DNA from: Gammaproteobacteria bacterium
GTDB taxonomy: Bacteria > Pseudomonadota > Gammaproteobacteria > JAUZRS01
Assembly (NCBI GenBank): GCA_030949385.1
Contig: JAUZSP010000002.1
Coordinates: 122,501 to 186,500 of the forward strand
Direction of reading: 5' to 3'
DNA length: 64,000 bases
The notes beneath the pieces are model-generated. The model was not told the origin of the DNA and searched no databases. It saw nothing but the letters and a program-made list of their open reading frames with translations. A program made the position numbers and the translations under genes. Shown piece by piece: positions 1 through 64,000 of this stretch. Numbering within the stretch: the stretch's first letter is position 1; each line of letters starts with the position of its first letter.

Positions 1-1213
<1,213 letters not shown>

Positions 1214-1341
1214 ATAACACCCAAGCAGTGGGTGTTGATGATTCAACGAGACAACATACCGCGACTATTTGGCTGAAAGGCCACACCTAGACTTCTTTTA
1301 TTTGTAAATGCGCCCAAAAGGCGTGTTTGCTGAACCTGTTA

Positions 1342-1460
1342 TGCTTGGCGGCCATAGCGAGGTGGTACCACCTGATCCCATCCCGAACTCAGAAGTGAAA
1401 CACCTTTGCGCCGATGATAGTGTGGGGCTTCCCCATGTGAAAGTAGGTCACTGCCAAGCG
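1342..1460 (+). rRNA. rrf: 5S ribosomal RNA
   Basis: A 119-nt 5S rRNA begins TGCTTGGCGG and ends CTGCCAAGCG, so the two ends pair as helix I. Internal conserved blocks are CCTGATCCCATCCCGAACTC and the late GTAGGTCACTGCC. It follows the 23S gene by about 130 nt, the usual order of an rRNA operon. Confidence 0.96.
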
Positions 1461-1469
1461 CTTATTCTT

Positions 1470-1506
1470 AGCCCCTCCAAGGTCTCCTTGGGGGGGCCTT
1501 TTTATG
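1470..1506 (+). terminator. rRNA operon terminator
   Basis: A GC-rich inverted repeat (CCTCCAAGG, then CCTTGGGGGG) is followed by a run of T right after the 5S gene. This is a rho-independent terminator for the rRNA operon. Confidence 0.85.
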
Positions 1507-1536
1507 TCCGTTAGAAAATGGAAATTATGCCTGAAG

Positions 1537-2154
1537 CTATTTTTTAGTGGTTAAAAAGGCACGGTATTTTTTTAATACTTTTTTAACGTAACCTTGAGTT
1601 TCCTTGTAAGGTGGAATACCTTGATACTTTTCCACCGCAGTGGGGCCGGCGTTGTAGGCGGCAATGGCCATTTTGTAGTTGTAGTTAAAACGCCGTTGCA
1701 GCTCGGCGTAATAACGTACTCCAGCTTCGATGTTCTGTTTGCCGTTCAATGAGTTGGTTACGCCTAAATATTTGGCCGTTTTGGGCATCAGTTGCATCAG
1801 GCCTTGAGCGCCAACACGCGAGTGGGCTTTTTCATCAAAACAAGATTCTACTTCAATAATGGCGCGAATCAGGTGTTTGCTGACCGAGTGTTTTTTTGCC
1901 GCGTGTTCGATGATCCGTTGATATTTTTTTGCCCGTTGGTTGAGAATGCTGCGAGTGACTTTGTGGCAAGAGCGGGTGGCGGTGGGACGACCATGGTACT
2001 TAACAAACTTGAAGCGCCCCGCTTGGCTTTTTAAGCGATGGTTGGTAATCCACTGTGTGCCATCGCGCTCCTTGTAGATGTAAATCTGTTCTGCTTGGCT
2101 GCTGAAGCTGAGAAGGGCGAGGGCGATGGTTATTGTCTTGAGAGGGGTCTTCAT
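1537..2154 (-). CDS. Secreted lytic transglycosylase, SLT domain
   Basis: The 205-residue protein has an N-terminal signal peptide (about residues 1-21, ending SSQA) and a short DUF4124-like stretch (IYIYKERDGTQWITN). A C-terminal SLT domain follows. The SLT catalytic Glu sits in IEVESCFDEKAHS, followed by GAQGLMQLMPKTA and AIAAYNAGPTAV, all standard for Slt/MltC-type peptidoglycan lytic transglycosylases. It should cleave the MurNAc-GlcNAc bond in the periplasm with formation of anhydro-muropeptides. The start codon overlaps the stop of the upstream nitroreductase gene by one base (TAATG), so the two are probably cotranscribed. Confidence 0.9.
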   Translation of the reverse strand: MKTPLKTITIALALLSFSSQAEQIYIYKERDGTQWITNHRLKSQAGRFKFVKYHGRPTATRSCHKVTRSILNQRAKKYQRIIEHAAKKHSVSKHLIRAIIEVESCFDEKAHSRVGAQGLMQLMPKTAKYLGVTNSLNGKQNIEAGVRYYAELQRRFNYNYKMAIAAYNAGPTAVEKYQGIPPYKETQGYVKKVLKKYRAFLTTKK

Positions 2155-2732
2155 TACGATTTAGAACTGGGGTTCCAGTGTTGGATAAAGTCTGTAACGC
2201 TCGGACGCTGAGGTGCTGCGATTGTTTCGGTTTCAGTGCCGAGGTAGAGAAAACCGACGATTTGATCGTCAAAACCCAGCTCCAAGCCTTCGTTGATGTT
2301 CCAATCAAAAATGCTCTCGCCACTGAGCCAGATGGCACCGTAACCAAGCGCTTGGCTTGCCAATAAAATTTGTTGGCAAGCCGCTCCGGCAGAGAGGATT
2401 TGCTCCATTTTATTGACGCTGGGGTTGCTTTGAATTTTAGCTACAACGGTGATGATGAGCGGTGAACGCAGCGGTTTGATGCGCTGGCGTTCCACTTGCT
2501 CGGTTGTCGCCTGTGGGTGACGTTTTTGATAACAAGAAGCCATCAAGTCGCCTAATTTCTGTCTTGCCTCCTTTTCAATGATCAAAAATCGCCACGGTTG
2601 CAAACCGCCGTGGTCGGGGGCGGCAACCGCTGCGGCTAGAATTTGCTCCAATTCAGCTTTGTTTGGAGCCGGTTCGCCCAGTTGTTTCGCTGCGGTGGAG
2701 TGGCGTTGCTGTAAAAAAGTGATGTCATGCAT
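2154..2732 (-). CDS. Nitroreductase family protein (YdjA-like)
   Basis: This FMN-dependent nitroreductase-fold protein is about 192 residues from the chosen ATG. The motif AAAVAAPDHGGLQPWRF near the N-terminus is the phosphate/FMN-binding signature, and GYGAIWLSGE and GFLYLGT lie in the C-terminal half. This matches the small YdjA subgroup that reduces quinones or nitro compounds with NAD(P)H; the physiological substrate is unknown. A longer frame reaches 2846, but that would overlap the birA start on the other strand. The ATG at 2732 (MHDITFLQQRHS) matches the usual family N-terminus. Confidence 0.87.
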   Translation of the reverse strand: MHDITFLQQRHSTAAKQLGEPAPNKAELEQILAAAVAAPDHGGLQPWRFLIIEKEARQKLGDLMASCYQKRHPQATTEQVERQRIKPLRSPLIITVVAKIQSNPSVNKMEQILSAGAACQQILLASQALGYGAIWLSGESIFDWNINEGLELGFDDQIVGFLYLGTETETIAAPQRPSVTDFIQHWNPSSKS

Positions 2733-2826
2733 AAAGAGTGTGAATAATCCGCTAATGAAAGAGTGCTGTTGGTTATAATACGGCGCTTGAATTCCTAAGA
2801 ATAGGTTTAAGTCGTGGTTTTGTTCT

Positions 2827-3621
2827 ATGTCTTCTTTTGATCCCATTAATGAATCCGTGTTGAGACGGAAGCTGGACGAAGCGCAGGTGGCTTGTGAGTC
2901 GTTGCAGGTTTTTTCAGAACTGGATTCTACGAATGCCTATTTGATGCGTCAAACAGAGGCGGAAGGCTTTCAGGTTTGCGTTGCTGAAGCTCAAACCCAT
3001 GGGCGAGGGCGAAGAGGAAAGCCGTGGTTGGCTCCTATGGGCAGCGGCTTGACCTTCTCTTGTGTTCAGCGCCTCTCTTCTACTCAAGGTCGTTTAGCGG
3101 GTTTTAGTTTGGCTGTGGGGATTACGTTGGCGGAAAAACTGACCTATTTGGGGTTACCGAGGGTGGCTTTGAAGTGGCCGAATGATCTGTGCGTTGATGG
3201 GAAAAAATTAGCTGGTTTGCTGATTGAAGTACAGCCTTCTGTTGTAGGCAAAAGTGCGGTAGTGACGGGTATTGGCCTGAATTACGCCTTGAGTTCAGAG
3301 CAGAGCAAAGAGATTGATCAGCCCTGCGTGGGTGTGACTCAATTGGGTCTTGGGCTTTCTCGCAGTGAATTGTTGGCTGAACTGCTGATTGCATTGGCTC
3401 AAGCATACGAAGACTATGAAGAGCGTGGTTTTTCTTCATTTTATTCGCGTTGGTCACGTTGGGATCTGCTGCAAGGACGAGAGGTTAATTTGATCTTGCC
3501 CAAGCGTATTTTGCAGGGTGTGGCTAAGGGAGTGGATCAAAGCGGCTGTTTGCGTATTTTGGTGGCGGGGCAGCTACGAACCTTCAGCAGCGGCGAAGTG
3601 AGTGTGAGGGTGGCGCAGTGA
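2827..3621 (+). CDS. birA: Biotin--[acetyl-CoA-carboxylase] ligase, lacking the HTH domain
   Basis: The 264-residue protein activates biotin to biotinyl-AMP and transfers it to the biotin carrier protein of acetyl-CoA carboxylase. The adenylate-binding loop GRGRRGKPW near residue 60 and the motifs LKWPNDLCVDGKKLAGLLIE and GIGLNY are diagnostic. It begins almost directly at the catalytic domain, whereas E. coli BirA (about 320 residues) has an N-terminal winged helix for repressing bio genes. This copy is therefore probably an enzyme only. A -10-like TATAAT lies at 2774-2779. The stop overlaps the GTG start of coaX by four bases (GTGA), so the genes are translationally coupled. Confidence 0.95.
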   Translation: MSSFDPINESVLRRKLDEAQVACESLQVFSELDSTNAYLMRQTEAEGFQVCVAEAQTHGRGRRGKPWLAPMGSGLTFSCVQRLSSTQGRLAGFSLAVGITLAEKLTYLGLPRVALKWPNDLCVDGKKLAGLLIEVQPSVVGKSAVVTGIGLNYALSSEQSKEIDQPCVGVTQLGLGLSRSELLAELLIALAQAYEDYEERGFSSFYSRWSRWDLLQGREVNLILPKRILQGVAKGVDQSGCLRILVAGQLRTFSSGEVSVRVAQ

Positions 3622-4346
3622 GGTTATTAATCGACTGGGGCAATACGCGCTTAAAGTGGCGTTACATTGACGCTGGAAAACGCTCTGAGGTTGAGGCCAT
3701 TGCTTGGAAAGATCGGCCATTGGATGATTTATTCGGCGAAGAATGGGGCTCTCTTCAGCCAGAGCGTGTTTTGGTCTGTAGCGTGTTGTCCCTCTCAATT
3801 GAGGAGAAATTAACCACTTGGGTAGAACGTGTGTGGGGCTTGCCAGTGGAGTGGTTGCGTTCCTCTGCTGCTCTGTTGGGGGTTCGCAACGGCTACCAAA
3901 ACCCGCAGCAGTTGGGCAATGATCGCTGGGCGGCACTGTTGGCGGCGCGCCGTTTTTGTCGTTCTGACCTGTGCATGATTTCAGCGGGGAGTGCCTTGAC
4001 GATGGACTGTTTGACTACCGATGGCCAACATTTGGGCGGGCAGATTTTCCCAGGTTTGCAGGGTTTGCGTCGTGCTTTGATGAATGATGTGGGCTTGCTT
4101 ACAGAGCAGGGGAAAGCGGTTTGGCTGGCAAAAAATACCGCAGATGGCATTGTGGGTGGGACTTTGCACGGTTTGGCCAGTGTGGTGACGGTTTTTGTTA
4201 ATCAGTGTGAAATTAATCTGTCAGTTCCGGTTAAGGTGTTGATGACGGGGGGGGATGCGCTGCTTTTGGACAAGGTTTTGGGTTTAGAAGTGGTGCTATT
4301 ACCTGACCTTATTTTGCAAGGTGTTGAATGTTGGGTGGATCGATAA
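3618..4346 (+). CDS. coaX: Type III pantothenate kinase
   Basis: This enzyme phosphorylates pantothenate, the first step of coenzyme A synthesis. The 242-residue protein opens with LLIDWGNTRLKWR, the ASKHA phosphate-1 loop of CoaX with its Asp. It continues with GNDRWAALLAA and ISAGSALTMD, the phosphate-2/pantothenate site, then GGQIFPGLQ and GGDALLL. The gene starts with GTG and overlaps birA by four bases. The birA-coaX-SPOR order is a common gammaproteobacterial cluster. Confidence 0.94.
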   Translation: MRLLIDWGNTRLKWRYIDAGKRSEVEAIAWKDRPLDDLFGEEWGSLQPERVLVCSVLSLSIEEKLTTWVERVWGLPVEWLRSSAALLGVRNGYQNPQQLGNDRWAALLAARRFCRSDLCMISAGSALTMDCLTTDGQHLGGQIFPGLQGLRRALMNDVGLLTEQGKAVWLAKNTADGIVGGTLHGLASVVTVFVNQCEINLSVPVKVLMTGGDALLLDKVLGLEVVLLPDLILQGVECWVDR

Positions 4347-4350
4347 CGTT

Positions 4351-5142
4351 ATGCGTCTGTTTTTGTTTTTATTGCTGTTTTTGAATCTTTCTGGTTTGGC
4401 TTGGTACTTTTTTTTAGCGCCTAAAGCAACCATGGCCTACCATCATTTTCCCGTTAGTGTGGATGAATTGAAGCTGGTTATGGAAAGAAGCGCAGATGAG
4501 ACAGAAAGCTCGTCTGAGCATGTTGCATCAACCCCTTCGGTAGAGGTTTTGATCAAAAACAGTGATGCGAAGAGCAACGTTGCCACGATTTCAGAGCGTG
4601 AAATGAGTGCGATTGAAGAGGAGGTTGGCGAGGGTGTTTTGCTGAGTAAAACAGAATCGGATGGGCTGCACGTTACGTTGCCAAAAAGCTGTTTTAGTCT
4701 CGGCCCCTTCACTGACTTGGATGCGGTAAAAAGTGCAACTTCGAAATTGGCTGAACAACAGATAGAAGTGACGCAGCGTGAATTAAAGGAGCGTTATCTG
4801 AGCTCCTATCAAGTTTATTTGAGTGCTTTGCCCACTTTGGCGAAAGCAAAAAAGGTAACGGAGCAGCTAAAACAGAAGAAAATTCGAGATTATTACATTA
4901 TTTTAAAACGTGGCGCGCAGCGTTACGCGATTTCCTTGGGTCTGTTTAAGGATAAAAAACACGCTTTGCGCCGCATGATCTTGGTTAAAAAAAGAGGTTT
5001 TCAACCTAAAATGTTGAGTCGTTTCCGTACTCGTCAGCTCTATTGGCTCGATTATACTGGCGTTGAAGAGCCGATTGATCTGGCACTCCTACAAGGCAAG
5101 GAAGAAAAATCTTTACAGCGGCTAGAAAGAGCGTGTAATTGA
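4351..5142 (+). CDS. Membrane-anchored SPOR-like domain protein
   Basis: This is a 263-residue protein from the ATG at 4351, five bases after coaX. One N-terminal transmembrane helix ([19 protein letters not shown]) is followed by an acidic linker. The C-terminal region resembles a SPOR fold in two places: CFSLGPFTDLDAVKSA (around residue 125) and YAISLGLFKDKKHALRRMILVKKRGF (around residue 195). SPOR domains bind denuded septal peptidoglycan, so a cell-envelope role is likely. The sequence is diverged, and the exact function is unknown. Confidence 0.78.
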   Translation: MRLFLFLLLFLNLSGLAWYFFLAPKATMAYHHFPVSVDELKLVMERSADETESSSEHVASTPSVEVLIKNSDAKSNVATISEREMSAIEEEVGEGVLLSKTESDGLHVTLPKSCFSLGPFTDLDAVKSATSKLAEQQIEVTQRELKERYLSSYQVYLSALPTLAKAKKVTEQLKQKKIRDYYIILKRGAQRYAISLGLFKDKKHALRRMILVKKRGFQPKMLSRFRTRQLYWLDYTGVEEPIDLALLQGKEEKSLQRLERACN

Positions 5143-5216
5143 TTGCTTTACGGGACGCTTTTGCCTACAATCGCCCAGCAGATTGGTAATCACCGATCTG
5201 TTGAAAAACTGTTATT

Positions 5217-5292
5217 GCTGGCGTAGCTCAGTTGGTAGAGCAGCTGATTTGTAATCAGCAGGTCGTAGGTTCGACTCCTATCGCCAGCTCCA
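5217..5292 (+). tRNA. thrU: tRNA-Thr(TGT)
   Basis: A 76-nt cloverleaf has acceptor GCTGGCG/CGCCAGC, D-loop AGCTCAGTTGGTAGAGC, anticodon loop TTTGTAA (anticodon TGT at 5250-5252) and TPsiC arm GGTTCGACTCC, with an encoded CCA. The 3' half from 5245 is repeated at 14473-14524: it is the integration site of the adjacent element, and the tRNA has been kept intact. The gene symbol is by analogy only. Confidence 0.96.
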
Positions 5293-5296
5293 TATA
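5245..5296 (+). repeat. att direct repeat, left copy (within tRNA-Thr)
   Basis: These 52 bp, running from the tRNA anticodon stem to four bases past CCA, are identical to 14473-14524. Bases flanking the repeat differ on both sides, which fixes its limits. It is the left attachment site of the integrated element. Confidence 0.95.
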
Positions 5297-5337
5297 AAAC
5301 AATCACTTATAACTACTACCTCTGTTTACTTATTTTT

Positions 5338-5359
5338 CATGTAGAGGCAATGTAGAGAA
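5338..5359. promoter_or_regulatory. Probable integrase/excisionase arm site, left
   Basis: The segment contains two tandem copies of ATGTAGAG(G). A nearly identical segment lies at 14334-14356, just inside the other end and in the same orientation. Paired short direct repeats near both att sites are typical arm-type sites for tyrosine recombinases; binding is inferred. Confidence 0.55.
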
Positions 5360-5409
5360 CTACCCCGACGCACCCCTCTTTCTGGCTGTTTTGTTTCCTT
5401 CGCTATTCG

Positions 5410-5814
5410 CTATTCGCTGGCCACTGGCACCACCGTTGTGAGCCGTTCACCGTACTGGTAGCGTAACCGCTTCTTTGCCTGTTCTAAATTGTTGTTGGGC
5501 GCTATCAGGGTAAGCCAATTGCCCCCACCGTCAATCTGGTATCGGTAGACCTTAACCGCTGCTTTGGCCGGTTTGGGCTTAAGAGCTTGCCGACCAAGAG
5601 AGGGGGCTAAGTTGGATCGTTGCCGTAGGGCGTTTTTAATCACTGCTTTGTTTTGAGCAACACGGTTAATCACCTCCTTGGTAAGCAGGCTTTTTGCCCC
5701 ATCAAGCAGCAGAGAGTTACCGTACAACGTCACCCTTAAGCCTGCTTGTTCCAGCTTTGCCAACCACGATAAACCCACCGTAACGCCCCCTCTTAATTTT
5801 GACCTCGATGTCAT
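5410..5814 (-). CDS. Small protein with TubC-docking-like N-terminal region
   Basis: In this 134-residue protein, residues 17-65 (LAKLEQAGLRVTLYGNSLLL ... LTKEVINRVAQNKAVIKNAL) follow the pattern of TubC N-terminal docking-like domains. The pattern is a short helix, a 'G-V-x-L-x-x-x-G-x-x-L' strand turn, then a helix of the 'LL-x-x-L-x-x-x-K-x-x-I' type. Such domains occur in NRPS/PKS docking and also in plasmid and island proteins near primases. The C-terminal half (YRYQIDGGGNWLTLIAPNNN) is unknown. It is the last gene before the left att site and is separated from the helicase gene by the left iteron array. The function is not known. Confidence 0.6.
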   Translation of the reverse strand: MTSRSKLRGGVTVGLSWLAKLEQAGLRVTLYGNSLLLDGAKSLLTKEVINRVAQNKAVIKNALRQRSNLAPSLGRQALKPKPAKAAVKVYRYQIDGGGNWLTLIAPNNNLEQAKKRLRYQYGERLTTVVPVASE

Positions 5815-5885
5815 AAAAAAACCATTGACCTAAAAGCAAACTAAATGCTATTCGCACACACACGTAAGTGAGATTTTAGCCTTAA

Positions 5886-6054
5886 TTATCGTCACCCTAG
5901 GGGTGTTTTTAGCCTATTTGTTATAAAAATCAAAGAGTTAAGGGGTGACGCAAGGAATAGAAATCGGGTTGATTATCGTCACCAAGCCGATTTTATCGTC
6001 ACCGCACCCCTTTTTATCGTCACCAACCCAAAGATTTAAATTACTTGCGTCACC
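5886..6054. repeat. Left iteron array (TTATCGTCACC)
   Basis: TTATCGTCACC occurs at 5886-5896, 5973-5983, 5993-6003 and 6014-6024. A variant TTGCGTCACC lies at 6045-6054, and an inverted variant GGTGACGCAA at 5944-5953. The last exact copies are spaced 20-21 bp, about two helical turns. The same motif in the opposite orientation forms the array at 12738-12933. The gene-free stretch 5815-6112 consists mainly of this array, just downstream of the helicase gene. It is a probable replication origin or copy-control site. Confidence 0.85.
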
Positions 6055-6112
6055 CTGTTGGGCGCAAAAATCCCCACGGTGGGCATTAACCCACCTAAAA
6101 CAACTCAGTTTC

Positions 6113-7774
6113 TTAGGAAATAATCGCGCTGATTTTGGAGGGGTCGCCGCTTTGGGTGTCGCTTAGGTAGCCCATGATGGGGGTTCTAATAGCGCCGTCG
6201 CTGGCTGTTCTCAGGCGCAAACCCATAAGCCCACGGCCTGATTTTTTTCGATCCGCTTTAACGTCCAGTTTGTGCGTTTGGCAAAGGTCAATCACCGCTG
6301 CACCAAGCTTTCGCACTGTTACGGGTCTATGGCCTGCTTCTTCGCACCAATTGGCGTAATTGGGGTAGAGCATGGAAGCAATAAGCGCCGGATCTTCTGC
6401 GCTGGTGTTGCTGCCATTAAGGGTAAAGGTGTCGGGGGCGTAGATGCAGTTATCCTCTACCCATTGCGCCACTGGATTACTGTCAAGCATGGCCTCCAAG
6501 GTGGAATCACTGACCACCTGACAAGGCGCGTTAATGGCTTCGGTCACGGCATCGTCGGACAACTCCAACAACCAGTTAAGCAGGCCGGAAAGCTCGCTTT
6601 TCATCACCCCCAACATGCCGCCTTTTTTGCCAGCAAAACGCGCTTTGTCTCTTTCAGTGGGACGGTGGTTGAACTGGAGCGTGATCCTTCGCCGCATCAA
6701 GCCGCTGGTGTAGTCTTTGGACTGGATAACCTGATTGGCTGCAATGGCCACCAAACAGGTGGGTTTAAAGGGTTCGCGCTGCTGTTTGCCTTTGGCCTCA
6801 TAGCGGATCATATCGCCGCCGGTCATGGCTTTCAGGTTGGCCACCTCACCGCCGTAGCTGTCACTGTCTGTGATCAACAAAAGCCGCTTGCCGTAGATAG
6901 AAGCCCCTTCAAAGCGGTTTTTTTCCAAGTTGTGCAGGTTGGTGGTAAAGGTGTTTTTTATCCCGACCAACTCAGAAAGCAGGTTTAGAAAGGTGGATTT
7001 TCCCGTGCCACCGGCTCCAATCAGCTCTAAATATTTCTGTAGGTCGGTGCGGCCTGTTAACACCGCTTTCATCCAAGAGCGCAGGAAGTGAACCATGCTT
7101 TCATCCCCTTGTGTGGCTTCATGCAACCACTGTTTTATGGTGGGACAATCGGCTTTAGGATTGTGGGCAAAGGGCAAACGCCAGTTAAACCACATCCCTG
7201 CGGTGTAGGGGGTTAGGGTTTGACGTGTGAGGTCTAAAACGCCGTTATCTAGGGGCAGCAGATGCCGCCCTTCGTTCCATTCATTAACGGCATAATCACC
7301 TTGGAAAAACACCATGACGTTGCGAAAAGGATTAAGGCCGAAACCGTCGGGCAGTGCGGCCAATAACACCAGTTTCACCACTCTTTGAGCGCGTTTTTCG
7401 GTGCATCTTTGCCACGTTTTGCCGTCACAAAGCACCCAATAACCCCCCACATCATCCCACGCCAACACTTCACAAAGTAGATCCGTAAGCCATTCGCTGG
7501 CGGTGCTTTCCGCTGGCATTTTTTCCCACTCTTTTACCGCCAAATCGTCTAACTCTGCCTGACTGCTGCGCCGTTTCCCTTGCCGCAATAAACGCCGTAA
7601 AGCTGGGGCGTTTACAGGCTGAAATACCGCCATATCTGTGCTTTTTTCAGGCTTTTTAAAGGGTATTGTTTTATTTTCACCCTCTTTTATTGGCGGTGTG
7701 TTTTTATCTCTATTGTTTTTTTTAAGCCGTGGTTTTATCTCTGTGATTGATTTATTAATCTCTTTTTTGCTCAC
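6113..7774 (-). CDS. D5/P4-type replicative helicase (SF3 ATPase)
   Basis: The 553-residue protein has the phage/plasmid primase C-terminal (D5_N plus SF3 helicase) architecture. Walker A is GAGGTGKST at about residues 253-261, and Walker B is LLLITDSD at about 298-305. The N-terminal 50 residues are basic and low-complexity. The GTG start overlaps the primase stop (GTGA), so the two are coupled and together correspond to the primase-helicase alpha protein of phage P4, here split in two. It should unwind the element's origin during autonomous replication. Product annotation by family is secure; the link to the flanking iterons is inferred. Confidence 0.9.
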   Translation of the reverse strand: MSKKEINKSITEIKPRLKKNNRDKNTPPIKEGENKTIPFKKPEKSTDMAVFQPVNAPALRRLLRQGKRRSSQAELDDLAVKEWEKMPAESTASEWLTDLLCEVLAWDDVGGYWVLCDGKTWQRCTEKRAQRVVKLVLLAALPDGFGLNPFRNVMVFFQGDYAVNEWNEGRHLLPLDNGVLDLTRQTLTPYTAGMWFNWRLPFAHNPKADCPTIKQWLHEATQGDESMVHFLRSWMKAVLTGRTDLQKYLELIGAGGTGKSTFLNLLSELVGIKNTFTTNLHNLEKNRFEGASIYGKRLLLITDSDSYGGEVANLKAMTGGDMIRYEAKGKQQREPFKPTCLVAIAANQVIQSKDYTSGLMRRRITLQFNHRPTERDKARFAGKKGGMLGVMKSELSGLLNWLLELSDDAVTEAINAPCQVVSDSTLEAMLDSNPVAQWVEDNCIYAPDTFTLNGSNTSAEDPALIASMLYPNYANWCEEAGHRPVTVRKLGAAVIDLCQTHKLDVKADRKKSGRGLMGLRLRTASDGAIRTPIMGYLSDTQSGDPSKISAIIS

Positions 7775-8850
7775 GGGGTTGTTTCCTCTTTTTCGTTCAA
7801 CACATCCAGCCAGTCCCGTGATTTTTCCCCCTCTTGGATGGGGTGTTCAGGTAGGTGGATGGAGACGGTACGGCCTTCGTTTTCAAGACGGCCAGCCAAT
7901 TTACAAGCGGCCTGTTCACCCCGACCGGAGCGGTCTAAATCGGCCATAATAAAGACACGCTGCACGCAGTCGGGCAACTGCACCGACTCCAACCCGTAGG
8001 CGCTGATGGTTGCCCACGTTGGTTTTCCCGTGGCCAGCCAGACGGCCAAAGCGGTCTCTATGCCTTCGGCCAAACACAGCTCATGGATGGGTTCACAGAG
8101 CTGGATTGCTGCGCCGTGACTTGCACCACGCTCAACCGCCGTCATTAACTTTTTGGGTGATTCCACCGCCGCTTTTTGGCCATCGGCTTGTAGGTAGGTG
8201 CGGTGCAGTGTTGCCATTTTGCCGTTGGGTGATTGGATCAAGGCCACCATTGCCGGATGGCTGCCCCGCTTAACGGGCTTGCCGGTGGTGGGGTCGGGTT
8301 CCCAGTAGTCTAAATTGGGGTGATAGCGCAGGCTGTCAGGCAGGCCAGCCAATACAATCCCACCTAAACCGCGTTCAATCAGGTAAGCGATTAACGGCTT
8401 AGCGTCGGGGTGATCCGCTGGCAAGAGTTGCGAATAGACGCGCCGGAGCGCGTCCCGTGCCGCGCTGTTGCGGCTTTTAATCGCGTCCCTTGTGCTTTTT
8501 GGGGTGATCGGTTTGATGGGCATGGGGGGTGTGTTTCCACTCTGGCCAGCCAATCCAAGAACGCCAGCCACTTCCCTTAAGGTCTGGCTGTTGTCCCAGC
8601 CATTGAGCCAGCCAAGAAGCGCGAACCCGTCCCGAAAAGAGCCGCAAGAGTTACAAACCCCGCCCCCCACTTGGGCGGCATCTTGATAGAGCCGGAACCC
8701 ATCGGAACCACCATGCACGGGGCATCCCACATGCCGTGGGGTCTTTTCGATGGCTTCCCCTAAGTTCGGAGCCAGTTCCGCCAAAAGGGGCAACCAGTGG
8801 CCGGTGGCGTGTTGTTTTACATCGGCAAAGCGCAGCGCGGCCATAATCAC
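7771..8850 (-). CDS. Zinc-binding/Toprim primase
   Basis: The 359-residue protein has an N-terminal P4-type zinc site, CPVH (C43, H46) with CNSC (C66, C69). The C-terminal Toprim domain has the acidic signature LAEGIETALAVWLATG (E262) and VFIMADLDRSG (D304, D306). It should make RNA primers for element replication. GTG at 8850 overlaps the preceding stop; ATG at 8844 (third codon) is an equally good start. The downstream helicase overlaps by four bases. Confidence 0.9.
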   Translation of the reverse strand: MIMAALRFADVKQHATGHWLPLLAELAPNLGEAIEKTPRHVGCPVHGGSDGFRLYQDAAQVGGGVCNSCGSFRDGFALLGWLNGWDNSQTLREVAGVLGLAGQSGNTPPMPIKPITPKSTRDAIKSRNSAARDALRRVYSQLLPADHPDAKPLIAYLIERGLGGIVLAGLPDSLRYHPNLDYWEPDPTTGKPVKRGSHPAMVALIQSPNGKMATLHRTYLQADGQKAAVESPKKLMTAVERGASHGAAIQLCEPIHELCLAEGIETALAVWLATGKPTWATISAYGLESVQLPDCVQRVFIMADLDRSGRGEQAACKLAGRLENEGRTVSIHLPEHPIQEGEKSRDWLDVLNEKEETTP

Positions 8851-9155
8851 GCCCCCGTTGCTGTTTTGGGTAAGTTCAGGCCGACCAAGGAAGGGGCAGG
8901 GGTGTTTTTTCGGTAAGCGTCACACAGAGCATCAAAGAGGGTGCTGGTGTGTTCACGGATCTTTTTCAGCTCTTCCAGAATCACAGCTGCGGCGCTGGAA
9001 AGGGCTACGGGTCTCACCACGTCCATGCTGTTGTTCATCTCTGCCAATTCACCCAAGCAGTAGACCAGTTCCGTTACCCCTTCGGAGCGCGATAAGGCGC
9101 AGTTTATGAGGTCAATTTGTGCCACGCCGTCCACGGATTGGGTGTTGTTATTCAT
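8847..9155 (-). CDS. Hypothetical small protein of the element
   Basis: This 102-residue protein has no recognised domain. The middle (residues 25-75) is predicted helical, with LVYCLGELAEMNN and ILEELKKIREHTSTLFDALCDAY. Both ends overlap the neighbours in the ATGA/GTGA manner, so it is part of the same translationally coupled replication operon. That coupling is the main evidence for a real gene. Confidence 0.65.
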   Translation of the reverse strand: MNNNTQSVDGVAQIDLINCALSRSEGVTELVYCLGELAEMNNSMDVVRPVALSSAAAVILEELKKIREHTSTLFDALCDAYRKNTPAPSLVGLNLPKTATGA

Positions 9156-9556
9156 GCTAAACGCCCCTGCATTATGCGGTTAAAGCCCGACAGTTGGAGC
9201 TGTTGGACGCTCCATTGGCTCCAGAGCTTGCAAAGCAGTTTCGCAATAATGGCTCCCTGTAGGGCGCTGTCTGGGATGATCTCGACCAACAAAGACAACT
9301 CTACTAATGGTGTGGCTTCACCCTTTGACACGCTTAAGGTGGCCAACAAAATGGCGTTGCTTTCTGCGCGTTCGATCAACATCCAAACATCCAAGCCCAA
9401 AATGGCCGCCACCGGTTCCAAGCCCACAAAGGGTTTTCCGCCGATGTTAATTAGGCTGAACTCATAGCCGACCATAAACAGGTGGGCGGTGTTTAAGCCG
9501 CACTGTAAAGGGGCGTTGCCCCACGTTTGTTGGGGGTTGTTTTCCATTCTTTGCAT
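9152..9556 (-). CDS. Hypothetical protein of the element
   Basis: This is a 134-residue product from the ATG at 9556, chosen because AAGGAA lies eight bases upstream. A longer frame to 9670 adds a low-complexity Gln/His stretch without a ribosome site. Residues around 27-55 (GYEFSLINIGGKPFVGLEPVAAILGLD) faintly resemble the N-terminal region of phage antirepressors of the P22_AR_N/BRO type. The rest is hydrophobic and helical. Without a search the family assignment is only a hint. It overlaps the next gene by four bases. Confidence 0.6.
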   Translation of the reverse strand: MQRMENNPQQTWGNAPLQCGLNTAHLFMVGYEFSLINIGGKPFVGLEPVAAILGLDVWMLIERAESNAILLATLSVSKGEATPLVELSLLVEIIPDSALQGAIIAKLLCKLWSQWSVQQLQLSGFNRIMQGRLA

Positions 9557-9558
9557 GA

Positions 9559-9771
9559 TCAAATTCCTTTTTGTGTGCTGGTGGTGTGGTGGTTGTTGGC
9601 GCTGCTGCACTCTGTTGGTGTCTGGAAGATCAACAGATTTAAAGCCGCAAACCAAACCATTGACGACCACAAAATCAGGGGGACAAAAGAGAGGAAAAAG
9701 TGGGAAGAGATTAAGCGTTCAAGCGGGGTTTCGTTGACGCAGGGCGTAACGGTTTTGGGGTGTTTGGCCAT
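9559..9771 (-). CDS. Small single-span membrane protein
   Basis: This 70-residue product starts at an ATG preceded by AAGGAA, ten bases upstream, the same ribosome site style as the next gene. One long hydrophobic segment (FFLSFVPLILWSSMVWFAAL) is followed by a short polar tail. The stop is two bases from the next start. An open frame extends upstream to 10089 but crosses terminator-like hairpins and has unlikely composition, so I take the short form. Function unknown. Confidence 0.5.
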   Translation of the reverse strand: MAKHPKTVTPCVNETPLERLISSHFFLSFVPLILWSSMVWFAALNLLIFQTPTECSSANNHHTTSTQKGI

Positions 9772-10085
9772 GATAGGCGGTTCCTTTTTTCTTTGTTCAA
9801 AAAGAGAAGTAACAAGGGTGTCAGGTGGTTGAACACTGCAAAAAGTAACAGCCGCACGTTTTCCCCGCGAGGGTCTTTTATGTACGCACGCCACCCGACA
9901 TAACAGGGGAGTTACACGCAGGTTTTTTACCCACGCATAAATAACTTGTAAGCGCCCTTTATTACAGGCACAAAAAAAACCGCTGTCTGACGGGTGCGGG
10001 TTCCGCTTTTTTTTTGGGTGTTCAAGCCCAGCGCCAGAAGCATACGGGAAAGCAGGGCTTAGGATCAAGGGGGAATTGTGGGGGT
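9772..10085. other. Non-coding stretch with back-to-back terminator-like hairpins
   Basis: No convincing gene is seen. Around 9968-10016 there are opposing GC hairpins (CCGC/GCGG pairs) with A8 on one side and T9 on the other, which could stop transcription from both directions. The region separates the regulatory genes (Mor-like, AlpA-like) from the replication operon, so it may be a leader where transcription is controlled, as in P4. Confidence 0.5.
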
Positions 10086-10499
10086 TCATGCCCGATTTTT
10101 CCCACGGCGTTGTGCTTGGCGCTGCTTTTCTTTCTTTAAAATATCGTAAATGCTTGGGACAGAAAGCCGGTAACGCCGCGCCAACCCCACCACATTGGAA
10201 CCGTCAAACTCCTTTAACATGCAATAGTTTCTAATGGCTAAGCGTAACTTTTCATCCCGCGCAATATAGACCTGCTGACCGCCAAAATGGTGGGATAACT
10301 CAAGCACTAAACCTTTTGCCTCTTGCCGTGCTTTGGCTTCGGAGAGCGGTCGGATTTTCATCACATGGCGGGTAAACATCTCCACCATATCCCGCATGGT
10401 TTCAGGCCATTGGGCGGTGGTGCTGCCTATCGCCTCCCCCATCAATTCGGGCAACCCATCACTGTTAAGGCTTTTGTGCTGTTGCTGCATTATCGACAT
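10086..10499 (-). CDS. Mor/C-like transcription activator
   Basis: In this 137-residue protein the C-terminal 70 residues (LELSHHFGGQQVYIARDEKL ... FDGSNVVGLARRYRLSVPSIYDILKKEK) match the Mor transcription activator family of phage Mu. The family has a dimerisation region with 'GGxxxYIP'-like strand turn and a helix-turn-helix at the end. Mor proteins activate middle promoters of phages and are also found in genomic islands. It overlaps the AlpA-like gene by ten bases and probably switches on the replication operon downstream. Confidence 0.82.
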   Translation of the reverse strand: MSIMQQQHKSLNSDGLPELMGEAIGSTTAQWPETMRDMVEMFTRHVMKIRPLSEAKARQEAKGLVLELSHHFGGQQVYIARDEKLRLAIRNYCMLKEFDGSNVVGLARRYRLSVPSIYDILKKEKQRQAQRRGKNRA

Positions 10500-10708
10500 A
10501 CAACACCCCCACGGGTCACGGGTTGGCGGTTGGCGCTTAGGTAGTTGTCTAGGTCGGTGGTGTCGTACAAGACACGCCGCCCAATGCGAATAAAGGCGGG
10601 TTCTGCGCCTTTCAGTCGCTCCTTTTTAAGTTTGCTTAGAGAGATTCCCAGATACGCCGCCGCGTCTTTTGCGGTTAATCGCTGAGATTGGTTTGATTGT
10701 TCGCCCAT
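10490..10708 (-). CDS. AlpA-family DNA-binding protein
   Basis: This 72-residue protein has an N-terminal MerR-like helix-turn-helix (LTAKDAAAYLGISLSKLKKERL) followed by a wing (IRIGRRVLYDTTDLDNYL). This is the AlpA/excisionase signature: in P4-like elements such proteins act as excisionase or as an activator of integrase. A good Shine-Dalgarno GGAGG lies seven bases before the ATG. The upstream 520 bp hold repeats that may be its binding sites. Confidence 0.85.
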   Translation of the reverse strand: MGEQSNQSQRLTAKDAAAYLGISLSKLKKERLKGAEPAFIRIGRRVLYDTTDLDNYLSANRQPVTRGGVVCR

Positions 10709-11229
10709 TGTTGCCTCCTTGTGGTCACTGATGGTCTCGACGGGGCATAAGATGGCACGGTTTGGCGGTTGAGTGAGATTATGGGATCTGAGTGAAAACC
10801 CCGATCTTTATTCCTTACTCCGTGTTGCCCGATTGTCACCAACGGTCTCGACGGGATTCAAGTCCCTCACTATAAGATCTAAAACCCACGGATAACTTTT
10901 AGGAAGGTTTAAATAGGGTTTAATCGGGGTTTAAATTATTCGCGCTTAAAATCCCACCAAATACCGCCAAATCCCACCAAATACCGCTTAATTTGAACCG
11001 CCTAAGAGGGGGTGTTTTCATGTAGGCAAGCACTGAAAATCCCCACCGCCGTTACCGGATGGGATACCACGGGGCATAGAGGGCTTTGTAGGGGCATAGA
11101 TCTAAGGGTGTGGTGAGAGAGGCCAGCCAATTGAGCGCCGTTTAAATTTTAAACGGTGATCATTTAAACTAAGCGCGTTCAGTTTGGAGAGGCCAGCCAA
11201 GTGCAGAGCAGGCCGATCAAAAAGAGGGG
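10709..11229. other. Non-coding control region with several repeat families
   Basis: No gene is seen in these 521 bp. GGTCTCGACGGG occurs at 10733-10744 and 10844-10855, each with GTCAC a few bases earlier. A 20-bp tandem repeat starting ATCCCACCAAATACCG lies at 10951-10970 and 10971-10990. GTTTAAA recurs (near 10906, 10931, 11140). GAGAGGCCAGCCAA occurs near 11116 and 11192. The layout suggests operators and/or an origin for the divergent control of AlpA-like and neighbouring genes. Confidence 0.7.
11138..11156. promoter_or_regulatory. Perfect 19-bp palindrome
   Basis: CCGTTTAAA-T-TTTAAACGG is a perfect two-fold symmetric site of a size suited to a dimeric repressor. It lies between the two GAGAGGCCAGCCAA copies in the control region. 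The binding protein is unknown. Confidence 0.55.
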
Positions 11230-11745
11230 TTATAGCTGCTTTGGTGGTGTGTAGTTTGTGGGTATAGGCGGGGCTGTATCAAATATTTCTGCAATATCGG
11301 CTAATGTTTTCGTAAGTTCTGAGTGTTTTTTGCTCCAATGGTGGCGAAAGTAAAGCAGCAAAAGCGGAACAGGCAGAACCACCGTGGCGATCATTACGAC
11401 AACGCCAAACCAACCAATGGAAAAGGTGGGGTTAACTCCGATCATAAACAGCAGTGAGGCAATAACAAAGGCAGCAACAGCGCCGTAACGCTGGCCATAC
11501 AGCGAAAGCTTATCACTGCCTTGCACGGCTTCCATATTGGCCTTGCGTAACTTTTTCTCAGCGTTGGCAATCACCCTAGGGCTTAGATCTGTGCTGGCTA
11601 TATCAAGGTTTTCTATAAAGTCTAAGCAGAGTTTGTTATGGGTCTCTTTTCTTGAATTATGCAATTCAGACCAGAGAGAAAAGACCACGTTCATACCAAA
11701 AGAAACGCCCAATAGAGGCGAAAAATCAGCCAGTAAAAAAGCCAA
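11230..11745 (-). CDS. Hypothetical membrane protein of the element
   Basis: This 171-residue product has an amphipathic N-terminal half, two transmembrane helices at about 88-106 and 110-132 (VAAFVIASLLFMIGV; WFGVVVMIATVVLPVPLLLLY) and a polar tail. The start is TTG at 11745, with AAGG about ten bases upstream; ATG at 11694 is an alternative. No family is recognised. It lies with two other unknown genes outside the replication core, so it may be cargo. Confidence 0.6.
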   Translation of the reverse strand: MAFLLADFSPLLGVSFGMNVVFSLWSELHNSRKETHNKLCLDFIENLDIASTDLSPRVIANAEKKLRKANMEAVQGSDKLSLYGQRYGAVAAFVIASLLFMIGVNPTFSIGWFGVVVMIATVVLPVPLLLLYFRHHWSKKHSELTKTLADIAEIFDTAPPIPTNYTPPKQL

Positions 11746-11769
11746 AACACTACGCCTTTTTGTTTTTTA

Positions 11770-12270
11770 TCAAGGGGATAAGATTAACGTGTCTTTGCTA
11801 TCTTTTTGCAAAACATCGAAGAAGTGGTTTAGTTCTTTGGGTCTGTCATCCCTGCCAAAATTGGCCGTTGCTTTTGCGTTGTCCGTGTCTGTTTCGAGCC
11901 TGTAGGCATCCTGATCCATCACCGCAAAGTGGTGTCCAAAGCTTTTAATAAACGCATCGGGGTAAGAGAGCTGGCGCAATGAAAATTGCCCTTTAAGTGT
12001 TCCCTGCTTCTTCAAAGAGAGAACTCGCTCTATCAGTGGGTGCGCTTCAAGTTTGGCCGCTGGTGGTAAGTCTATGGGGCGCTCAGTGATGATAGACAAC
12101 TCTACCCCTTCCTCCTGAGTCAGGAAGTTTTCTACTCTATCCAGCAAACCAGTGTCCGCATAGATGGGCAGTTTTTTACCGTTACCCACGGTTTCTATGT
12201 CACTTTCACGCTTAAGACTGCCTGATAGGATTCTTACCTTGCTGGTGGCCAGCTCCAAAAACTTACCCAC
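11770..12270 (-). CDS. Hypothetical protein, possibly PLD-like fold
   Basis: The product is 166 residues with a GTG start. The N-terminal part (FLELATSKVRILSGSLKRES ... YADTGLLDRVENFLTQEEGVELSIITER) has the strand-helix-strand rhythm of phospholipase-D-like domains. The C-terminal part has FAVMDQDAYRLETDTDNAKATANF, a 'D-x-x-x-Y-R-x-E' pattern often seen in such sensor-like proteins. No HKD catalytic motif is present, so nuclease or lipase activity is unlikely. The fold call is inference. The start overlaps the stop of the upstream 42-residue frame by one base. Confidence 0.6.
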   Translation of the reverse strand: MGKFLELATSKVRILSGSLKRESDIETVGNGKKLPIYADTGLLDRVENFLTQEEGVELSIITERPIDLPPAAKLEAHPLIERVLSLKKQGTLKGQFSLRQLSYPDAFIKSFGHHFAVMDQDAYRLETDTDNAKATANFGRDDRPKELNHFFDVLQKDSKDTLILSP

Positions 12271-12398
12271 TAAAAAATGGCGTGGCTTGGTTTGCCGTTG
12301 CTAATCCATTGATCTCTTGAGAGCAAAGCGCAGCGTTGAATATGTTCAAAATAACGGCGCTGTTCTACAGTCCAGCGATTTTTATCAAATACGCTCAT
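12270..12398 (-). CDS. Very small protein coupled to the PLD-like gene
   Basis: This is a 42-residue frame (MSVFDKNRWTVEQRRYFEHI...) whose TAG stop overlaps the GTG start of the next gene. The composition is aromatic and basic, with no recognisable domain. The stop-start overlap is the main support. A longer version to 12455 is possible but has no better start. Confidence 0.45.
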   Translation of the reverse strand: MSVFDKNRWTVEQRRYFEHIQRCALLSRDQWISNGKPSHAIF

Positions 12399-12411
12399 AG
12401 TGGTTTTGCCT

Positions 12412-12642
12412 TCATGTTGCGGCTTGTACCTTGGTTTTTGATTTTCGTATAGCAAGAATTAAGCTAAAGCAGCGAGTATAACGGCAAGTCTTTACATAAT
12501 ACAGATTGGCGTTGTCTCTCATGGTCGCCAGTTGTCGCCGCTCTATTCTCAGCATATTTCTTAAAACCAACCGGCCAACCACGAAAAAGGCCATAAAACA
12601 CCCCAAAGAATAGCAGGCAAAACAGACACTAAAAACAGCCAT
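12412..12642 (-). CDS. Hypothetical membrane protein
   Basis: The frame codes for 76 residues from ATG 12642 (88 from a TTG at 12678). An N-terminal hydrophobic stretch of about 30 residues (AVFSVCFACYSLGCFMAFFVVGRLVL in part) is followed by a basic cytosolic segment. No ribosome site is clear and no family is recognised. It is kept because of strand, position and membrane-like composition; it may not be a gene. Confidence 0.35.
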   Translation of the reverse strand: MAVFSVCFACYSLGCFMAFFVVGRLVLRNMLRIERRQLATMRDNANLYYVKTCRYTRCFSLILAIRKSKTKVQAAT

Positions 12643-12737
12643 AACCGATGATATAAGGCAAGATAACTGCAAAAACAATAGAAGCTATCATGGCTGTTTT
12701 TTCCGTTTTATCACGGGTGTCGTTTGCAGGCCAAAGT

Positions 12738-12933
12738 GGTGACATAAGGAAATAAAAGGCATTTTTTGACCAAAAGGGTGACGCAAGTAATTAAAATCCT
12801 TGGCTTGGTGACGATAAAAAAGGGCTTGGTGACGATAATCACGGGCTTGGTGACGATAATCACGGGCTTGGTGACGATAATTATTTTGTTATGTCATTGT
12901 TTTTATTAGATAAAGCAAAAAGGGTGACGATAA
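12738..12933. repeat. Right iteron array (GGTGACGATAA)
   Basis: GGTGACGATAA occurs at 12807, 12828, 12849, 12870 and 12923, the first four with an exact 21-bp period. Variants GGTGACATAA (12738) and GGTGACGCAA (12777) lie in the same orientation. The array is inverted relative to the left array (5886-6054). In P4, the alpha primase-helicase binds similar repeats at ori and crr; the same two-site layout is inferred here. The rest of the gene-free stretch 12679-13058 shows nothing else convincing. Confidence 0.88.
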
Positions 12934-13058
12934 ATGTCTATTTTTTGGAATTTTCTGCACAGTGAATGCACATCCCCCTCAAGGAAAAGAGAAGAGGTTA
13001 AACAAGATAACTGTGATTTTTATGCCTTACTTATTGTTTTTTGTTTTTTGGTGCTTTT

Positions 13059-14318
13059 TTACCGTTTATCTGTTTTTAGTCTCTTGGTCAGGTTAACCAC
13101 CTCTGCCCCCTGTTTGACTCCACCGGCCTTTAGAATGAAATCGGTTATACGTTGCATCGGTTCCCGTAGCCGCTCCACGTCCATGATGATATAACCGGCT
13201 GTCACGTCACCCCCGCTTTTGTGGTTGAGCAGTCGCTTAAGGGCGTAGGCTGGAATGTCCAAGCTTTCAGCAATCGTGATAAACGTCCGTCGTAGATCGT
13301 GAATGGTGAAGGGTACGCCGCTCTGCTTTGTCACCTTCTGCAACCACCGCTTGGGTTCCACCAAGTAACCGCCCTTACCGTCACCGGCAAAGACGTAGCG
13401 TGAGCCGTTGGCTTGCTCTTTCCTTTGGCTTAAAAGCTGGTGCAGGTAGTCCGATAGGGGCAGCTCATGGGTGTGGCGGTTTTTGGTGTCCCTGATGGTG
13501 ATCGTCTTACCCTGTAGATCCACGTCACACCACGGCAACCGTGCCGCTTCTTCACGTCGTAAGCCGGTGAGGATCAACAACAGCAGGTAATCACGCACCA
13601 CATCGGCCTTACTGGTGGGCTGTTCGGGCTTTAGGGTCAAAACAGCCCTGAACCATTGGGGGAGCTGTTCCGGCCTGATAAGCGTCTGTTTGCGTTCGAC
13701 TCGATACCACGACCGCGTGGCAGACAGTCGCCGCGTGGGGTTGTCGGTAATGATGGGGCTACCGTCTGCCTTCTCATACTTGCCAATGGCAAAGTTAAAC
13801 AGCGCCCTAAGCACCCTCATGGACTTATTGGCGCTGGTGGGGCTGCTTTCTCCCATCTGGCCGTGGCGTTTCTCCACCATGTTGCGGGTGATTGAGGTAA
13901 TGGGCTTGCTCTGCCAATCACTGAAAGCCAAGCGCAGCACCTTGGCGTAGTCGTCCACGGTGCGGGGTTTTAGGTCACGGCTTGCCATGTAATCCTGATA
14001 GACGGTCGCTAAGGTCACTCTAAGCGCCTTTCTGTTGATCCGTTCCGCTACAACGTCCCGACCGCTGGCAAACTGCCCTATAACCTCTCTTGCCCGTTTA
14101 CGGGCATCTTTCAGGCTTAAGGCAGGGTGCTTGCCAAGCGTAACCCGCCTTGATCGACCGTTTACCCATGACTCGACGATAAACGCCTTAGAACCGCCTG
14201 TAGTGACTCGCAAGGCCAAGCCCTTAAGCATCGTATCCCTTACGAACAGTTGACCCTGTTCAGGCGCTTCTATGGCGTTTACTTGGTGAGCGGTCAGTTC
14301 TTTGTGGATGGTTGCCAT
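13059..14318 (-). CDS. int: P4-type tyrosine recombinase integrase
   Basis: The 419-residue protein has an N-terminal DUF4102/arm-binding domain (residues 1-90: LRVTTGGSKAFIVESWVNGR, VTLGKHPALSLKDARKRARE), a core-binding SAM-like domain (about 105-200) and a catalytic domain. The catalytic residues are visible: R254 in TGLRREE, H340 and R343 in HDLRRTF, H366 in LLNHK, and Y376 in TAGYI. It should catalyse site-specific integration into and excision from the tRNA-Thr gene. It lies next to the right att site, as usual for this family. Confidence 0.96.
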   Translation of the reverse strand: MATIHKELTAHQVNAIEAPEQGQLFVRDTMLKGLALRVTTGGSKAFIVESWVNGRSRRVTLGKHPALSLKDARKRAREVIGQFASGRDVVAERINRKALRVTLATVYQDYMASRDLKPRTVDDYAKVLRLAFSDWQSKPITSITRNMVEKRHGQMGESSPTSANKSMRVLRALFNFAIGKYEKADGSPIITDNPTRRLSATRSWYRVERKQTLIRPEQLPQWFRAVLTLKPEQPTSKADVVRDYLLLLILTGLRREEAARLPWCDVDLQGKTITIRDTKNRHTHELPLSDYLHQLLSQRKEQANGSRYVFAGDGKGGYLVEPKRWLQKVTKQSGVPFTIHDLRRTFITIAESLDIPAYALKRLLNHKSGGDVTAGYIIMDVERLREPMQRITDFILKAGGVKQGAEVVNLTKRLKTDKR

Positions 14319-14333
14319 GTCGTTGCCTAAGTC

Positions 14334-14356
14334 TCATGTAGAGGCCATGTAGAGGA
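14334..14356. promoter_or_regulatory. Probable integrase/excisionase arm site, right
   Basis: Two tandem ATGTAGAGG-like units match the left site at 5338-5359 with one base change and the same orientation. The site overlaps the region just upstream of int, so binding could also autoregulate the gene. Confidence 0.55.
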
Positions 14357-14472
14357 TAATATGCCGATACCCCAAGCGATACAGAGCGAGACAATTCAGG
14401 AATATATCAGTTAATCATGGGGTTATGGTTTCTAATGTCCCCCCCTGTATCGCACCATATCACTATTTAAGA

Positions 14473-14524
14473 TGATTTGTAATCAGCAGGTCGTAGGTTC
14501 GACTCCTATCGCCAGCTCCATATA
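14473..14524 (+). repeat. att direct repeat, right copy
   Basis: This is a perfect 52-bp copy of 5245-5296, a remnant of the tRNA-Thr 3' half without a 5' half. It marks the right end of the integrated element. Confidence 0.95.
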
Positions 14525-14648
14525 TTTTCATATTTCAGTCTATTTTTAAGACCTTTATTCTCTTAGTTGTCTCCCTTCCCCTAGAACGTATCGCCAATTG
14601 CGAGCGGTGACGTTATAGTGCGCCCTCATTTTTAAGATCTGTGAACTT

Positions 14649-15776
14649 ATGTCTGCACCCGCCCCAGAAAATCCAAAAAGTGGCCAAGATAAAGAGGTCG
14701 CCGTCAAGCCTACGGGTTCTTTGCAAGCGTTGCTGCGTTTAGGCACACGTCACATTCGTCGTTTGTTGGTTTTTATTGTTGGCAGTACGGTGTTGCTCAT
14801 TGGCATTATTATGTTGGTGACTCCAGGACCGGCGGTGGTTGTGATCCCGATTGGGTTGGGCATTTTGGGGATGGAGTTCGCTTGGGCGCGTCGTCTGTTG
14901 CAACGTTTTAAAGACGGTGTAAAAAACATGAGTGGTGGCGTAAAAGGCTGGTTTCGACGCAGAAACAAAGGCGAAGTGACCATCTCATCTTTGATAATTT
15001 ATCCTTGTAAATCCTTACGTGGTATCTCGTTGGATTCGGTGCTGCTGGAGGCGCGTGGTTTGCAAGACGACCGGCGCTGGATGGTGGTGGACAGCAACGG
15101 AGAGTTTATTACTCAGCGTCAACAGCCGAGAATGGCGCTGTTGGATGTGCGGCTCACAGATAAGGGCTTGTTGATCTCCTTGGCAGAGGCTGAGCCGGTC
15201 TGTGCTTCGCGTGGTGGCGGTGATGTTTCGCAGGTTAAGGTTTGGAACGATTGGCTTGCAGCGGAGTCCTGTGGCAGCGAGGTTGATGCGTGGTTGTCGG
15301 GCTTTTTAGCGCAGCCGTGCCGCGTGGTTTATATGCCCGATCATGTGCAGCGCCCCATTGATCCTGTTTACGCGCAGTCGCAGGATCAGGTTAGCTTTGC
15401 CGATGGTTTTCCCTTGTTGCTTATTTCAGAAGCCTCTTTAGAGGCTTTGAATGAGAAGCTGGAACAGCCGGTGAGCATGGCGCATTTTCGACCTAATGTG
15501 GTGGTGGAGGGCTGTGAGGCCTTTGCCGAGGATCAATGGCGGCAGTTAAAAATAGATGAGGTAGAATTAAGCGTGGTGAAGCCGTGCAGTCGGTGTGTGA
15601 TCACCACGATTGATCCACAAAGTGCTGAAAAGAGTCCTCAGCAAGAGCCATTGAGAACCTTATTAACCTTTCGTAAACGGGGAAAAGAGGTCTATTTTGG
15701 TCAAAATGTGATTCCTGCTGAAACGGGAGAGTTGCGTTTGCGTCAAAAGGTAACCGTGGTTGAGATGGCTCAATAG
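14649..15776 (+). CDS. PGPGW transmembrane domain fused to MOSC domain protein
   Basis: This 375-residue protein has two unrelated parts. Residues 35-95 match the PGPGW putative membrane family (RRLLVFIVGSTVLLIGIIML, then VTPGPAVVVIPIGLGILGME), with two hydrophobic helices. From about residue 110 it has a MOSC N-terminal beta-barrel (SLIIYPCKSLRGISLDSV) and MOSC domain. The domain has the Cys-containing motif VVKPCSRCVITTIDP that in YcbX/mARC proteins ligates the molybdenum cofactor, followed by FGQNV. YcbX-type proteins reduce N-hydroxylated compounds. Here the MOSC part would be membrane-tethered. Confidence 0.9.
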   Translation: MSAPAPENPKSGQDKEVAVKPTGSLQALLRLGTRHIRRLLVFIVGSTVLLIGIIMLVTPGPAVVVIPIGLGILGMEFAWARRLLQRFKDGVKNMSGGVKGWFRRRNKGEVTISSLIIYPCKSLRGISLDSVLLEARGLQDDRRWMVVDSNGEFITQRQQPRMALLDVRLTDKGLLISLAEAEPVCASRGGGDVSQVKVWNDWLAAESCGSEVDAWLSGFLAQPCRVVYMPDHVQRPIDPVYAQSQDQVSFADGFPLLLISEASLEALNEKLEQPVSMAHFRPNVVVEGCEAFAEDQWRQLKIDEVELSVVKPCSRCVITTIDPQSAEKSPQQEPLRTLLTFRKRGKEVYFGQNVIPAETGELRLRQKVTVVEMAQ

Positions 15777-15815
15777 CAGCCTGTTTTTGAATTGAATTTT
15801 GCAGCAGGTGATATT

Positions 15816-16517
15816 GTGAGAAGTCTGATTTTTGGGGTGATTTTATCCACGTTAGTGGGTTCTGTAAGTGCGACTAATTATGGGCTTTATCCCCCGTTGC
15901 CTGGCATGGCCTCGGGAGTTATGCCGCAACCCAATTCACTCTACCCACCGCTTGCCGGTGTTGCGCCCATGATGCCACCTGCCAGCCCTTATCCAACGCC
16001 TGCTACGGATTACCCATCGAGCGCTGCGGGTAACAGTTGGCTGCCTCAGACAGGCGATTATTCTAGATCGGCTACGTCGATGCCACAAAATGCCATGGGC
16101 GCGATGCCAAATTCACTGTTTCCCCTATTTCAACAGCAACAGATGATGCAGCCTAATCAACCTTTTTCTGCTGGGCAATCTCTGTTTAAGGGAGCTTCAT
16201 CACCGTTGCTAGACAGTGCGAACGGTTGGCCACAACCACCAGAGCATTCCCCCAACGCTCAAGAAGAGCACTCTTTAGAGGGGTTATGGCAGGGCAGCGG
16301 TGGCGAAATGATTGCGATTAAAGACAGCCGTTTTCTCTATTCGGATAAAGGTTCTCAGAAGTTCAGTGGTTATCTTTCCATTGGTCGAGATCGTTTTCAG
16401 GCTTCTATTCCAAGCCATAAAACCGTGGCTAATTACCAATATTGGATTAAGGCCGACAAACTGACGGTCAGAGATGAAGCAGGACGTGTACTCTATTTTC
16501 AACGGGTTTATCGCTGA
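15816..16517 (+). CDS. Secreted proline/methionine-rich hypothetical protein
   Basis: The product is about 233 residues from a GTG at 15816, preceded by AGGTG; a TTG at 15792 is the alternative. The signal peptide is RSLIFGVILSTLVGSVSA. A long Pro/Met/Gln/Ser-rich spacer (YPPLPGM-like repeats) follows to about residue 150. A compact C-terminal domain (LEGLWQGSGGEMIAIKDSRF ... YSDKGSQKFSGYL) looks like a small beta-sandwich. No named family is recognised. It is probably periplasmic or surface exposed. Confidence 0.7.
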   Translation: MRSLIFGVILSTLVGSVSATNYGLYPPLPGMASGVMPQPNSLYPPLAGVAPMMPPASPYPTPATDYPSSAAGNSWLPQTGDYSRSATSMPQNAMGAMPNSLFPLFQQQQMMQPNQPFSAGQSLFKGASSPLLDSANGWPQPPEHSPNAQEEHSLEGLWQGSGGEMIAIKDSRFLYSDKGSQKFSGYLSIGRDRFQASIPSHKTVANYQYWIKADKLTVRDEAGRVLYFQRVYR

Positions 16518-16533
16518 GTGGAATGGGGTTTTT

Positions 16534-18021
16534 TTAGGCCACGGTCAGCTTGATTTGACAGCTTTTGAGCAGTTCGTTTTCTCGTTGCAGTTCGGCGTGG
16601 GTAAGGGGGTGTTGAGCCAACCAGTCGTGCGGAAAACCGAGCGTGAGTTCGTTCTGCTCCCATTTCACGATCAGAAAGGGCAGCGCTTGTTGGTTGCGGC
16701 CACGATGCAGAAGAATGGCCAAGCGTAAGATGATGCTGAGTCGAGTGACTCTGCTATGCAGTTCATCGGCCAGTGATTCGGTAAAATATTTAAGCGGGAA
16801 TTTGCCCCGTTGCGCGCGTACGAGCGCGGCCAATTGCTGTTGATCAAAACGGGAAAAACCGGGTAGATCGGCAAAGCTGAGCAAGTAAGCGCCGTGTTTG
16901 TGGTGACCCGCGTGGGCGATGGCCAACCCGACCTCATGCAGTTGAGCAGCCCAACTGAGCATGTTTTTCTCCTCTTCTCCTTCCAGTTCCCAGCTTTCTT
17001 CCAGCATGGTTAATAGGCTGAGAGCGGTCTCTTCTACCCGCTGCGCTTGTTGAGAGTCCATGTTGTGTCGTCTCAAGAGGGCTTGCACGGTATTTTGGCG
17101 TACATCTTCGTGATGGCTTCGGCCAATTAATTCGTACAGCACGCCTTCACGCAGCGCACCGCTGGAGATCTCAATGTGTTGCAGATGCAGTGCCTTAAAC
17201 AGGGCATAAAGCACGGCAAAACCGCCTGCCAAGACGGGGCGGCGTTTGTCGTTTAGCCCTTTGAGTTTCAGCTTGTCAGGGTGGCCTGCATTGAGTAGGG
17301 CGCGGTGCAGTTTTTCCATTGCGCTGCTGGAGATGCCGTTATCGCACCAGCCCATTGCTTGGCAGATGGCGGCGATGGCTTTGATGGTGCCGGAGGCTCC
17401 CAAGGTCAACTCGGTTTCCAGTTCACGAAATTGGCGTGCCACCGGTCGGATGATCAACAGAGCATGGGTGATGGCTTTACGCAGGTTGGTTGTATCTATA
17501 ACACCATCAGGAAAGTGTTGTTGACTCATGACCACGCAGCCCATGGAAAGGCTTTCTCGTTGCACTGGAGTGATGCCTTGACCAACGATCAACTCGGTGC
17601 TGCCGCCGCCGATGTCGATGACCAGCTGCTGCCCCTTGGCCGGTGTTTGGCTTTTTGCCACGCCTAAATAGATTAGGCGTGCTTCTTCTCGACCGGAAAT
17701 GATGTCGATTCGATGCCCCAGTGCGTGGTGTGCTTTGCGTAAAAAAGCGTTGGAATTTTTGGCTCGGCGTAGGGTGTTGGTGCCAACGGCACGCACCTGT
17801 TGATATGGCATTTCGCGCAGTCGTTGACTGAAACGTGCGAGGCATTCTAGGGCGATGGCTTCGGCTTCTGGAGTGATGTTGCCTTCTGTGTCTAGGCCGT
17901 TACCGAGGCGCACATTCTCCGAGATGCGGTCTTGTAGGTGTAGGTAGCCGTCGTCTTCGCGCGCGACGATCATGTGAAAGCTGTTGGAGCCGAGGTCAAT
18001 GGCGGCGAAATGGTTGGGCAT
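16534..18021 (-). CDS. ppx: Exopolyphosphatase / pppGpp phosphatase (Ppx/GppA)
   Basis: The 495-residue protein belongs to the ASKHA Ppx/GppA family. The phosphate-1 motif AAIDLGSNSFHMIVA is at the N-terminus; GREEARLIYLGV (catalytic Glu) and VIDIGGGSTELIVG (phosphate-2) follow near residues 115-150. The C-terminal HD-like helical domain has AAQLHEVGLAIAHAGHHKHGAYLL. It removes terminal phosphate from polyphosphate or pppGpp; which one cannot be told from sequence. Phosphate-linked genes occur in the same window (52926-62801) but are not adjacent. Confidence 0.93.
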   Translation of the reverse strand: MPNHFAAIDLGSNSFHMIVAREDDGYLHLQDRISENVRLGNGLDTEGNITPEAEAIALECLARFSQRLREMPYQQVRAVGTNTLRRAKNSNAFLRKAHHALGHRIDIISGREEARLIYLGVAKSQTPAKGQQLVIDIGGGSTELIVGQGITPVQRESLSMGCVVMSQQHFPDGVIDTTNLRKAITHALLIIRPVARQFRELETELTLGASGTIKAIAAICQAMGWCDNGISSSAMEKLHRALLNAGHPDKLKLKGLNDKRRPVLAGGFAVLYALFKALHLQHIEISSGALREGVLYELIGRSHHEDVRQNTVQALLRRHNMDSQQAQRVEETALSLLTMLEESWELEGEEEKNMLSWAAQLHEVGLAIAHAGHHKHGAYLLSFADLPGFSRFDQQQLAALVRAQRGKFPLKYFTESLADELHSRVTRLSIILRLAILLHRGRNQQALPFLIVKWEQNELTLGFPHDWLAQHPLTHAELQRENELLKSCQIKLTVA

Positions 18022-18101
18022 GGCTGAACTCCTGAGGGCGAGGTAGTTTACCTTAGCGCCATCTCAGGAGGATGAAAATAGAAACTTCGTTAGGGTAAAA
18101 A

Positions 18102-19520
18102 CTACACCACGGTAAATTGCCCCATCATGCCACGATCTTCGTGTTCCAAAATATGGCAATGGAACATGTAAGGCGCGCTGGCATCGGTGGTGTAATCGGT
18201 CATTTTAATCACCACTTTGACTCGTTCATTGGGGCTTAGACGTACCGTATCTTTGTAGCCTTTTTCATATTCCGCGACGTTATTGGCAGAACCGTTGCGT
18301 TCGATGATCTGAAAGTGGGTGGCGTGGGTGTGGAAGTTGTGGGTCATGCCCATCGCGTTGCGAATTTCCCAAATTTCCACCTCGTCCAAGTTCATGCTGT
18401 GGTCAATGCGCGCCATGCTCATGGCTTTACCGTTAATGGCAAAACTGCCGTTCATGCCACCGATGCGTTCCAATACAAAAGGACGAGTGCGTACTGCGGT
18501 TGCTGGGTCAAGGGACGTTAAGGCGGTGAGTTGAGCTGGAACGGCGGTGATGTTGCCGGCGGTTTTGTTGACGTTCAGAGTCAGTAGAGGGGTGTTGCCG
18601 TTATTGGCGTCTTGCAGGGTGAGGGTTTGGCCTTGTAACTGACTTAGATCGACAACGATCTCCGCCCGTTCAGCGGGGCTGAGGGTGATGGAAGTTAAGT
18701 TGAGCGGCGTTTCACGAAAGGCGTTGTCGGTGGCAATCTGTTTAAAGCTCGCGCCGTTGCTCAGTTTGAGCCGATAAACGCGCGCATTGGAGGCGTTGAG
18801 AATGCGAAAACGCACCTCTTTGTTCGGCAGGTCGAGGTAGGGGTTGACGGTGCCGTTGATCATAAAGGTGTCGCCCAACATGCCGTGCATGGCATCACGC
18901 CTGCTGGGAAGGTAGTTAAAACTGCCGTTGGCGTTGAATTTACGGTCTTGAATAATGAGTGGAAAATCGTCTTCGGCCCAGGTCTTGGGCAGATCCAGTG
19001 CATCGCTTTCGGTGTCTTCGACGATCATCATGCCCGCTAAACCTCGATAGACTTGCTCGCCGGTTTTGTTGTGGGTGTGAGAGTGATACCAGTTGGTGCA
19101 GGCTTTTTGTTTGACGGTAAAACTCGGCTGCCAGAGGCCACCAGATGCAATGGCTTGGTGGGGGCCGCCGTCGGCGCTGCCAGGTACATGCATGCCGTGC
19201 CAATGCAGGGTGGCGGTTTCAGCCAAATTATTACGCACATTGAAATTGACCGTGTCGCCGTTACGGACTTTGATTACAGGGCCTAAAAAATCGGCGTTGA
19301 TGCCAAAAGTGGGGGTGCTGAGACCGGCAATAAATTCACGGCTGCCGTTTTGTAAATTGAGATCAAACTGGGTTCCGGTTAACAATTGAGGCATGCGGAG
19401 GGGTTTTAATGCTCCCGTGTTGGCGTTGACAGTGCCGGTGTTGTGATTGCCCATTTTACAGCCCATTAGAGGGAGGCTTACCGCAGCAGCGGAGGCGAAT
19501 AAAAAATCTCTGCGTTTCAT
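18102..19520 (-). CDS. Tat-exported multicopper oxidase 1
   Basis: This is a 472-residue three-cupredoxin multicopper oxidase (CotA/CueO/FtsP family). The ATG at 19520 follows AAGGAAAC. The Tat-like leader MKRRDFLFASAAAVSLPLMGC has a lipobox-like Cys, so it may be a Tat lipoprotein. Copper ligands are HWHGMH, WYHSHTH, HNFHTHATH and the C-terminal HCHILEHEDRGMMG (type 1 and trinuclear centre). It should couple one-electron oxidation of a metal or organic substrate to O2 reduction. It is closely related to the next gene upstream (19612-21024), a tandem duplicate, and has no promoter like that of its neighbour, so it is probably cotranscribed. Confidence 0.92.
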   Translation of the reverse strand: MKRRDFLFASAAAVSLPLMGCKMGNHNTGTVNANTGALKPLRMPQLLTGTQFDLNLQNGSREFIAGLSTPTFGINADFLGPVIKVRNGDTVNFNVRNNLAETATLHWHGMHVPGSADGGPHQAIASGGLWQPSFTVKQKACTNWYHSHTHNKTGEQVYRGLAGMMIVEDTESDALDLPKTWAEDDFPLIIQDRKFNANGSFNYLPSRRDAMHGMLGDTFMINGTVNPYLDLPNKEVRFRILNASNARVYRLKLSNGASFKQIATDNAFRETPLNLTSITLSPAERAEIVVDLSQLQGQTLTLQDANNGNTPLLTLNVNKTAGNITAVPAQLTALTSLDPATAVRTRPFVLERIGGMNGSFAINGKAMSMARIDHSMNLDEVEIWEIRNAMGMTHNFHTHATHFQIIERNGSANNVAEYEKGYKDTVRLSPNERVKVVIKMTDYTTDASAPYMFHCHILEHEDRGMMGQFTVV

Positions 19521-19566
19521 GTTGTTTCCTTGCAAATAGAAAAGAGGCGGTAAATTAAGAGTTGAT

Positions 19567-19594
19567 CTGACTGGATTATTTGAATTCCAGTCAG
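19567..19594. repeat. Perfect 9-bp stem inverted repeat between the two oxidase genes
   Basis: CTGACTGGA and TCCAGTCAG are separated by ten bases. No T-run follows on the minus strand, so this is not a clear terminator. It could stabilise or process the bicistronic mRNA. Confidence 0.5.
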
Positions 19595-19611
19595 AGTAAA
19601 AATAGAGGGGG

Positions 19612-21024
19612 TTATGCTACGGTGAACTGCCCCATCATGCCACGATCTTCGTGTTCCAAAATATGGCAATGGAACATGTAAGGGGTGCTGGCATCGGCGG
19701 TGTAATCGGTCATTTTGACCACCACTTTGACGCTGTCATTGGGGTTAAGCAAAACGGTGTCTTTGTAGCCTTTTTCATATTCCAATACGTTGGCGGCGGA
19801 ACCGTTACGTTCGATGATCTGGAAATGAGTCGCATGGGAGTGGAAGTTGTGCGTCATTCCCATGGTGTTGGTGATCTCCCAGATCTCCACTTCGTTTAAG
19901 GTCATGGCGTGGTCGATGCGTGTCATGTCCATTGAGACGCCGTTGATGGAAAACAATCCCCGAGTGCGACCTAAGACAAAAGGACGGGTGCGCACAGCAG
20001 CCGTTGGGTCAAGGGGCGTTAAGGTGGTGAGTTGAGCTGGGACGCGGGTGATGCTGCTGGCGGCTTTATTGACATTGAGGGTAAGCAGCACGGTGTCGTT
20101 GTTATTGGCGTCTTGCAGGGTCAAGGTCTGGCCTTGTAAGTTGCTCAGATCCACCACAATCTCCACTCGTTCAGCGGGGCTGACGGTGATGGAGGTGAGA
20201 CTGAGCGGTGTTTCACGAAAAGCGTTGTCGGTGGCAATTTGTTTGAAGGCATCACCGTTGCTCAGACGCAGTTGATAGACGCGTGCGTTGGAGGCATTGA
20301 GAATGCGAAAACGCACCTCTTTGTTCGGCAGATCCACAATGGGGTCGATGCTGCCATTGATCATAAAGGTGTCACCCATCATGCCCCGCATGGCGTCTTG
20401 TTGGGTTGGTAGGTAACTAAAACTGCCATCGGTGTTGAATTTTCGATCTTGAATAATCAGGGGGAAATCGTCTTCGGCCCAGCTTTTGGGCAGGTCAAGT
20501 GCGTCACTTTCCGCGTCTTCCACAATCATCATACCGGCCAGACCGCGATAAACCTGCTCGCCGGTTTTGTTGTGGGTGTGAGAGTGAAACCAGTTGGTAG
20601 CAGCAGCTTGATTGATGGTGAAGCTCGGTTGCCAGAGACCACCTGGAAGAATCTCTTGATGCGGGCCGCCATCGACGTTGCCAGGTACGTGCATGCCATG
20701 CCAGTGCAGGGTGGCAGCCTCGGTTAGAGTGTTGCGGACATTGAAGTTGACGGTATCGCCGTTGCGGACTTTGATTACGGGGCCGAGGTAGTTGCTGTTG
20801 ATGCCAAAGGTGGGGGTGCTGGTACCGGCGATAAATTCCATACTGCCCGTTTGCAAGTTGAGATCGAACTGGGTGCCGGTGAGCAGTTGTGGCATGCGCA
20901 AGGGGGTTTGTGTGCTGGTGTTGCCACCCGTGTTTGTGGTGTTTGTGGTGGAGCTGCTACTACAGCCCATCAGTGGCAAGCTTAGGGCGGCACCGGATGC
21001 CAATAAAAATGTTCTGCGGTTCAT
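19612..21024 (-). CDS. Tat-exported multicopper oxidase 2
   Basis: The 470-residue protein is very similar to the oxidase at 18102-19520 along its whole length. The leader MNRRTFLLASGAALSLPLMGC carries a twin-Arg motif and lipobox-like Cys, followed by a Ser/Thr/Asn-rich linker. Copper motifs are HWHGMH, WFHSHTH, HNFHSHATH and HCHILEHEDRGMMG. A GTCAAC-N17-CGA promoter (21076-21104) and a Crp-like site (21141-21156) precede it, shared with the cytochrome and the third oxidase. The substrate is unknown. Confidence 0.93.
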   Translation of the reverse strand: MNRRTFLLASGAALSLPLMGCSSSSTTNTTNTGGNTSTQTPLRMPQLLTGTQFDLNLQTGSMEFIAGTSTPTFGINSNYLGPVIKVRNGDTVNFNVRNTLTEAATLHWHGMHVPGNVDGGPHQEILPGGLWQPSFTINQAAATNWFHSHTHNKTGEQVYRGLAGMMIVEDAESDALDLPKSWAEDDFPLIIQDRKFNTDGSFSYLPTQQDAMRGMMGDTFMINGSIDPIVDLPNKEVRFRILNASNARVYQLRLSNGDAFKQIATDNAFRETPLSLTSITVSPAERVEIVVDLSNLQGQTLTLQDANNNDTVLLTLNVNKAASSITRVPAQLTTLTPLDPTAAVRTRPFVLGRTRGLFSINGVSMDMTRIDHAMTLNEVEIWEITNTMGMTHNFHSHATHFQIIERNGSAANVLEYEKGYKDTVLLNPNDSVKVVVKMTDYTADASTPYMFHCHILEHEDRGMMGQFTVA

Positions 21025-21075
21025 GTGTTGATCCTTTTGTATTTCGAAGAAATTACGTTTTCATACTGGGAGTGT

Positions 21076-21104
21076 ATGTCGTTATGGGTGGTGAGTAGGT
21101 TGAC
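21076..21104 (-). promoter_or_regulatory. Predicted ECF-type promoter of oxidase 2
   Basis: On the minus strand, TGTCAACC is followed after 17 bp by CGACAT. The same arrangement lies before the ECF sigma gene (29674-29702), the cytochrome (26936-26964) and oxidase 3 (24977-25006). Recognition by the sigma factor encoded at 29092-29628 is inferred. Confidence 0.65.
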
Positions 21105-21140
21105 ATAAGAAGCATGGGCTTGCTTCTTGATGCTGATAAT

Positions 21141-21156
21141 TGTGATGCTTGTCACA
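21141..21156. promoter_or_regulatory. Crp/Vfr-like binding site
   Basis: TGTGATGCTTGTCACA is a perfect TGTGA-N6-TCACA site. Its centre is 47 bp upstream of the middle of the GTCAAC box of the oxidase 2 promoter. The Crp homologue at 29765-30403 keeps the recognition-helix residues for this sequence. Confidence 0.7.
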
Positions 21157-21191
21157 AAAAAGGCGAGTAGAGGGTAGGGGGTGATGCGATC

Positions 21192-21219
21192 TTGACTTGA
21201 CCGACTGGTCAACTATAAT
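21192..21219 (+). promoter_or_regulatory. tetR promoter with overlapping operator
   Basis: TTGACT (21192-21197) and TATAAT (21214-21219) are 16 bp apart. The imperfect palindrome TTGACCGACTGGTCAA (21197-21212) fills the spacer. A near copy lies before tusA at 21854-21869. Autorepression by the TetR protein starting at 21228 is inferred. Confidence 0.75.
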
Positions 21220-21227
21220 TCTTAACC

Positions 21228-21836
21228 ATGAGAACTTCTGCTGCTTTTGATACCCGAGACCGCATTTTGCTGGCGGCGCGCGAGCTGTTTCACAGTAGCA
21301 GTTATGCTGATATTGGCATTAAACAGATCTGTGATATGGCTCAGGTGAAAAAAGGCAGCTTCTATCATTTTTTCCCTTCCAAACGCGATTTGGCGTTGTC
21401 GGTGATCGACAACATGGCCGAAGAGTGGGCTAATGGTTTTATTCGGGAGGCGTTTGACTCTCTTTTGCCACCAATGGAGCGTCTAGATTATTTGGTTGAG
21501 GGAGCTTATTACTGGCAAAAAGCCACTAAGGATATTGATGGGCGTATGCCCGGTTGTCTGTTTGGTAATCTGGCCTTGGAAGTGAGTACACGCGATGACG
21601 TGTTGCGTACCAGATTGAGCGCGGTGTTTGAAAAAATCCAAAGGAAGTTTGCGCAGACGCTGGTTGAAGCGGTGCAGACTTCGGCCATTGAGCCACTGAA
21701 TACAGACTTAACCGCGCAAGCGATGTTGGCCTATCTTGAAGGCATTATCTTGTTGGCGAAGTCCCGTAACGACCCTGATGTGATTCAACAGTTGGGAGGG
21801 GCAATTAAATCCATTCGTATTGAAAACAGCGATTAA
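21228..21836 (+). CDS. TetR-family transcriptional repressor
   Basis: This 202-residue regulator has an N-terminal TetR helix-turn-helix, DRILLAARELFHSSSYADIG then IKQICDMAQVKKGSFYHFFPSKRDLALSVI in part. The C-terminal domain (CLFGNLALEVSTRDDVLRTRLSAVF) resembles the TetR_C subgroup found in AcuR/NemR-like regulators, which respond to electrophiles. It has a probable operator in its own promoter and a second one before the downstream tusA-like gene, so both are likely repressed together. It diverges from oxidase 2 with a 203-bp gap. Confidence 0.9.
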   Translation: MRTSAAFDTRDRILLAARELFHSSSYADIGIKQICDMAQVKKGSFYHFFPSKRDLALSVIDNMAEEWANGFIREAFDSLLPPMERLDYLVEGAYYWQKATKDIDGRMPGCLFGNLALEVSTRDDVLRTRLSAVFEKIQRKFAQTLVEAVQTSAIEPLNTDLTAQAMLAYLEGIILLAKSRNDPDVIQQLGGAIKSIRIENSD

Positions 21837-21853
21837 AAATTTGTGTACCAATA

Positions 21854-21869
21854 TTGACTGACCGGTCAA
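21854..21869 (+). promoter_or_regulatory. Second TetR operator, upstream of the TusA-like gene
   Basis: TTGACTGACCGGTCAA matches the tetR-promoter operator in 14 of 16 positions, and both are followed by CTAT. It lies 26 bp before the tusA-like start codon. Confidence 0.7.
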
Positions 21870-21894
21870 CTATTGTTTGTGTAAGGAGGTCATT

Positions 21895-22137
21895 ATGAGT
21901 TATGAAGTTAAGCAAACTCTGGATGCCAGAGGTCTGAATTGTCCTTTGCCTATTATGCGTACCAAAACGGCGATGGCCAATCTCAAAAGTAGAGATGTGC
22001 TTGAGGTGTTGACTACCGATCCAGGATCGTTGAAGGACATCGAGTCATTTTGTGTGCAGACGGGGCATGAATTGTTGCTTCGAACCCAGTCGCGGGAAGA
22101 TTTTATTTTTCATATTCGCAAATATAAAGAGGGATGA
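21895..22137 (+). CDS. TusA-family sulfur carrier protein
   Basis: The protein has 80 residues with the TusA signature LDARGLNCPLPIMRTKTAM (catalytic Cys in CPLP). TusA-like proteins carry persulfide sulfur in tRNA thiolation, or in oxidative dissimilation of reduced sulfur. A strong AAGGAGGT lies before the ATG. It is controlled with the tetR gene by two matching operators, which suggests an inducible sulfur or electrophile response rather than the housekeeping tRNA role. A strong bidirectional terminator follows. Confidence 0.9.
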   Translation: MSYEVKQTLDARGLNCPLPIMRTKTAMANLKSRDVLEVLTTDPGSLKDIESFCVQTGHELLLRTQSREDFIFHIRKYKEG

Positions 22138-22221
22138 ATACGGCAGAAAAAAGGGTTACGTGGATATGGATGTGAATTTTTTTATTTGATGAAGTAAAAA
22201 TAGATGGTTTTTTGTGAGAAA

Positions 22222-22259
22222 AAATAAACCCCAGCAAATCAATTTTCTGGGGTTTATTT
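22222..22259. terminator. Bidirectional terminator between tusA-like gene and oxidase 3
   Basis: A perfect 13-bp stem (AAATAAACCCCAG / CTGGGGTTTATTT) has a 12-base loop, with A-rich and T-rich flanks on both strands. It lies between two convergent genes. Confidence 0.9.
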
Positions 22260-22269
22260 GTTTTAGGTG

Positions 22270-24927
22270 TTACATACCTCCCATGCCACCGCCTTGGTTG
22301 CCCATATTACCCATGCCGCCCATACCACCTTGAGCACCACCGGCTTGGTTCGGCATACCGCCACCCATGTTACCCATACCGCCTTGAGTGCCGCCGTTAT
22401 TGATGGCCGACTCACCGACAGGAACGGTTTCACCGGGAGCGAGGACTTTGAACATGCCCATCATGCCTGCGTCTTCATGTTCTAAAATATGGCAGTGGTA
22501 CATGTAGTCACCGACGTTGACCGGCTCAAATTGGCCGATAAAGCGCACAGTCTGACCAGGTTGAACCAGTACGGTGTCTTTCCAACCGAGGTCTGCACCA
22601 CTGGCGGCAACGCCATTGCGATCCAAGATCTGCCATTGAATGGCGTGAGCGTGGAAAGGGTGAGCCATGGGAGACATATTACGAATCTCCCAGATTTCGC
22701 TGGCGTTGGCGGTGACGTATTCGTCAATGCGGGTCATATCGAAGCTTTTGCCGTTGATGGTAAAGCTCATGCCGCCCTGATTTCCAGTGCCACCTTGGTT
22801 GCCCATGCCGCCGCCTTGACCGCCCATCATGCTCATCACAAAGCTGCGGGTGGTGCTGATGGTGGCTGGATCAATGCGGGTATTGATTTCAGCATTGGCA
22901 GGCAGTTGTGCGTAGAGAGTGATGTCATCCACCTCTTGACGAGCGATGTCAAAGCGCATGATGTCCAGAGCTGCGCCATTTTGAATGCCGCCGCCTTGGT
23001 TGCCGCCGCCCATACCACCGCCCATTGCTCCCATCATGCCGTTGCTGAAAGGTTTGCTGATTAACATCACTTTGTCGCCAACGGTAAAGCTGGAAAAATC
23101 AATGACGATTTCAGCCCGTTCTGCGGCACCGAGAGTGAGGCTGGTCATGGAGACCGGTGCAGGTAACAGACCGCCATCGGTGGCGATTTGCATGAAGCGT
23201 GCGCCGTTACTGAGAGCAAATTCGTAGCTGCGAGCGTTAGAAACGTTGTAGAGGCGGAAACGATACTGGCGAGTGGCCACTTCGAATTTTGGCAATTCAA
23301 CGCCGTTGACTAAGACCACATCGCCGTACATACCGGCTTGGTCTTGAGGTTTATCCATATAGAGCAGATCCCGTTGTCCAGTGCCATTGTCGGCGGCAAA
23401 ACGACGGTCTTGCACCATCAAAGGAATATCAAAAGCACCGCTGGGCAGTTCTTTATTCGTCTCTAAGCCTAGGCTAATGGCATCTTCAATGATGAACGCT
23501 CCGGCCAGACCGTAATAGACTTGATGTGCGGTACGTTTGTGTGGGTGGGGATGGAACCAGAGCGAAGCCGCCGGTTGATCAATAGTGAAATCGTATTGAT
23601 GGCTGCCACCGGTGAGGATGGGGATGTCAGGGTTGCCGTCTTGAATGGCGGGGATTTTGAAGCCATGCCAGTGAATGGTGCTCTCTTCGGCCAGATTGTT
23701 GTTCAGCGTCAGGGTCATTACGTCACCCCGTTGAGCGCGAATCAGCGGTGGCAGAGCGGAGTTGTTGTAACGCATCATTGGTGTGACCCAACTGCCGTTG
23801 GGGGTGTCGATGGTGACGTTGACGTTGTTGCTGGCGGTGAAGGTGTAGGTGGCTTTGCCGTCGTTGGCCACGCCGTCTTCATCGGTCATCACCGGCAGGT
23901 GTTTGAAGGCAGGTAGAGTGGTGGCGGCCAACAGAACCTGTGTGGTTTGCACTGCATCTTGGTTCTGCTGCTGAGTCTGCTGTTGATTCTGTTGCAAAAC
24001 AGCGGGGTCAATGCCCATTTGTGAGGCAAGTTGTTCTTGTTCAGCGGCAGAGAGATTGCCGCTGCTGAGACGGCCAATGGTGCTTTGCAGCAGTTGTCCA
24101 CGGGCTTGACCGTAGTTGGTGCGCTGGTCTTCTTGATCCAGTGCAACCACGGAGTTTTGGGTGTCCGTCGGAGTGATTGCCAGAGGAGTGCCCTGAGCAA
24201 CACCGTCAAGGCTGCCGTCTTTCAAGTCTTCAGCGCGTTTTTGGATCAGTTCAAAGACCTGTTCTGGTGAAAGGCCGAGGTTGCGGGTTTCATAGGAGAA
24301 GGAGATGGCGCGGTTGCGAGCCAAAGCTTCGCTGTTGTTGGCTGGCAGGGCGGTAGTGAGATTGCCGGTACGCAAAATCGTATCGCTGTTGGCCATAATG
24401 CCTGTGGGTTCGGTGCCTTGCAGCAATTGGGCTTCGATTAACGTTTTGGCATCATCAATGGCTTGTTGAGGCGTGCTGCCAGCAGCCATTTTGCTGCGGG
24501 CTAATTCAGCCAACAGAGTGGTCTCTGGGGTCAGGGTTATGAACTCATTGTTGGCCAAGATGGCCATCAGCTCGGCTTTGCTAAAGACCGCTTGCAGACC
24601 TTGTTGCAGGTTTAAGTTGGCGGTTTGGCTGGTGGCTTCATCAGTGTAGCTGCCACCAGAACTTTTAATAAAGATGACATCCGGTAGGGTGTTGAGGCCG
24701 GGCATGGTGAAGGTGCCGTTGCTGCTCTGTACGTCAGAAATGACATTTCCTTGTCCGTCCATGAGTTGAATTTGAGCCGCATCAATGGGGCCTTTAAAGA
24801 CGCTGCCTTGCAGGGTTGTGATGCTGCTGAGTGGGTCGGTGGCGCTCGATGTACTGCCACCACAGGCGGTCAGTAAGGTGGCCCCGGTGCTCAATCCGAT
24901 GAGCAGTGCTAAGGTTTTTAATTTCAT
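22270..24927 (-). CDS. Large lipoprotein multicopper oxidase 3 with N-terminal extension
   Basis: This is an 885-residue protein from the ATG at 24927 (AGGAGC upstream). The lipoprotein leader ends LLTACGG. Residues about 40-330 form an extension with a carboxypeptidase-regulatory-like start (LQGSVFKGPIDAAQIQLMDG) and a Gln-rich helical linker (LQQNQQQTQQQNQDA). A three-domain oxidase follows, with ligands TIHWHGF, WFHPHPHKR, HPFHAHAIQW and HCHILEHEDAGMMG. Two Met/Gly/Asn-rich segments, one inside the oxidase and one as the C-terminal tail (GGMGNMGGGM-like), may bind copper. An ECF-type promoter and Crp-like site precede it. The substrate is unknown; extracellular or surface metal oxidation is a plausible inference. 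Confidence 0.92.
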   Translation of the reverse strand: MKLKTLALLIGLSTGATLLTACGGSTSSATDPLSSITTLQGSVFKGPIDAAQIQLMDGQGNVISDVQSSNGTFTMPGLNTLPDVIFIKSSGGSYTDEATSQTANLNLQQGLQAVFSKAELMAILANNEFITLTPETTLLAELARSKMAAGSTPQQAIDDAKTLIEAQLLQGTEPTGIMANSDTILRTGNLTTALPANNSEALARNRAISFSYETRNLGLSPEQVFELIQKRAEDLKDGSLDGVAQGTPLAITPTDTQNSVVALDQEDQRTNYGQARGQLLQSTIGRLSSGNLSAAEQEQLASQMGIDPAVLQQNQQQTQQQNQDAVQTTQVLLAATTLPAFKHLPVMTDEDGVANDGKATYTFTASNNVNVTIDTPNGSWVTPMMRYNNSALPPLIRAQRGDVMTLTLNNNLAEESTIHWHGFKIPAIQDGNPDIPILTGGSHQYDFTIDQPAASLWFHPHPHKRTAHQVYYGLAGAFIIEDAISLGLETNKELPSGAFDIPLMVQDRRFAADNGTGQRDLLYMDKPQDQAGMYGDVVLVNGVELPKFEVATRQYRFRLYNVSNARSYEFALSNGARFMQIATDGGLLPAPVSMTSLTLGAAERAEIVIDFSSFTVGDKVMLISKPFSNGMMGAMGGGMGGGNQGGGIQNGAALDIMRFDIARQEVDDITLYAQLPANAEINTRIDPATISTTRSFVMSMMGGQGGGMGNQGGTGNQGGMSFTINGKSFDMTRIDEYVTANASEIWEIRNMSPMAHPFHAHAIQWQILDRNGVAASGADLGWKDTVLVQPGQTVRFIGQFEPVNVGDYMYHCHILEHEDAGMMGMFKVLAPGETVPVGESAINNGGTQGGMGNMGGGMPNQAGGAQGGMGGMGNMGNQGGGMGGM

Positions 24928-24976
24928 TGTGTCGCTCCTGATGAAATAGTTTGAGATGTCTCTATGTTCCCCCCTT

Positions 24977-25006
24977 ACATCGTGATGAGGGGGGCGAGGG
25001 GTTGAC
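24977..25006 (-). promoter_or_regulatory. Predicted ECF-type promoter of oxidase 3
   Basis: On the minus strand TGTCAACC is followed after 18 bp by CGATGT, matching the other three sites of the cluster except for one extra spacer base. Confidence 0.62.
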
Positions 25007-25041
25007 ATAAAAAGATGCTTTTTTTTGTGCTTGTTAAAAAA

Positions 25042-25057
25042 TGTGACTTATGTCACG
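25042..25057. promoter_or_regulatory. Crp/Vfr-like binding site before oxidase 3
   Basis: TGTGACTTATGTCACG has nine of ten consensus bases in the two half-sites. The centre is 46 bp upstream of the GTCAAC box. It overlaps the stop codon of the cytochrome gene. Confidence 0.65.
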
Positions 25058-26927
25058 CAAGATGGCCGTTGCGTTTTCGGTGCAGCCAAAGATTTGCACT
25101 TAAAAAAAGCAGCAATAGGGGGCTGAGTGAACCGCCATTTTGAGTCTTATTACTGGTGCTGGATACGGTTGTCTCCGTATTGGCTGTTGGCGAAGGCGAA
25201 GGCGTAGGTGTAGATGTAGATACGATGACATTGATAGGGTCTGCGGCAGTGGGAAGTGTGTTGTTTATTGTTGCATTGAGGGTGGCCAGTGTTTCAGAGC
25301 GCAGCGTGGCGGGGTCTTCAAAATAGGCTTGAAAGGTGGCGACTTCGGGCAAGCTGGCGCTGTCAGAAAACATCTCCTGTAGATGCCCATAAGCGAGAGG
25401 TTGGTAATTTAGTTCTACGTCAATGGTGGCAGAGGTTGCTTGTTTGAGGTCAATGCGGTAGGTGAGCGTGTCGCTGCCGAGGTTGAAATTGGCATCATCG
25501 AAGGCGGCTCCTTTGACGGCAACGTCGTTAGAGACGCTCATTTTATCAAACCCACTTGGGGTTAAGCGGTTGTCTTTGATGTACGCGGCTGCTCGTAACA
25601 AGGTGTGGGTCACATTGCCATCGCTGTTTTGCATCACGGGTTCGTAAATTTGCACCTGATCTTCAGAGCTGATGAGGTCGTAGTGAGGTTCGTAGCGGGA
25701 AGGGTTGATGTCCATGTCGTTGCCAACAATGCTGCCATTGGGGTTGACACGCCCTGATTCAAATAAGAGCGTTCCTTGTTCGTCTCTGGCGACCAGATGA
25801 AGAAACGCACGGCGAGAGGGGTAGGAGGTGGGTAATTTGTGACCGCTGTTGTTGATGACTTTGATGCTTAAATTAAGCTGATTATTGTCGATCTTTGCAG
25901 AGATCAATTGCAGTTCTGCTGAAGACTGTAACAGTGTTCGAGCATCGGCGATGGCACGATCAAAACCGATCGCAGTGACGCTGAGGGCACTGCGATTGCG
26001 GTCTAAAATATCCAACATGACCGTATTTGCGCCGACAAACGTATGTTGGGAAAAGTTAGGTCGATTGGGCAGGTTGCGTGGGCGATTGGCAATTTTGACA
26101 CTGCCCTCCACTTGGGGCATGTGGCAGGATTGGCAATTTTCTTCTTTCACTCCCCCCGTGCGGTAAGCGCTGCTTTTCCATTCGCTGTACACCATCTGCT
26201 CAGGAAACTCAGACTCTGGGGTGGTGCTGACCATATTGCCTTGCCCATCCACAAAAGGTGTTTTTAGATCGTGGCAACTGGCACAGAGTTCGGAACTGCT
26301 GGTGTGGGCGCTGTATTGAGGGGTGAACTGCACATTGTTGCGCATGGGGCCGGTTTGTGGATTGAGGTACTGAGCGTAGATAGGCCGATCCACAGGGTTG
26401 GCAGATTCAGGGATGGTGTATTTTCCAGAAACGCCTTCTAGGGTTCCAAGGAGGCCGTTATCGGCAATTTGGTGGCATAAGGTGCAACTGACCCCGTTGA
26501 GCGCATGGTCGTAGTAGGGGTTGTTGGGATTCAGAAAGCCGTTGCCGAGTATCTCTGGTGCCACCCCTGCTTTTTTTGCTGCTTCATTGGCCATTGGGGT
26601 GTGGCAGCGCGAGCATTTATCGTTGATTTCATCGGATAAGTTGGGGTTTCGGTGCAGTTCGGAGGCGACTTTGGCAAGCCAGTAGGGGTCGCGTGAGGCG
26701 TTGGCCATCATGCTGGTGGACCAGTTTTTGACGATGGAAATATCGTTGTTTTGGTTATCGGTTAGGTTGTCATGACAGGTGGCACAATTGCCTGAGCCGC
26801 TAAAATGAGGGTCGCTAAATTTATCGTTAGCGGCGGCGGCAGCAGCGTTTGATATGAAAAAGGGCAGTGTGAGAAGGCCAATAACGGCGGTGATTTTATG
26901 CATGAGGAGGATCCAATAGAATGACAT
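25053..26927 (-). CDS. Secreted multiheme cytochrome c (five CXXCH)
   Basis: The 624-residue protein has a signal peptide (to about residue 32) and five heme c motifs: CATCH 48-52, CSRCH 105-109, CTLCH 148-152, CASCH 215-219, CQSCH 265-269. The C-terminal half (about 330-570) is beta-rich without hemes. The end, after a Ser/Thr/Pro linker, is GGSLSPLLLLFLSANLWLHRKR. This Gly-Gly plus hydrophobic helix plus basic cluster is like a GlyGly-CTERM sorting signal. Such cytochromes pass electrons across or at the cell surface. ATG at 26903 is an alternative start. It has its own ECF-type promoter and Crp-like site. Confidence 0.9.
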   Translation of the reverse strand: MSFYWILLMHKITAVIGLLTLPFFISNAAAAAANDKFSDPHFSGSGNCATCHDNLTDNQNNDISIVKNWSTSMMANASRDPYWLAKVASELHRNPNLSDEINDKCSRCHTPMANEAAKKAGVAPEILGNGFLNPNNPYYDHALNGVSCTLCHQIADNGLLGTLEGVSGKYTIPESANPVDRPIYAQYLNPQTGPMRNNVQFTPQYSAHTSSSELCASCHDLKTPFVDGQGNMVSTTPESEFPEQMVYSEWKSSAYRTGGVKEENCQSCHMPQVEGSVKIANRPRNLPNRPNFSQHTFVGANTVMLDILDRNRSALSVTAIGFDRAIADARTLLQSSAELQLISAKIDNNQLNLSIKVINNSGHKLPTSYPSRRAFLHLVARDEQGTLLFESGRVNPNGSIVGNDMDINPSRYEPHYDLISSEDQVQIYEPVMQNSDGNVTHTLLRAAAYIKDNRLTPSGFDKMSVSNDVAVKGAAFDDANFNLGSDTLTYRIDLKQATSATIDVELNYQPLAYGHLQEMFSDSASLPEVATFQAYFEDPATLRSETLATLNATINNTLPTAADPINVIVSTSTPTPSPSPTANTETTVSSTSNKTQNGGSLSPLLLLFLSANLWLHRKRNGHLA

Positions 26928-26935
26928 TGCCCCCC

Positions 26936-26964
26936 TTATCGTAATGATGATGGAGGGCGTTGAC
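26936..26964 (-). promoter_or_regulatory. Predicted ECF-type promoter of the cytochrome gene
   Basis: On the minus strand GGTCAACG is followed after 17 bp by CGATAA, the same -10-like box as before the sigma gene (both TCATTACGATAA). The box lies only about ten bases before the annotated ATG, so a very short leader or the downstream start at 26903 may be used. Confidence 0.65.
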
Positions 26965-27000
26965 CTATGGGGGCTTATTTTTTTGTGATCGGTTCTTTTA

Positions 27001-27016
27001 TGTGATGACAGTCACG
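27001..27016. promoter_or_regulatory. Crp/Vfr-like binding site before the cytochrome gene
   Basis: TGTGATGACAGTCACG matches TGTGA-N6-TCACA in nine of ten bases. Its centre is 47 bp upstream of the GTCAAC box, the same spacing as for oxidase 2. Confidence 0.65.
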
Positions 27017-27041
27017 TTTTAGAGTGAACTCTTGAGTTGAA

Positions 27042-27932
27042 TTAAAAACTGAGGCGCAGGGCGAGTGCCGCATTAAGCAGGGTGTTGGCGGTGGTGTTGC
27101 TGGGTTGGTAGCGCCCTGTGGTGAGTGAGCCGCTAAGGTGCCACTGTGAGGCAAGAGGGTACTGGGCATCGACGGTGAGCAGTTGATAGGTGTCGTTTAG
27201 TTGCTCCTGAGTGTTTGGGTAGCGGTTTTTGAGCCACTGAAGCGAGAGGTTGCCTTGCAGTTTATACCACTGCCATTGGCCGTAACTGAGGCTCAGTTGC
27301 TGCTGCTTGCTGTTGTAAAAGGGGGTGGATGCATTGAATTGTTGTAGGGTGATGGCGGCAGCCCAACGGGCGCGGTTGGAGGGCGCGGCGAAATAGTAGA
27401 CGCTGCTCAGTTGGTAGCGTTGACCCTCATAGCTGCCGCTGGGGTTTTGATTGTAGCGTCGCTGTTGCAGGGCTAGATTAAGATCCAGACCGCTGCCGCT
27501 GTCGGCAAAATACCCCCAGGTCTGATCCAGACTCAGGCTCTGGTAGCTGTTGGCGGGTTGTTGCTGGTGGGTGTAATGGTTGGCGTTCAGTTGGGTGCGT
27601 GAGAGCCAGTGTGGGCTGAGCGCCAACAGCGTTTGTCCTTGTAGGGTGAGTTGGCGTAGGTCGGCGTTTTTTTTCTCCAGCGCACGGTCTTGATCGGCGT
27701 AAAGGCTGGCGCTGAGGCCGCCGTCCTTGTTGAGTTTTTGCCAGTGGCCTGCCAAGGAAAGTTGCACGCCGAGACGTGTTTGATCGGCGCTGTTGGTGAG
27801 ATTATTTTGTTGTGTGGGCAGAGAATTGTCGTTGAGCGTCAGCCCTGTCTCCAGTTGTAGGTGACTTTGTGCCAATAGGCTTGTTGGGGGAGCTAGGAAG
27901 AGCAGTAGGATCGATTGTTTGTAAAGTGTCAA
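27042..27932 (-). CDS. Outer-membrane beta-barrel protein
   Basis: The 296-residue protein has a signal peptide ending SLLAQ, followed by many alternating amphipathic strands rich in Gln, Tyr, Leu and Ser. The C-terminus is LNAALALRLSF; a final Phe is the usual outer-membrane barrel signal. It could form a porin-like conduit for the cytochrome or act as an anchor, but that is inference. The ATG overlaps the stop of the DUF3106-like gene by four bases, so it belongs to the sigma-factor operon. Confidence 0.78.
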   Translation of the reverse strand: MTLYKQSILLLFLAPPTSLLAQSHLQLETGLTLNDNSLPTQQNNLTNSADQTRLGVQLSLAGHWQKLNKDGGLSASLYADQDRALEKKNADLRQLTLQGQTLLALSPHWLSRTQLNANHYTHQQQPANSYQSLSLDQTWGYFADSGSGLDLNLALQQRRYNQNPSGSYEGQRYQLSSVYYFAAPSNRARWAAAITLQQFNASTPFYNSKQQQLSLSYGQWQWYKLQGNLSLQWLKNRYPNTQEQLNDTYQLLTVDAQYPLASQWHLSGSLTTGRYQPSNTTANTLLNAALALRLSF

Positions 27933-28537
27933 GGCTGGTCTCTTCCCATGTTGGGTCTGTTGGAGGCGTTGCCGTTGCTGCTGGAGCCCATGGGCATGTC
28001 GCTGGGTGACATGGTTCCCATTTGCTGTCGCATTTGATCTCGGTTCAGACGGCTTATGCCACCTTCGGGGTGGGGTGGCATGTTTTGATGTGTATCGCTC
28101 ATACCACCGCCAGGGTGGTGGCTGTTGCGATGTTGGAACTGCTGAAAACGGTGCATCATCTGATGCTGTTGTTGTTCGTTGAGGTTATGAAAACGTTGGT
28201 GGCTTTGCAACAGTTTTTGGCGCTCCCTTGTGGGTAGGGTTTTAAAGCGTTGATAGTTTTTCTGCATCAGCTGTTGTTTGGCCATAGGCAGTGACTGCCA
28301 ACGCTGGTAGCGCTTCCAGAGTGTGGTGCGTTTTTCACTGGGCAAGGAGAGCCATTTTTTGCTTAACCCCATCAGTTGTTGACGGCGGTTTTCGGCTAAA
28401 TTGGGCCACTGCTGTTCCATGCTTGCCAATAAACGCCGTGATTCTTTGGGCAGCTCATTCCAATCGGTTGCAGCAAACACAGTGGGTGAGGTCAGCAGCA
28501 GTAACAACAGTGTGAGGAGACTGTTTTTATTTTTCAT
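27929..28537 (-). CDS. DUF3106-like periplasmic protein
   Basis: This is a 202-residue product from the ATG at 28537, which has AGGAGA upstream. After the signal peptide it contains repeated Trp/Leu-rich helical units of the type 'W-x-x-L-x-x-x-x-R-x-x-L' (LPKESRRLLASMEQQWPNLA, GLSKKWLSLPSEKRTTLWKR and similar), which is the DUF3106 pattern. The tail is rich in His, Met, Pro and Gly (HHPGGGMSDTH), possibly metal-binding. DUF3106 genes commonly sit with an ECF sigma factor and DUF3619 in other proteobacteria, as here. Confidence 0.8.
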   Translation of the reverse strand: MKNKNSLLTLLLLLLTSPTVFAATDWNELPKESRRLLASMEQQWPNLAENRRQQLMGLSKKWLSLPSEKRTTLWKRYQRWQSLPMAKQQLMQKNYQRFKTLPTRERQKLLQSHQRFHNLNEQQQHQMMHRFQQFQHRNSHHPGGGMSDTHQNMPPHPEGGISRLNRDQMRQQMGTMSPSDMPMGSSSNGNASNRPNMGRDQP

Positions 28538-28733
28538 TGTCTTCTCCTGTGCTGTTCTCTGCTGCGTTAGGAATCTGTAACAGCGCTTGAATCTGTTCAT
28601 CGGAGAGCTCCAACAGCATGGGCAGTTGGTTTAAAAATGCTTCGGGCAGAGCATCGGGTGCCGTTTCTGCGCTCCACGCGAGGCTGCTGACGAACAGGCT
28701 CAGCAGACAAAGACGGATGATGGGGCGTTTCAT
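28527..28733 (-). CDS. Small secreted hypothetical protein
   Basis: The product has 68 residues with a clear signal peptide (IIRLCLLSLFVSSLAWS). A short acidic mature part, LPEAFLNQLPMLLELSDEQI then QALLQIPN, resembles one unit of the neighbouring DUF3106-like protein. Its stop overlaps that gene's start region by 11 bases. It may be a small companion in the same operon. Confidence 0.65.
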   Translation of the reverse strand: MKRPIIRLCLLSLFVSSLAWSAETAPDALPEAFLNQLPMLLELSDEQIQALLQIPNAAENSTGEDNEK

Positions 28734-28760
28734 AACAGATCCTGTTCATTTTTTTATTCG

Positions 28761-29108
28761 CTAAGCTTGTGGTATTTCGGGCTGTTTGGCCAGCCATTGA
28801 TAAAAATCGGGGTTTTCCAGAAGTTCCATTGGTACCTGTTCGTCACTGAGCCATTCGGGCAGTTGCGCGACGATTTGGCTTTCGGACTCGCTGCTGTTTT
28901 GTAGACTCAGCCAGCCAACCCCGGCGCTGATAAAGAGCAGTGCCGCTGCGGCATAGGCAGGCGGTGGTAGGAGAAACCGTAATGAATTCAAGAACGGTTT
29001 TTTTTCAGCCAACTCCAACGCCTCAAAGGTCATTTGCCGTAGGCGTTGCTGGTGTTTTTCCGCCAGCTTGTGCGCTGATTGGTTGAGTAATTCATTCGCT
29101 TTCTTCAT
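28761..29108 (-). CDS. DUF3619/anti-sigma-like membrane protein
   Basis: This 115-residue protein has a cytosolic N-terminal helix (LAEKHQQRLRQMTFEALELA), one transmembrane helix (YAAAALLFISAGVGWLSL) and a periplasmic end with VPMELLENPDFYQWLAKQPE. The layout and the end motif match DUF3619-type proteins that follow an ECF sigma gene. It overlaps the sigma gene by 17 bases. Holding the sigma factor at the membrane until a signal arrives is the likely role, by analogy with other anti-sigma factors. Confidence 0.75.
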   Translation of the reverse strand: MKKANELLNQSAHKLAEKHQQRLRQMTFEALELAEKKPFLNSLRFLLPPPAYAAAALLFISAGVGWLSLQNSSESESQIVAQLPEWLSDEQVPMELLENPDFYQWLAKQPEIPQA

Positions 29109-29628
29109 TGATCCACTCTCCTAGGGCTTCACGTAAGGCGCTCATGGCGCGAGACAGATGGGTTTTGACACTGCCTTCGCTGCACTCCATTGCAGCAGCG
29201 GTCTGTTTGACGCTAAAGCCGTTCCATTGGCGCAGCAGATAAGCCTCTTGTTGGCGGGTGGGCAGAGTTTGTAGGGCGTGTTGGAATTGTTGTTCCAACT
29301 CCTCGGCTCGGTATTCCAATTCACCACAATGGTGGTCGGCAATTTCTGGCTTGCTCTGTTCATCATCGTGTCCCAGTTGGCCAAAACTGATGATTTGGAT
29401 CAGTTTTTGGCGGCGGTACTGTTTTCGGTGCCAATCGGCAATGCGCCGATTAAGGATTTTGTAGAACAGCCCAGACCAAAAGCTTATTTCATGGTTTTTT
29501 TTGGCTGAAACAAAATCCATCATGGCCTCTTGCAGCAGATCCAGAGCCGTCTCTTCTTGTTTAAGGCGTAATTGGGCGTATTTGAGCGCGGGGGTGCGAA
29601 TGTCTTTTAAAAAGGCATTCAGTGCCAT
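29092..29628 (-). CDS. ECF RNA polymerase sigma factor
   Basis: This is a 178-residue sigma-70 family protein from the ATG at 29628; TTG at 29637 is an alternative. Region 2 is seen in ALKYAQLRLKQEETALDLLQ and FWSGLFYKILNRRIADWHRK. Region 4 is seen in LQTLPTRQQEAYLLRQWNGF and VKQTAAAMECSEGSVKTHLSRAMSALREAL in part (the helix-turn-helix reading the -35 element). Its own promoter region has TGTCAACC-N17-CGATAA, shared with genes of the cluster, so it probably drives itself and the oxidase/cytochrome genes. Confidence 0.92.
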   Translation of the reverse strand: MALNAFLKDIRTPALKYAQLRLKQEETALDLLQEAMMDFVSAKKNHEISFWSGLFYKILNRRIADWHRKQYRRQKLIQIISFGQLGHDDEQSKPEIADHHCGELEYRAEELEQQFQHALQTLPTRQQEAYLLRQWNGFSVKQTAAAMECSEGSVKTHLSRAMSALREALGEWINEESE

Positions 29629-29673
29629 GTCACTCAAAAGGATCTGCTCCGTTAATCTGCCGTTACAACGAGG

Positions 29674-29702
29674 TTATCGTAATGAGAGTGCAATCGGTTG
29701 AC
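29674..29702 (-). promoter_or_regulatory. Predicted autoregulated ECF promoter of the sigma operon
   Basis: On the minus strand TGTCAACC is followed after 17 bp by CGATAA, identical in the -10 area (TCATTACGATAA) to the cytochrome promoter. The predicted start of transcription is about 40 bases before the ATG. No Crp-like site is found upstream of this copy. Confidence 0.65.
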
Positions 29703-29764
29703 AGAGGGGATGAAAAAGAGGTGTAAGCCTTTGCAGAGGGTTCTGCAAAGGTGGGGTGAAGGCG

Positions 29765-30403
29765 TTAGCGGGTGCCAAAGACGACGATGGTTTTGCCGTG
29801 GGCAGTGAGCAGTCCGCGCACTTCCAAATCTTTAAGCACTCGCCCTGCCATTTCTCGTGAACAGCCGACAATGCGCGCCAGCTCTTGGCGGGTGATGCGA
29901 ATCTGCATGCCGTCGGGGTGGGTCATGGCGTCGGGTTCTTTACTCAATTCCATCAGGGTATGAGCAATGCGACCGGAAACGTCCACAAAGGCCAGATCCA
30001 TCACCTTGGCGCTGGTTTTGCGCAGCCGGTCGGCCAGTTGGGAGGCGAGGGCGAAGATGATGTCCGGTGCTTCTTGGCTCATTTTTCGGAAGTGATCGTA
30101 GTTGATCTCCGCCATTTCGCATTGAGTGCGGGCGACTACCCAGGCGCTGCGCTGAGTCTCTTCGTCAAACAGACCCATCTCGCCGAAGAACTCGCCTTTA
30201 TTGAGATAGGCGAGGACGATTTCACGGCCATCCTCATCTTCGATCACTACGCTCACTGAACCCTCAATGATATAGTAGAGCGTATCTGGGGTATCTCCTT
30301 CGTGGATAATGGTCGTTTTGGCTGAATATTGTCGTTTGCGGCTGTGCAGCAGCAGACGTTGTATCCACGGAGTGTCTGGTTTTTGTTTCATTAATTGTGG
30401 CAT
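29765..30403 (-). CDS. crp: Crp/Vfr-family cAMP-responsive regulator
   Basis: This 212-residue Crp-type regulator has a cyclic-nucleotide-binding domain (IIHEGDTPDTLYYIIEGSVS; GEFFGEMGLFDEETQRSAWV with the phosphate-binding Arg-Ser pair). The C-terminal helix-turn-helix is ITRQELARIVGCSREMAGRV, close to E. coli Crp, including the Arg and Glu that read TGTGA. It should bind TGTGA-N6-TCACA, and three such sites lie upstream of the cytochrome and oxidase genes. It is divergent from an OsmC gene, as crp and yhfA are in enterobacteria. Confidence 0.93.
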   Translation of the reverse strand: MPQLMKQKPDTPWIQRLLLHSRKRQYSAKTTIIHEGDTPDTLYYIIEGSVSVVIEDEDGREIVLAYLNKGEFFGEMGLFDEETQRSAWVVARTQCEMAEINYDHFRKMSQEAPDIIFALASQLADRLRKTSAKVMDLAFVDVSGRIAHTLMELSKEPDAMTHPDGMQIRITRQELARIVGCSREMAGRVLKDLEVRGLLTAHGKTIVVFGTR

Positions 30404-30505
30404 ATCCTATCCTACCCGCCTTTGTGGTGATGGGGTCATGTTGGGTGCGATTAATTCGAACCTAACGTTGAATAATAGTAGTTTGACCTTACGAGAGTAT
30501 GACAT

Positions 30506-30925
30506 ATGAAAGCACGCATAAAATGGTTGGATCACATGAGTTTTGTCGGTGAATCTGGTAGTGGTCATTCGGTGGTTATGGATGGCGCACCCGAGGTGGG
30601 CGGTCGTAACCTTGGTGTGAGGCCGATGGAAATGGTTTTGATGGGGATGGGCGGCTGCACGGCTTTTGATGTCATGTTGATGCTGAAAAAATCGAGGCAA
30701 GCCGTTGATGATTGTGTGGTGGAGTTGCACGCTGAGCGTTCGGAGAGCGTACCAAAAGTGTTCACGCGCATTCATGCACACTACATTATCACAGGTAACA
30801 ACCTTTCGGAAAAACATGTTAAACGAGCCGTTGCTTTGTCGGCGGAAAAATACTGTTCTGTTTCGTTGATGTTGGCGCACTCGGTGGAGATCAGTCATGA
30901 TTATGAGCTTCGTTCTGCTGATTGA
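30506..30925 (+). CDS. OsmC-family protein (YhfA-like)
   Basis: The 139-residue protein has the OsmC fold, with the two redox cysteines in MGGCTAFDVM and EKYCSVSLML. OsmC/Ohr proteins reduce hydroperoxides; YhfA-type members are less studied. The divergent position next to crp is a conserved gammaproteobacterial arrangement and supports the assignment. Confidence 0.9.
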   Translation: MKARIKWLDHMSFVGESGSGHSVVMDGAPEVGGRNLGVRPMEMVLMGMGGCTAFDVMLMLKKSRQAVDDCVVELHAERSESVPKVFTRIHAHYIITGNNLSEKHVKRAVALSAEKYCSVSLMLAHSVEISHDYELRSAD

Positions 30926-30963
30926 TCGTGTGGTGATGGGGCTGATTTATAGGGATTTTTTTT

Positions 30964-32613
30964 ATGGATAGTGATGCACCTCGACAGAACGCTAATGAGA
31001 TTTTGGATTATCTGGTGGTGGCTTACTATCATGCTTGGTTCCGTTTTCACCCGCGTCTTGCTATGGATGCAGGTATGCAGGATTACGCTCATCTGTTGCC
31101 GTCATTGGATGAAGATCGGTGGGGAGCCTTGTTGGCGCTGAATGAAAAATTGATCAACAGTTTGGATGAACTGGCCGTTGATGAATTAAATAAGCGTCGT
31201 CGGCTTAACTACGAATTACTGCGTTCTTCGGCGTATCGTGAGAATCAATCGTTATTAAAAAATGGCTTGAATCGATTGGATCCACAATATTTTTTACCGT
31301 TTTGGGCTTTGAAGCAACTGGAAATTTACCCAGTCGAAGAGTTTAAGACGGTGTTGTTGCAGTTATTGGCGGCGATTCCTGAGCATCTGCGCGGAGCCAG
31401 GATGTTGTTGCAACGTGACGAGGTGTCTATTCCCCGTCTCTGGCTGGAGGCCTGTTTGCAGGTGTTGCAGCAAGGTATGGCGTATTTGCATGAACTGCCG
31501 CATCGTCCGGTGGTGGTGCAAAATATGGTGCAGTCCACAGAGTTAATGGCGTTGTTGGGGCGGGCGCAGCAAGCCGTACGGGATTACGAATGCTTTTTGA
31601 AACACACACTGCTGCCGGTTGCGAAAACAGAGGTGGCGGTGGGGCGACAGACTTATCAGCAGATGCTGCTTAGCCAACATCGTTTGCCATTGGAGTTGGA
31701 CGTTTTGAGCCAAACCTTGCAGCGTCAGCAGGAATGTGTGGTGGCCGAACTGCAAAAACTCTCGATGCAGATGTTTGCCGATGACGATTTTGTCGCCGTG
31801 GCTGAGCGTTTACGGGTTGAGGCAGAGCGTGTGGATGATCCGGTTGCTTGTTATCAGCAACATCTGCTCACCGCCAGAGCGTTTGTGCGGGATAACGGCA
31901 TGTTGGATATGTCTGGGGAATCCATGCCCAAGGTCTCTCTTTTACCTAAGGTGCTCTGTTTTGATGAGCCTTATGGAAGTTACCTCTCCTTGGCTTCTTG
32001 GGGAGGAAATCGTACGGGGATTTGTTGGTTGGCGGGCGATGAAGGGGATGCCGCTTTGGCTCATACGGCGGTTCAGGCGGGTTGGCCTGGTCACCACTTG
32101 CAGGAAATGTTGGCAAAACAGAACAGCGAGGCGCGCAGCGTGGTACGCCGTACGAATCGGTCGGCGCTGTTTGCTATGGGCTGGGAGTTGTATGCGGAAC
32201 AACTGATGGTGGAGAAGGGTTTTTTCAAGGGTGTTGAGCACCGTTTTTGGTTGCTGTTGCATCGTCTGTGGGCAGTTAAGCAGGCGCAGTTGGATTTTGC
32301 CGTGCATTGCGAGGGTTTGAGTTTAGACGAGGCCGCTGAGCAGCTGCGTCAGGTGGGGCTGTCTGAACGGCAGGTGCAAGCCAAATTACTCTGTTTTACC
32401 CGCTCTCCCACGCGACTGTTGGCGGATATTCTGGGTTGGCTTTTGATTAAGGGTATGCGTGATTATTATATGCAGCAAGAGCAGACGTTTGCTGATTTAA
32501 GTTCTTTTCATCGCCGTTTGCATGAGGTCGGACCGGTGCCTTTGCCATTGGTGGCGAGTTACGTTTTTGGTGACTCTTTTTGGCACGCTGTGTTTGAACG
32601 TACCTTTGAGTGA
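30964..32613 (+). CDS. DUF885 family protein with altered metal-binding motif
   Basis: The 549-residue protein has the layout of DUF885 metallopeptidase-like proteins: an all-helical N-terminal part, YGSYLSLASW in the middle, then AGWPGHHLQEMLAKQ, and MGWELYAEQLM near the end. Active members have HEAxPGHHLQ, where His and Glu of HE form the zinc site. Here that place reads VQAGWPGHHLQ, so the HE pair is missing while PGHHLQ and the later Glu are kept. Catalytic activity is therefore doubtful. The end overlaps the speD start by eight bases. Confidence 0.82.
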   Translation: MDSDAPRQNANEILDYLVVAYYHAWFRFHPRLAMDAGMQDYAHLLPSLDEDRWGALLALNEKLINSLDELAVDELNKRRRLNYELLRSSAYRENQSLLKNGLNRLDPQYFLPFWALKQLEIYPVEEFKTVLLQLLAAIPEHLRGARMLLQRDEVSIPRLWLEACLQVLQQGMAYLHELPHRPVVVQNMVQSTELMALLGRAQQAVRDYECFLKHTLLPVAKTEVAVGRQTYQQMLLSQHRLPLELDVLSQTLQRQQECVVAELQKLSMQMFADDDFVAVAERLRVEAERVDDPVACYQQHLLTARAFVRDNGMLDMSGESMPKVSLLPKVLCFDEPYGSYLSLASWGGNRTGICWLAGDEGDAALAHTAVQAGWPGHHLQEMLAKQNSEARSVVRRTNRSALFAMGWELYAEQLMVEKGFFKGVEHRFWLLLHRLWAVKQAQLDFAVHCEGLSLDEAAEQLRQVGLSERQVQAKLLCFTRSPTRLLADILGWLLIKGMRDYYMQQEQTFADLSSFHRRLHEVGPVPLPLVASYVFGDSFWHAVFERTFE

Positions 32614-33382
32614 GCCACTGGAAAAACTGAGTCTGCACGATTTTAATAATCTAAGTAAAACCCTCAGTGTCACTGTGTATGAGTTGGCTTATTGTGTCAG
32701 CGAATCGCGGCAACGCGCGTATAAAACGCGGCTTAATGAGCGTTATTCTGCGCAGCGTTTGGGTTTAATGTTGCAACAAATGGCGCAGAAAATGGGTGCC
32801 AAGGTGCTCAATTTAGCGCGGCAAGATTATCAGCCTCAGGGTGCCAGCGCGACGCTGTTGCTCTCCGATGCGCTGGTGGCGCATCTGGATAAGAGTCACA
32901 TTACCATTCACACCTACCCAGAGCAGCACCCTAAAAATGGCTTGTGTAGCTTTCGTGCCGACATTGAGCTTTCAACCTGTGGCCGTATCTCTCCATTGAC
33001 GATTTTGAACGAGCTGTTGGGATGTTTTGCAGCCGAGATTGTGTTGGTTGATTATCGAGTGCGGGGGTTTACTCGTGATGAAACTGGGCAGAAGCAGTTT
33101 ATGGATCATGAGATGGTCTCGATTCAGAATTTTCTTTCTGCGCCGCGCCGCGCGCAATATCAATTGCGGGATCGTAATCTGGCGACGGAAAACAGCTTTC
33201 ATACCAAAATGTTAAAAAAGGCGTTTGTTTTAGCGGATTTTCTCAGTGAGTCTGAACAGGTGCGCTGTTCTGCTGCTGAATTAGAGCAGATTGAACAGAA
33301 GGTGCGTCTGGAGCGAGAGGAGCTTTTTTATGGCTGTTTGAGTGACCCGCACGCTACCACTTGTAAGCGGTACGGGTCATGA
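32606..33382 (+). CDS. speD: S-adenosylmethionine decarboxylase proenzyme
   Basis: This is the enterobacterial-type SpeD, about 258 residues from a TTG at 32606 (…SEPLEKLSLHDFNNLSK). It matches E. coli SpeD in HDFNNL, LNLARQDYQPQGAS, HLDKSHITIHTYPE (self-cleavage before Ser gives the pyruvoyl group) and CSFRADIELSTCG. It supplies decarboxylated SAM for spermidine synthesis. The frame is open upstream to an ATG at 32522, but that lies inside DUF885 and adds non-homologous residues. The 3' end overlaps coq7 on the other strand by 29 bases. Confidence 0.93.
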   Translation: MSEPLEKLSLHDFNNLSKTLSVTVYELAYCVSESRQRAYKTRLNERYSAQRLGLMLQQMAQKMGAKVLNLARQDYQPQGASATLLLSDALVAHLDKSHITIHTYPEQHPKNGLCSFRADIELSTCGRISPLTILNELLGCFAAEIVLVDYRVRGFTRDETGQKQFMDHEMVSIQNFLSAPRRAQYQLRDRNLATENSFHTKMLKKAFVLADFLSESEQVRCSAAELEQIEQKVRLEREELFYGCLSDPHATTCKRYGS

Positions 33383-33995
33383 TCTTTGCAGTCAGCCCCA
33401 TTAGTGTTCGTACTGGCCAAGGCAGTTCGGCTCCGCCAGACTCCAGGGCCAATTGTTCGTGTTGCCTTTCATCCTCTTGCATCTGTTTTAGAATCGCCAG
33501 ACTGCGCTGATCCTTTTCTGGCAGTGATGTAAAGTGCTCGTCTAGGTGCTTGATGACCTGTTTTTCAGTCTCAGCGACAAACCCTAAGCTCCACTTATCA
33601 CCAGCCAAACCGGCCAGAGCACCGAGGCTAAAAGAACCGCCGTACCAGAGCGGAGAGAGACGGCTTTTGTGGCTGTTCAGCTCTTGCAGGCGTTGCTCGC
33701 ACCACTTTAAATGGTCGTTCTCTTCAAGGGCGGCGTGTTCCATCTGTTGACGCACTTCGGGCAGCTTGGCGGTTAGGGCTTGGCCTTGATACAGTCCTTG
33801 AGCGGCGACTTCTCCCGCGTGGTTGATGCGCATCAAGCCCGCTGCGTGTTGTTGTTCACTTGCACTTAAGTCATGTGATTGTTGCTCTTCTGCGGGGTAG
33901 GGACGGCCTGTTGTACGGGTGTTGCCAAACAGAGTGGTGAGTCCTTTGTCGGCGTTGATTATAAGTTGATCTAATGCGGTGAGGTGGCGTTGCAT
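33354..33995 (-). CDS. coq7: 2-polyprenyl-3-methyl-6-methoxy-benzoquinol hydroxylase Coq7
   Basis: This 213-residue di-iron hydroxylase acts in ubiquinone synthesis. The iron ligands are in MRINHAGEVAAQGLY (Glu, with an earlier Glu), EENDHLKWC and the late ETEKQVIKHLDEHF and QEDERQHEQLA motifs. It acts at the inner membrane face. The gene is convergent with and slightly overlaps speD. Confidence 0.95.
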   Translation of the reverse strand: MQRHLTALDQLIINADKGLTTLFGNTRTTGRPYPAEEQQSHDLSASEQQHAAGLMRINHAGEVAAQGLYQGQALTAKLPEVRQQMEHAALEENDHLKWCEQRLQELNSHKSRLSPLWYGGSFSLGALAGLAGDKWSLGFVAETEKQVIKHLDEHFTSLPEKDQRSLAILKQMQEDERQHEQLALESGGAELPWPVRTLMGLTAKIMTRTAYKW

Positions 33996-34078
33996 ATTAA
34001 ATAGGCCTTTAAATTTAAATGAAACAAGAGGGTTAGTTTTGGTGGGCGAAGGGGAGGTGTCAAGTAGATAACTTTATC

Positions 34079-34107
34079 TTGACAAATATATAACCATATT
34101 ATAATAT
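34079..34107 (+). promoter_or_regulatory. Strong sigma-70-like promoter of the candidate small RNA
   Basis: TTGACA (34079-34084) is followed after 17 bp by TAATAT (34102-34107), in a very AT-rich stretch. No open reading frame follows before the terminator at 34173-34209. Confidence 0.65.
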
Positions 34108-34113
34108 AATGAT

Positions 34114-34209
34114 TCGCTTTGAGTCAGAGATGATTCGGCGTTTTTCCTCCACCATCCTCCTTTGATGGTTTTTGGCGCGGTCCCTACTTACCGCGCCTTT
34201 TTTTTGCCT
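34114..34209 (+). ncRNA. Candidate small RNA with anti-Shine-Dalgarno loops
   Basis: An interval of about 95 nt lies between the promoter at 34079-34107 and a strong terminator (GGCGCGGT / ACCGCGCC, then T9). It contains the C-rich segment CCTCCACCATCCTCC, and CCATCCTCCTTTGATGG can fold with CCTCC exposed in the loop. CCUCC loops can pair with ribosome-binding sites. The rest of the gap 33996-34321 holds the rplM promoter (TTGTCA 34236, TATAAA 34257). An alternative reading is a leader/attenuator for rplM. Confidence 0.5.
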
Positions 34210-34321
34210 GATGATAAATATAGTTGTTTTACTACTTGTCAGATTCGATTTTGTCCTATAAAATCGCGCCCTTTTCCGTCAGTCCATAGCCTGATGGCTT
34301 GTATACGTTTTGGAGTATGTA

Positions 34322-34750
34322 ATGAAGACTTTTAGTGCGAAGCCTGCCGAAGTCAAACGCGACTGGTTTGTCGTGGACGCCGCAGGCAAAACCTTAGGCC
34401 GTTTGGCATCCGAGGTTGCTTTGCGCTTGCGGGGCAAGCACAAGCCAGAATACACCCCGCATGTGGATACCGGTGACTACATTGTGGTCATCAATGCCTC
34501 TCAGATTCGAGTGACGGGCAATAAAATGAAAGACAAAATGTATCACCATCACACGGGGTACATCGGTAGCTTGAAATCCATCAGTTTTGAAAAACTGCTG
34601 GCCAAAGCACCTGAGCGCATCATTGAATTTGCCGTTAAGGGCATGTTACCCAAGAACTCCCTTGGGCGTACGATGTATCGTAAGCTTAAAGTGTACGGTG
34701 GCAGTGAGCATAACCATGCGGCTCAGCAGCCTCAGGTTCTCGATCTTTAA
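34322..34750 (+). CDS. rplM: 50S ribosomal protein L13
   Basis: The 142-residue protein has the E. coli length. Starting at [20 protein letters not shown], it has [36 protein letters not shown] and [19 protein letters not shown]. It assembles early in the large subunit. GGAG lies ten bases upstream of the ATG. It forms an operon with rpsI, 45 bases downstream. Confidence 0.98.
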
Positions 34751-34795
34751 TTAATTGAACAGCGGCGCGTGCAGCGCAGCGGTAGGTAGAAGAAA

Positions 34796-35188
34796 ATGGC
34801 TGAAGCACAGTATTATGGCACCGGACGTCGTAAAAGCTCTAGCGCACGCGTCTTTATGCGTTCAGGTAGTGGTGACATCAAAATCAACAAACGCTCTATA
34901 GACGACTATTTTGGTCGTGAGACGGCTCGCATGATTGTGCGTCAGCCGTTGGAGAAGCTGGAGATGATGGGGAAATTTGATTTTTACATCACCGTTGAAG
35001 GGGGCGGTAACAGCGGTCAAGCAGGTGCCATTCGTCACGGCATCGCGCGTGCTTTGCTCTCCTACGATGAAGAGCTGCGTGTTGATCTGCGTCGTGAGGG
35101 TTTCTTGACTCGTGATGCACGTAAAGTTGAGCGTAAGAAAGTGGGTCTGCGCAAAGCACGTCGTGCAACTCAGTACTCCAAGCGTTAA
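34796..35188 (+). CDS. rpsI: 30S ribosomal protein S9
   Basis: The 130-residue protein has the expected length and sequence ([39 protein letters not shown]). The basic C-terminal tail ends QYSKR, which reaches the P-site tRNA. It is cotranscribed with rplM. Confidence 0.98.
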
Positions 35189-35230
35189 GTTTTTTTGCAC
35201 TGTTTCTGCTGTTCTGGCAGAGCTGCAATA

Positions 35231-35264
35231 AAAGTAGCACCGGCTTTTTGCCGGTGTTTACTTT
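35231..35264 (+). terminator. rplM-rpsI terminator
   Basis: The stem AAAGTAGCACCGGC / GCCGGTGTTTACTTT has a T5 loop and ends in a T-run just before the tRNA-Gln gene. Confidence 0.85.
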
Positions 35265-35338
35265 TGGGGGATCGTCTAGTGGTAGGACTGCGGACTCTGA
35301 CTCCGCCAACCTAGGTTCGAATCCTAGTCCCCCAGCCA
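35265..35338 (+). tRNA. glnV: tRNA-Gln(CTG)
   Basis: A 74-nt cloverleaf has acceptor TGGGGGA/TCCCCCA, anticodon stem GCGGA/TCCGC with loop CTCTGAC (anticodon CTG), TPsiC arm GGTTCGAATCC and encoded CCA. It abuts the rpsI terminator. The symbol is by analogy. Confidence 0.95.
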
Positions 35339-35342
35339 ATTG

Positions 35343-35381
35343 AAAAACCGCCATCTTTTAATCAGGGTGGTGGTTTTTTTT
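35343..35381 (+). terminator. Terminator after tRNA-Gln
   Basis: An imperfect stem (AACCGCCA with TGGTGGTT) is followed by eight T. Confidence 0.75.
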
Positions 35382-35460
35382 GTTTAGCTTTTCCTGTGTC
35401 TATCCTACAATCAAAAGGTCGTTTCATATTGTTCACATGATGTGAATTTTGAGGTGTGTT

Positions 35461-35853
35461 ATGAGCAAAAGGAGTGGTTTGCTGGTGGCGATGTGTTTGT
35501 TTGCCAGTGAGTCGGTTTGGGCGTCAGGGCTGTTGGAGAGTTTGGAGGCTGAAGGACGATCTGTGGTGCTTGATAAAAGAAGTATGGCCAAACATCAATC
35601 AGGGGCGATGGTGGATCAATTTTTGTTGATACCAAAAAGTTCGAGCTGTAGCGAAGCGAACCAATTTGCTAAAGTGATTGTTAAAGGGCTTTCTAGGCGT
35701 GATTTTGAAAAAGCTTTAAGGCGTGATCACTGTGCCACTTCGCTGTTTTACAAAAAAATCTCCTATCGTGCTCGGCAACAGGTTTACGATGCCTATCTGT
35801 TGGATCCTGATTTGGCGACGTTAAGACAGATGATTTTGTCGAAAATGCAGTAA
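35461..35853 (+). CDS. Small secreted hypothetical protein
   Basis: The product has 130 residues from ATG 35461 (GAGGTG upstream). The signal peptide is GLLVAMCLFASESVWA. The mature part is basic and has two cysteines (SSSCSEANQFAKVIVKGLSR; RDHCATSLFYKKISY) that may form a disulfide. No family is recognised. It lies 46 bases before the rhodanese gene, so the two may be one unit. Confidence 0.7.
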   Translation: MSKRSGLLVAMCLFASESVWASGLLESLEAEGRSVVLDKRSMAKHQSGAMVDQFLLIPKSSSCSEANQFAKVIVKGLSRRDFEKALRRDHCATSLFYKKISYRARQQVYDAYLLDPDLATLRQMILSKMQ

Positions 35854-35899
35854 GTGATGGTGTTTGTTTGTTCGGTTAGAACTGTAAAAGGGAATTAAA

Positions 35900-36601
35900 G
35901 TGATTAAGATGGTTGCTGGGGTGTTGTTGCTGTTGGTGTCAATGGGTGCGGTATTGGCGCTGGAGGTGGCATTAACTGAAGAGGTCGATTTTGTAGAGGT
36001 ATTTCATCAAGATCAGTTGATTCGAGTGCAGCGTATTCAGGATCAGGGGCACCAACTCTCGGGCAGTTTTAGTAAAACATCGCGTAAATGTCCGCCCTTT
36101 TGCATTCAGCCGGAGCTGGCTGCGCCTGGAGTGATTACGTTTTCGGAAATTGAAATTTTCAATTTTATGGCTAACCAAGTTCGCAGCGAGACCGGTTTGC
36201 TGGTGGATGCTCGGGTTCCCGCTTGGTTTCAGCAGGGCACCATTCCCAGCTCGATTAACATTCCCTTTACGGTGTTTAGCTTGCCCGCAGATGCGCCTGA
36301 GTTGGTGCGAGCGATGCATCGTTTTGGAGTAACGCGCCGAGGCCAAGTGGGTGGGCTGAAGCGGCAACTGGAACGTTGGGGCTTGATGGACGGGGATCGT
36401 AAAACCGATCATTGGGATTTTGTTGCTGCCAAAGAGGTGGTGTTTTGGTGTAATGGCCCTTGGTGCAGTCAGTCACCGCGTGCCATTCGAGGTTTGTTGG
36501 CGTTGGGTTATCCTGCTGATAAGATTTTTTATTATCGTGGTGGAATGCAGATGTGGCAGATATTGGGGTTAACCACAGTGGTTCCTAAGGTATTTGATTA
36601 A
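35900..36601 (+). CDS. Periplasmic rhodanese-like protein
   Basis: This is a 233-residue protein with GTG start and a signal peptide (VAGVLLLLVSMGAVLA). The rhodanese domain covers about residues 95-230: LLVDARVPAWFQQGTIPSSI, then the active-site loop VFWCNGPWCSQSPRAIRGL and IFYYRGGMQMW. The loop has two Cys (CNGPWC); the second position resembles the catalytic Cys. An extra Cys pair (CPPFC) precedes the domain. Rhodaneses move sulfane sulfur, and a periplasmic one fits sulfur metabolism or thiol redox. The substrate is unknown. Confidence 0.84.
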   Translation: MIKMVAGVLLLLVSMGAVLALEVALTEEVDFVEVFHQDQLIRVQRIQDQGHQLSGSFSKTSRKCPPFCIQPELAAPGVITFSEIEIFNFMANQVRSETGLLVDARVPAWFQQGTIPSSINIPFTVFSLPADAPELVRAMHRFGVTRRGQVGGLKRQLERWGLMDGDRKTDHWDFVAAKEVVFWCNGPWCSQSPRAIRGLLALGYPADKIFYYRGGMQMWQILGLTTVVPKVFD

Positions 36602-36908
36602 GTTTTTGTTGTTTTTTAGTCTACGCTCTGCCTTTCTTAACAGATTTTTACTGGATTTTTAGTCTTTTAATTGCTAATTAAGGTCGTTTAAATGCTAAAT
36701 TAGTTGTTATAAAGCAACTATTTTGTCCTTTATGTCGTTTTGTTTGAATAAAATCTGAAAAAATTATTGATTTGTTGTTTCTAAGCAAGGTAGACTTGCG
36801 GCCACTAGATAGGCTGGAGTAGGACATTAAGATCCTTGCCTAGCAAGGGCTGTATTGGCTCCCGTTTACGTATTTAATCGTTTATAAATAATTTTGAGGA
36901 ATGTTCAA
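36602..36908 (+). other. Non-coding leader upstream of the porin gene
   Basis: No gene is seen in these 307 bp. An inverted repeat CCTTGC-CTA-GCAAGG lies at 36834-36848 and AGTTG...CAACT near 36700-36718. The leader before the porin ATG is long and AT-rich, as for highly expressed porins subject to small-RNA control. Confidence 0.5.
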
Positions 36909-37928
36909 ATGAATAAAAAGCTTCTTGCTGTCGCAATTGCTTTCGCTTTCTCCCCTGCTGTTATGGCGGATATTAAGTTAATTGGTAAGGTTCAAACTGA
37001 GCTGGTTAGTGTTTCTGGTGATGGTGCAACTGCCGGAATTTATTTGGCTGACGGTACTGAAGGTCATAAAATAAATAAAGGCAACGCAGGAGCGTTTGGT
37101 GTTTCGATCAAACACGATTTGGGTGGTGGTTTGACTGCGTTGGCGAAAGCCAACTTTAGTATCCAAATGGATGCTAACGCGGTTGGTTTGGGTAAGGGGC
37201 GTGATGGTTACGTTGGTTTGAAAGGTGGTTTTGGTACCATCAAGGCTGGTAATATCGCTGTACCTTATAAAATCAGTAATAAATGGGATCCCTTTTGGGC
37301 GACCTCCTTGCAGGCTCGTGGTGGTGCGGGCATGTCTCAATTACACAATGGTTATAAACCAAATATGTTGTCTTATGACAATAAATTTGGTGCAGTAAAG
37401 TTTGCCGTTGCAGTGGGAATTGATGAGACTCCTGATGGCGCGACTCCAGCAAGTACGAAAGCAGAACACCTTACTTCGTTCAGTGTGAAGGCACCCGTTG
37501 GTAGTGATTTTGAATTGGCATTAGCTTACTACGATGATGGTGGTACGGACACTACGGCAGTGAAAGTGGGAGCTAAGTTTAAAAGTGGTGCTATTACTGC
37601 GTCAGCTCAGTATGAAACCTTTGGAAAGGGTCTTGTTAGTAAGGCTTCTGTTGTGAATGGTACGGCTTTGCCTTCGACGGACAGTGCAGCAATTGTTTAC
37701 GGTAACGTTATCTTCAAAATGAGCGCAGCGAATAGCATCGCAGCAGCTTTTGGTAGTACTGCCAGTGATGGCAACAGTGATGTGGGTGATGCCACTTACG
37801 GTTCTGTGGGCATGTTGCACAGCTTCAACAAAAAAGTGCGTGGTCATGTGGGTTATCGCAGTGTGACCGGTAAAACCGCTACTGATGAGTCAACCACCTT
37901 GGTTGCGGGTCTGCGGGTCAAGTTCTAA
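36909..37928 (+). CDS. Gram-negative porin
   Basis: The 339-residue protein has a signal peptide (MNKKLLAVAIAFAFSPAVMA). It is a Gly/Lys/Ala-rich beta-barrel of the general diffusion porin type (SIKHDLGGGLTALAKANFSI; GYVGLKGGFGTIKAGNIAVP), with C-terminal TLVAGLRVKF ending in Phe. GAGGA lies nine bases before the ATG. It forms passive outer-membrane channels. Its composition and strong terminator suggest high expression. Confidence 0.92.
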   Translation: MNKKLLAVAIAFAFSPAVMADIKLIGKVQTELVSVSGDGATAGIYLADGTEGHKINKGNAGAFGVSIKHDLGGGLTALAKANFSIQMDANAVGLGKGRDGYVGLKGGFGTIKAGNIAVPYKISNKWDPFWATSLQARGGAGMSQLHNGYKPNMLSYDNKFGAVKFAVAVGIDETPDGATPASTKAEHLTSFSVKAPVGSDFELALAYYDDGGTDTTAVKVGAKFKSGAITASAQYETFGKGLVSKASVVNGTALPSTDSAAIVYGNVIFKMSAANSIAAAFGSTASDGNSDVGDATYGSVGMLHSFNKKVRGHVGYRSVTGKTATDESTTLVAGLRVKF

Positions 37929-37959
37929 GATTAAGTTTATCAAGGAATTTTTTTCCTTG

Positions 37960-37986
37960 ACGGAGCCTTTATGGCTCCGTTTTTTT
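37960..37986 (+). terminator. Porin gene terminator
   Basis: ACGGAGCC and GGCTCCGT pair around TTTAT and are followed by T6. Confidence 0.9.
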
Positions 37987-38074
37987 ATGCCCGTTATAAA
38001 ATTCTAAGATGGTGGTTCTACGGTGCTGGGTTTAGAATAGCGCCACTTCTTTATATGTGAACCGACAAATAGCC

Positions 38075-41000
38075 ATGCACAGCGAAACTTCCCGTATCCG
38101 TGAAATTCCTTACAACTACACCTCTTTTGCCGACCGTGAAATCGTCATCCGATTTTTGGGCGAATCCATGTGGACGGTGCTGAACACCCTGCGCGGTGAG
38201 CGTAAAACAGGGCGTTCGGCGCGCATGTTGTTTGAAGTGCTGGGTGACATGTGGGTGGTGAGTCGTAACCCCTACATTCAAGACGATCTGCTGCACAACA
38301 AGAAGCGCCGTAAAATGCTGATTGAGGCGCTGTCTCATCGTTTGAATCAGATTGTGACGCGCGCCAAAGGCAATCAGCAGGCGCTGTCACTGGCAGAAGC
38401 CGCGCGCCGAGCGGTGCATGATTTTGAACAAGAATTTGCTCGGAGCCTGTTGTTAAGGCAGCGCATTTCACAGGCACTGAAAGGCGTGACTCGCAGTGGC
38501 AACGTCGATTTTGGTGGTTTGGCGCGTGTGTCTCATGTCACAGATGCCACCGATTGGCGGGTGGAATACCCTTTTGTGGTGATCAATCCCGACAGTGAGC
38601 AAGAGGTGTTGGCCATTGTCAAAGCCTGCATTGGGTTGGGTTTGACCATTATTCCTCGTGGTGGCGGTACCGGTTACACCGGCGGAGCCATTCCACTGGA
38701 CGCGCATTCGGTGGTGATCAACACCGAAAAATTGGAGAGCGTCGGCAAAGTTACTCTGAGTGACATTGCTGGAGTGGATAAAAAAGTGGCGACCATTGCG
38801 GTGGAAGCGGGGGTTGTAACCCGTCGGGTGGCGGAAGCGGCGGAAGCGGCGGGTTTTGTCTTTGCGGTTGATCCCACTTCACAAGACGCGTCCACCATCG
38901 GCGGCAACATCTCAATGAACGCTGGGGGTAAAAAAGCGGTGTTGTGGGGTACGACGTTGGACAACCTACTCTCATGGAAGATGGTCAGCCCCGATGGTGA
39001 TTGGTTGGAGGTGGAGCGTCTGAACCACAATTTGGGCAAAATCCACGAGCAGAAACAGGTGGAGTTTCGGCTAGCGCGCTACCGTGCCAACACGCATGAA
39101 TTGATTGAACCGCCGATTGTGTTGCAGTTTGCGGGGAAATCTCTGCGTAAAGAGGGTTTGGGAAAAGACGTTACGGATAAGTTTCTCGGTGGTCTGCCGG
39201 GGGTGCAAAAAGAGGGCTGTGATGGTCTGATCACTTCAGCGGTGTTTATTTTGCATAAAATGCCACAGGTGACACGCACCGTTTGTCTTGAGTTTTATGG
39301 CAAAGATCTGCGCAAAGCGGTACCGGCGATTGTGGAACTGAAAGAGTATCTGGACGGTTTGCCGGAGGTGTTGCTCTCAGGATTGGAACATCTGGATGAC
39401 CGTTACATTAAAGCGGTGGGTTACTCCGCCAAAGCAGCGCGGGGCGTGTTGCCAAAAATGCTGCTGGTGGCGGACATTGCTGGCGAAGATGAAGATGCGG
39501 TGGCCAAAGCCGCTTCTCATGTGGTGCGTTTGGCCAACGCTCGTGATGCGGAGGGTTTCATTGCCGTCAGTGCGGAAGCGCGCAAACGTTTTTGGGCGGA
39601 TCGCAGTCGAACGGCGGCCATTGCTGCGCACACCAACGCCTTTAAGCTCAATGAAGATGTGGTGATTCCACTGGCGCGTTTGGCAGAGTACAGCGAAGGC
39701 ATTGAGCGGATTAATATCGAACAGTCGATCAGCAATAAATTGCAGATTGTGTCGGGGGTGCGGCAGTGGTTCGAACAGCAAGCGGTCAACCGTGAAGCAG
39801 AAGCAAAACACCTCAGCGGCAGTGAAGAGACGGAGATTTATCAGCAAAAATGTCAGGCAACCTTTGAGCTGTTGGAAGAGGTTAAACAGCGCTGGGAGCA
39901 TTTGTTGGAAAACTTAGATGCGCCAGCGGTAGAGCATCAAACGTGTCTGGACGACGAAGCCAAGCAGGCGTTGCAAAAAGGCGATGCGCTGTTGGATCTG
40001 TTGCTGCGACGGGATTTTCGTCTCTCGTATCGTCAGCAGGTGGAAAAGCCACTGAAGCTGATTTTTAGTGGTGAGGAGCATAGCGAGGTGCGCGAGAAGC
40101 TGGATAAACTGCACGCTCAGTACCGCTCCAGTCGGCTGTTTATTGCTCTGCACATGCACGCCGGTGACGGCAATGTACACACCAATATTCCGGTCAATTC
40201 CGATGATTACCTTATGATGCAGACCGCAGAGAAGATGGTGGATCGGGTGATGGCTTTGGCAAAAGAGCTCGATGGAGTGATCTCCGGCGAGCACGGCATT
40301 GGCCTGACCAAAATGCAGTATTTGGATCATAAAACCAGCGAAGCGTTTGCCGCGTACAAACATCAGGTTGATCCTAACGGATATTTCAATCGTGGCAAAT
40401 TGATGCCAGGTTCTGGGTTGCAAAACGCCTATACGCCGTCGTTGCGTCTGCTGCAACAAGAAGCCTTGATTCTTGAAGTCAGTGAGCTGGGAGAGCTAAA
40501 CAACAGCATCAAAGATTGCCTGCGTTGCGGCAAATGCAAACCGGTTTGCACCACTCATGTGCCGCGCGCCAATCTGCTCTATTCACCACGCAATAAAATT
40601 CTTGCCACGGGTCTGTTAATGGAGGCGTTTCTTTACGAGGAGCAGACTCGTCGCGGCATCTCTTTGCATCATTTTGATGAGATGAACGACGTGGCCGATC
40701 ACTGCACCGTCTGCCATCGCTGTCTGAACCCGTGTCCGGTGAACATCGACTTTGGTGATGTGACGGTACACATGCGTAAAATCCTCAAGGACATGGGGCA
40801 GCGCCGTTTCAGCTTGGGTACCAAGGTGGGGCTGAGCTTTTTGAACGCCACCGACCCCTTGGTGATCAAAGCGATGCGCCTCACCATGTTGAAATGGGGT
40901 TTTCAAGGCCAGCGCTGGTTGCATTCGGCTTTGAAGTTGATCCCAGGCATTTTCAAACAGAAAAAACGCCCAGCGGCGACGACAAAACAAGCACCCGTGT

Positions 41001-41929
41001 TGGAGCAGGTGGTGCATTTTGCTAATCGTCGTCTGCCCAATGATTTACCGGCGAAAACCACCCGTGCGTTGCTGGGGGTGGAGGATGCTCGATACATTCC
41101 GATTTTGCGTGATGTGAAGAAGGTTAAAGAGGATTCGGAAGCGGTCTTCTATTTCCCCGGTTGCGGTTCGGAGCGGCTTTTCAGTCAAGTGGGTATGGCG
41201 ACCTTGGCGATGCTCTACGATGCCGGAGTGCAGACGGTGTTGCCGCCGGGGTATCTCTGCTGCGGTTATCCGCAGACCTCCAGCGGCGATGTGGTTAAAG
41301 GTCAGCAGATCAGTACCGCCAATCGGGTTTTGTTTCATCGCATGGCCACCACTCTCAATTATATGGACATCAAGACGGTGGTGGTTTCTTGCGGCACCTG
41401 TATGGATCAGTTGCTGAAATACCAGTTTGAGGAGATTTTCCCGGGGTGTCGCTTGCTGGACATTCATGAGCTGCTGATGGAAAAGGGTTACAAACTGGAG
41501 GGCGTGCCTGGGCAGAAATACCTCTATCACGACCCCTGTCACAGCCCGATGAAAACCTACGACCCGATCAAAGTGACGTCTACTTTGATGGGCAGTGAAG
41601 TGACGCTGTCGGATCGCTGCTGCGGTGAGGCGGGTACCTTTGCCACCGCCCGTCCTGATATTGCCACCCAAGTGCGGTTTAGAAAACTGGAAGAGTTGCA
41701 GGTGGATCTGCAGGCCGTTGGTCAGGTGGGCAAGGTGCAAAACGGCGAGGTGAAAATGTTGACTTCGTGCCCTGCGTGCCAGCAGGGGCTGTCTCGTTAT
41801 CAGGATGAGACGGGGTTGGAGACCGACTACATTGTGGTGGAGCTGGCGCAGCAACTGTTTGGCAGTGAGTGGCAGAAACGCTTTTTGCGTGATGTTAATC
41901 AAGGCGGAGTGGAACAGGTGCTGTTGTAA
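38075..41929 (+). CDS. Giant FAD/Fe-S oxidoreductase (DUF3683, GlcD-GlpC type)
   Basis: The product has about 1284 residues (GTG at 38057 is an alternative start). It begins with a DUF3683 region ([20 protein letters not shown]). An FAD-binding PCMH domain follows (about 165-320: [20 protein letters not shown]), then an FAD-oxidase C domain with [14 protein letters not shown] and [14 protein letters not shown]. Next are two 4Fe-4S motifs, [11 protein letters not shown] and [11 protein letters not shown]. Last come two CCG domains ([28 protein letters not shown]). Such fused enzymes oxidise D-2-hydroxy acids (D-lactate, glycolate or 2-hydroxyglutarate) and pass electrons to quinone. Which acid is used cannot be told. 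Confidence 0.9.
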
Positions 41930-41940
41930 CGGCTCCTTTT

Positions 41941-41963
41941 GAGAGCAAGACTGCTTGCTCTCT
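41941..41963 (+). terminator. Terminator after the FAD/Fe-S oxidoreductase
   Basis: GAGAGCAAG and CTTGCTCTC form a perfect 9-bp stem with a four-base loop and a short T-rich tail. Confidence 0.75.
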
Positions 41964-42003
41964 TCTTGTATAATCCTTCCTATTTCCGTGTCAGGAGTTC
42001 ACC

Positions 42004-43071
42004 ATGCCGGTACTCAGCCCACAGCCGTCGTTGTACGACGATCTGTATCAATCGTCACCGCGTACCGAAGAAATTCTAAAAGCTCAAACGGCCTTAAGCG
42101 AAGAAGCGCAGCAGGCCTTGATTGCCCATATCAAACAACTGCTGAAGGCGCACAATGCCGTGCTGATTTCGCACTACTACACCAGTGCTGAAATTCAGCA
42201 ATTGACCGAAGAGACCGGCGGTTGCATCTCTGATTCACTGGATATGGCGCGGTTTGGTAACGAACATCCGGCCACCACTTTGGTGGTGGCGGGGGTGCGT
42301 TTTATGGGCGAGACAGCCAAAATTCTCAACCCTGAAAAACGAGTTCTGATGCCCACGTTAGAAGCGACTTGTTCGCTGGATGAGGGCTGTCAGGCGGAGG
42401 AGTTTGCTCAATTTCGCGCCCAATATCCTGAGCACACCGTGGTGGTTTACGCCAACACCAGCGCGGAGGTCAAAGCGCAGGCCGATTGGGTGGTGACCTC
42501 GGGTATCGCTTTAAAGTTGGTCAGTCATCTGGACGATCTGGGGGAAAAAATTCTCTGGGCACCGGATAAACATCTGGGCGGTTATGTGCAAAAGGTGTCG
42601 GGTGCCGAGATGGTGATCTGGCCGGGAGCCTGTATTGTTCACGATGAATTTAAAGCGCGGGCGCTGCATCGTCTAAAAGCGCTGCACCCTGAGGCGGCGA
42701 TTTTAGTCCATCCCGAATCCCCCCAAGAGGTGGTGGCGATGGCGGATGTGGTGGGCTCTACCACCCAGTTGATCGACGCGGTAAAAAGCTTGCCGAATCC
42801 GACCTTTATTGTGGCCACCGATAACGGCATTTTTTATAAAATGCAGCAGGCGGCTCCCGGCAAAAAATTGATTGATGCGCCCACGGGTGGGGCGGGTGCA
42901 ACCTGCCGCAGCTGCGCTCACTGCCCGTGGATGGCGATGAACGATTTGCAAAACTTGGCGCACAGTTTGGAAACGGGCGCGAATGAAATTGTGATTGATG
43001 AAGAGGTGCGCCAAGCGGCGCATCGTTCGGTGCAACGGATGGTGGAGTTTGGGCGTTCGGTGCGAAAGTAG
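42004..43071 (+). CDS. nadA: Quinolinate synthase
   Basis: This 355-residue enzyme condenses iminoaspartate with dihydroxyacetone phosphate to make quinolinate for NAD synthesis. The three cysteines that hold the 4Fe-4S cluster are in [23 protein letters not shown] and [25 protein letters not shown] and FMGETAKIL are typical. A CAGGAG ribosome site lies before the ATG. Confidence 0.96.
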
Positions 43072-43139
43072 AGGTTGAGTTTAAGCGGCAAGCAAGGCGT
43101 TGTCTGAAAAAAACAGAACAATAATAGGAATAAAAACAA

Positions 43140-45869
43140 ATGTTCAAATTAACCTTGGCGCGATTAGAGGGTTTATTACTGACTGCCTGTGATGATTTGC
43201 GCGGCAGTATGGATGCGTCTGAATACAAAGAGTACATCTTTGGCATGTTGTTTCTCAAACGTGCCAGTGATCTGTTTGATCAGCGCCAAGCAGAGATGAA
43301 AATAGAGCTTGCTGCACAGGGCATGTCCGCCGAAGACATTGAAGAGACATTGAGTGACTCGGATAATTATTCAGGCAAGTACTTTTTTGTTCCAGAGCGG
43401 GCGCGTTGGAATCACGCTTGGGCTGAAGAGGTCACTGAAAATGGCGCAACAAAAACGCTTCAGCACCTCGCGCTAAAACACGTCAAGGAAAACGTAGGCA
43501 CGCAGCTGAATAAAGCACTGGAAGCGATAGAAGACGCGAATCCAGATGCGTTGCAAGATGTTTTGAAAGGCATTAATTTCAACAAAAAAATTGGCCAGCG
43601 CACACTTGATGATGACACGCTGGCGGATTTTGTTACCAATTTTGAAAACATCCCACTCAGGGATGAAGACTTTGAATTTCCCGATTTATTGGGTGCCGCT
43701 TACGAATGGCTGATAAAGTACTTTGCTGATTCTGCTGGTAAAAAAGCCGGTGAGTTTTATACCCCCGCAGAAGTCGTACGTATTTGTGTCGAGATTTGTG
43801 ATCCACAAGAAGGCATGAGCGTTTATGATCCAACGGTTGGCTCTGGCGGTATGCTGATTCAAATGCACAACTACCTGAGAGAAAATGGCAGGAGTGCCGA
43901 TGAAATAGCTCTTTTTGGTCAGGAGAAAATCGGCACCACATGGTCAATTTGTAAAATGAATATGTTGCTGCACGGCATTTCTCATGCGGATATTCGTCAG
44001 GAAGATACCCTGCGTGATCCGCAGCATTCCGATGAAAATAACGAACTCAAACGCTTTGATCGTGTGTTAGCCAACCCGCCTTTTAGCCAAAACTACATTA
44101 AAAAAGATTTAAAGTTTCCAGGGCGTTTCCCCGTGATGATGCCAGAGAAAGGCAAAAAAGCCGATTTGATGTTCGTGCAACACATGTTGGCGGTATTGAA
44201 ACATGACGGTCGCTTAGCCTCCGTTATGCCCCACGGTGTGTTGTTTCGGGGGGGTGAAGAACGAGCTGCGCGCCAACATTTTATTGAGCAGGGGTATCTG
44301 GAAGCCATTATTGGCTTACCCAGTAACCTGTTTTACGGCACCGGCATTCCTGCTTGCATTTTGGTGATGAATAAACAAGGAGCCACGGAACGTGAGCATG
44401 TGTTGTTTATCAATGCCGACCGTGAATACCGTGAAGGCAAAGCACAAAACCATTTACGCCCGGAAGACATAGACAAAATAATTCATGCCTATCGTTCCGG
44501 TGATGATATTCCCGCTTACGCCCGTCGCGTACCTAAGGCAGAAATTGCCGCTGAGGAATACAACTGTAATATTCGCCGCTATGTGGATAACGCCCCACCA
44601 CCAGAACCGCATGATGTGCGCGCCCATTTACACGGGGGTGTGCCGATTATTGAAGTGGATAGCCTTGAGCATTTTTGGTCTAATTATCCAGACTTACGAG
44701 CAGACTGTTTTGTAGCAAGAGACGAAACCTATCTCGATGTAGCGCCGGTTATCAATGAAAAACGCGACATTGCTGATTTTGTTAGCACGCATCAAGGCGT
44801 AACCACTCGCCATGCAGAGCTAATGCAGCAACTTGAAAACTGGTGGCAAAAAAATCTGCCGATTGTTGAAGCCTTAGCGCCCGACCCAGAAAATCAACAC
44901 GAACAATCCGGTAATGTTTACCACATGCGCAGTAGCTTGCTCACTAGCATTGCCCTAGAGTTGGCTGAGCAACGGTTACTCACCCCGTCACAGGTGCGCG
45001 GTGCGTTTGCCAATTACGTTGAACTGTTGAAAGCCGATTTCAAATCCATTGCCGCCAGTGGTTGGGGAGCAGAGTTAATTCCTGATCAAGAGATATTGCA
45101 AAGCCAGTTTCCAGCAGTGCTGGCAGAGCTGGAGAAAGCGCAAGCACGTTTAGCCGAACTGCAAGCTTTGTTTGTCGCCGCCAGTGAAGACGATTTTGAA
45201 GACACAGAAGAGAGCGGCGTAATGGCCGGTGAAGAAGTAAAAAATAAAAAAGACGATCTTAAAAAAGCCAATACCGAATGGAAAGCACAGCTTAAAACAC
45301 TAAAAGCGCTTGCTGGTAATTTATTCATAGAAATTAAAGGCGCAGAGTTATTACCTAAAGGCAACAAAAAAGGTAGTTTTTGCACTGAAGGATTCACGCA
45401 AAAAGACCCGCAGTTTGAAAATGGTCAACGTATCATTGACTTAGCCACAGAGGTTAATCATCAATCCGAATACGCTAATCAAATTGTAGACGCAATAACC
45501 CAAGGACAATTGGCTTTTGGGCGAGCAGAAACGATCAGCAAAAGTTTAGAGCGCCATAAAATGCTTGAAGATGAAATGAAAGCACTCAACGTCACTATCA
45601 AAGCCATAGAAGGCAAGCGCGATGAACTGGTCGAAAGTGCGCGTGCCAAAATCAATAACGATGAAGCCAGAACCGTCATTATTGAACGTTTACGGCAAGT
45701 GCTGATGAACACCTACCAAGCTTATTTACGCGCAGATCAACGCGCTTGTATTAAAGCGATTGAGAATTTATGGAGCAAATACGCAGTCACCGCCAAGACC
45801 ATTGAAGCTGAACGTGATGATGCTTCTAAGAAATTACAGGCGTTTATGGTGGAGTTGGGGTATGAGTGA
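43140..45869 (+). CDS. hsdM: Type I restriction-modification methyltransferase subunit, extended
   Basis: In this 909-residue protein, residues 1-150 are the HsdM N-terminal helical domain ([20 protein letters not shown]). The N6-adenine methylase domain has the SAM site [15 protein letters not shown] with [12 protein letters not shown], and the catalytic motif [10 protein letters not shown]. About 350 C-terminal residues are helical with coiled-coil stretches ([18 protein letters not shown]). This gives a longer protein than classical HsdM (about 500). It should methylate adenine in the target chosen by HsdS. Its stop overlaps the hsdS remnant start (ATGAGTGA). Confidence 0.93.
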
Positions 45870-46719
45870 ACAATTACCTCTAGGGTGGGAAAAATATCCA
45901 ATAAAGAATTTTGTAGGCAAAAACTCGCTGTTTTGTGACGGTGACTGGGTTGAAAGTAAAGACCAAGATGAAGAAGGTAATACTCGCTTAATTCAATTGG
46001 GAGACATAGGTGATGGAGTCTTTCTAAATAGATCAAATCGATATATGAATAATATTCAATTCAGTAAATTACGATGCACTGAGTTAAAGAAAGAAGATAT
46101 TCTGATTGCAAGAATGCCTGACCCCATAGGACGAGCTTGTTTATTCCCAAATGAGGATCAGCGCTGTGTAACAGTCAGCTGATGTGTTAAAAGTTGATAT
46201 CTCTAGAGCCGATAGTCAGTTGGTTAATGTATTTGATATATTACTCTGACCATGTCAGACGTATATAATAGAAGTTAGCTGATCAGTACAGCGGCCACAA
46301 CCAGTTAAGCAAGTTATAAGCCAAGGATTGCTAGCGAATATAGGCTGATGATACCCTAAAGTATCGTGAGATTCAAAAGAGAATTGCTGAAATTCTTACA
46401 AACCATCGACCAAACCATCGAAAAAACCGAAGCCCTGATTGAAAAATACCAGCAAATAAAAGCCGGTTTAATGCACGACCTGTTTACCCGAGGCATCACC
46501 GCCGATGGCAAACTCCGCCCACCCAGAGAACAAGCACCCGAGTTGTATCAAGAAACATCGACTGGCTGGATTCCAAAAGATTGGGGCTACGATCTTTTGG
46601 ATAATCTTACTGAGCGTGGAAGCGGCCATACCCCGAATAAAAATTTTCCTGAGTATTGGAATGGTGGAGTGAAATGGATTTCTTTGTCTGATTCAAGGCG
46701 GCTGGATAATCTCTATATA

Positions 46720-47781
46720 TTAATTGTTGCATATATTCTCGCGTGATATAATTACCTGATGAATAAATCAGAAATACGCAGTCAAAAAAGAAAAGATGTG
46801 GTAGAGGCTATCATTATTCGCAATGAATCCATTCATGTGGTTTCTCGGATTTACAATTTACCGAAACGAACCCTGTTTGATTGGTTGTCTCGCTATCGTA
46901 GCGGTGGCTGGGATGCTCTTAAAGAAGGCAAAAGAAGTGGTAGAAAAAGGAAAGTGTCAGCTGATGACATGAAATGGCTGTATGACGCCATTACAATGGG
47001 AAACCCTCTCAACTACAAATTTGAGTTTTGTTTATGGACGCTCAATATTATTCGAGAATTACTTTTTCTGAAAGAGGTGTGACACTGAGCAAAAGCTCGG
47101 TTAGCCGCTTGCTGGGGCACCTTGGCTTGAGTCCACAACGTCCTATTTATAAATCATACAAGCAGGATCCAAAAAGATAGAGCATTATCTTGAGTGTACT
47201 TTTCCCGATGTTGTACAAGATGCTAAAAAACGCAATGCGATCATTTACTTTGTAGATGAGGCCTCCATTCGAAGTGATTCACATCGAGGACTCACTTGGG
47301 GGAAGATAGGAGAAACACCGGTTGTCAAAGACAGTGGAGGTCGTTTTGGTCTCAATGTGATTAGTGGTATCACACCGCGAGGAGACATGAAATTCAGCTT
47401 CATTGAAAAACGAATGAATTCCGCACGATTCACCCAGTTTCTAACGCAACTTCGAGGCGATTCAGGACGTTCCATTGTTGTTATTGTCGATAACGCAAAA
47501 TATCACCATAGCAAAGAGACACAAGCCTTTGTAGCGAGTCAAAAGGGGTCACCCAAAGGAGAGATTACGATGGCTTTTTACCGGCATATTCTCCGGAATT
47601 AAACCCAGATGAACAGGTCTGGAATCATGCTAAGTCTCGTTTATCCAAGTTGCCAATCACCAGCAAAGAGGCAATGAAGAAAAGCTTTCGATCTATCTTG
47701 TGTTCTATACAAAAATCCAGATCGTTAATCAAAAGTTTTTTCAAACTGAAAAACACGCTATATATTGGAAAGGCATTAAAT
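46720..47781 (+). mobile_element. IS630-family insertion sequence in hsdS
   Basis: A 1,062-bp insertion is flanked by TA on both sides (46718-46719 and 47782-47783), the target duplication of IS630/Tc1 elements. Removing it joins RLDNLY to IMDKIYYAK, which restores a normal HsdS reading. The ends are only roughly inverted-repeat (left TTAATTGTTGCATAT; right end complement ATTTAATGCC), so they are degenerate. The transposase stop TAA is completed by the target TA. Confidence 0.85.
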
Positions 47782-47784
47782 TAA
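46759..47784 (+). pseudogene. IS630-family transposase, frameshifted
   Basis: The N-terminal helix-turn-helix is intact (VSRIYNLPKRTLFDWLSRYR). The frame breaks at T5 near 47062, at A5 near 47175, and again near 47560. Across frames one reads SVSRLLGHLGLSPQRPIYKS, then a DDE catalytic core (IIYFVDEASIRSDSHRGLTW; IVVIVDNAKYHHS; PAYSPELNPDEQVWNHAKSR). These are the D-D-E motifs of IS630 transposases. Three frameshifts, two of them in homopolymers, make it inactive unless they are sequencing errors. Confidence 0.88.
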
Positions 47785-48290
47785 TGGATAAAATATATTA
47801 TGCGAAAACTTATGCAACGATTAATAATATAGGCATTCAAAATTCATCTGCTGTTATATACCAAAAAGGTATGGTGGTCATGACCAGAGACGCAGGTGTA
47901 GGTAAAAGTGCCATTACGACGGAAACAATGGCGGTTAGTCAGCATTTTATGGCTTGGCGTTGTGGTGCCAAAATGGACAACCATTTTCTTTATTATTGGC
48001 TCCAATTTAAAAAACGTATGTTTGAAAATATTGCTATGGGAAGCACTATTGTTACTATTGGTCTTCCATATTTTAAAAGGTTGAAAATTTCAGCACCAAT
48101 TGACTTAGGCGAACAAGTAGTTATAGGCGGAAAACTAAAATCTATAGATACATATATTTTCGGGTTAAAAGATAATTATCAAAAATTAACATATCAAAAA
48201 TCTGGCCTAATGCACGATCTCCTCACCGGTAAAGTTCCTGTAACCATAGATGATGGAGTGACTAATGACTATCAAGAGTGAAGGTTTGTC

Positions 48291-48323
48291 CTCGTTCCCA
48301 CGCTCCCGCGTGGGAATGCATAC
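48291..48323 (+). repeat. REP-like hairpin, left of the RAYT gene
   Basis: These 33 bp contain the hairpin CCCACGC-TCCC-GCGTGGG. They are the exact reverse complement of 48872-48904 on the other side of the transposase gene. Confidence 0.92.
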
Positions 48324-48335
48324 GGAGCTTAACTA

Positions 48336-48866
48336 ATGGGTAGAAGTCGATACAAAATAACCGATCCTGAACAGCCTCACTTTATCACCCTAACGGTATT
48401 ACATTGGATTCCTGTTTTTACACGATCTGAAACCGTCAGTATTTTATTGGAAGCATTAAAATTCTTATCTAAAGAGGGCTTGAAAGTGTATGCCTATGTT
48501 GTGTTAGAAAACCATTGCCATTTTATTGTGCAAAGCAAGGCATTGGATCGTGACATTGCCCGCTATAAATCCTATACGGCAAAGAAAATAATTCAATATC
48601 TTTCTGAAAACAATGTAAAACAAATTTTAGAGCAGTTAGCTTTTTATAAAAAAGCCCACAAAATTGACCGTGCTTATCAGTTTTGGCAAGAAGGTGTACA
48701 TCCTGAACTGATTCAAAACGATGAGATGATGAGGCAGAAAATAGATTATATTCATCATAACCCGGTAAAACGGGGTTATGTAGATAAAGCCGAGCATTGG
48801 CGCTATTCCAGTGCCAGAGATTATTCGGGGCAGCAGGGATTACTGGAGGTTTGCAGGCAATGGTAA
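48336..48866 (+). CDS. REP-associated tyrosine transposase (RAYT)
   Basis: This is a 176-residue Y1/HUH transposase. It begins GRSRYKITDPEQPHFITLTV, has the HUH-type pair in VLENHCHFIVQ and the probable nucleophilic Tyr in ARYKSYTAKKI. The late motif YIHHNPVKRGYVDKAEHWRYSSARDY is typical of RAYT proteins. It is flanked by perfectly inverted REP hairpins. RAYTs cut and rejoin single-stranded REP DNA and are thought to spread REPs. It lies between the hsdS remnant and hsdR. Confidence 0.93.
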   Translation: MGRSRYKITDPEQPHFITLTVLHWIPVFTRSETVSILLEALKFLSKEGLKVYAYVVLENHCHFIVQSKALDRDIARYKSYTAKKIIQYLSENNVKQILEQLAFYKKAHKIDRAYQFWQEGVHPELIQNDEMMRQKIDYIHHNPVKRGYVDKAEHWRYSSARDYSGQQGLLEVCRQW

Positions 48867-48871
48867 GTACG

Positions 48872-48904
48872 GTATGCATTCCCACGCGGGAGCGTGGGAA
48901 CGAG
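48872..48904 (-). repeat. REP-like hairpin, right of the RAYT gene
   Basis: This is the exact 33-bp reverse complement of 48291-48323. Together the two form an inverted REP pair around the RAYT gene. Confidence 0.92.
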
Positions 48905-48935
48905 ACAGAGCGTTTACAACAAGTTAGTATATAAC

Positions 48936-51900
48936 ATGTCTGAATACACTGAAGTCGAACAGCCCTTTCTACAGCAATTAAAATCACTGGGTTGGATCAG
49001 TGTTGATCAAGGCCAGGACATTCCGCAAGACCCCAGCAAAAGCTTACGTAAAAACTTCCGTCAATGGTTGTTGCCGGATGTATTTGAAAAGGCCGTTTCA
49101 GCGATTAACACCACCAATACAGGTGAAGAGTGGCTTACCAAAAAACAGCTGCATGATTTGCACGATCAAATTTTACGCCAGCCTAACCGTACGTTATTAG
49201 AAGCCAATGAAGCCATTCAAAAACTGCTGTTTAAATCTCAGGTAGATGTTAATGAGGTGACCGGGGAGCAAGACCCCGTTGTTAAACTGATTGATTTTGA
49301 TCAGCCTGAAAAAAATACCTTCCATGTGATCAATCAATTCCGACTTGATACGCCCAGTTGTGTCAAGCAGTTCATCATTCCTGATATTGTCTTGTTTGTA
49401 AATGGTTTGCCGCTGATTGTGGTGGAGTGCAAAAAAGGCGGTACAACCTGCGCCAACCCCATGCGAGAAGCCTTTGAGCAACTTCAGCGGTATATGAATC
49501 AGCGCAAGGCGACACAACAGCAAGGCTTGAAAGAAGGTGAACCCAGACTTTTTCATAGCGTGATGCTGCTGATTAGAAGTTGTGGCCTAGAGGCGGACTA
49601 TGGAACGATTACATCGGGTGTTGAGCATTTCTTTTCCTGGAAAACGCAGTGGCCGCTGCCCGAGATAAAGTCAGGTGATGCGAGTGTGGCAGGCATGAAT
49701 CAACAGCAACAACTGATTTGTGGCATGTTGAATAAAACCAACCTGCTTAATATATTACGGACCTCAACCGTATTTATGGACACAGGCGCTGGGCCGCGCA
49801 TTAAAGTCGTGTGTCGTTACCCACAATTTCGTGCGGCGAATAAAATCATTGAGCGCTTACGCAAGGGTCAAAACGCGCTAGAAAAAAGCGGTGTGGTCTG
49901 GCATACCCAAGGCTCAGGTAAAAGTTTAACCATGGTATTTGTTGCGCGAATGCTTCGAGTTTCAAGAGATTTAAAGGATTACAAAATAATATTAATTAAT
50001 GACCGTGTGAATTTAGAAAATCAACTGGCCGCAACAGCCACGCTTATTGGTGGGCGTGTCAACATCATCAACAGCAAAAAAAGCCTGCGCGAAGACCTAT
50101 CGACTGACCGTTCAGACATTAATATGGTGATGATGCACAAGTTTCAGTTGCGTGATGAAAATTTACCGCTCAAAGTCGCTGAGGCGTTGGGTACTTACCA
50201 GGCTATGCCTAACAATAAAACCTTTGGCGTGGTGAATGAGTCATCGCGTATTGTGTTGATGATAGATGAAGCTCACCGCACGCAAAGCTCGGATTTGGGT
50301 GATAACATTTTTGAAGCCTTTCCCAATGCGGCACGCATTGCCTTTACCGGAACGCCTTTAATCACTAAACGGCACGGTGAAAAGAAAACTAAAAAACGTT
50401 TTGGCGATTACATTGATACTTATCGTTTGATGGATGCGGTTAATGATGGTGCAACCTTGCAGATATTATACGAAGGGCGCACGGCAGATTCTGCCCTAAA
50501 TGATAAAGCGGGCTTTGAAGCAGAGTTTGAAAATCTGTTTAAAGATCGAAGTGATGAAGAGCTGTTGGCGATTAAAAAGAAATACGGCGCGACTGGCGAT
50601 ATTTTAGAGGCGGAACAACGCATAAATGCAATTGCCAAAGATATGGTTAATCACTATATCGAGCAGATATTACCAAATGGTTTTAAGGCGCAAGTAGTCT
50701 GTCATTCAAAGCTGGCGGCGGTTCGTTATCAAGCTGCAATAGCCAAAGAACTTGAAGCGCGTGTAAACGTTTTAAAGTTAGAGTCTGAACCCAATGAAGA
50801 GCTGATTAAAAAGGTATCTTTTCTCAAAGCTGCCGTTGTTATCTCAGGTGATGGAACCAATGAGGCGGCGTATATTACCGCAGCAAGAAAACAGGCAAAG
50901 GCATGGAATGCGGTTGATAATTTTTGTCGTTCTTTTGCGATAGATGATCCAGACAAATCGTACACAGGGATAGCCTTTCTTATTGTTTGCGACATGTTAA
51001 TGACTGGCTTTGATGCGCCAATAGAACAAGTGATGTACATAGATAAAAAAATTCGAGAACATACCTTGCTGCAAGCCATTGCGCGTACCAATCGAGTCAA
51101 AAAAGGTAAAGATAGGGGTTATGTGGTTGATTATATTGGCTTAACAGAAAACTTAACGACGGCATTGAGCTTGTATTCTGAGACCGATGAGCTGCAAGAA
51201 TTGGCGCAAGGTTTAAAAAATATCAGTTCCGAAATGCCCGTACTAGAAGAGCGTTATCAGCGGTTGCTGCAATTATTTAGCAAAAACAAAATTGCACAAG
51301 TTGAGGCTTACGTACAAGGTAAGTTGTTAACGATTGAATTAGATGCGGCAGTCGTACATGAAGCAGTAAAACTATTAAAAAATGAAAGAATTCGTGCTGA
51401 CTTCGACGTGTATTTGAAAAAGTTCTTAATGAGTATGGATATTGTTCTTCCGCATCAATCAGCCCAGCCTTATCGTATACCGGCAAAGCGTTTTGCTTAC
51501 ATATTGCGTGTTGCAAAAGAACGCTACAAAGATACCAGCCTGAGTCTTGGCGATGCAGGTGAAAAGGTTAAAAACTTAATTAATGAGCATTTAATCAGTT
51601 TAGGTATTGATCCAAAAGTGGCTCCTATTGAGTTGCTGGCCGATAATTTTATAGAAAACCTAAATAGACATGCGCAAGGTAATGCAGCTGCTAAAGCCAG
51701 TGAGATGGAACACGCGATTCGGAAACACTGTACGGTTCATAATGACGAAGACCCTGAGTTTTATAAAAGTTTAGCGGAGAAGGTGGAGAACCTAATTGAT
51801 CAACACCAAGAAGATTGGGTGAAATTAGCCGAAGCACTGGAAAAGTTGCGCACTGTGGCTCTTGAAGGTCGTAAAGCGGGTGAAGAAGGTATGAGCAAAG

Positions 51901-52217
51901 AAGCGACGACCTTCTATGAACATATTGCGAATGAAACCTTTGAGAATGGTGAAGTACCAGACAATGCTAAATCTAAAATGAAGGGGCTGATGGAGGCCAT
52001 TGTTGAAATAGTGCAAAACAGCATTGGCAGTATTGATTTTTGGCGTAATGCGGATAAACAAAAGAAAACCCGCAGTGACATTAAAACCGCGTTAATGCTA
52101 ACGAATATTGATGAGCTTAAGAAAAACCGTGAGCGTGTGGCGATTGAGATTATGAAGCTGGCAAAGAACCGTCATGATGAACTTGTTCGGGGGATGTCTG
52201 AGGCTAAGCCCGTATGA
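48936..52217 (+). CDS. hsdR: Type I restriction endonuclease subunit R
   Basis: In this 1093-residue HsdR, the N-terminal nuclease domain has the PD-(D/E)XK core IPDIVLFVNGLPLIVVECKK. A superfamily 2 helicase follows, with Walker A WHTQGSGKSLTM, DEAH box MIDEAHRTQ, FTGTPL and a late QAIARTNRVKKGKDRG motif. A long helical C-terminal region binds the methylase core. The gene looks intact. ATG 48936 is preferred over a start inside the REP hairpin. Without a working HsdS the complex should lack a target. Confidence 0.95.
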   Translation: MSEYTEVEQPFLQQLKSLGWISVDQGQDIPQDPSKSLRKNFRQWLLPDVFEKAVSAINTTNTGEEWLTKKQLHDLHDQILRQPNRTLLEANEAIQKLLFKSQVDVNEVTGEQDPVVKLIDFDQPEKNTFHVINQFRLDTPSCVKQFIIPDIVLFVNGLPLIVVECKKGGTTCANPMREAFEQLQRYMNQRKATQQQGLKEGEPRLFHSVMLLIRSCGLEADYGTITSGVEHFFSWKTQWPLPEIKSGDASVAGMNQQQQLICGMLNKTNLLNILRTSTVFMDTGAGPRIKVVCRYPQFRAANKIIERLRKGQNALEKSGVVWHTQGSGKSLTMVFVARMLRVSRDLKDYKIILINDRVNLENQLAATATLIGGRVNIINSKKSLREDLSTDRSDINMVMMHKFQLRDENLPLKVAEALGTYQAMPNNKTFGVVNESSRIVLMIDEAHRTQSSDLGDNIFEAFPNAARIAFTGTPLITKRHGEKKTKKRFGDYIDTYRLMDAVNDGATLQILYEGRTADSALNDKAGFEAEFENLFKDRSDEELLAIKKKYGATGDILEAEQRINAIAKDMVNHYIEQILPNGFKAQVVCHSKLAAVRYQAAIAKELEARVNVLKLESEPNEELIKKVSFLKAAVVISGDGTNEAAYITAARKQAKAWNAVDNFCRSFAIDDPDKSYTGIAFLIVCDMLMTGFDAPIEQVMYIDKKIREHTLLQAIARTNRVKKGKDRGYVVDYIGLTENLTTALSLYSETDELQELAQGLKNISSEMPVLEERYQRLLQLFSKNKIAQVEAYVQGKLLTIELDAAVVHEAVKLLKNERIRADFDVYLKKFLMSMDIVLPHQSAQPYRIPAKRFAYILRVAKERYKDTSLSLGDAGEKVKNLINEHLISLGIDPKVAPIELLADNFIENLNRHAQGNAAAKASEMEHAIRKHCTVHNDEDPEFYKSLAEKVENLIDQHQEDWVKLAEALEKLRTVALEGRKAGEEGMSKEATTFYEHIANETFENGEVPDNAKSKMKGLMEAIVEIVQNSIGSIDFWRNADKQKKTRSDIKTALMLTNIDELKKNRERVAIEIMKLAKNRHDELVRGMSEAKPV

Positions 52218-52921
52218 AGGTAAGGCGAATAAGAGACATTGATTATCAGTTGTTAGCCGGTCGTGATCGAAAAACAACGGATATTGTGATTGAACGTAAT
52301 GGCTCTGTTGTGGTGCGCCCGCCGTTGGACTACAGCCCTGAACAAGTGGATGCCGTCGTTGACAGTAAACGCCTCTGGATTTACAAAAACCTTGCTGCAT
52401 GGCGAGAACTAAATGCAACCGCAGTTATGCGTGAATGGGTCAATGGTGAGACCTTTTTATACCTTGGGCGATTGTATCGTTTGTCCTTGGTGAGTGAGCA
52501 GGAGAGTAGCCTAAAACTAAAAGCAGGGCGTTTTTGTTTGCGGCGCGACCTTATAGAAAAAGGGGGGGCTGCTGCTGCTAAAAATGCTTTTAAAGACTAC
52601 TATGTTGACAAAGGCTTGGTGCGTATCAGGCAGCGGGTGGCATCCCTTGCGGCTAAGGTGGGGGTTGAACCGGCTACGGTTAAGATAAAAGAGATGAATT
52701 ATCGTTGGGCCAGTTGCAGTAGAAATAATGCGCTGCTTTTTCATTGGAAGTGCATGATGGCCCCGCCGAAAATAATAGATTATATCGTTGTACATGAGCT
52801 TTGCCACATACATCAACGCAATCATACGGATGCTTTTTGGAATGAAGTGGATAAGGTGATGCCTGATTACCGTGAACGAAAAAGTTGGTTAAAAACAAAC
52901 GGCGCTTACATGGATCTTTAG
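52214..52921 (+). CDS. YgjP-like M48-type metallopeptidase (DUF45)
   Basis: The 235-residue protein has the metal site VVHELCHIHQRNHTDAFW (HExxH variant HELCH) and the preceding MNYRWASCSRNNALLFHWKC, both hallmarks of the YgjP/DUF45 family. Such genes often follow hsdR; the ATG overlaps the hsdR stop by four bases. The biological substrate is unknown. Confidence 0.9.
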   Translation: MKVRRIRDIDYQLLAGRDRKTTDIVIERNGSVVVRPPLDYSPEQVDAVVDSKRLWIYKNLAAWRELNATAVMREWVNGETFLYLGRLYRLSLVSEQESSLKLKAGRFCLRRDLIEKGGAAAAKNAFKDYYVDKGLVRIRQRVASLAAKVGVEPATVKIKEMNYRWASCSRNNALLFHWKCMMAPPKIIDYIVVHELCHIHQRNHTDAFWNEVDKVMPDYRERKSWLKTNGAYMDL

Positions 52922-52925
52922 TGGC

Positions 52926-52945
52926 CTGTCATAAAAGCGTCATAC
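52926..52945 (+). promoter_or_regulatory. Pho-box-like site upstream of phoB
   Basis: CTGTCATA-AAAG-CGTCATAC is two 7-8 bp direct half-sites at 11-12 bp spacing, close to the PhoB box CTGTCAT-N4-CTGTCAT. It supports phosphate-controlled autoregulation of phoBR. Confidence 0.75.
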
Positions 52946-52991
52946 TTTTCGGTTTTAATGGTTTTTTTACGATTGTTTGAGAATGACCGTC

Positions 52992-53681
52992 ATGCTGACC
53001 CATTTACTTGTGGTTGAAGATGAAACCGCTGTTCAGGAGATGCTGAGCTTTACTCTGAACCGTGCGGGGTTTGATGTTGCGCTGGCGGACAGCGCTCAGA
53101 GTCTGTTTGCCAGTGTTGCTCATCGGGTGCCGGATCTGATTTTAATGGATTGGATGCTGTCCGATGTGAGTGGCATTGAGCTGGTAAGGCGGCTTAAAAA
53201 AGAGCCGTTGAGTGCTGAGATCCCCATTATTATGTTGACCGCAAGGGTGCAGGAGGACGACAAAGTTCATGGTCTGAACGCCGGTGCAGACGATTATGTT
53301 ACTAAGCCCTTTTCTCCCAAAGAGCTGGTGGCGCGCATTCACGCGTTGTTGCGGCGCAGCACGGGGCAATCGGATGACGGCGTGTTGCGGGTTGGACGCT
53401 TGAGTTTGGATCGGCGTTCTCATCGTGTGTTGGTGGAGGATAAGCCGGTTTCACTGGGACCGATTGAATTTAAATTACTGCGCTTTTTTATGTCTCATAG
53501 GGAACGGGTTTACAGTCGCAGCCAACTGTTGGATCAGGTCTGGGGACAGAGTACCTACGTAGAAGAGCGCACCGTCGATGTTCATGTCTTACGTTTGCGT
53601 AAAGTGCTTTCGCCTTTTGATTTGGATGGTCTGATTCAGACGGTTCGAGGCGCAGGTTATCGTTTTTCGAAACAGACGTAA
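52992..53681 (+). CDS. phoB: Phosphate regulon response regulator PhoB
   Basis: This 229-residue OmpR-family regulator has a receiver domain with DE at the start (LLVVEDE), the phospho-acceptor Asp in DLILMDWMLSDVSG and Lys in YVTKPFSPKELVARI. The winged helix has VSLGPIEFKLLRFFMSHRER and RTVDVHVLRLRKVL. It binds Pho boxes under phosphate starvation. The stop overlaps the phoR start by one base (TAATG). Confidence 0.96.
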   Translation: MLTHLLVVEDETAVQEMLSFTLNRAGFDVALADSAQSLFASVAHRVPDLILMDWMLSDVSGIELVRRLKKEPLSAEIPIIMLTARVQEDDKVHGLNAGADDYVTKPFSPKELVARIHALLRRSTGQSDDGVLRVGRLSLDRRSHRVLVEDKPVSLGPIEFKLLRFFMSHRERVYSRSQLLDQVWGQSTYVEERTVDVHVLRLRKVLSPFDLDGLIQTVRGAGYRFSKQT

Positions 53682-54994
53682 TGAATGTCTCTGTTTGGCG
53701 AGCTGAGTTGCAAAAGCAGCTGCTGTGGTTGATGTTGTTGTGGCTGTTTTTGCTGTGGTTATTGGGTGACGGTGTTTGGGCTTTGAATCTGGCGTTGTTG
53801 TTTTATATCGCTTGGAATCTACGTCAGTTGTATAAAGTGAATCGTTGGTTGGTTGAGGGAGGAAAGTTAAAACAAACCCCTGAATCTAAAGGGTTGTGGG
53901 AACATCTGATTCAGCAGATGTATCAAACCCAGCAGAAAAATCGGCTGCGTAAGCAGCGCTTGGCAAAAGTGTTGAAACGCTTTCATCGTTCTTTGGAGGC
54001 GATTCCCGATGCCACTATTGTGTTGCACAACCACGGTGAAATTGAGTGGGCCAATCAGGCTGCTGCACACTTGTTAAACATTCAAAACCCTCATGATCAC
54101 GGTCAACGCATTGATAATTTGATTCGTGATCCGGCCTTTCATGATTACATTCATCGGGGGGATTTCAGTCACAGTTTGGATATCCCTTCTCCTGTTATGA
54201 ATCAAGTGGAGCTTAACATTCGTATTGTGCCTTTTGATGAAGGGCATCTGTTGACGGTGCGTGATGTTAGTGATTTTCAGCGTTTGCAGAGCGTTCGGCG
54301 TGAGTTTGTGGCTAATGTCTCCCATGAATTGAGAACGCCGTTGACGGTGATTCGAGGTTACGTTGAAGCGCTGAATGACGATCCCTTGCCCGCTGAAAGT
54401 CAACAGGGCGTGAGAGCGATTCAGCGTCAAACCCTGCGTATGCAGGAGATCGTGGATGATTTGTTGACGCTTTCCCGTTTGGAAATGGAGCCTTTGGATT
54501 TACAGGAAGAGTGGTTGGATGTGCCGGTGCTGTTGGAGTCTCTCTGTGAAGACGCACGTCGTTTAAGCGCTCAGCGTCAGCATGTGATTCAGCTCTCTTG
54601 CCAACCGCTGCGGTTGTTGGGCAATCGGGCGGAGCTGAACAGTCTGTTTTCCAATTTGATCTATAACGCCGTTCAGCATACTCCTGAGGGGTGCCGTATT
54701 TTTGTGAAGTGGTGCGCTGAAGGTGAGGCTGCGCGGTTTTCTGTGCGGGATAAGGGCGTGGGTATTGAAGCGCAGAATCTATCCCGTTTGACGGAACGTT
54801 TTTATCGTGTGGATGCCGGTCGTTCACGCGATAAAGGCGGCACGGGGTTGGGTCTTTCCATTGTGAAGCACATTTTGGCGCGCCACGGCTCTTATCTGGA
54901 AGTGGAGAGTCAGCGCAGTAAGGGCAGTACGTTTGCGTGTTCTTTTTCTGCTGAGCGGGTTTCTGCACTTGCAGCGCTGGGTGGTCGTGCATAA
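53681..54994 (+). CDS. phoR: Phosphate regulon sensor kinase PhoR
   Basis: The 437-residue kinase has two N-terminal membrane helices, a PAS domain ([20 protein letters not shown]), the H-box [20 protein letters not shown] and ATP-binding N, G1 and G2 boxes ([46 protein letters not shown]). It phosphorylates PhoB when phosphate uptake through Pst is low, with PhoU as link. Confidence 0.96.
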
Positions 54995-55014
54995 TCAGAT
55001 CGCCGTTCGGTGTT

Positions 55015-55034
55015 CTGTCACAATTTGTTCACAT
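55015..55034 (+). promoter_or_regulatory. Pho-box-like site upstream of pstS
   Basis: CTGTCACAATTTGTTCACAT has two half-sites, CTGTCAC and TGTTCAC, 11 bp apart. It lies about 70 bp before the pstS start. Confidence 0.7.
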
Positions 55035-55103
55035 AATATTTATCGTGTTGTCATCTGTGTGGCGCACACTTTTGCAGACTCATTAAACAAGAAGGTGTTC
55101 TCA

Positions 55104-56072
55104 ATGTTCATGAAAACGGTGTGTGCGGCGCTCGGTGCCAGTTTTTGTTTGGCAACCCCCGTGTTGGCGGGGGTTAAGGTGGATCCGGCTTTGCCGGATT
55201 ACAGCATCAGTCGCGGTGTTTCTGGCAGCATTTCCAGTGTGGGGTCAGATACCTTGGCGAACTTGATGACCCTGTGGGCCGAAGGCTTTAAGCGTTATTA
55301 TCCCAATGTGAACATTCAAATTCAGGCGGCGGGTTCTTCCACTGCGCCTCCGGCTTTGACAGAGGCGACCTCCAATTTAGGGCCGATGAGTCGCAAGATG
55401 AAGCACAAAGAGCTGGCGTCCTTTGAAAAGCGCTACGGTTATAAACCCACCGCCATTCCGGTGGCCATTGATGCCTTGGCGGTTTATGTTCATAAAGACA
55501 ACCCCATCAAGGGCATGAGCATTGCTGATGTGGATGCTATTTTTTCCAGCACTCGCAAATGCGGTGCGGCGAAAGAGGTTAAAAAATGGGGGGATGTGGG
55601 TTTGAGTGGCTCATGGCGGCAACGCCGAGTGCAAATTTACGGCCGTAACTCGGTTTCCGGTACCTACGGTTATTTTAAGAAAAAAGCCCTCTGTAAAGGC
55701 GATTATAAAAATGGGGTCAATGAGCAGCCCGGTTCGGCTTCAGTGGTTCAATCGGTCTCCTCGTCTTTGAATGGCATCGGTTATTCGGGTATCGGCTATA
55801 AAACATCCGGTGTGCGCGCAGTGCCTTTGGCTAAAAAAGTAGGCGGTGAGTTTATTGTGGCCAGTCCAGAAAATGCGATCAATAAGCGTTATCCATTGGC
55901 GCGCTTCCTTTACGTTTACGTTAATAAACACCCCAACAAACCCCTGCCACCTCTGGAGCGCGAATTTATTAAAATGGTGCTTTCTAAGGAGGGTCAAGGC
56001 GTGGTATTGAAAGACGGTTACATTCCTCTGCCTGCCAAAGTGGTGCAGAAAATTTTGCATAAATTACACTAA
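55104..56072 (+). CDS. pstS: Phosphate ABC transporter substrate-binding protein
   Basis: This is a 322-residue periplasmic phosphate-binding protein from the ATG at 55104 (AAGGTG upstream). The signal peptide ends ATPVLAG. The phosphate loop is seen in [12 protein letters not shown] and [35 protein letters not shown] and [11 protein letters not shown] are typical of the PstS subfamily found with porin-linked pst operons. Confidence 0.92.
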
Positions 56073-56096
56073 TTCAGTGCGGATGGAGATGAAAAC

Positions 56097-57158
56097 ATGG
56101 CTAAAAAAATGATGAAAAACAGTGTGTCTGTGCTGAGTGCCTTGGTGTTAGTCGTGGCATCAGCAACCTCGATGGCAGGTGGTGTTGATGTGGCGAACAG
56201 TGATAATGGGCGCTTAAAATTGAGCAGCAAGCTCTTTTTGGGGCTCGCTCAGCAACGTGCGGAAAAAAACGGCGTTACCAGTAAAGAGGCAATAGGGGTT
56301 TCGTTGGATCGAGCGTATTTTGCTTTAAAGTATAAAATTGATCCGGTGTGGAGTTTGGGCTTCACCAGTGATGCGACGGTGGATACCAATTTGAGCAGCA
56401 AGCAGACGCGCCTTTATGTTAAAAAAGCCTATCTGAAAGGCAAACTTGCCAGAGAAGCTCAGCTTCGTTTGGGTGTGATTGCTACACCTTGGGTTGGGTA
56501 TGAGGATAAATTATTTAAACACCGTTACGTTTCCAAAAGTTACGTTGATCGGAAAAAATTTGACAGTTCTGCCGATGCCGGTGTGGCCTTGGCGGGTAAG
56601 TTGGGTGCGGGTTTTCTCTCCTACGATGTGGCAATGGTGAACGGTGCGGGGTACAGCAAAATTTCACCGTCACAGACAATGGATCTCAATATGCGGGTCG
56701 GAATTTATCCTGTGAAAGGGTTGACGCTGGATGCCAATTACCGCGATGGTTATTTGGGGCATAAAAAATTAGGCGTGCTGGATGCACCGAAGCAAACCAC
56801 GCTGCAAACCTTGGCCACCTTTGGCGGTGCTGCGTATCGCATTGGTGTTGGGTATGTGAATCACGAAAAGGTGGCGGGTTCCGTTACCAGCACGGATATT
56901 GGGGTGATTGCCTGGGGGTGGTTGAAGCTTAATAAATGGGGCGCGTTTGCCCGTTTTGAACAGACCGACACCGATCAGAGCGGCGTGAGTGTGACCGAGC
57001 AAGAGAGTCGTTATGTGGTGGGGGCTGAGTATGCTTACAACAAGCAGGTGCGGTTTTCTCTGGCTGTGGATCACGCCAATACAGATCAAGCGGGGTTTGT
57101 TACGGGGGAAACAGAAACAAAAGATCGCGTGGGTTTGTACAGCGTAGTTAAATTTTAA
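56097..57158 (+). CDS. Outer-membrane porin, probably phosphate-selective type
   Basis: The 353-residue protein has a signal peptide (SVLSALVLVVASATSMAGG) and a beta-barrel. Lys and Arg are frequent in the first half (YVKKAYLKGKLAREAQLRLG). The C-terminus is LYSVVKF, ending in Phe. It lies 24 bases after pstS within the Pho regulon. An OprP/OprO-like role in phosphate entry is likely by context, though sequence similarity was not tested. Confidence 0.83.
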   Translation: MAKKMMKNSVSVLSALVLVVASATSMAGGVDVANSDNGRLKLSSKLFLGLAQQRAEKNGVTSKEAIGVSLDRAYFALKYKIDPVWSLGFTSDATVDTNLSSKQTRLYVKKAYLKGKLAREAQLRLGVIATPWVGYEDKLFKHRYVSKSYVDRKKFDSSADAGVALAGKLGAGFLSYDVAMVNGAGYSKISPSQTMDLNMRVGIYPVKGLTLDANYRDGYLGHKKLGVLDAPKQTTLQTLATFGGAAYRIGVGYVNHEKVAGSVTSTDIGVIAWGWLKLNKWGAFARFEQTDTDQSGVSVTEQESRYVVGAEYAYNKQVRFSLAVDHANTDQAGFVTGETETKDRVGLYSVVKF

Positions 57159-57178
57159 TAGGCTATTAACTCCTCTTT

Positions 57179-57205
57179 GCCCTCACTTGTGAGGGCTTTT
57201 TTTTG
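57179..57205 (+). terminator. Terminator after the pst-linked porin
   Basis: GCCCTCAC and GTGAGGGC pair around TT and are followed by T8. Confidence 0.92.
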
Positions 57206-57218
57206 CTCATTTTTGACA

Positions 57219-57237
57219 CGTCATTAAACTGTTACAC
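57219..57237 (+). promoter_or_regulatory. Pho-box-like site upstream of pstC
   Basis: CGTCATTAAACTGTTACAC has half-sites CGTCATT and CTGTTAC at about 11 bp spacing. It lies just after the porin terminator, so pstCAB-phoU has its own promoter. Confidence 0.65.
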
Positions 57238-57257
57238 AACGTTTGTATTCTGCTCAC

Positions 57258-59529
57258 ATGAGCGAACTACTGTCATCTAAAACAAACTCCTTATTCAGTG
57301 AGCGCAGTAAACAGCGCCGTAAACTGAGGTCTTTCAAAGAGCATTTGGCGCGTTATTTGGTCGCTGTCGGTGGCATTGGCGTGATTGCGGCTATTGTGCT
57401 GATTTTTGTCTATTTGCTGTACGTGGTGTTTCCGATTTTTTTGCCTGCCAGCATGGAGCCATTGCAGCGTTACAGTTTAGAAACGCAAGGCAAAGGGATT
57501 TATCTCGCACTGGAAGAGCAAAATGAGGTGGCGCTGCGCATTGATGAGCAGGGCAACGTGCTCTTTTTTGCAACGCACAGCGGTAAAACGGTGCATAAAG
57601 AGCGCCTGCCTCTGCCCGCTGGCACGCAGATCAGCAGCATGGTGGAGGTGGATGCCAATCAAGGCCTGTTGGCGTTTGGTCTGGACAGTGGTGCGGTGTT
57701 GCTGGCCAAACCGCAGTATCAGATCAGCTACCCCAATGATGTGCGCCACATTACACCGAAGATGGCGTACCCCTTTGGTGATGAGGCGCTGATCCTTCGA
57801 GAGGACGGCTCGGCGGTTGAAACATTGGCGGTGGGTAACAGCGAGGAGAGCATCAGTTTTTTGAGTTACAACGCCAGCGCTGGCTTGGTGTTGAATTATT
57901 ACCTCAAAGAAGAAGATTTGATGGAGGAGGGTTTCACACTGGAAGAACAAAGTGTGGCACACCTTGATTATGCTCAAACGGTGTCACGTTTGCAGTTGGA
58001 TGCAGAGCAGCAATTTGCCTTTGTGGCCACCGCTGAAGGGGTATTAACGGTTTTTTCTCTGGCAGATAAAAGCGAACCAGAGATGAGCCAGCGAGTGCAT
58101 TTGCTGGCAGGCGGTGCGCGTTTGAGTCGTTTGGATTTTTTGCTGGGTTCTTTGTCGCTGCTGGTGTCAGACAGCAAGGGCACTATCTCTCAGTGGTTTA
58201 TGAGCAGAGATGCCCAAAATGCCTTTCAGTTGACGCACATTCGTCAATTTGAGCCGATGGTAAGCGGGGTTCAACTGCTGCATTCTGAGCAGCGGCGTAA
58301 GGGCTTTGTGGCGCTGGATCAAACGGGGCAGGTGGCGCTTTATCACAGCACCTCTGAGCGTTTGGTGTTGAGCCAACCTTTGTTAGACAGATCGCCGCAG
58401 CTGATGGCTTTGTCACCCCGAGCCAACCGCCTATTGTTGGAAAGTGATGATGGCGTGATTGATCTTTGGTCAATTGACAACGAGCACCCTGAGATTTCTT
58501 GGAGTGCTTTGTGGGATGAAGTGTGGTACGAGAGCTATTCTGAGCCGGATTATGTCTGGCAATCTTCTTCGGCTAGCAATGATTTTGAACCTAAATTCAG
58601 TTTGGTTCCACTGACCTTTGGCACCATTAAGGCGGCTTTTTATGCCATGTTGATGGCGATGCCATTGGCTATTTTTGGTGCTATTTATACCGCTTATTTT
58701 ATGGCTCCGTCGATGCGTAAAGTGGTTAAGCCGACGATTGAAATTATGGAGGCGTTGCCCACGGTGATTTTGGGCTTTTTGGCCGGTCTCTGGCTTGCAC
58801 CTTTTGCTGAGGCAAATCTGCCAGGCATCTTTACCCTGTTGTTGCTGATGCCCCTTGGGATGCTGTTGTTTGCCTACGCTTGGACGCATTGGTTGCCCAA
58901 GCGAGTGCAACAGTGTGTGCCAGACGGTTGGCAGGCAGCACTCTTGATGCCGGTTGTTATTGTGGTGGGGTGGGGCAGCATCGCATTGAGTCCGACCCTG
59001 GGAGGGGCTGTTGTTTGATGGCAATATGCAGATGTGGATGCAGCATGAATTGGGCATCGGTTTTGATCAACGTAATGCACTGATTGTTGGTTTGGCGATG
59101 GGTTTTGCGGTGATTCCGACCATCTTTTCCATTACCGAAGATGCGATTTTCAGTGTGCCAAAACACCTCAGTTACGGCTCTTTGGCTTTGGGAGCAACGC
59201 CGTGGCAGACCTTGATTCGAGTGGTGCTGTTGACCGCCAGTCCGGGAATTTTTTCAGCGGTGATGATCGGTTTGGGGCGCGCGGTGGGGGAAACCATGAT
59301 TGTCTTAATGGCGACGGGCAATACACCGATTATGGATTTCAGCGTTTTTGAGGGCATGAGGACGTTGTCGGCCAATATTGCCGTGGAGGTACCAGAAGCG
59401 GAGCTGAACAGTTCGCACTACCGAATTTTGTTTTTGGCCGCGTTGGTGTTGTTTATGGTGACCTTTGTCTTTAATTCCGTAGCGGAGCTGGTGCGTCAGC
59501 GGTTGCGCGACAAATACAGTAATTTGTAA
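57258..59529 (+). pseudogene. pstC: Phosphate permease subunit PstC, split by a one-base frameshift
   Basis: The long gammaproteobacterial PstC form has a first membrane helix, a large periplasmic insert of about 400 residues and the ABC permease domain. The frame from 57258 ends at 59018 (LSPTLGGAVV). The next frame continues at 59002 as LEGLLFDGNMQMWMQHELGI and carries the rest, with the EAA-like loop [20 protein letters not shown]. Removing one G from the GGG at 58999-59001 restores a single reading frame of about 757 codons. It is either a real mutation or a homopolymer sequencing error. Downstream pst genes are intact. Confidence 0.88.
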
Positions 59530-59542
59530 GGGCAAGGATAAA

Positions 59543-61207
59543 ATGAAATCAAACTCAATGAAAAAGTGGTTTGCAGCCGGTACGCCGTGGATCTGGTTGA
59601 ACGCTGGGGCGGTGAGCATCAGTGTGGTGATGGTGGTGGGGCTGTTGTTGTTGATTGCGGTACGCGGTTTGGGGCATTTTTGGCCTGCGGATGTGCAGCA
59701 GTACCGCTATCACGATCAAGGTAAAACCGTGCGTTTGATTGGTGAACAGGTGAGCGAAGAGTTGATCTCCAGTGAGTTGCTGCGTGAGTCGGGACAGACG
59801 GTGGCGGATGATCGTGAAAGCGTTAAGCGTTATTTACTCAAAATTGGCAACCGTGATATTGGGGGGCTTGATTTTGTCTGGATCACGGAATTGGGCATTG
59901 AAGAGCAGGGTCAGCCTGATGCGTTGATGGTATTGGAGCGCCGGGAGTGGGGCAATTTTTACGGTTATTTGAAGCAGGTTAAAGAACGTGGCCAGTTGGT
60001 TTCGTCCAAGCAGAGCCTCTGGTCTGAATTGCAGCAGCGTTTGCAGCGGGTCAGCCATTTTTATGAGCGCATTGAAAAAATTCAAAAATCGGAGATAGGA
60101 GCGGTCAATTATCAATTGGAGCGCCTGCGTCTGCAAGCGCGTTCGTATGAGTTAGAGGGGGGGGGCAGTGCGCAGCAACAGAGTGAGCTGGCGAGTGAGC
60201 GCCAGCGTTTGAATCTCGAATACGAGCGGCTGCAAAAAGAGTTGAATCAGTTGTTGCATCAGGTGAACCGTGACAGTTTGGTGGCCGAGGTTATGAGCGG
60301 TGAAACGGTGGAAATTTCGCTGCAAAAAATAGTGCAGGCGTACCGCCCCAACGAAATGAATGTGCTGCAAAAATTAGGGTTTTATTTCGCCAGCATCGGC
60401 TCTTTTGTCAGCGATGATCCCCGTGAAGCGAATACGGAAGGCGGCATTTTTCCGGCTATTTTTGGCACCGTTATGATGGTGTTGTTGATGGCCATTATGG
60501 TCACGCCGTTGGGGGTGATTGCGGCGCTCTATCTGCGCGAATACGCCCATCAAGGTTTTGTGACCCGCGCCATTCGTATCGCGGTAAACAACTTGGCGGG
60601 TGTCCCTTCGATTGTTTACGGTATTTTTGGTTTGGGGTTTTTTGTCTACTTTTTGGGTGGCAACATTGACCAGCTTTTTTTCCCCGAATCGGCTCCCGCG
60701 CCCACCTTTGGAACGCCCGGATTGTTGTGGGCCTCTTTGACCTTGGCGTTGTTAACGCTGCCGGTGGTGATTGTGGCCACGGAAGAGGGTTTGTCTCGCA
60801 TTCCGCGCTCCATTCGTGAAGGCTCGTTGGCGTTGGGAGCCACCAAAGCTGAGACGTTGTGGCATACGGTCTTGCCGATGGCCAGTCCTGCCATTATGAC
60901 GGGATTGATTTTGGCCATCGCCCGCGCTGCTGGTGAGGTTGCGCCGTTGATGTTGGTGGGGGTGGTTAAACTGGCTCCCACGCTGCCCTTGGATGGCAAT
61001 TTCCCCTTTTTGCATATGGAGCGGCAGTTTATGCATTTGGGGTTTCATATTTACGATGTGGGTTTTCAAAGCCCTAATGTGGAAGCGGCACGCCCGTTGG
61101 TGTATGCGACGGCGTTGTTGTTGGTGCTGGTTATTATCATGCTTAACTTGACTGCCATTGCCATCCGTAACCGTCTGCGGGAAAAATTCCGCTCTCTTGA
61201 GAATTGA
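59543..61207 (+). CDS. pstA: Phosphate ABC transporter permease PstA (long form)
   Basis: The 554-residue protein has an N-terminal membrane helix ([20 protein letters not shown]), a long periplasmic segment with coiled coil (about 60-260) and five to six permease helices ([40 protein letters not shown]). The ABC-coupling loop is [20 protein letters not shown]. It pairs with PstC to form the membrane channel of the Pst uptake system. Confidence 0.94.
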
Positions 61208-61218
61208 GGTTTTTTTTA

Positions 61219-62064
61219 ATGAGCGATACCAGCGGCAGCAGCTCTGCCAATCACGCCATTGATGTGCGTCATTTAAGTCCTTCCCGACCGGCTTTGAAGT
61301 TGGAAGAGGAGCAGGTTTCGTTGCAGGTGAAGGATTTGCAGCTTTATTACGCTGAAAAGCGGGCGTTGCACGGCATTAATTTGGATATTCCGCAAAAAAA
61401 AGTTACGGCCTTTATTGGCCCAAGTGGGTGTGGTAAATCAACGTTGTTGCGCTGTTTTAATCGCATGAATGATCTGGTGGACGGCTGTCGTATCGAAGGT
61501 GAAATTACCCTTGATGGCGAAAACATCTACGCTCCGCAGGTGGATGTGCCAGATCTGCGTCGTCGAGTGGGGATGGTGTTTCAAAAACCCAACCCTTTTC
61601 CTAAGTCGATTTATGAAAATGTGGCGTACGGTTTGCGGTTGCAGGGAGTGAATAAACGCCGTCTACTGGACGAGGTAGTGGAGAGTTCGCTACGGCGAGC
61701 GGCGCTTTGGGATGAGGTAAAAGACCGTTTGCACGACAGTGCTTTTGGTTTGTCAGGGGGGCAGCAGCAGCGTTTGGTGATTGCTCGCGCGGTGGCCATT
61801 GAGCCAGAGGTGCTGTTGCTGGATGAACCGGCTTCGGCATTGGATCCAATTTCGACCTTGAAGATTGAAGAGTTGATCTACGAGCTGAAATCAAAATACA
61901 CCCTTGTAATCGTGACCCACAATATGCAGCAGGCGGCGCGGGTTTCGGATTACACCGCCTTTATGTATATGGGGGATCTGATTGAGTACGGTGCCACGGA
62001 TAGTCTGTTTACTAATCCAACACAGAAACAGACGGAAGACTATATTACCGGTCGTTACGGTTAA
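61219..62064 (+). CDS. pstB: Phosphate ABC transporter ATPase PstB
   Basis: The 281-residue ATPase has Walker [22 protein letters not shown]-loop [16 protein letters not shown], signature LSGGQQQRL, Walker [13 protein letters not shown] and the switch His in [15 protein letters not shown]. The N-terminal 35 residues form an extra Ser-rich leader. The ATG at 61219 follows GAGG; an upstream start at 61204 is less likely. Confidence 0.96.
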
Positions 62065-62081
62065 TCTGAAAGGGGGTGAGC

Positions 62082-62801
62082 GTGGATAAGATGAATTTGG
62101 GTAAACACATCTCTCAGCAGTTCAACAGCGAATTGGAGGGGGTGCGTAATCGAGTCCTAGCAATGGGTGGGCTGGTGGAAAAACAGGTCTCCAATGGTCT
62201 GAAAGCGATGTTGGAGGCCGATGCCAAGCTGGGTGAGGCGGTGGCGAATGGAGATTATGAGGTCAATGCGATGGAGGTGGCGATTGACGAAGAGTGTACT
62301 CAGATCATTGCGCGTCGCCAGCCTGCGGCCAGTGATTTGCGGGTCATCGTAACCATGATTAAGACCATTACCGATCTGGAGCGCATCGGTGATGAAGCAG
62401 AAAAATTAGGTCAGTTTGCAGAGAAGATGGCGGCGAATGAGCGGGATCAAGATTATTTGATTGGCATCGGTCATCTGGGAGAGCTGGTGCAACGTCTGTT
62501 GCACGATGCTCTGGATGCGTTTGCCCGCATGGATGTCAAGGCGGCTTTACAGGTGGCGGGTGAAGAGCCAAAAACCAACCGTGAATACGAAGCGGTGATG
62601 CGTCAATTGATCACCCATATGATGGAAGATCCGCGCACCATTAAACGCGCCTTACAGGCGCTTTGGTGCGCGCGTGCTTTGGAGCGCATTGGGGATCATT
62701 CGCGCAATATCTGTGAATATGTGGTCTATATGGTGGTAGGAAAGGATATTCGTCATACTACACTGGAAGAAGCGCGAGACCGTGTGGAGAAGGGGCGTTA
62801 A
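62082..62801 (+). CDS. phoU: Phosphate signalling protein PhoU
   Basis: The 239-residue protein has two PhoU helical repeats with metal-binding motifs of the type [20 protein letters not shown] (first repeat) and [20 protein letters not shown] (second repeat). The GTG at 62082 gives [15 protein letters not shown], aligning with the E. coli start; AGGGGGTG is the ribosome site. It links Pst activity to PhoR. Its end overlaps the convergent GGDEF gene by four bases. Confidence 0.95.
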
Positions 62802-64000
62802 GATTTTTTTGTGGGCTGTTCCAATGCCTGTGGCCGCGAGAGATAAAATCCCTGTATGTATTCAACCCCCAGTTCAGTCAGTTGTTGGTAAATCTCTTCA
62901 TCATCAATGTGGCTGGCGATGACTTTAAGATCCAACATCTGTGCTACTTCCAGCAACGCTTTGAGAATCACCCGATCAGGAGAATGCTCGCCAATGTGCT
63001 TGGTCAGACGTGGATCAAGTTTGACAAAGTCAAAGGGATGGTCGCGCAGATTGGCCAAGGAGCTGGCGGAATTGTGAAAACGATCTAGGGTGAATTGGCA
63101 GCCGTGCTGTTTTAGTTCACGAATAAACCGGTTGGTTTTCGCCTGATTGCTGTTGAGAACCTCTTCGTTGATTTCAAAGCAGATGCGTTTTGCATCGACG
63201 TCGTACTGTTGCAAACGGCTGGTAATAAAACGCAGCATGTTTTCATCTTTCAACGATTGCAGTGAGAGGTTGATGGTAAACAGGGTGACGGTTTTTGCTT
63301 CTGCGGCGTGAGTTGAGATCCAGCGTAGACTCTGTTTGATCACCCAGCGATCCAGATCGGCCATCAATTTATTGCGTTCTGCGGTGGGCAGAAAAGCACT
63401 TGGCAGTAAAATCTCGCCGTTGTTATTGCCCCGCACCAGCAGCTCTAAAATCCGCTCTTTTTGTTGGCCACGAGCGGCAGAGCTGCGCCGCAGAGCATGA
63501 ATGGGCTGAAAATAGAGGCAAAGTTGATGGTCTTGCAGACCGGCTGAGAGCGTGCTGGCCCAGCTGGCGGTGTCGTTTTGCCAATCGCTTTTTTGGCCAC
63601 TATCATCGTAAATCTGGACTCGATTTCCGCCCATGGTTTTGGCTACATAACAGGCATCGTCTGCTTGCATGAGCAGTTCATGGACGTTATTGGCGTTGTT
63701 GTCGATGGTCACCAGACCGATGCTGGCACCGATGCTAAAGTGACGTTTTTTGCAGTGAAAATGAAACTTTTCCAGTGACTCACAGATGCTGTGACCGACC
63801 TCATACCCCTGCTGTTGTGAGCAGTGTTCGAGCAAAATGGCGAACTCATCGCCGCCCAGACGCGCCACTGTGTCGCGGGTGCGAACACGGTTTTTAAACT
63901 CCTCGGTGACTTGGCGCAGCAACTCATCGCCAGCCGCGTGACCGCAATTATCATTGATCTGTTTCAGTCGATCCAGATCCAGGCTTAACAGCGTGTGGCT
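62798..64000 (-). CDS. GGDEF domain with degenerate EAL domain (5' end outside window)
   Basis: The coding frame is open to the end of the window and begins beyond it. The GGDEF domain is visible ([35 protein letters not shown]), so diguanylate cyclase activity is possible. The EAL domain lacks key residues: EALLR is replaced by ELLVR, and DDFGTGYSSL by [14 protein letters not shown], so phosphodiesterase activity is unlikely. Such proteins can bind RNA or act as sensors (CsrD is an example with changes in both motifs). The N-terminal part cannot be judged. Confidence 0.88.

Follow-up and report, generated by a model that had tools for sequence, protein, structure and literature searches.

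The question raised by this locus is whether a group of promoter-like sites, placed before genes for envelope redox proteins, is read by the sigma factor that is encoded in the same cluster. ECF sigma factors represent the most diverse sigma class, and the window (i.e., the whole stretch of 64,000 nucleotides that was analysed) harbors one of them at 29092..29637, on the minus strand, as are all the genes given with coordinates below. Its product, 181 amino acids long, contains only sigma regions 2 and 4; it matches Pfam Sigma70_r4_2, its match to the Sigma70_ECF model spans 21-164 and its TIGR02937 score is above the cutoff. It can be described as a diverged PRK09047-like ECF sigma factor, its score being just under the curated PRK09047 (NF006550) cutoff (168 vs. 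173 bits), while a homologue of the CGTT type discussed below reaches 204 bits against the same model.

The sigma gene is overlapped by a gene (28761..29108) for a putative single-TM anti-sigma factor of 115 amino acids, which gave no match in family searches; this assignment is based on synteny in relatives, and the protein has a conserved periplasmic end, LP(D/E)W(V/L)xDxxVP...FYxWL. There follow the genes for a small secreted protein (p67; 28527..28733) with an LP..F..QLP.L motif, for a secreted DUF3106 helical-repeat protein (PF11304; 27929..28537) with a Met/His-rich disordered tail, which is a candidate sensor, and for an outer-membrane beta-barrel-like protein (27042..27932), proposed on the basis of synteny and of a weak OmpG-type match below the cutoff. 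The DUF3106 protein is predicted to be helical (mean pLDDT 70); a CnrX/ZraP/CpxP fold was considered but is not supported, the PDB fold search of the model having given no match at E<=0.001, and no paper joining DUF3106 with sigma factors was found in the literature search. The remaining genes encode a five-haem c-type cytochrome with a GlyGly-CTERM-like tail (25053..26903) and three CueO-type multicopper oxidases: the lipoprotein-like MCO1, with Gly/Met-rich segments (22270..24927), MCO2, with a lipobox-like signal (19612..21024), and MCO3 (18102..19520), a paralogue of MCO2 without a promoter motif of its own and probably co-transcribed with it. Copper-ligand motifs are present in the oxidases, including MCO1.

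The initial annotation had placed four minus-strand sites of the form GTCAAC-N17/18-CGAY before the sigma operon, the cytochrome, MCO1 and MCO2, and all four were found at the positions given, with the only correction that the extents had been drawn 2 bp beyond CGAY (two further bases having been counted in). The sites are GTCAAC-N17-CGAT before the sigma operon (site 1; 29676..29702), the same arrangement before the cytochrome (site 2; 26938..26964), GTCAAC-N18-CGAT before MCO1 (site 3; 24979..25006) and GTCAAC-N17-CGAC before MCO2 and probably also serving MCO3 (site 4; 21078..21104), so that the spacer measures 17 bp at sites 1, 2 and 4 and 18 bp at site 3. The sequence TCATTACGATAA, which the sigma site had been reported to share with the cytochrome site, is indeed present in both; its place is taken by TCATCACGATGT in the MCO1 site and by CCATAACGACAT in the MCO2 site. 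Site 1 has the layout of an autoregulated ECF-type promoter, with an AAC-containing -35, a short CG-containing -10 and a fixed spacing upstream of the sigma operon.

How far such a motif may be trusted depends on how strictly it is defined. Inside the window, GTCAAC-N16-19-CGAY has five matches, against a mean of 0.75 in shuffled sequences (at least five in 0/100 shuffles). In the 2.87-Mb genome, the tight motif GTCAAC-N12/13-CATNACGA has exactly four matches, all of them the cluster sites (reversed-pattern control: 0), whereas the loose motif, with 31 matches against 94 for its reversed control, was discarded as evidence. The ECF reading that the initial annotation drew from GTCAAC and a short -10 is supported, but the argument is insufficient alone, the loose motif being frequent throughout the genome. 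With a 17-bp spacer and up to three mismatches allowed, the best matches were the N17 cluster sites (0, 1 and 2 mismatches), and all the remaining matches had three mismatches and were near background (7 vs. 5 in the control); a scan with a spacing 1 bp shorter, which acts as a control for the spacing, found none of the cluster sites. A GTCAACC-N16-CGTTA sequence at C10:143203 of the same genome, identical in the congener, lies on the strand opposite a PIN/VapC-like reading frame, close to a guaA-like gene, and was therefore taken as coding conservation and not as a promoter.

The sites are also conserved in other organisms. The congener retains them before the sigma gene (L033:2432), MCO1 (L033:5170) and MCO2 (L033:9033), and the alignment of six promoters from the two species reveals GTCAAC and ACGA as invariant blocks, with only three scattered invariant columns besides; these blocks are unchanged in the congener, while the spacer has diverged. 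Altogether, 20 sites were collected over ten genomes, i.e., the source genome, the congener and eight further genomes having a site before the sigma gene and/or MCO1; the sigma-operon site is kept in the congener and in eight further genomes, and the MCO1 site in the congener and in five other genomes. The pattern TGTCAACC-N15-17-CGATNW has 11 matches in 8 genomes, nine of which fall inside these clusters. The pair formed by the sigma and MCO1 sites is kept in other families, in which the sigma factor is only 51-55% identical.

The comparison with the rest of the sigma family discloses a different -10. Among 92 PRK09047-like sigma homologues, GTCAACC-N16(17)-CGTT is located upstream of 67 of the 80 that lie outside the clade linked to multicopper oxidases; N17-CGAY precedes 10 of the 12 clade members (the two without a clean site before the sigma gene being G010 and G365) and no other homologue, and CGTT at N16/17 is confined to the sigma factors outside the clade, without overlap between the two classes. 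The window sigma, like its clade, thus has N17-CGAY and not the promoter usual in the family. The clade is monophyletic (SH-aLRT 100), the promoter type requires one change on the tree, and in three genomes both paralogues are present, each with its own promoter type. A literature text search for GTCAACC/CGTT retrieved nothing on the PRK09047-like family.

The promoter types are paralleled by differences in the protein. Y46 is present in 80/80 sigma factors outside the clade and in 0/12 inside; position 49 changes from R/K outside to H/Y inside, and position 64, mostly S/N outside, is R in all 12 clade members. In the alignment with sigma-H, whose specificity loop 72-79 and N88 are the reference for -10 reading (PMC6411747), these clade-specific residues fall in or beside the -10 reading surface. 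That residue 64 determines the -10 by itself was ruled out, R64 also being found in some sigma factors of the CGTT clade. Moreover, since the CGAT sigma factors form a single clade, the covariation of loop and promoter counts as one event and alone cannot prove which residues are responsible.

The effector promoters share a further element. CRP-like boxes, centred 44.5, 43.5 and 44.5 bp upstream of the -35 of sites 2, 3 and 4, respectively, are located at 27001..27016 (CGTGACTGTCATCACA, minus-strand reading), 25042..25057 (CGTGACATAAGTCACA, minus-strand reading) and 21141..21156 (TGTGACAAGCATCACA, a perfect consensus); no CRP box was seen at the sigma promoter. A divergent tetR gene also has the box at 21141 in its upstream region. 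With 0-1 mismatch, boxes centred 43.5-44.5 bp upstream of the -35 occur at 3/3 effector promoters here and at 2/2 in the congener (L033:5119 and L033:8981, the counterparts of sites 3 and 4), so that five promoters in the two species have TGTGAN6TCACA at a fixed distance from the core; the probability of boxes arising by chance at three of the four promoters is about 3e-12 (3-bp tolerance). The candidate reader of the three boxes is encoded by crp (29765..30403), whose product scores 339 bits against the NCBIfam equivalog PRK11753 (cutoff 266), and cAMP-CRP would activate the effector promoters from these predicted boxes. The boxes are absent from the promoters of other genera; they are confined to this genus and were dismissed as a clade-wide feature.

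As for the inducing signal, the Met/His-rich DUF3106 tails (18-33% Met+His inside the clade vs. 0-12% outside), the CueO-like oxidases and the copper genes beside the sigma genes of relatives make copper the likely candidate. The clade sigma is adjoined by CopA, CopB and MerR in G365, by a CusA/CzcA RND protein and MerR in G010, and by a Cu-ATPase fragment and a multicopper oxidase in G378. Two observations count against copper: MCO1-3, with 309, 398 and 390 bits, score under the NCBIfam CueO (PRK10965) cutoff of 525, and a five-haem cytochrome is no usual copper gene.

The same sigma promoters might instead govern respiration or extracellular electron transfer (metal oxidation), with a redox or carbon-starvation signal relayed together with cAMP-CRP. 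The five-haem cytochrome with its own site, the beta-barrel, the lipoprotein-like oxidases, the restriction of CRP boxes to effectors and the name of the congener MAG, AMOR20, read as Arctic Mid-Ocean Ridge, all agree with it; yet the cytochrome is missing from the corresponding place in the congener and was not seen in the fetched clusters of other genomes, the conserved parts are Met/His-rich, and in three other genera clade sigma factors adjoin CopA/CopB, CusA-type and Cu-ATPase genes, so that we regard this alternative as rather unlikely, even if it is the most serious one.

Two other explanations leave the ECF sigma out. In the first, these would be ordinary sigma-70 promoters (NTGTCA -35, TACGAT -10) activated by CRP, a reading that part of the sites admit, with 4/6 matches to TTGACA and TATAAT, and that agrees with the class I-like distance of the CRP boxes; but the blocks conserved across families are GTCAAC and CGA rather than T-12, A-11 and T-7, the TA before CGAT is not kept (GCGAT in G211, CCGAT in G312), some sites occur without CRP boxes, and the motif follows the sigma clade, paralogues having CGTT, which makes this very improbable. 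Even less credible is an operator without promoter function, bound by a regulator of, e.g., the TetR or MerR type: a TetR gene does lie between MCO1 and MCO2, and C-rich/G-rich arms surround the -10 of two sites, but the motif is two-part, non-palindromic, oriented and close upstream of start codons, it precedes sigma genes family-wide, and the TetR-type palindromes differ from it in sequence.

The four sites are best read as promoters recognized by the ECF sigma of the cluster, which quite probably controls an autoregulated copper/redox envelope regulon with a switched -10 and, in this genus, CRP-gated effectors. The regulon of envelope redox genes proposed by the initial annotation gains support from the sigma/MCO1 site pair kept across families and from the paralogues with the same -35 and a different -10; it did not include the CRP boxes, the copper context or the departure of the -10 from that of the other family members. 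The autoregulated operon would comprise the sigma factor, the putative membrane anti-sigma, the small secreted protein, the sensor-like DUF3106 protein and the outer-membrane barrel. The Met/His-rich DUF3106 protein might sense a signal in the envelope, for which copper or copper-linked redox stress is the most likely candidate, whereupon the anti-sigma would let go of the sigma factor, and the holoenzyme would transcribe from GTCAAC-N17-CGAT before its own operon, MCO1, MCO2-MCO3 and the cytochrome; the anti-sigma and sensor roles, as well as the start sites, are predicted from sequence. A second, metabolic input (an AND-type gate) may come from cAMP-CRP, bound some 44 bp ahead of the -35 in each of the three effector promoters; this input would be absent from the autoregulatory sigma promoter. 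With respect to the usual GTCAACC-N16-CGTT, the change to CGAT and a spacer longer by 1 bp would insulate the clade sigma from its paralogues in the same cell. On balance, we favor the view that ECF promoter recognition was re-specified in nature within one sigma family sharing the GTCAACC -35. In the copper-linked clade, the -10 would have shifted from CGTT (N16) to CGAT (N17) along with changes in the specificity loop and at residue 64, which would leave -10 and spacer alone to separate paralogues in one cell, and effector promoters, not the autoregulatory one, would have become CRP-gated at a fixed spacing in one genus. Promoter insulation between related ECF sigma factors becomes directly testable, with two paralogues, a shared -35, two -10 types and few differing loop residues.

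Among known systems, the PRK09047-like ECF sigmas with a linked DUF3106 (NF006550) share the sigma-DUF3106 operon, the autoregulatory-looking promoter and the GTCAACC -35; the window differs in having CGAT at N17 instead of CGTT at N16 and adds linked multicopper oxidases, a barrel and a Met/His-rich DUF3106 tail. In CRP class I promoters, a TGTGAN6TCACA box lies upstream of the -35, as in the window effector promoters; here, however, the core promoter is of ECF type, and the box centre, placed near -79, would be off the classical -61.5/-72/-82.5 unless the start is a few bases away. No worked example of CRP boxes at a fixed spacing on ECF-type promoters was found among the papers that the literature search listed, and the link of CRP to an ECF/anti-sigma operon in Shewanella is predicted only (PMC8458880). 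If true, the arrangement would be an unusual two-input design joining global metabolism and a local envelope signal. In the CnrYXH system of Cupriavidus metallidurans, one operon encodes an ECF sigma, an anti-sigma with a single TM segment and a helical metal sensor located in the periplasm. The window operon likewise pairs an ECF sigma with a putative single-TM anti-sigma and a helical secreted candidate sensor, but the regulon differs, and homology of DUF3106 with CnrX is unsupported because of the missing fold match. DUF3106, a family of unknown function, would be placed in a regulon, as a candidate sensor with a probable role linked to copper. Lastly, the ECF sigma CorE of Myxococcus xanthus depends on copper and governs a multicopper oxidase together with copper genes; it detects copper with a Cys-rich domain at its own C-terminus, and no cognate anti-sigma was found for it (PMC3107203). 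The window sigma, predicted to exert a similar control, lacks such a domain, since it ends in ...LGEWINEESE with Cys 104 and 152 elsewhere, and its operon contains the gene for a putative anti-sigma.

The four minus-strand GTCAAC/CGA sites reported in the initial annotation were all located: site 1 (29676-29702) precedes the sigma operon, site 2 (26938-26964) the five-haem cytochrome gene, and sites 3 (24979-25006) and 4 (21078-21104) the multicopper oxidase genes MCO1 and MCO2, with spacers of 17, 17, 18 and 17 bp, respectively, between GTCAAC and CGAT (CGAC in site 4). The probable start codons follow the expected transcription starts by about 27-46 nt. Genome-wide, it is a tighter form of the motif that is rare, and not the consensus originally proposed. 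The latter is enriched in the window (five matches versus a shuffle mean of 0.75) but not across the 2.87-Mb genome (31 matches versus 94 in the reversed control), and therefore it is insufficient alone for the claim; GTCAAC-N12/13-CATNACGA, on the other hand, matches the genome four times, exactly at sites 1-4, with no match in the reversed control. It is the bases common to the sites immediately 5' of CGA that carry the claim, not the loose consensus. Since this tight motif was derived from the same four sites on which it is counted, the independent support is the cross-species conservation. In a genome scan at the 17-bp spacing allowing up to three mismatches, the three cluster sites with this spacer came top, with 0, 1 and 2 mismatches, the seven remaining matches all having three (control, 5); when the spacing was shifted by one base, no cluster site was recovered.

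Leftwards on the minus strand, the series begins with crp (PRK11753 equivalog, 339 bits), followed by site 1, the ECF sigma gene, an overlapping gene for a putative anti-sigma factor (115 aa, single TM), and genes for a small secreted protein, a DUF3106 protein and a beta-barrel-like protein; next are site 2 with the cytochrome and site 3 with the lipoprotein-like, Gly/Met-rich MCO1. Past the tusA-like and tetR genes, which are encoded on the opposite strand, come site 4 and the paralogues MCO2 and MCO3. A hairpin (CCTTTGCAGAACCCTCTGCAAAGG) and then a T-rich stretch, kept in the congener, lie 3' of crp (29725-29765); they probably form the terminator of crp and immediately precede site 1. The TetR-family gene (21228-21836) is flanked on both sides by TTGACCRGTCRGTCAA-type palindromes (21195-21225 and 21845-21875), probably its own operators, also facing the tusA-like gene. 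A phage-type integrase-like gene (13059-14318) is located a few kb from the cluster.

The congener G001 (locus L033, JAUZRS010000122.1, a gammaproteobacterial MAG titled 12ROV5_HD12-AMOR20) has the gene order of the window, minus the cytochrome, and equivalent sites before sigma, MCO1 and MCO2. When six promoters of the two species were aligned, the invariant blocks were GTCAAC and ACGA, and only three columns elsewhere did not vary. Other families of the class, with sigmas 51-55% identical, share the order sigma, anti-sigma, small protein, DUF3106, barrel, MCO1, with GTCAACC-N17-CGAT/C before sigma and mostly before MCO1 too where the contig extends there, the genomes of the relatives being often fragmented and the cluster truncated by contig ends in several. 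In total, 20 sites were found in ten genomes, and eight whole genomes, searched by pattern, gave 11 matches, nine of them in these clusters, the reversed controls summing to 2.

The comparison of 5' regions covered 92 sigma homologues of the class, with the motif labels drawn from 800 bp upstream of each. CGAY is found at N17 in 10 of the 12 members of the MCO-linked clade that includes the window sigma, whereas 67 of the 80 outsiders have GTCAAC-N16 (a few N17) followed by CGTT (CGTC in one), mostly as GTCAACC...CGTT. Among the 92 homologues, neither group contains a sigma with the opposite group's site, and other four-base words occur at this spacing no more than at background level. As for the 13 outsiders without a site, their promoters may lie farther upstream or have diverged. 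Three genomes (G075, G305 and G312) harbor one sigma of each kind, every sigma with its own promoter type; two others, G365 and G010, harbor a CGTT paralogue alongside a clade sigma that lacks a clean site. In G010, the sigma is preceded by a degenerate GTCAACC...CGAA, with no clear site before MCO1, and in G365 no site precedes the clade sigma, which follows copA-copB-merR. The clade has an SH-aLRT of 100, and its stem is 1.47 changes per site long; one change on the tree suffices for the promoter label, and the switch is therefore seen once. In many CGTT loci (L041, L047, L051, L052, L089, L096), sigma is preceded by a coding stretch with (R)LDRKGDRI-type repeats, and the CGTT site is located about 470-590 bp 5' of sigma, which probably places the repeat protein in the sigma's operon there.

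The residues specific to the clade are candidates for this switch, not proof of it. Y46 is present in 80/80 outsiders versus 0/12 clade members; position 49 is R/K in 73/80 outsiders and in no clade member, being mostly H/Y there; position 50 goes from mostly P to mostly D/E; and position 64 is S/N in 72/80 outsiders versus R in 12/12. When a CGTT homologue was aligned to M. tuberculosis sigma-H, positions 48-55 corresponded to the specificity loop (72-79) and position 64 to N88. In sigma-H, the loop holds the flipped master base and N88 contacts the preceding one (PMC6411747); loop L3 has been proposed as a modular master-base determinant, with swap evidence behind the proposal (summarized in PMC6372665). 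If the register is aligned on CG, it is possible that the base preceding the master base went from T to A; if it is set by the distance from the -35 box, the master base itself might have become A. Residue 64 is ruled out as a sufficient -10 determinant, R64 occurring also in some CGTT sigmas.

The three effector promoters also carry CRP boxes, centred 44.5 bp (MCO2, TGTGACAAGCATCACA, no mismatches; cytochrome, CGTGACTGTCATCACA, one mismatch) or 43.5 bp (MCO1, CGTGACATAAGTCACA, one mismatch) upstream of the first G of GTCAAC. Assuming simple independence, and with the place picked after inspection, the chance of boxes this good within 3 bp of it at three of four promoters is about 3e-12 at the window base composition. 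G001 has boxes at the same distances before MCO1 (TGTGAACAGCATCACG) and MCO2 (TGTGTTTTTCATCACA), each with one mismatch; they are orthologous rather than independent, but their sequences differ and the spacing is retained. No CRP box was found at the sigma promoter of either genome, nor at the corresponding position in the promoters of other genera. If the -10 is numbered as in sigma-H, the boxes would be centred near -79; CRP sites of class I classically lie near -72 and -82. In Shewanella, a CRP link to an ECF/anti-sigma operon has been predicted (PMC8458880).

Between the barrel gene and MCO1, the window has the cytochrome gene (25053-26903), which carries a site and a CRP box of its own; no cytochrome is present at the corresponding place in the congener (L033:5103-5245), and the gene is a local addition. 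Its promoter shares with that of MCO1 an A-rich stretch and a G-run 3' of the -10, as if copied. The C-terminal end of the protein, NGGSLSPLLLLFLSANLWLHRKRNGHLA (25053-25180), with Gly-Gly, a hydrophobic stretch and a basic end, forms a GlyGly-CTERM-like sorting tail. The MCO1 -10 is flanked by C-rich/G-rich arms, CCCCCCT...AGGGGGG (24960-25000), and so, roughly, is that of the cytochrome (26930-26960); in the congener (L033:5170-5205) the MCO1 arms read CCCTCT...AGAGGG, both sides being altered and the pairing retained. These arms are possibly an operator.

Like recognition and activation, the signal is something that we infer: the evidence taken together points to copper or copper-linked redox stress in the envelope. 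The MCOs come closest to CueO, score under its cutoff and have the copper-ligand motifs. Met and His make up 18-33% of the last 60 residues of the clade DUF3106 proteins (six measured), versus 0-12% in 13 outsider homologues. Copper genes lie next to clade sigmas: G365 has CopA (TIGR01480 type, fragment)-CopB-MerR there, G010 MerR and an RND efflux set of the CusA/CzcA family, and a further genome, G378, an MCO and a fragment of a copper-type P-ATPase.

The layout of the sigma operon resembles that of CnrYXH. Homology of the candidate sensor in the window to that of CnrYXH is not supported, since the DUF3106 model, in which successive helices, each about 15 residues long, are joined to a disordered tail (mean pLDDT 70), matches no solved structure. 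Unlike CorE of Myxococcus, which senses copper through its own Cys-rich domain and for which an anti-sigma factor was not found (PMC3107203), the window sigma is devoid of a Cys-rich domain; in bringing together an ECF sigma, copper and a multicopper oxidase, CorE is the nearest functional parallel.
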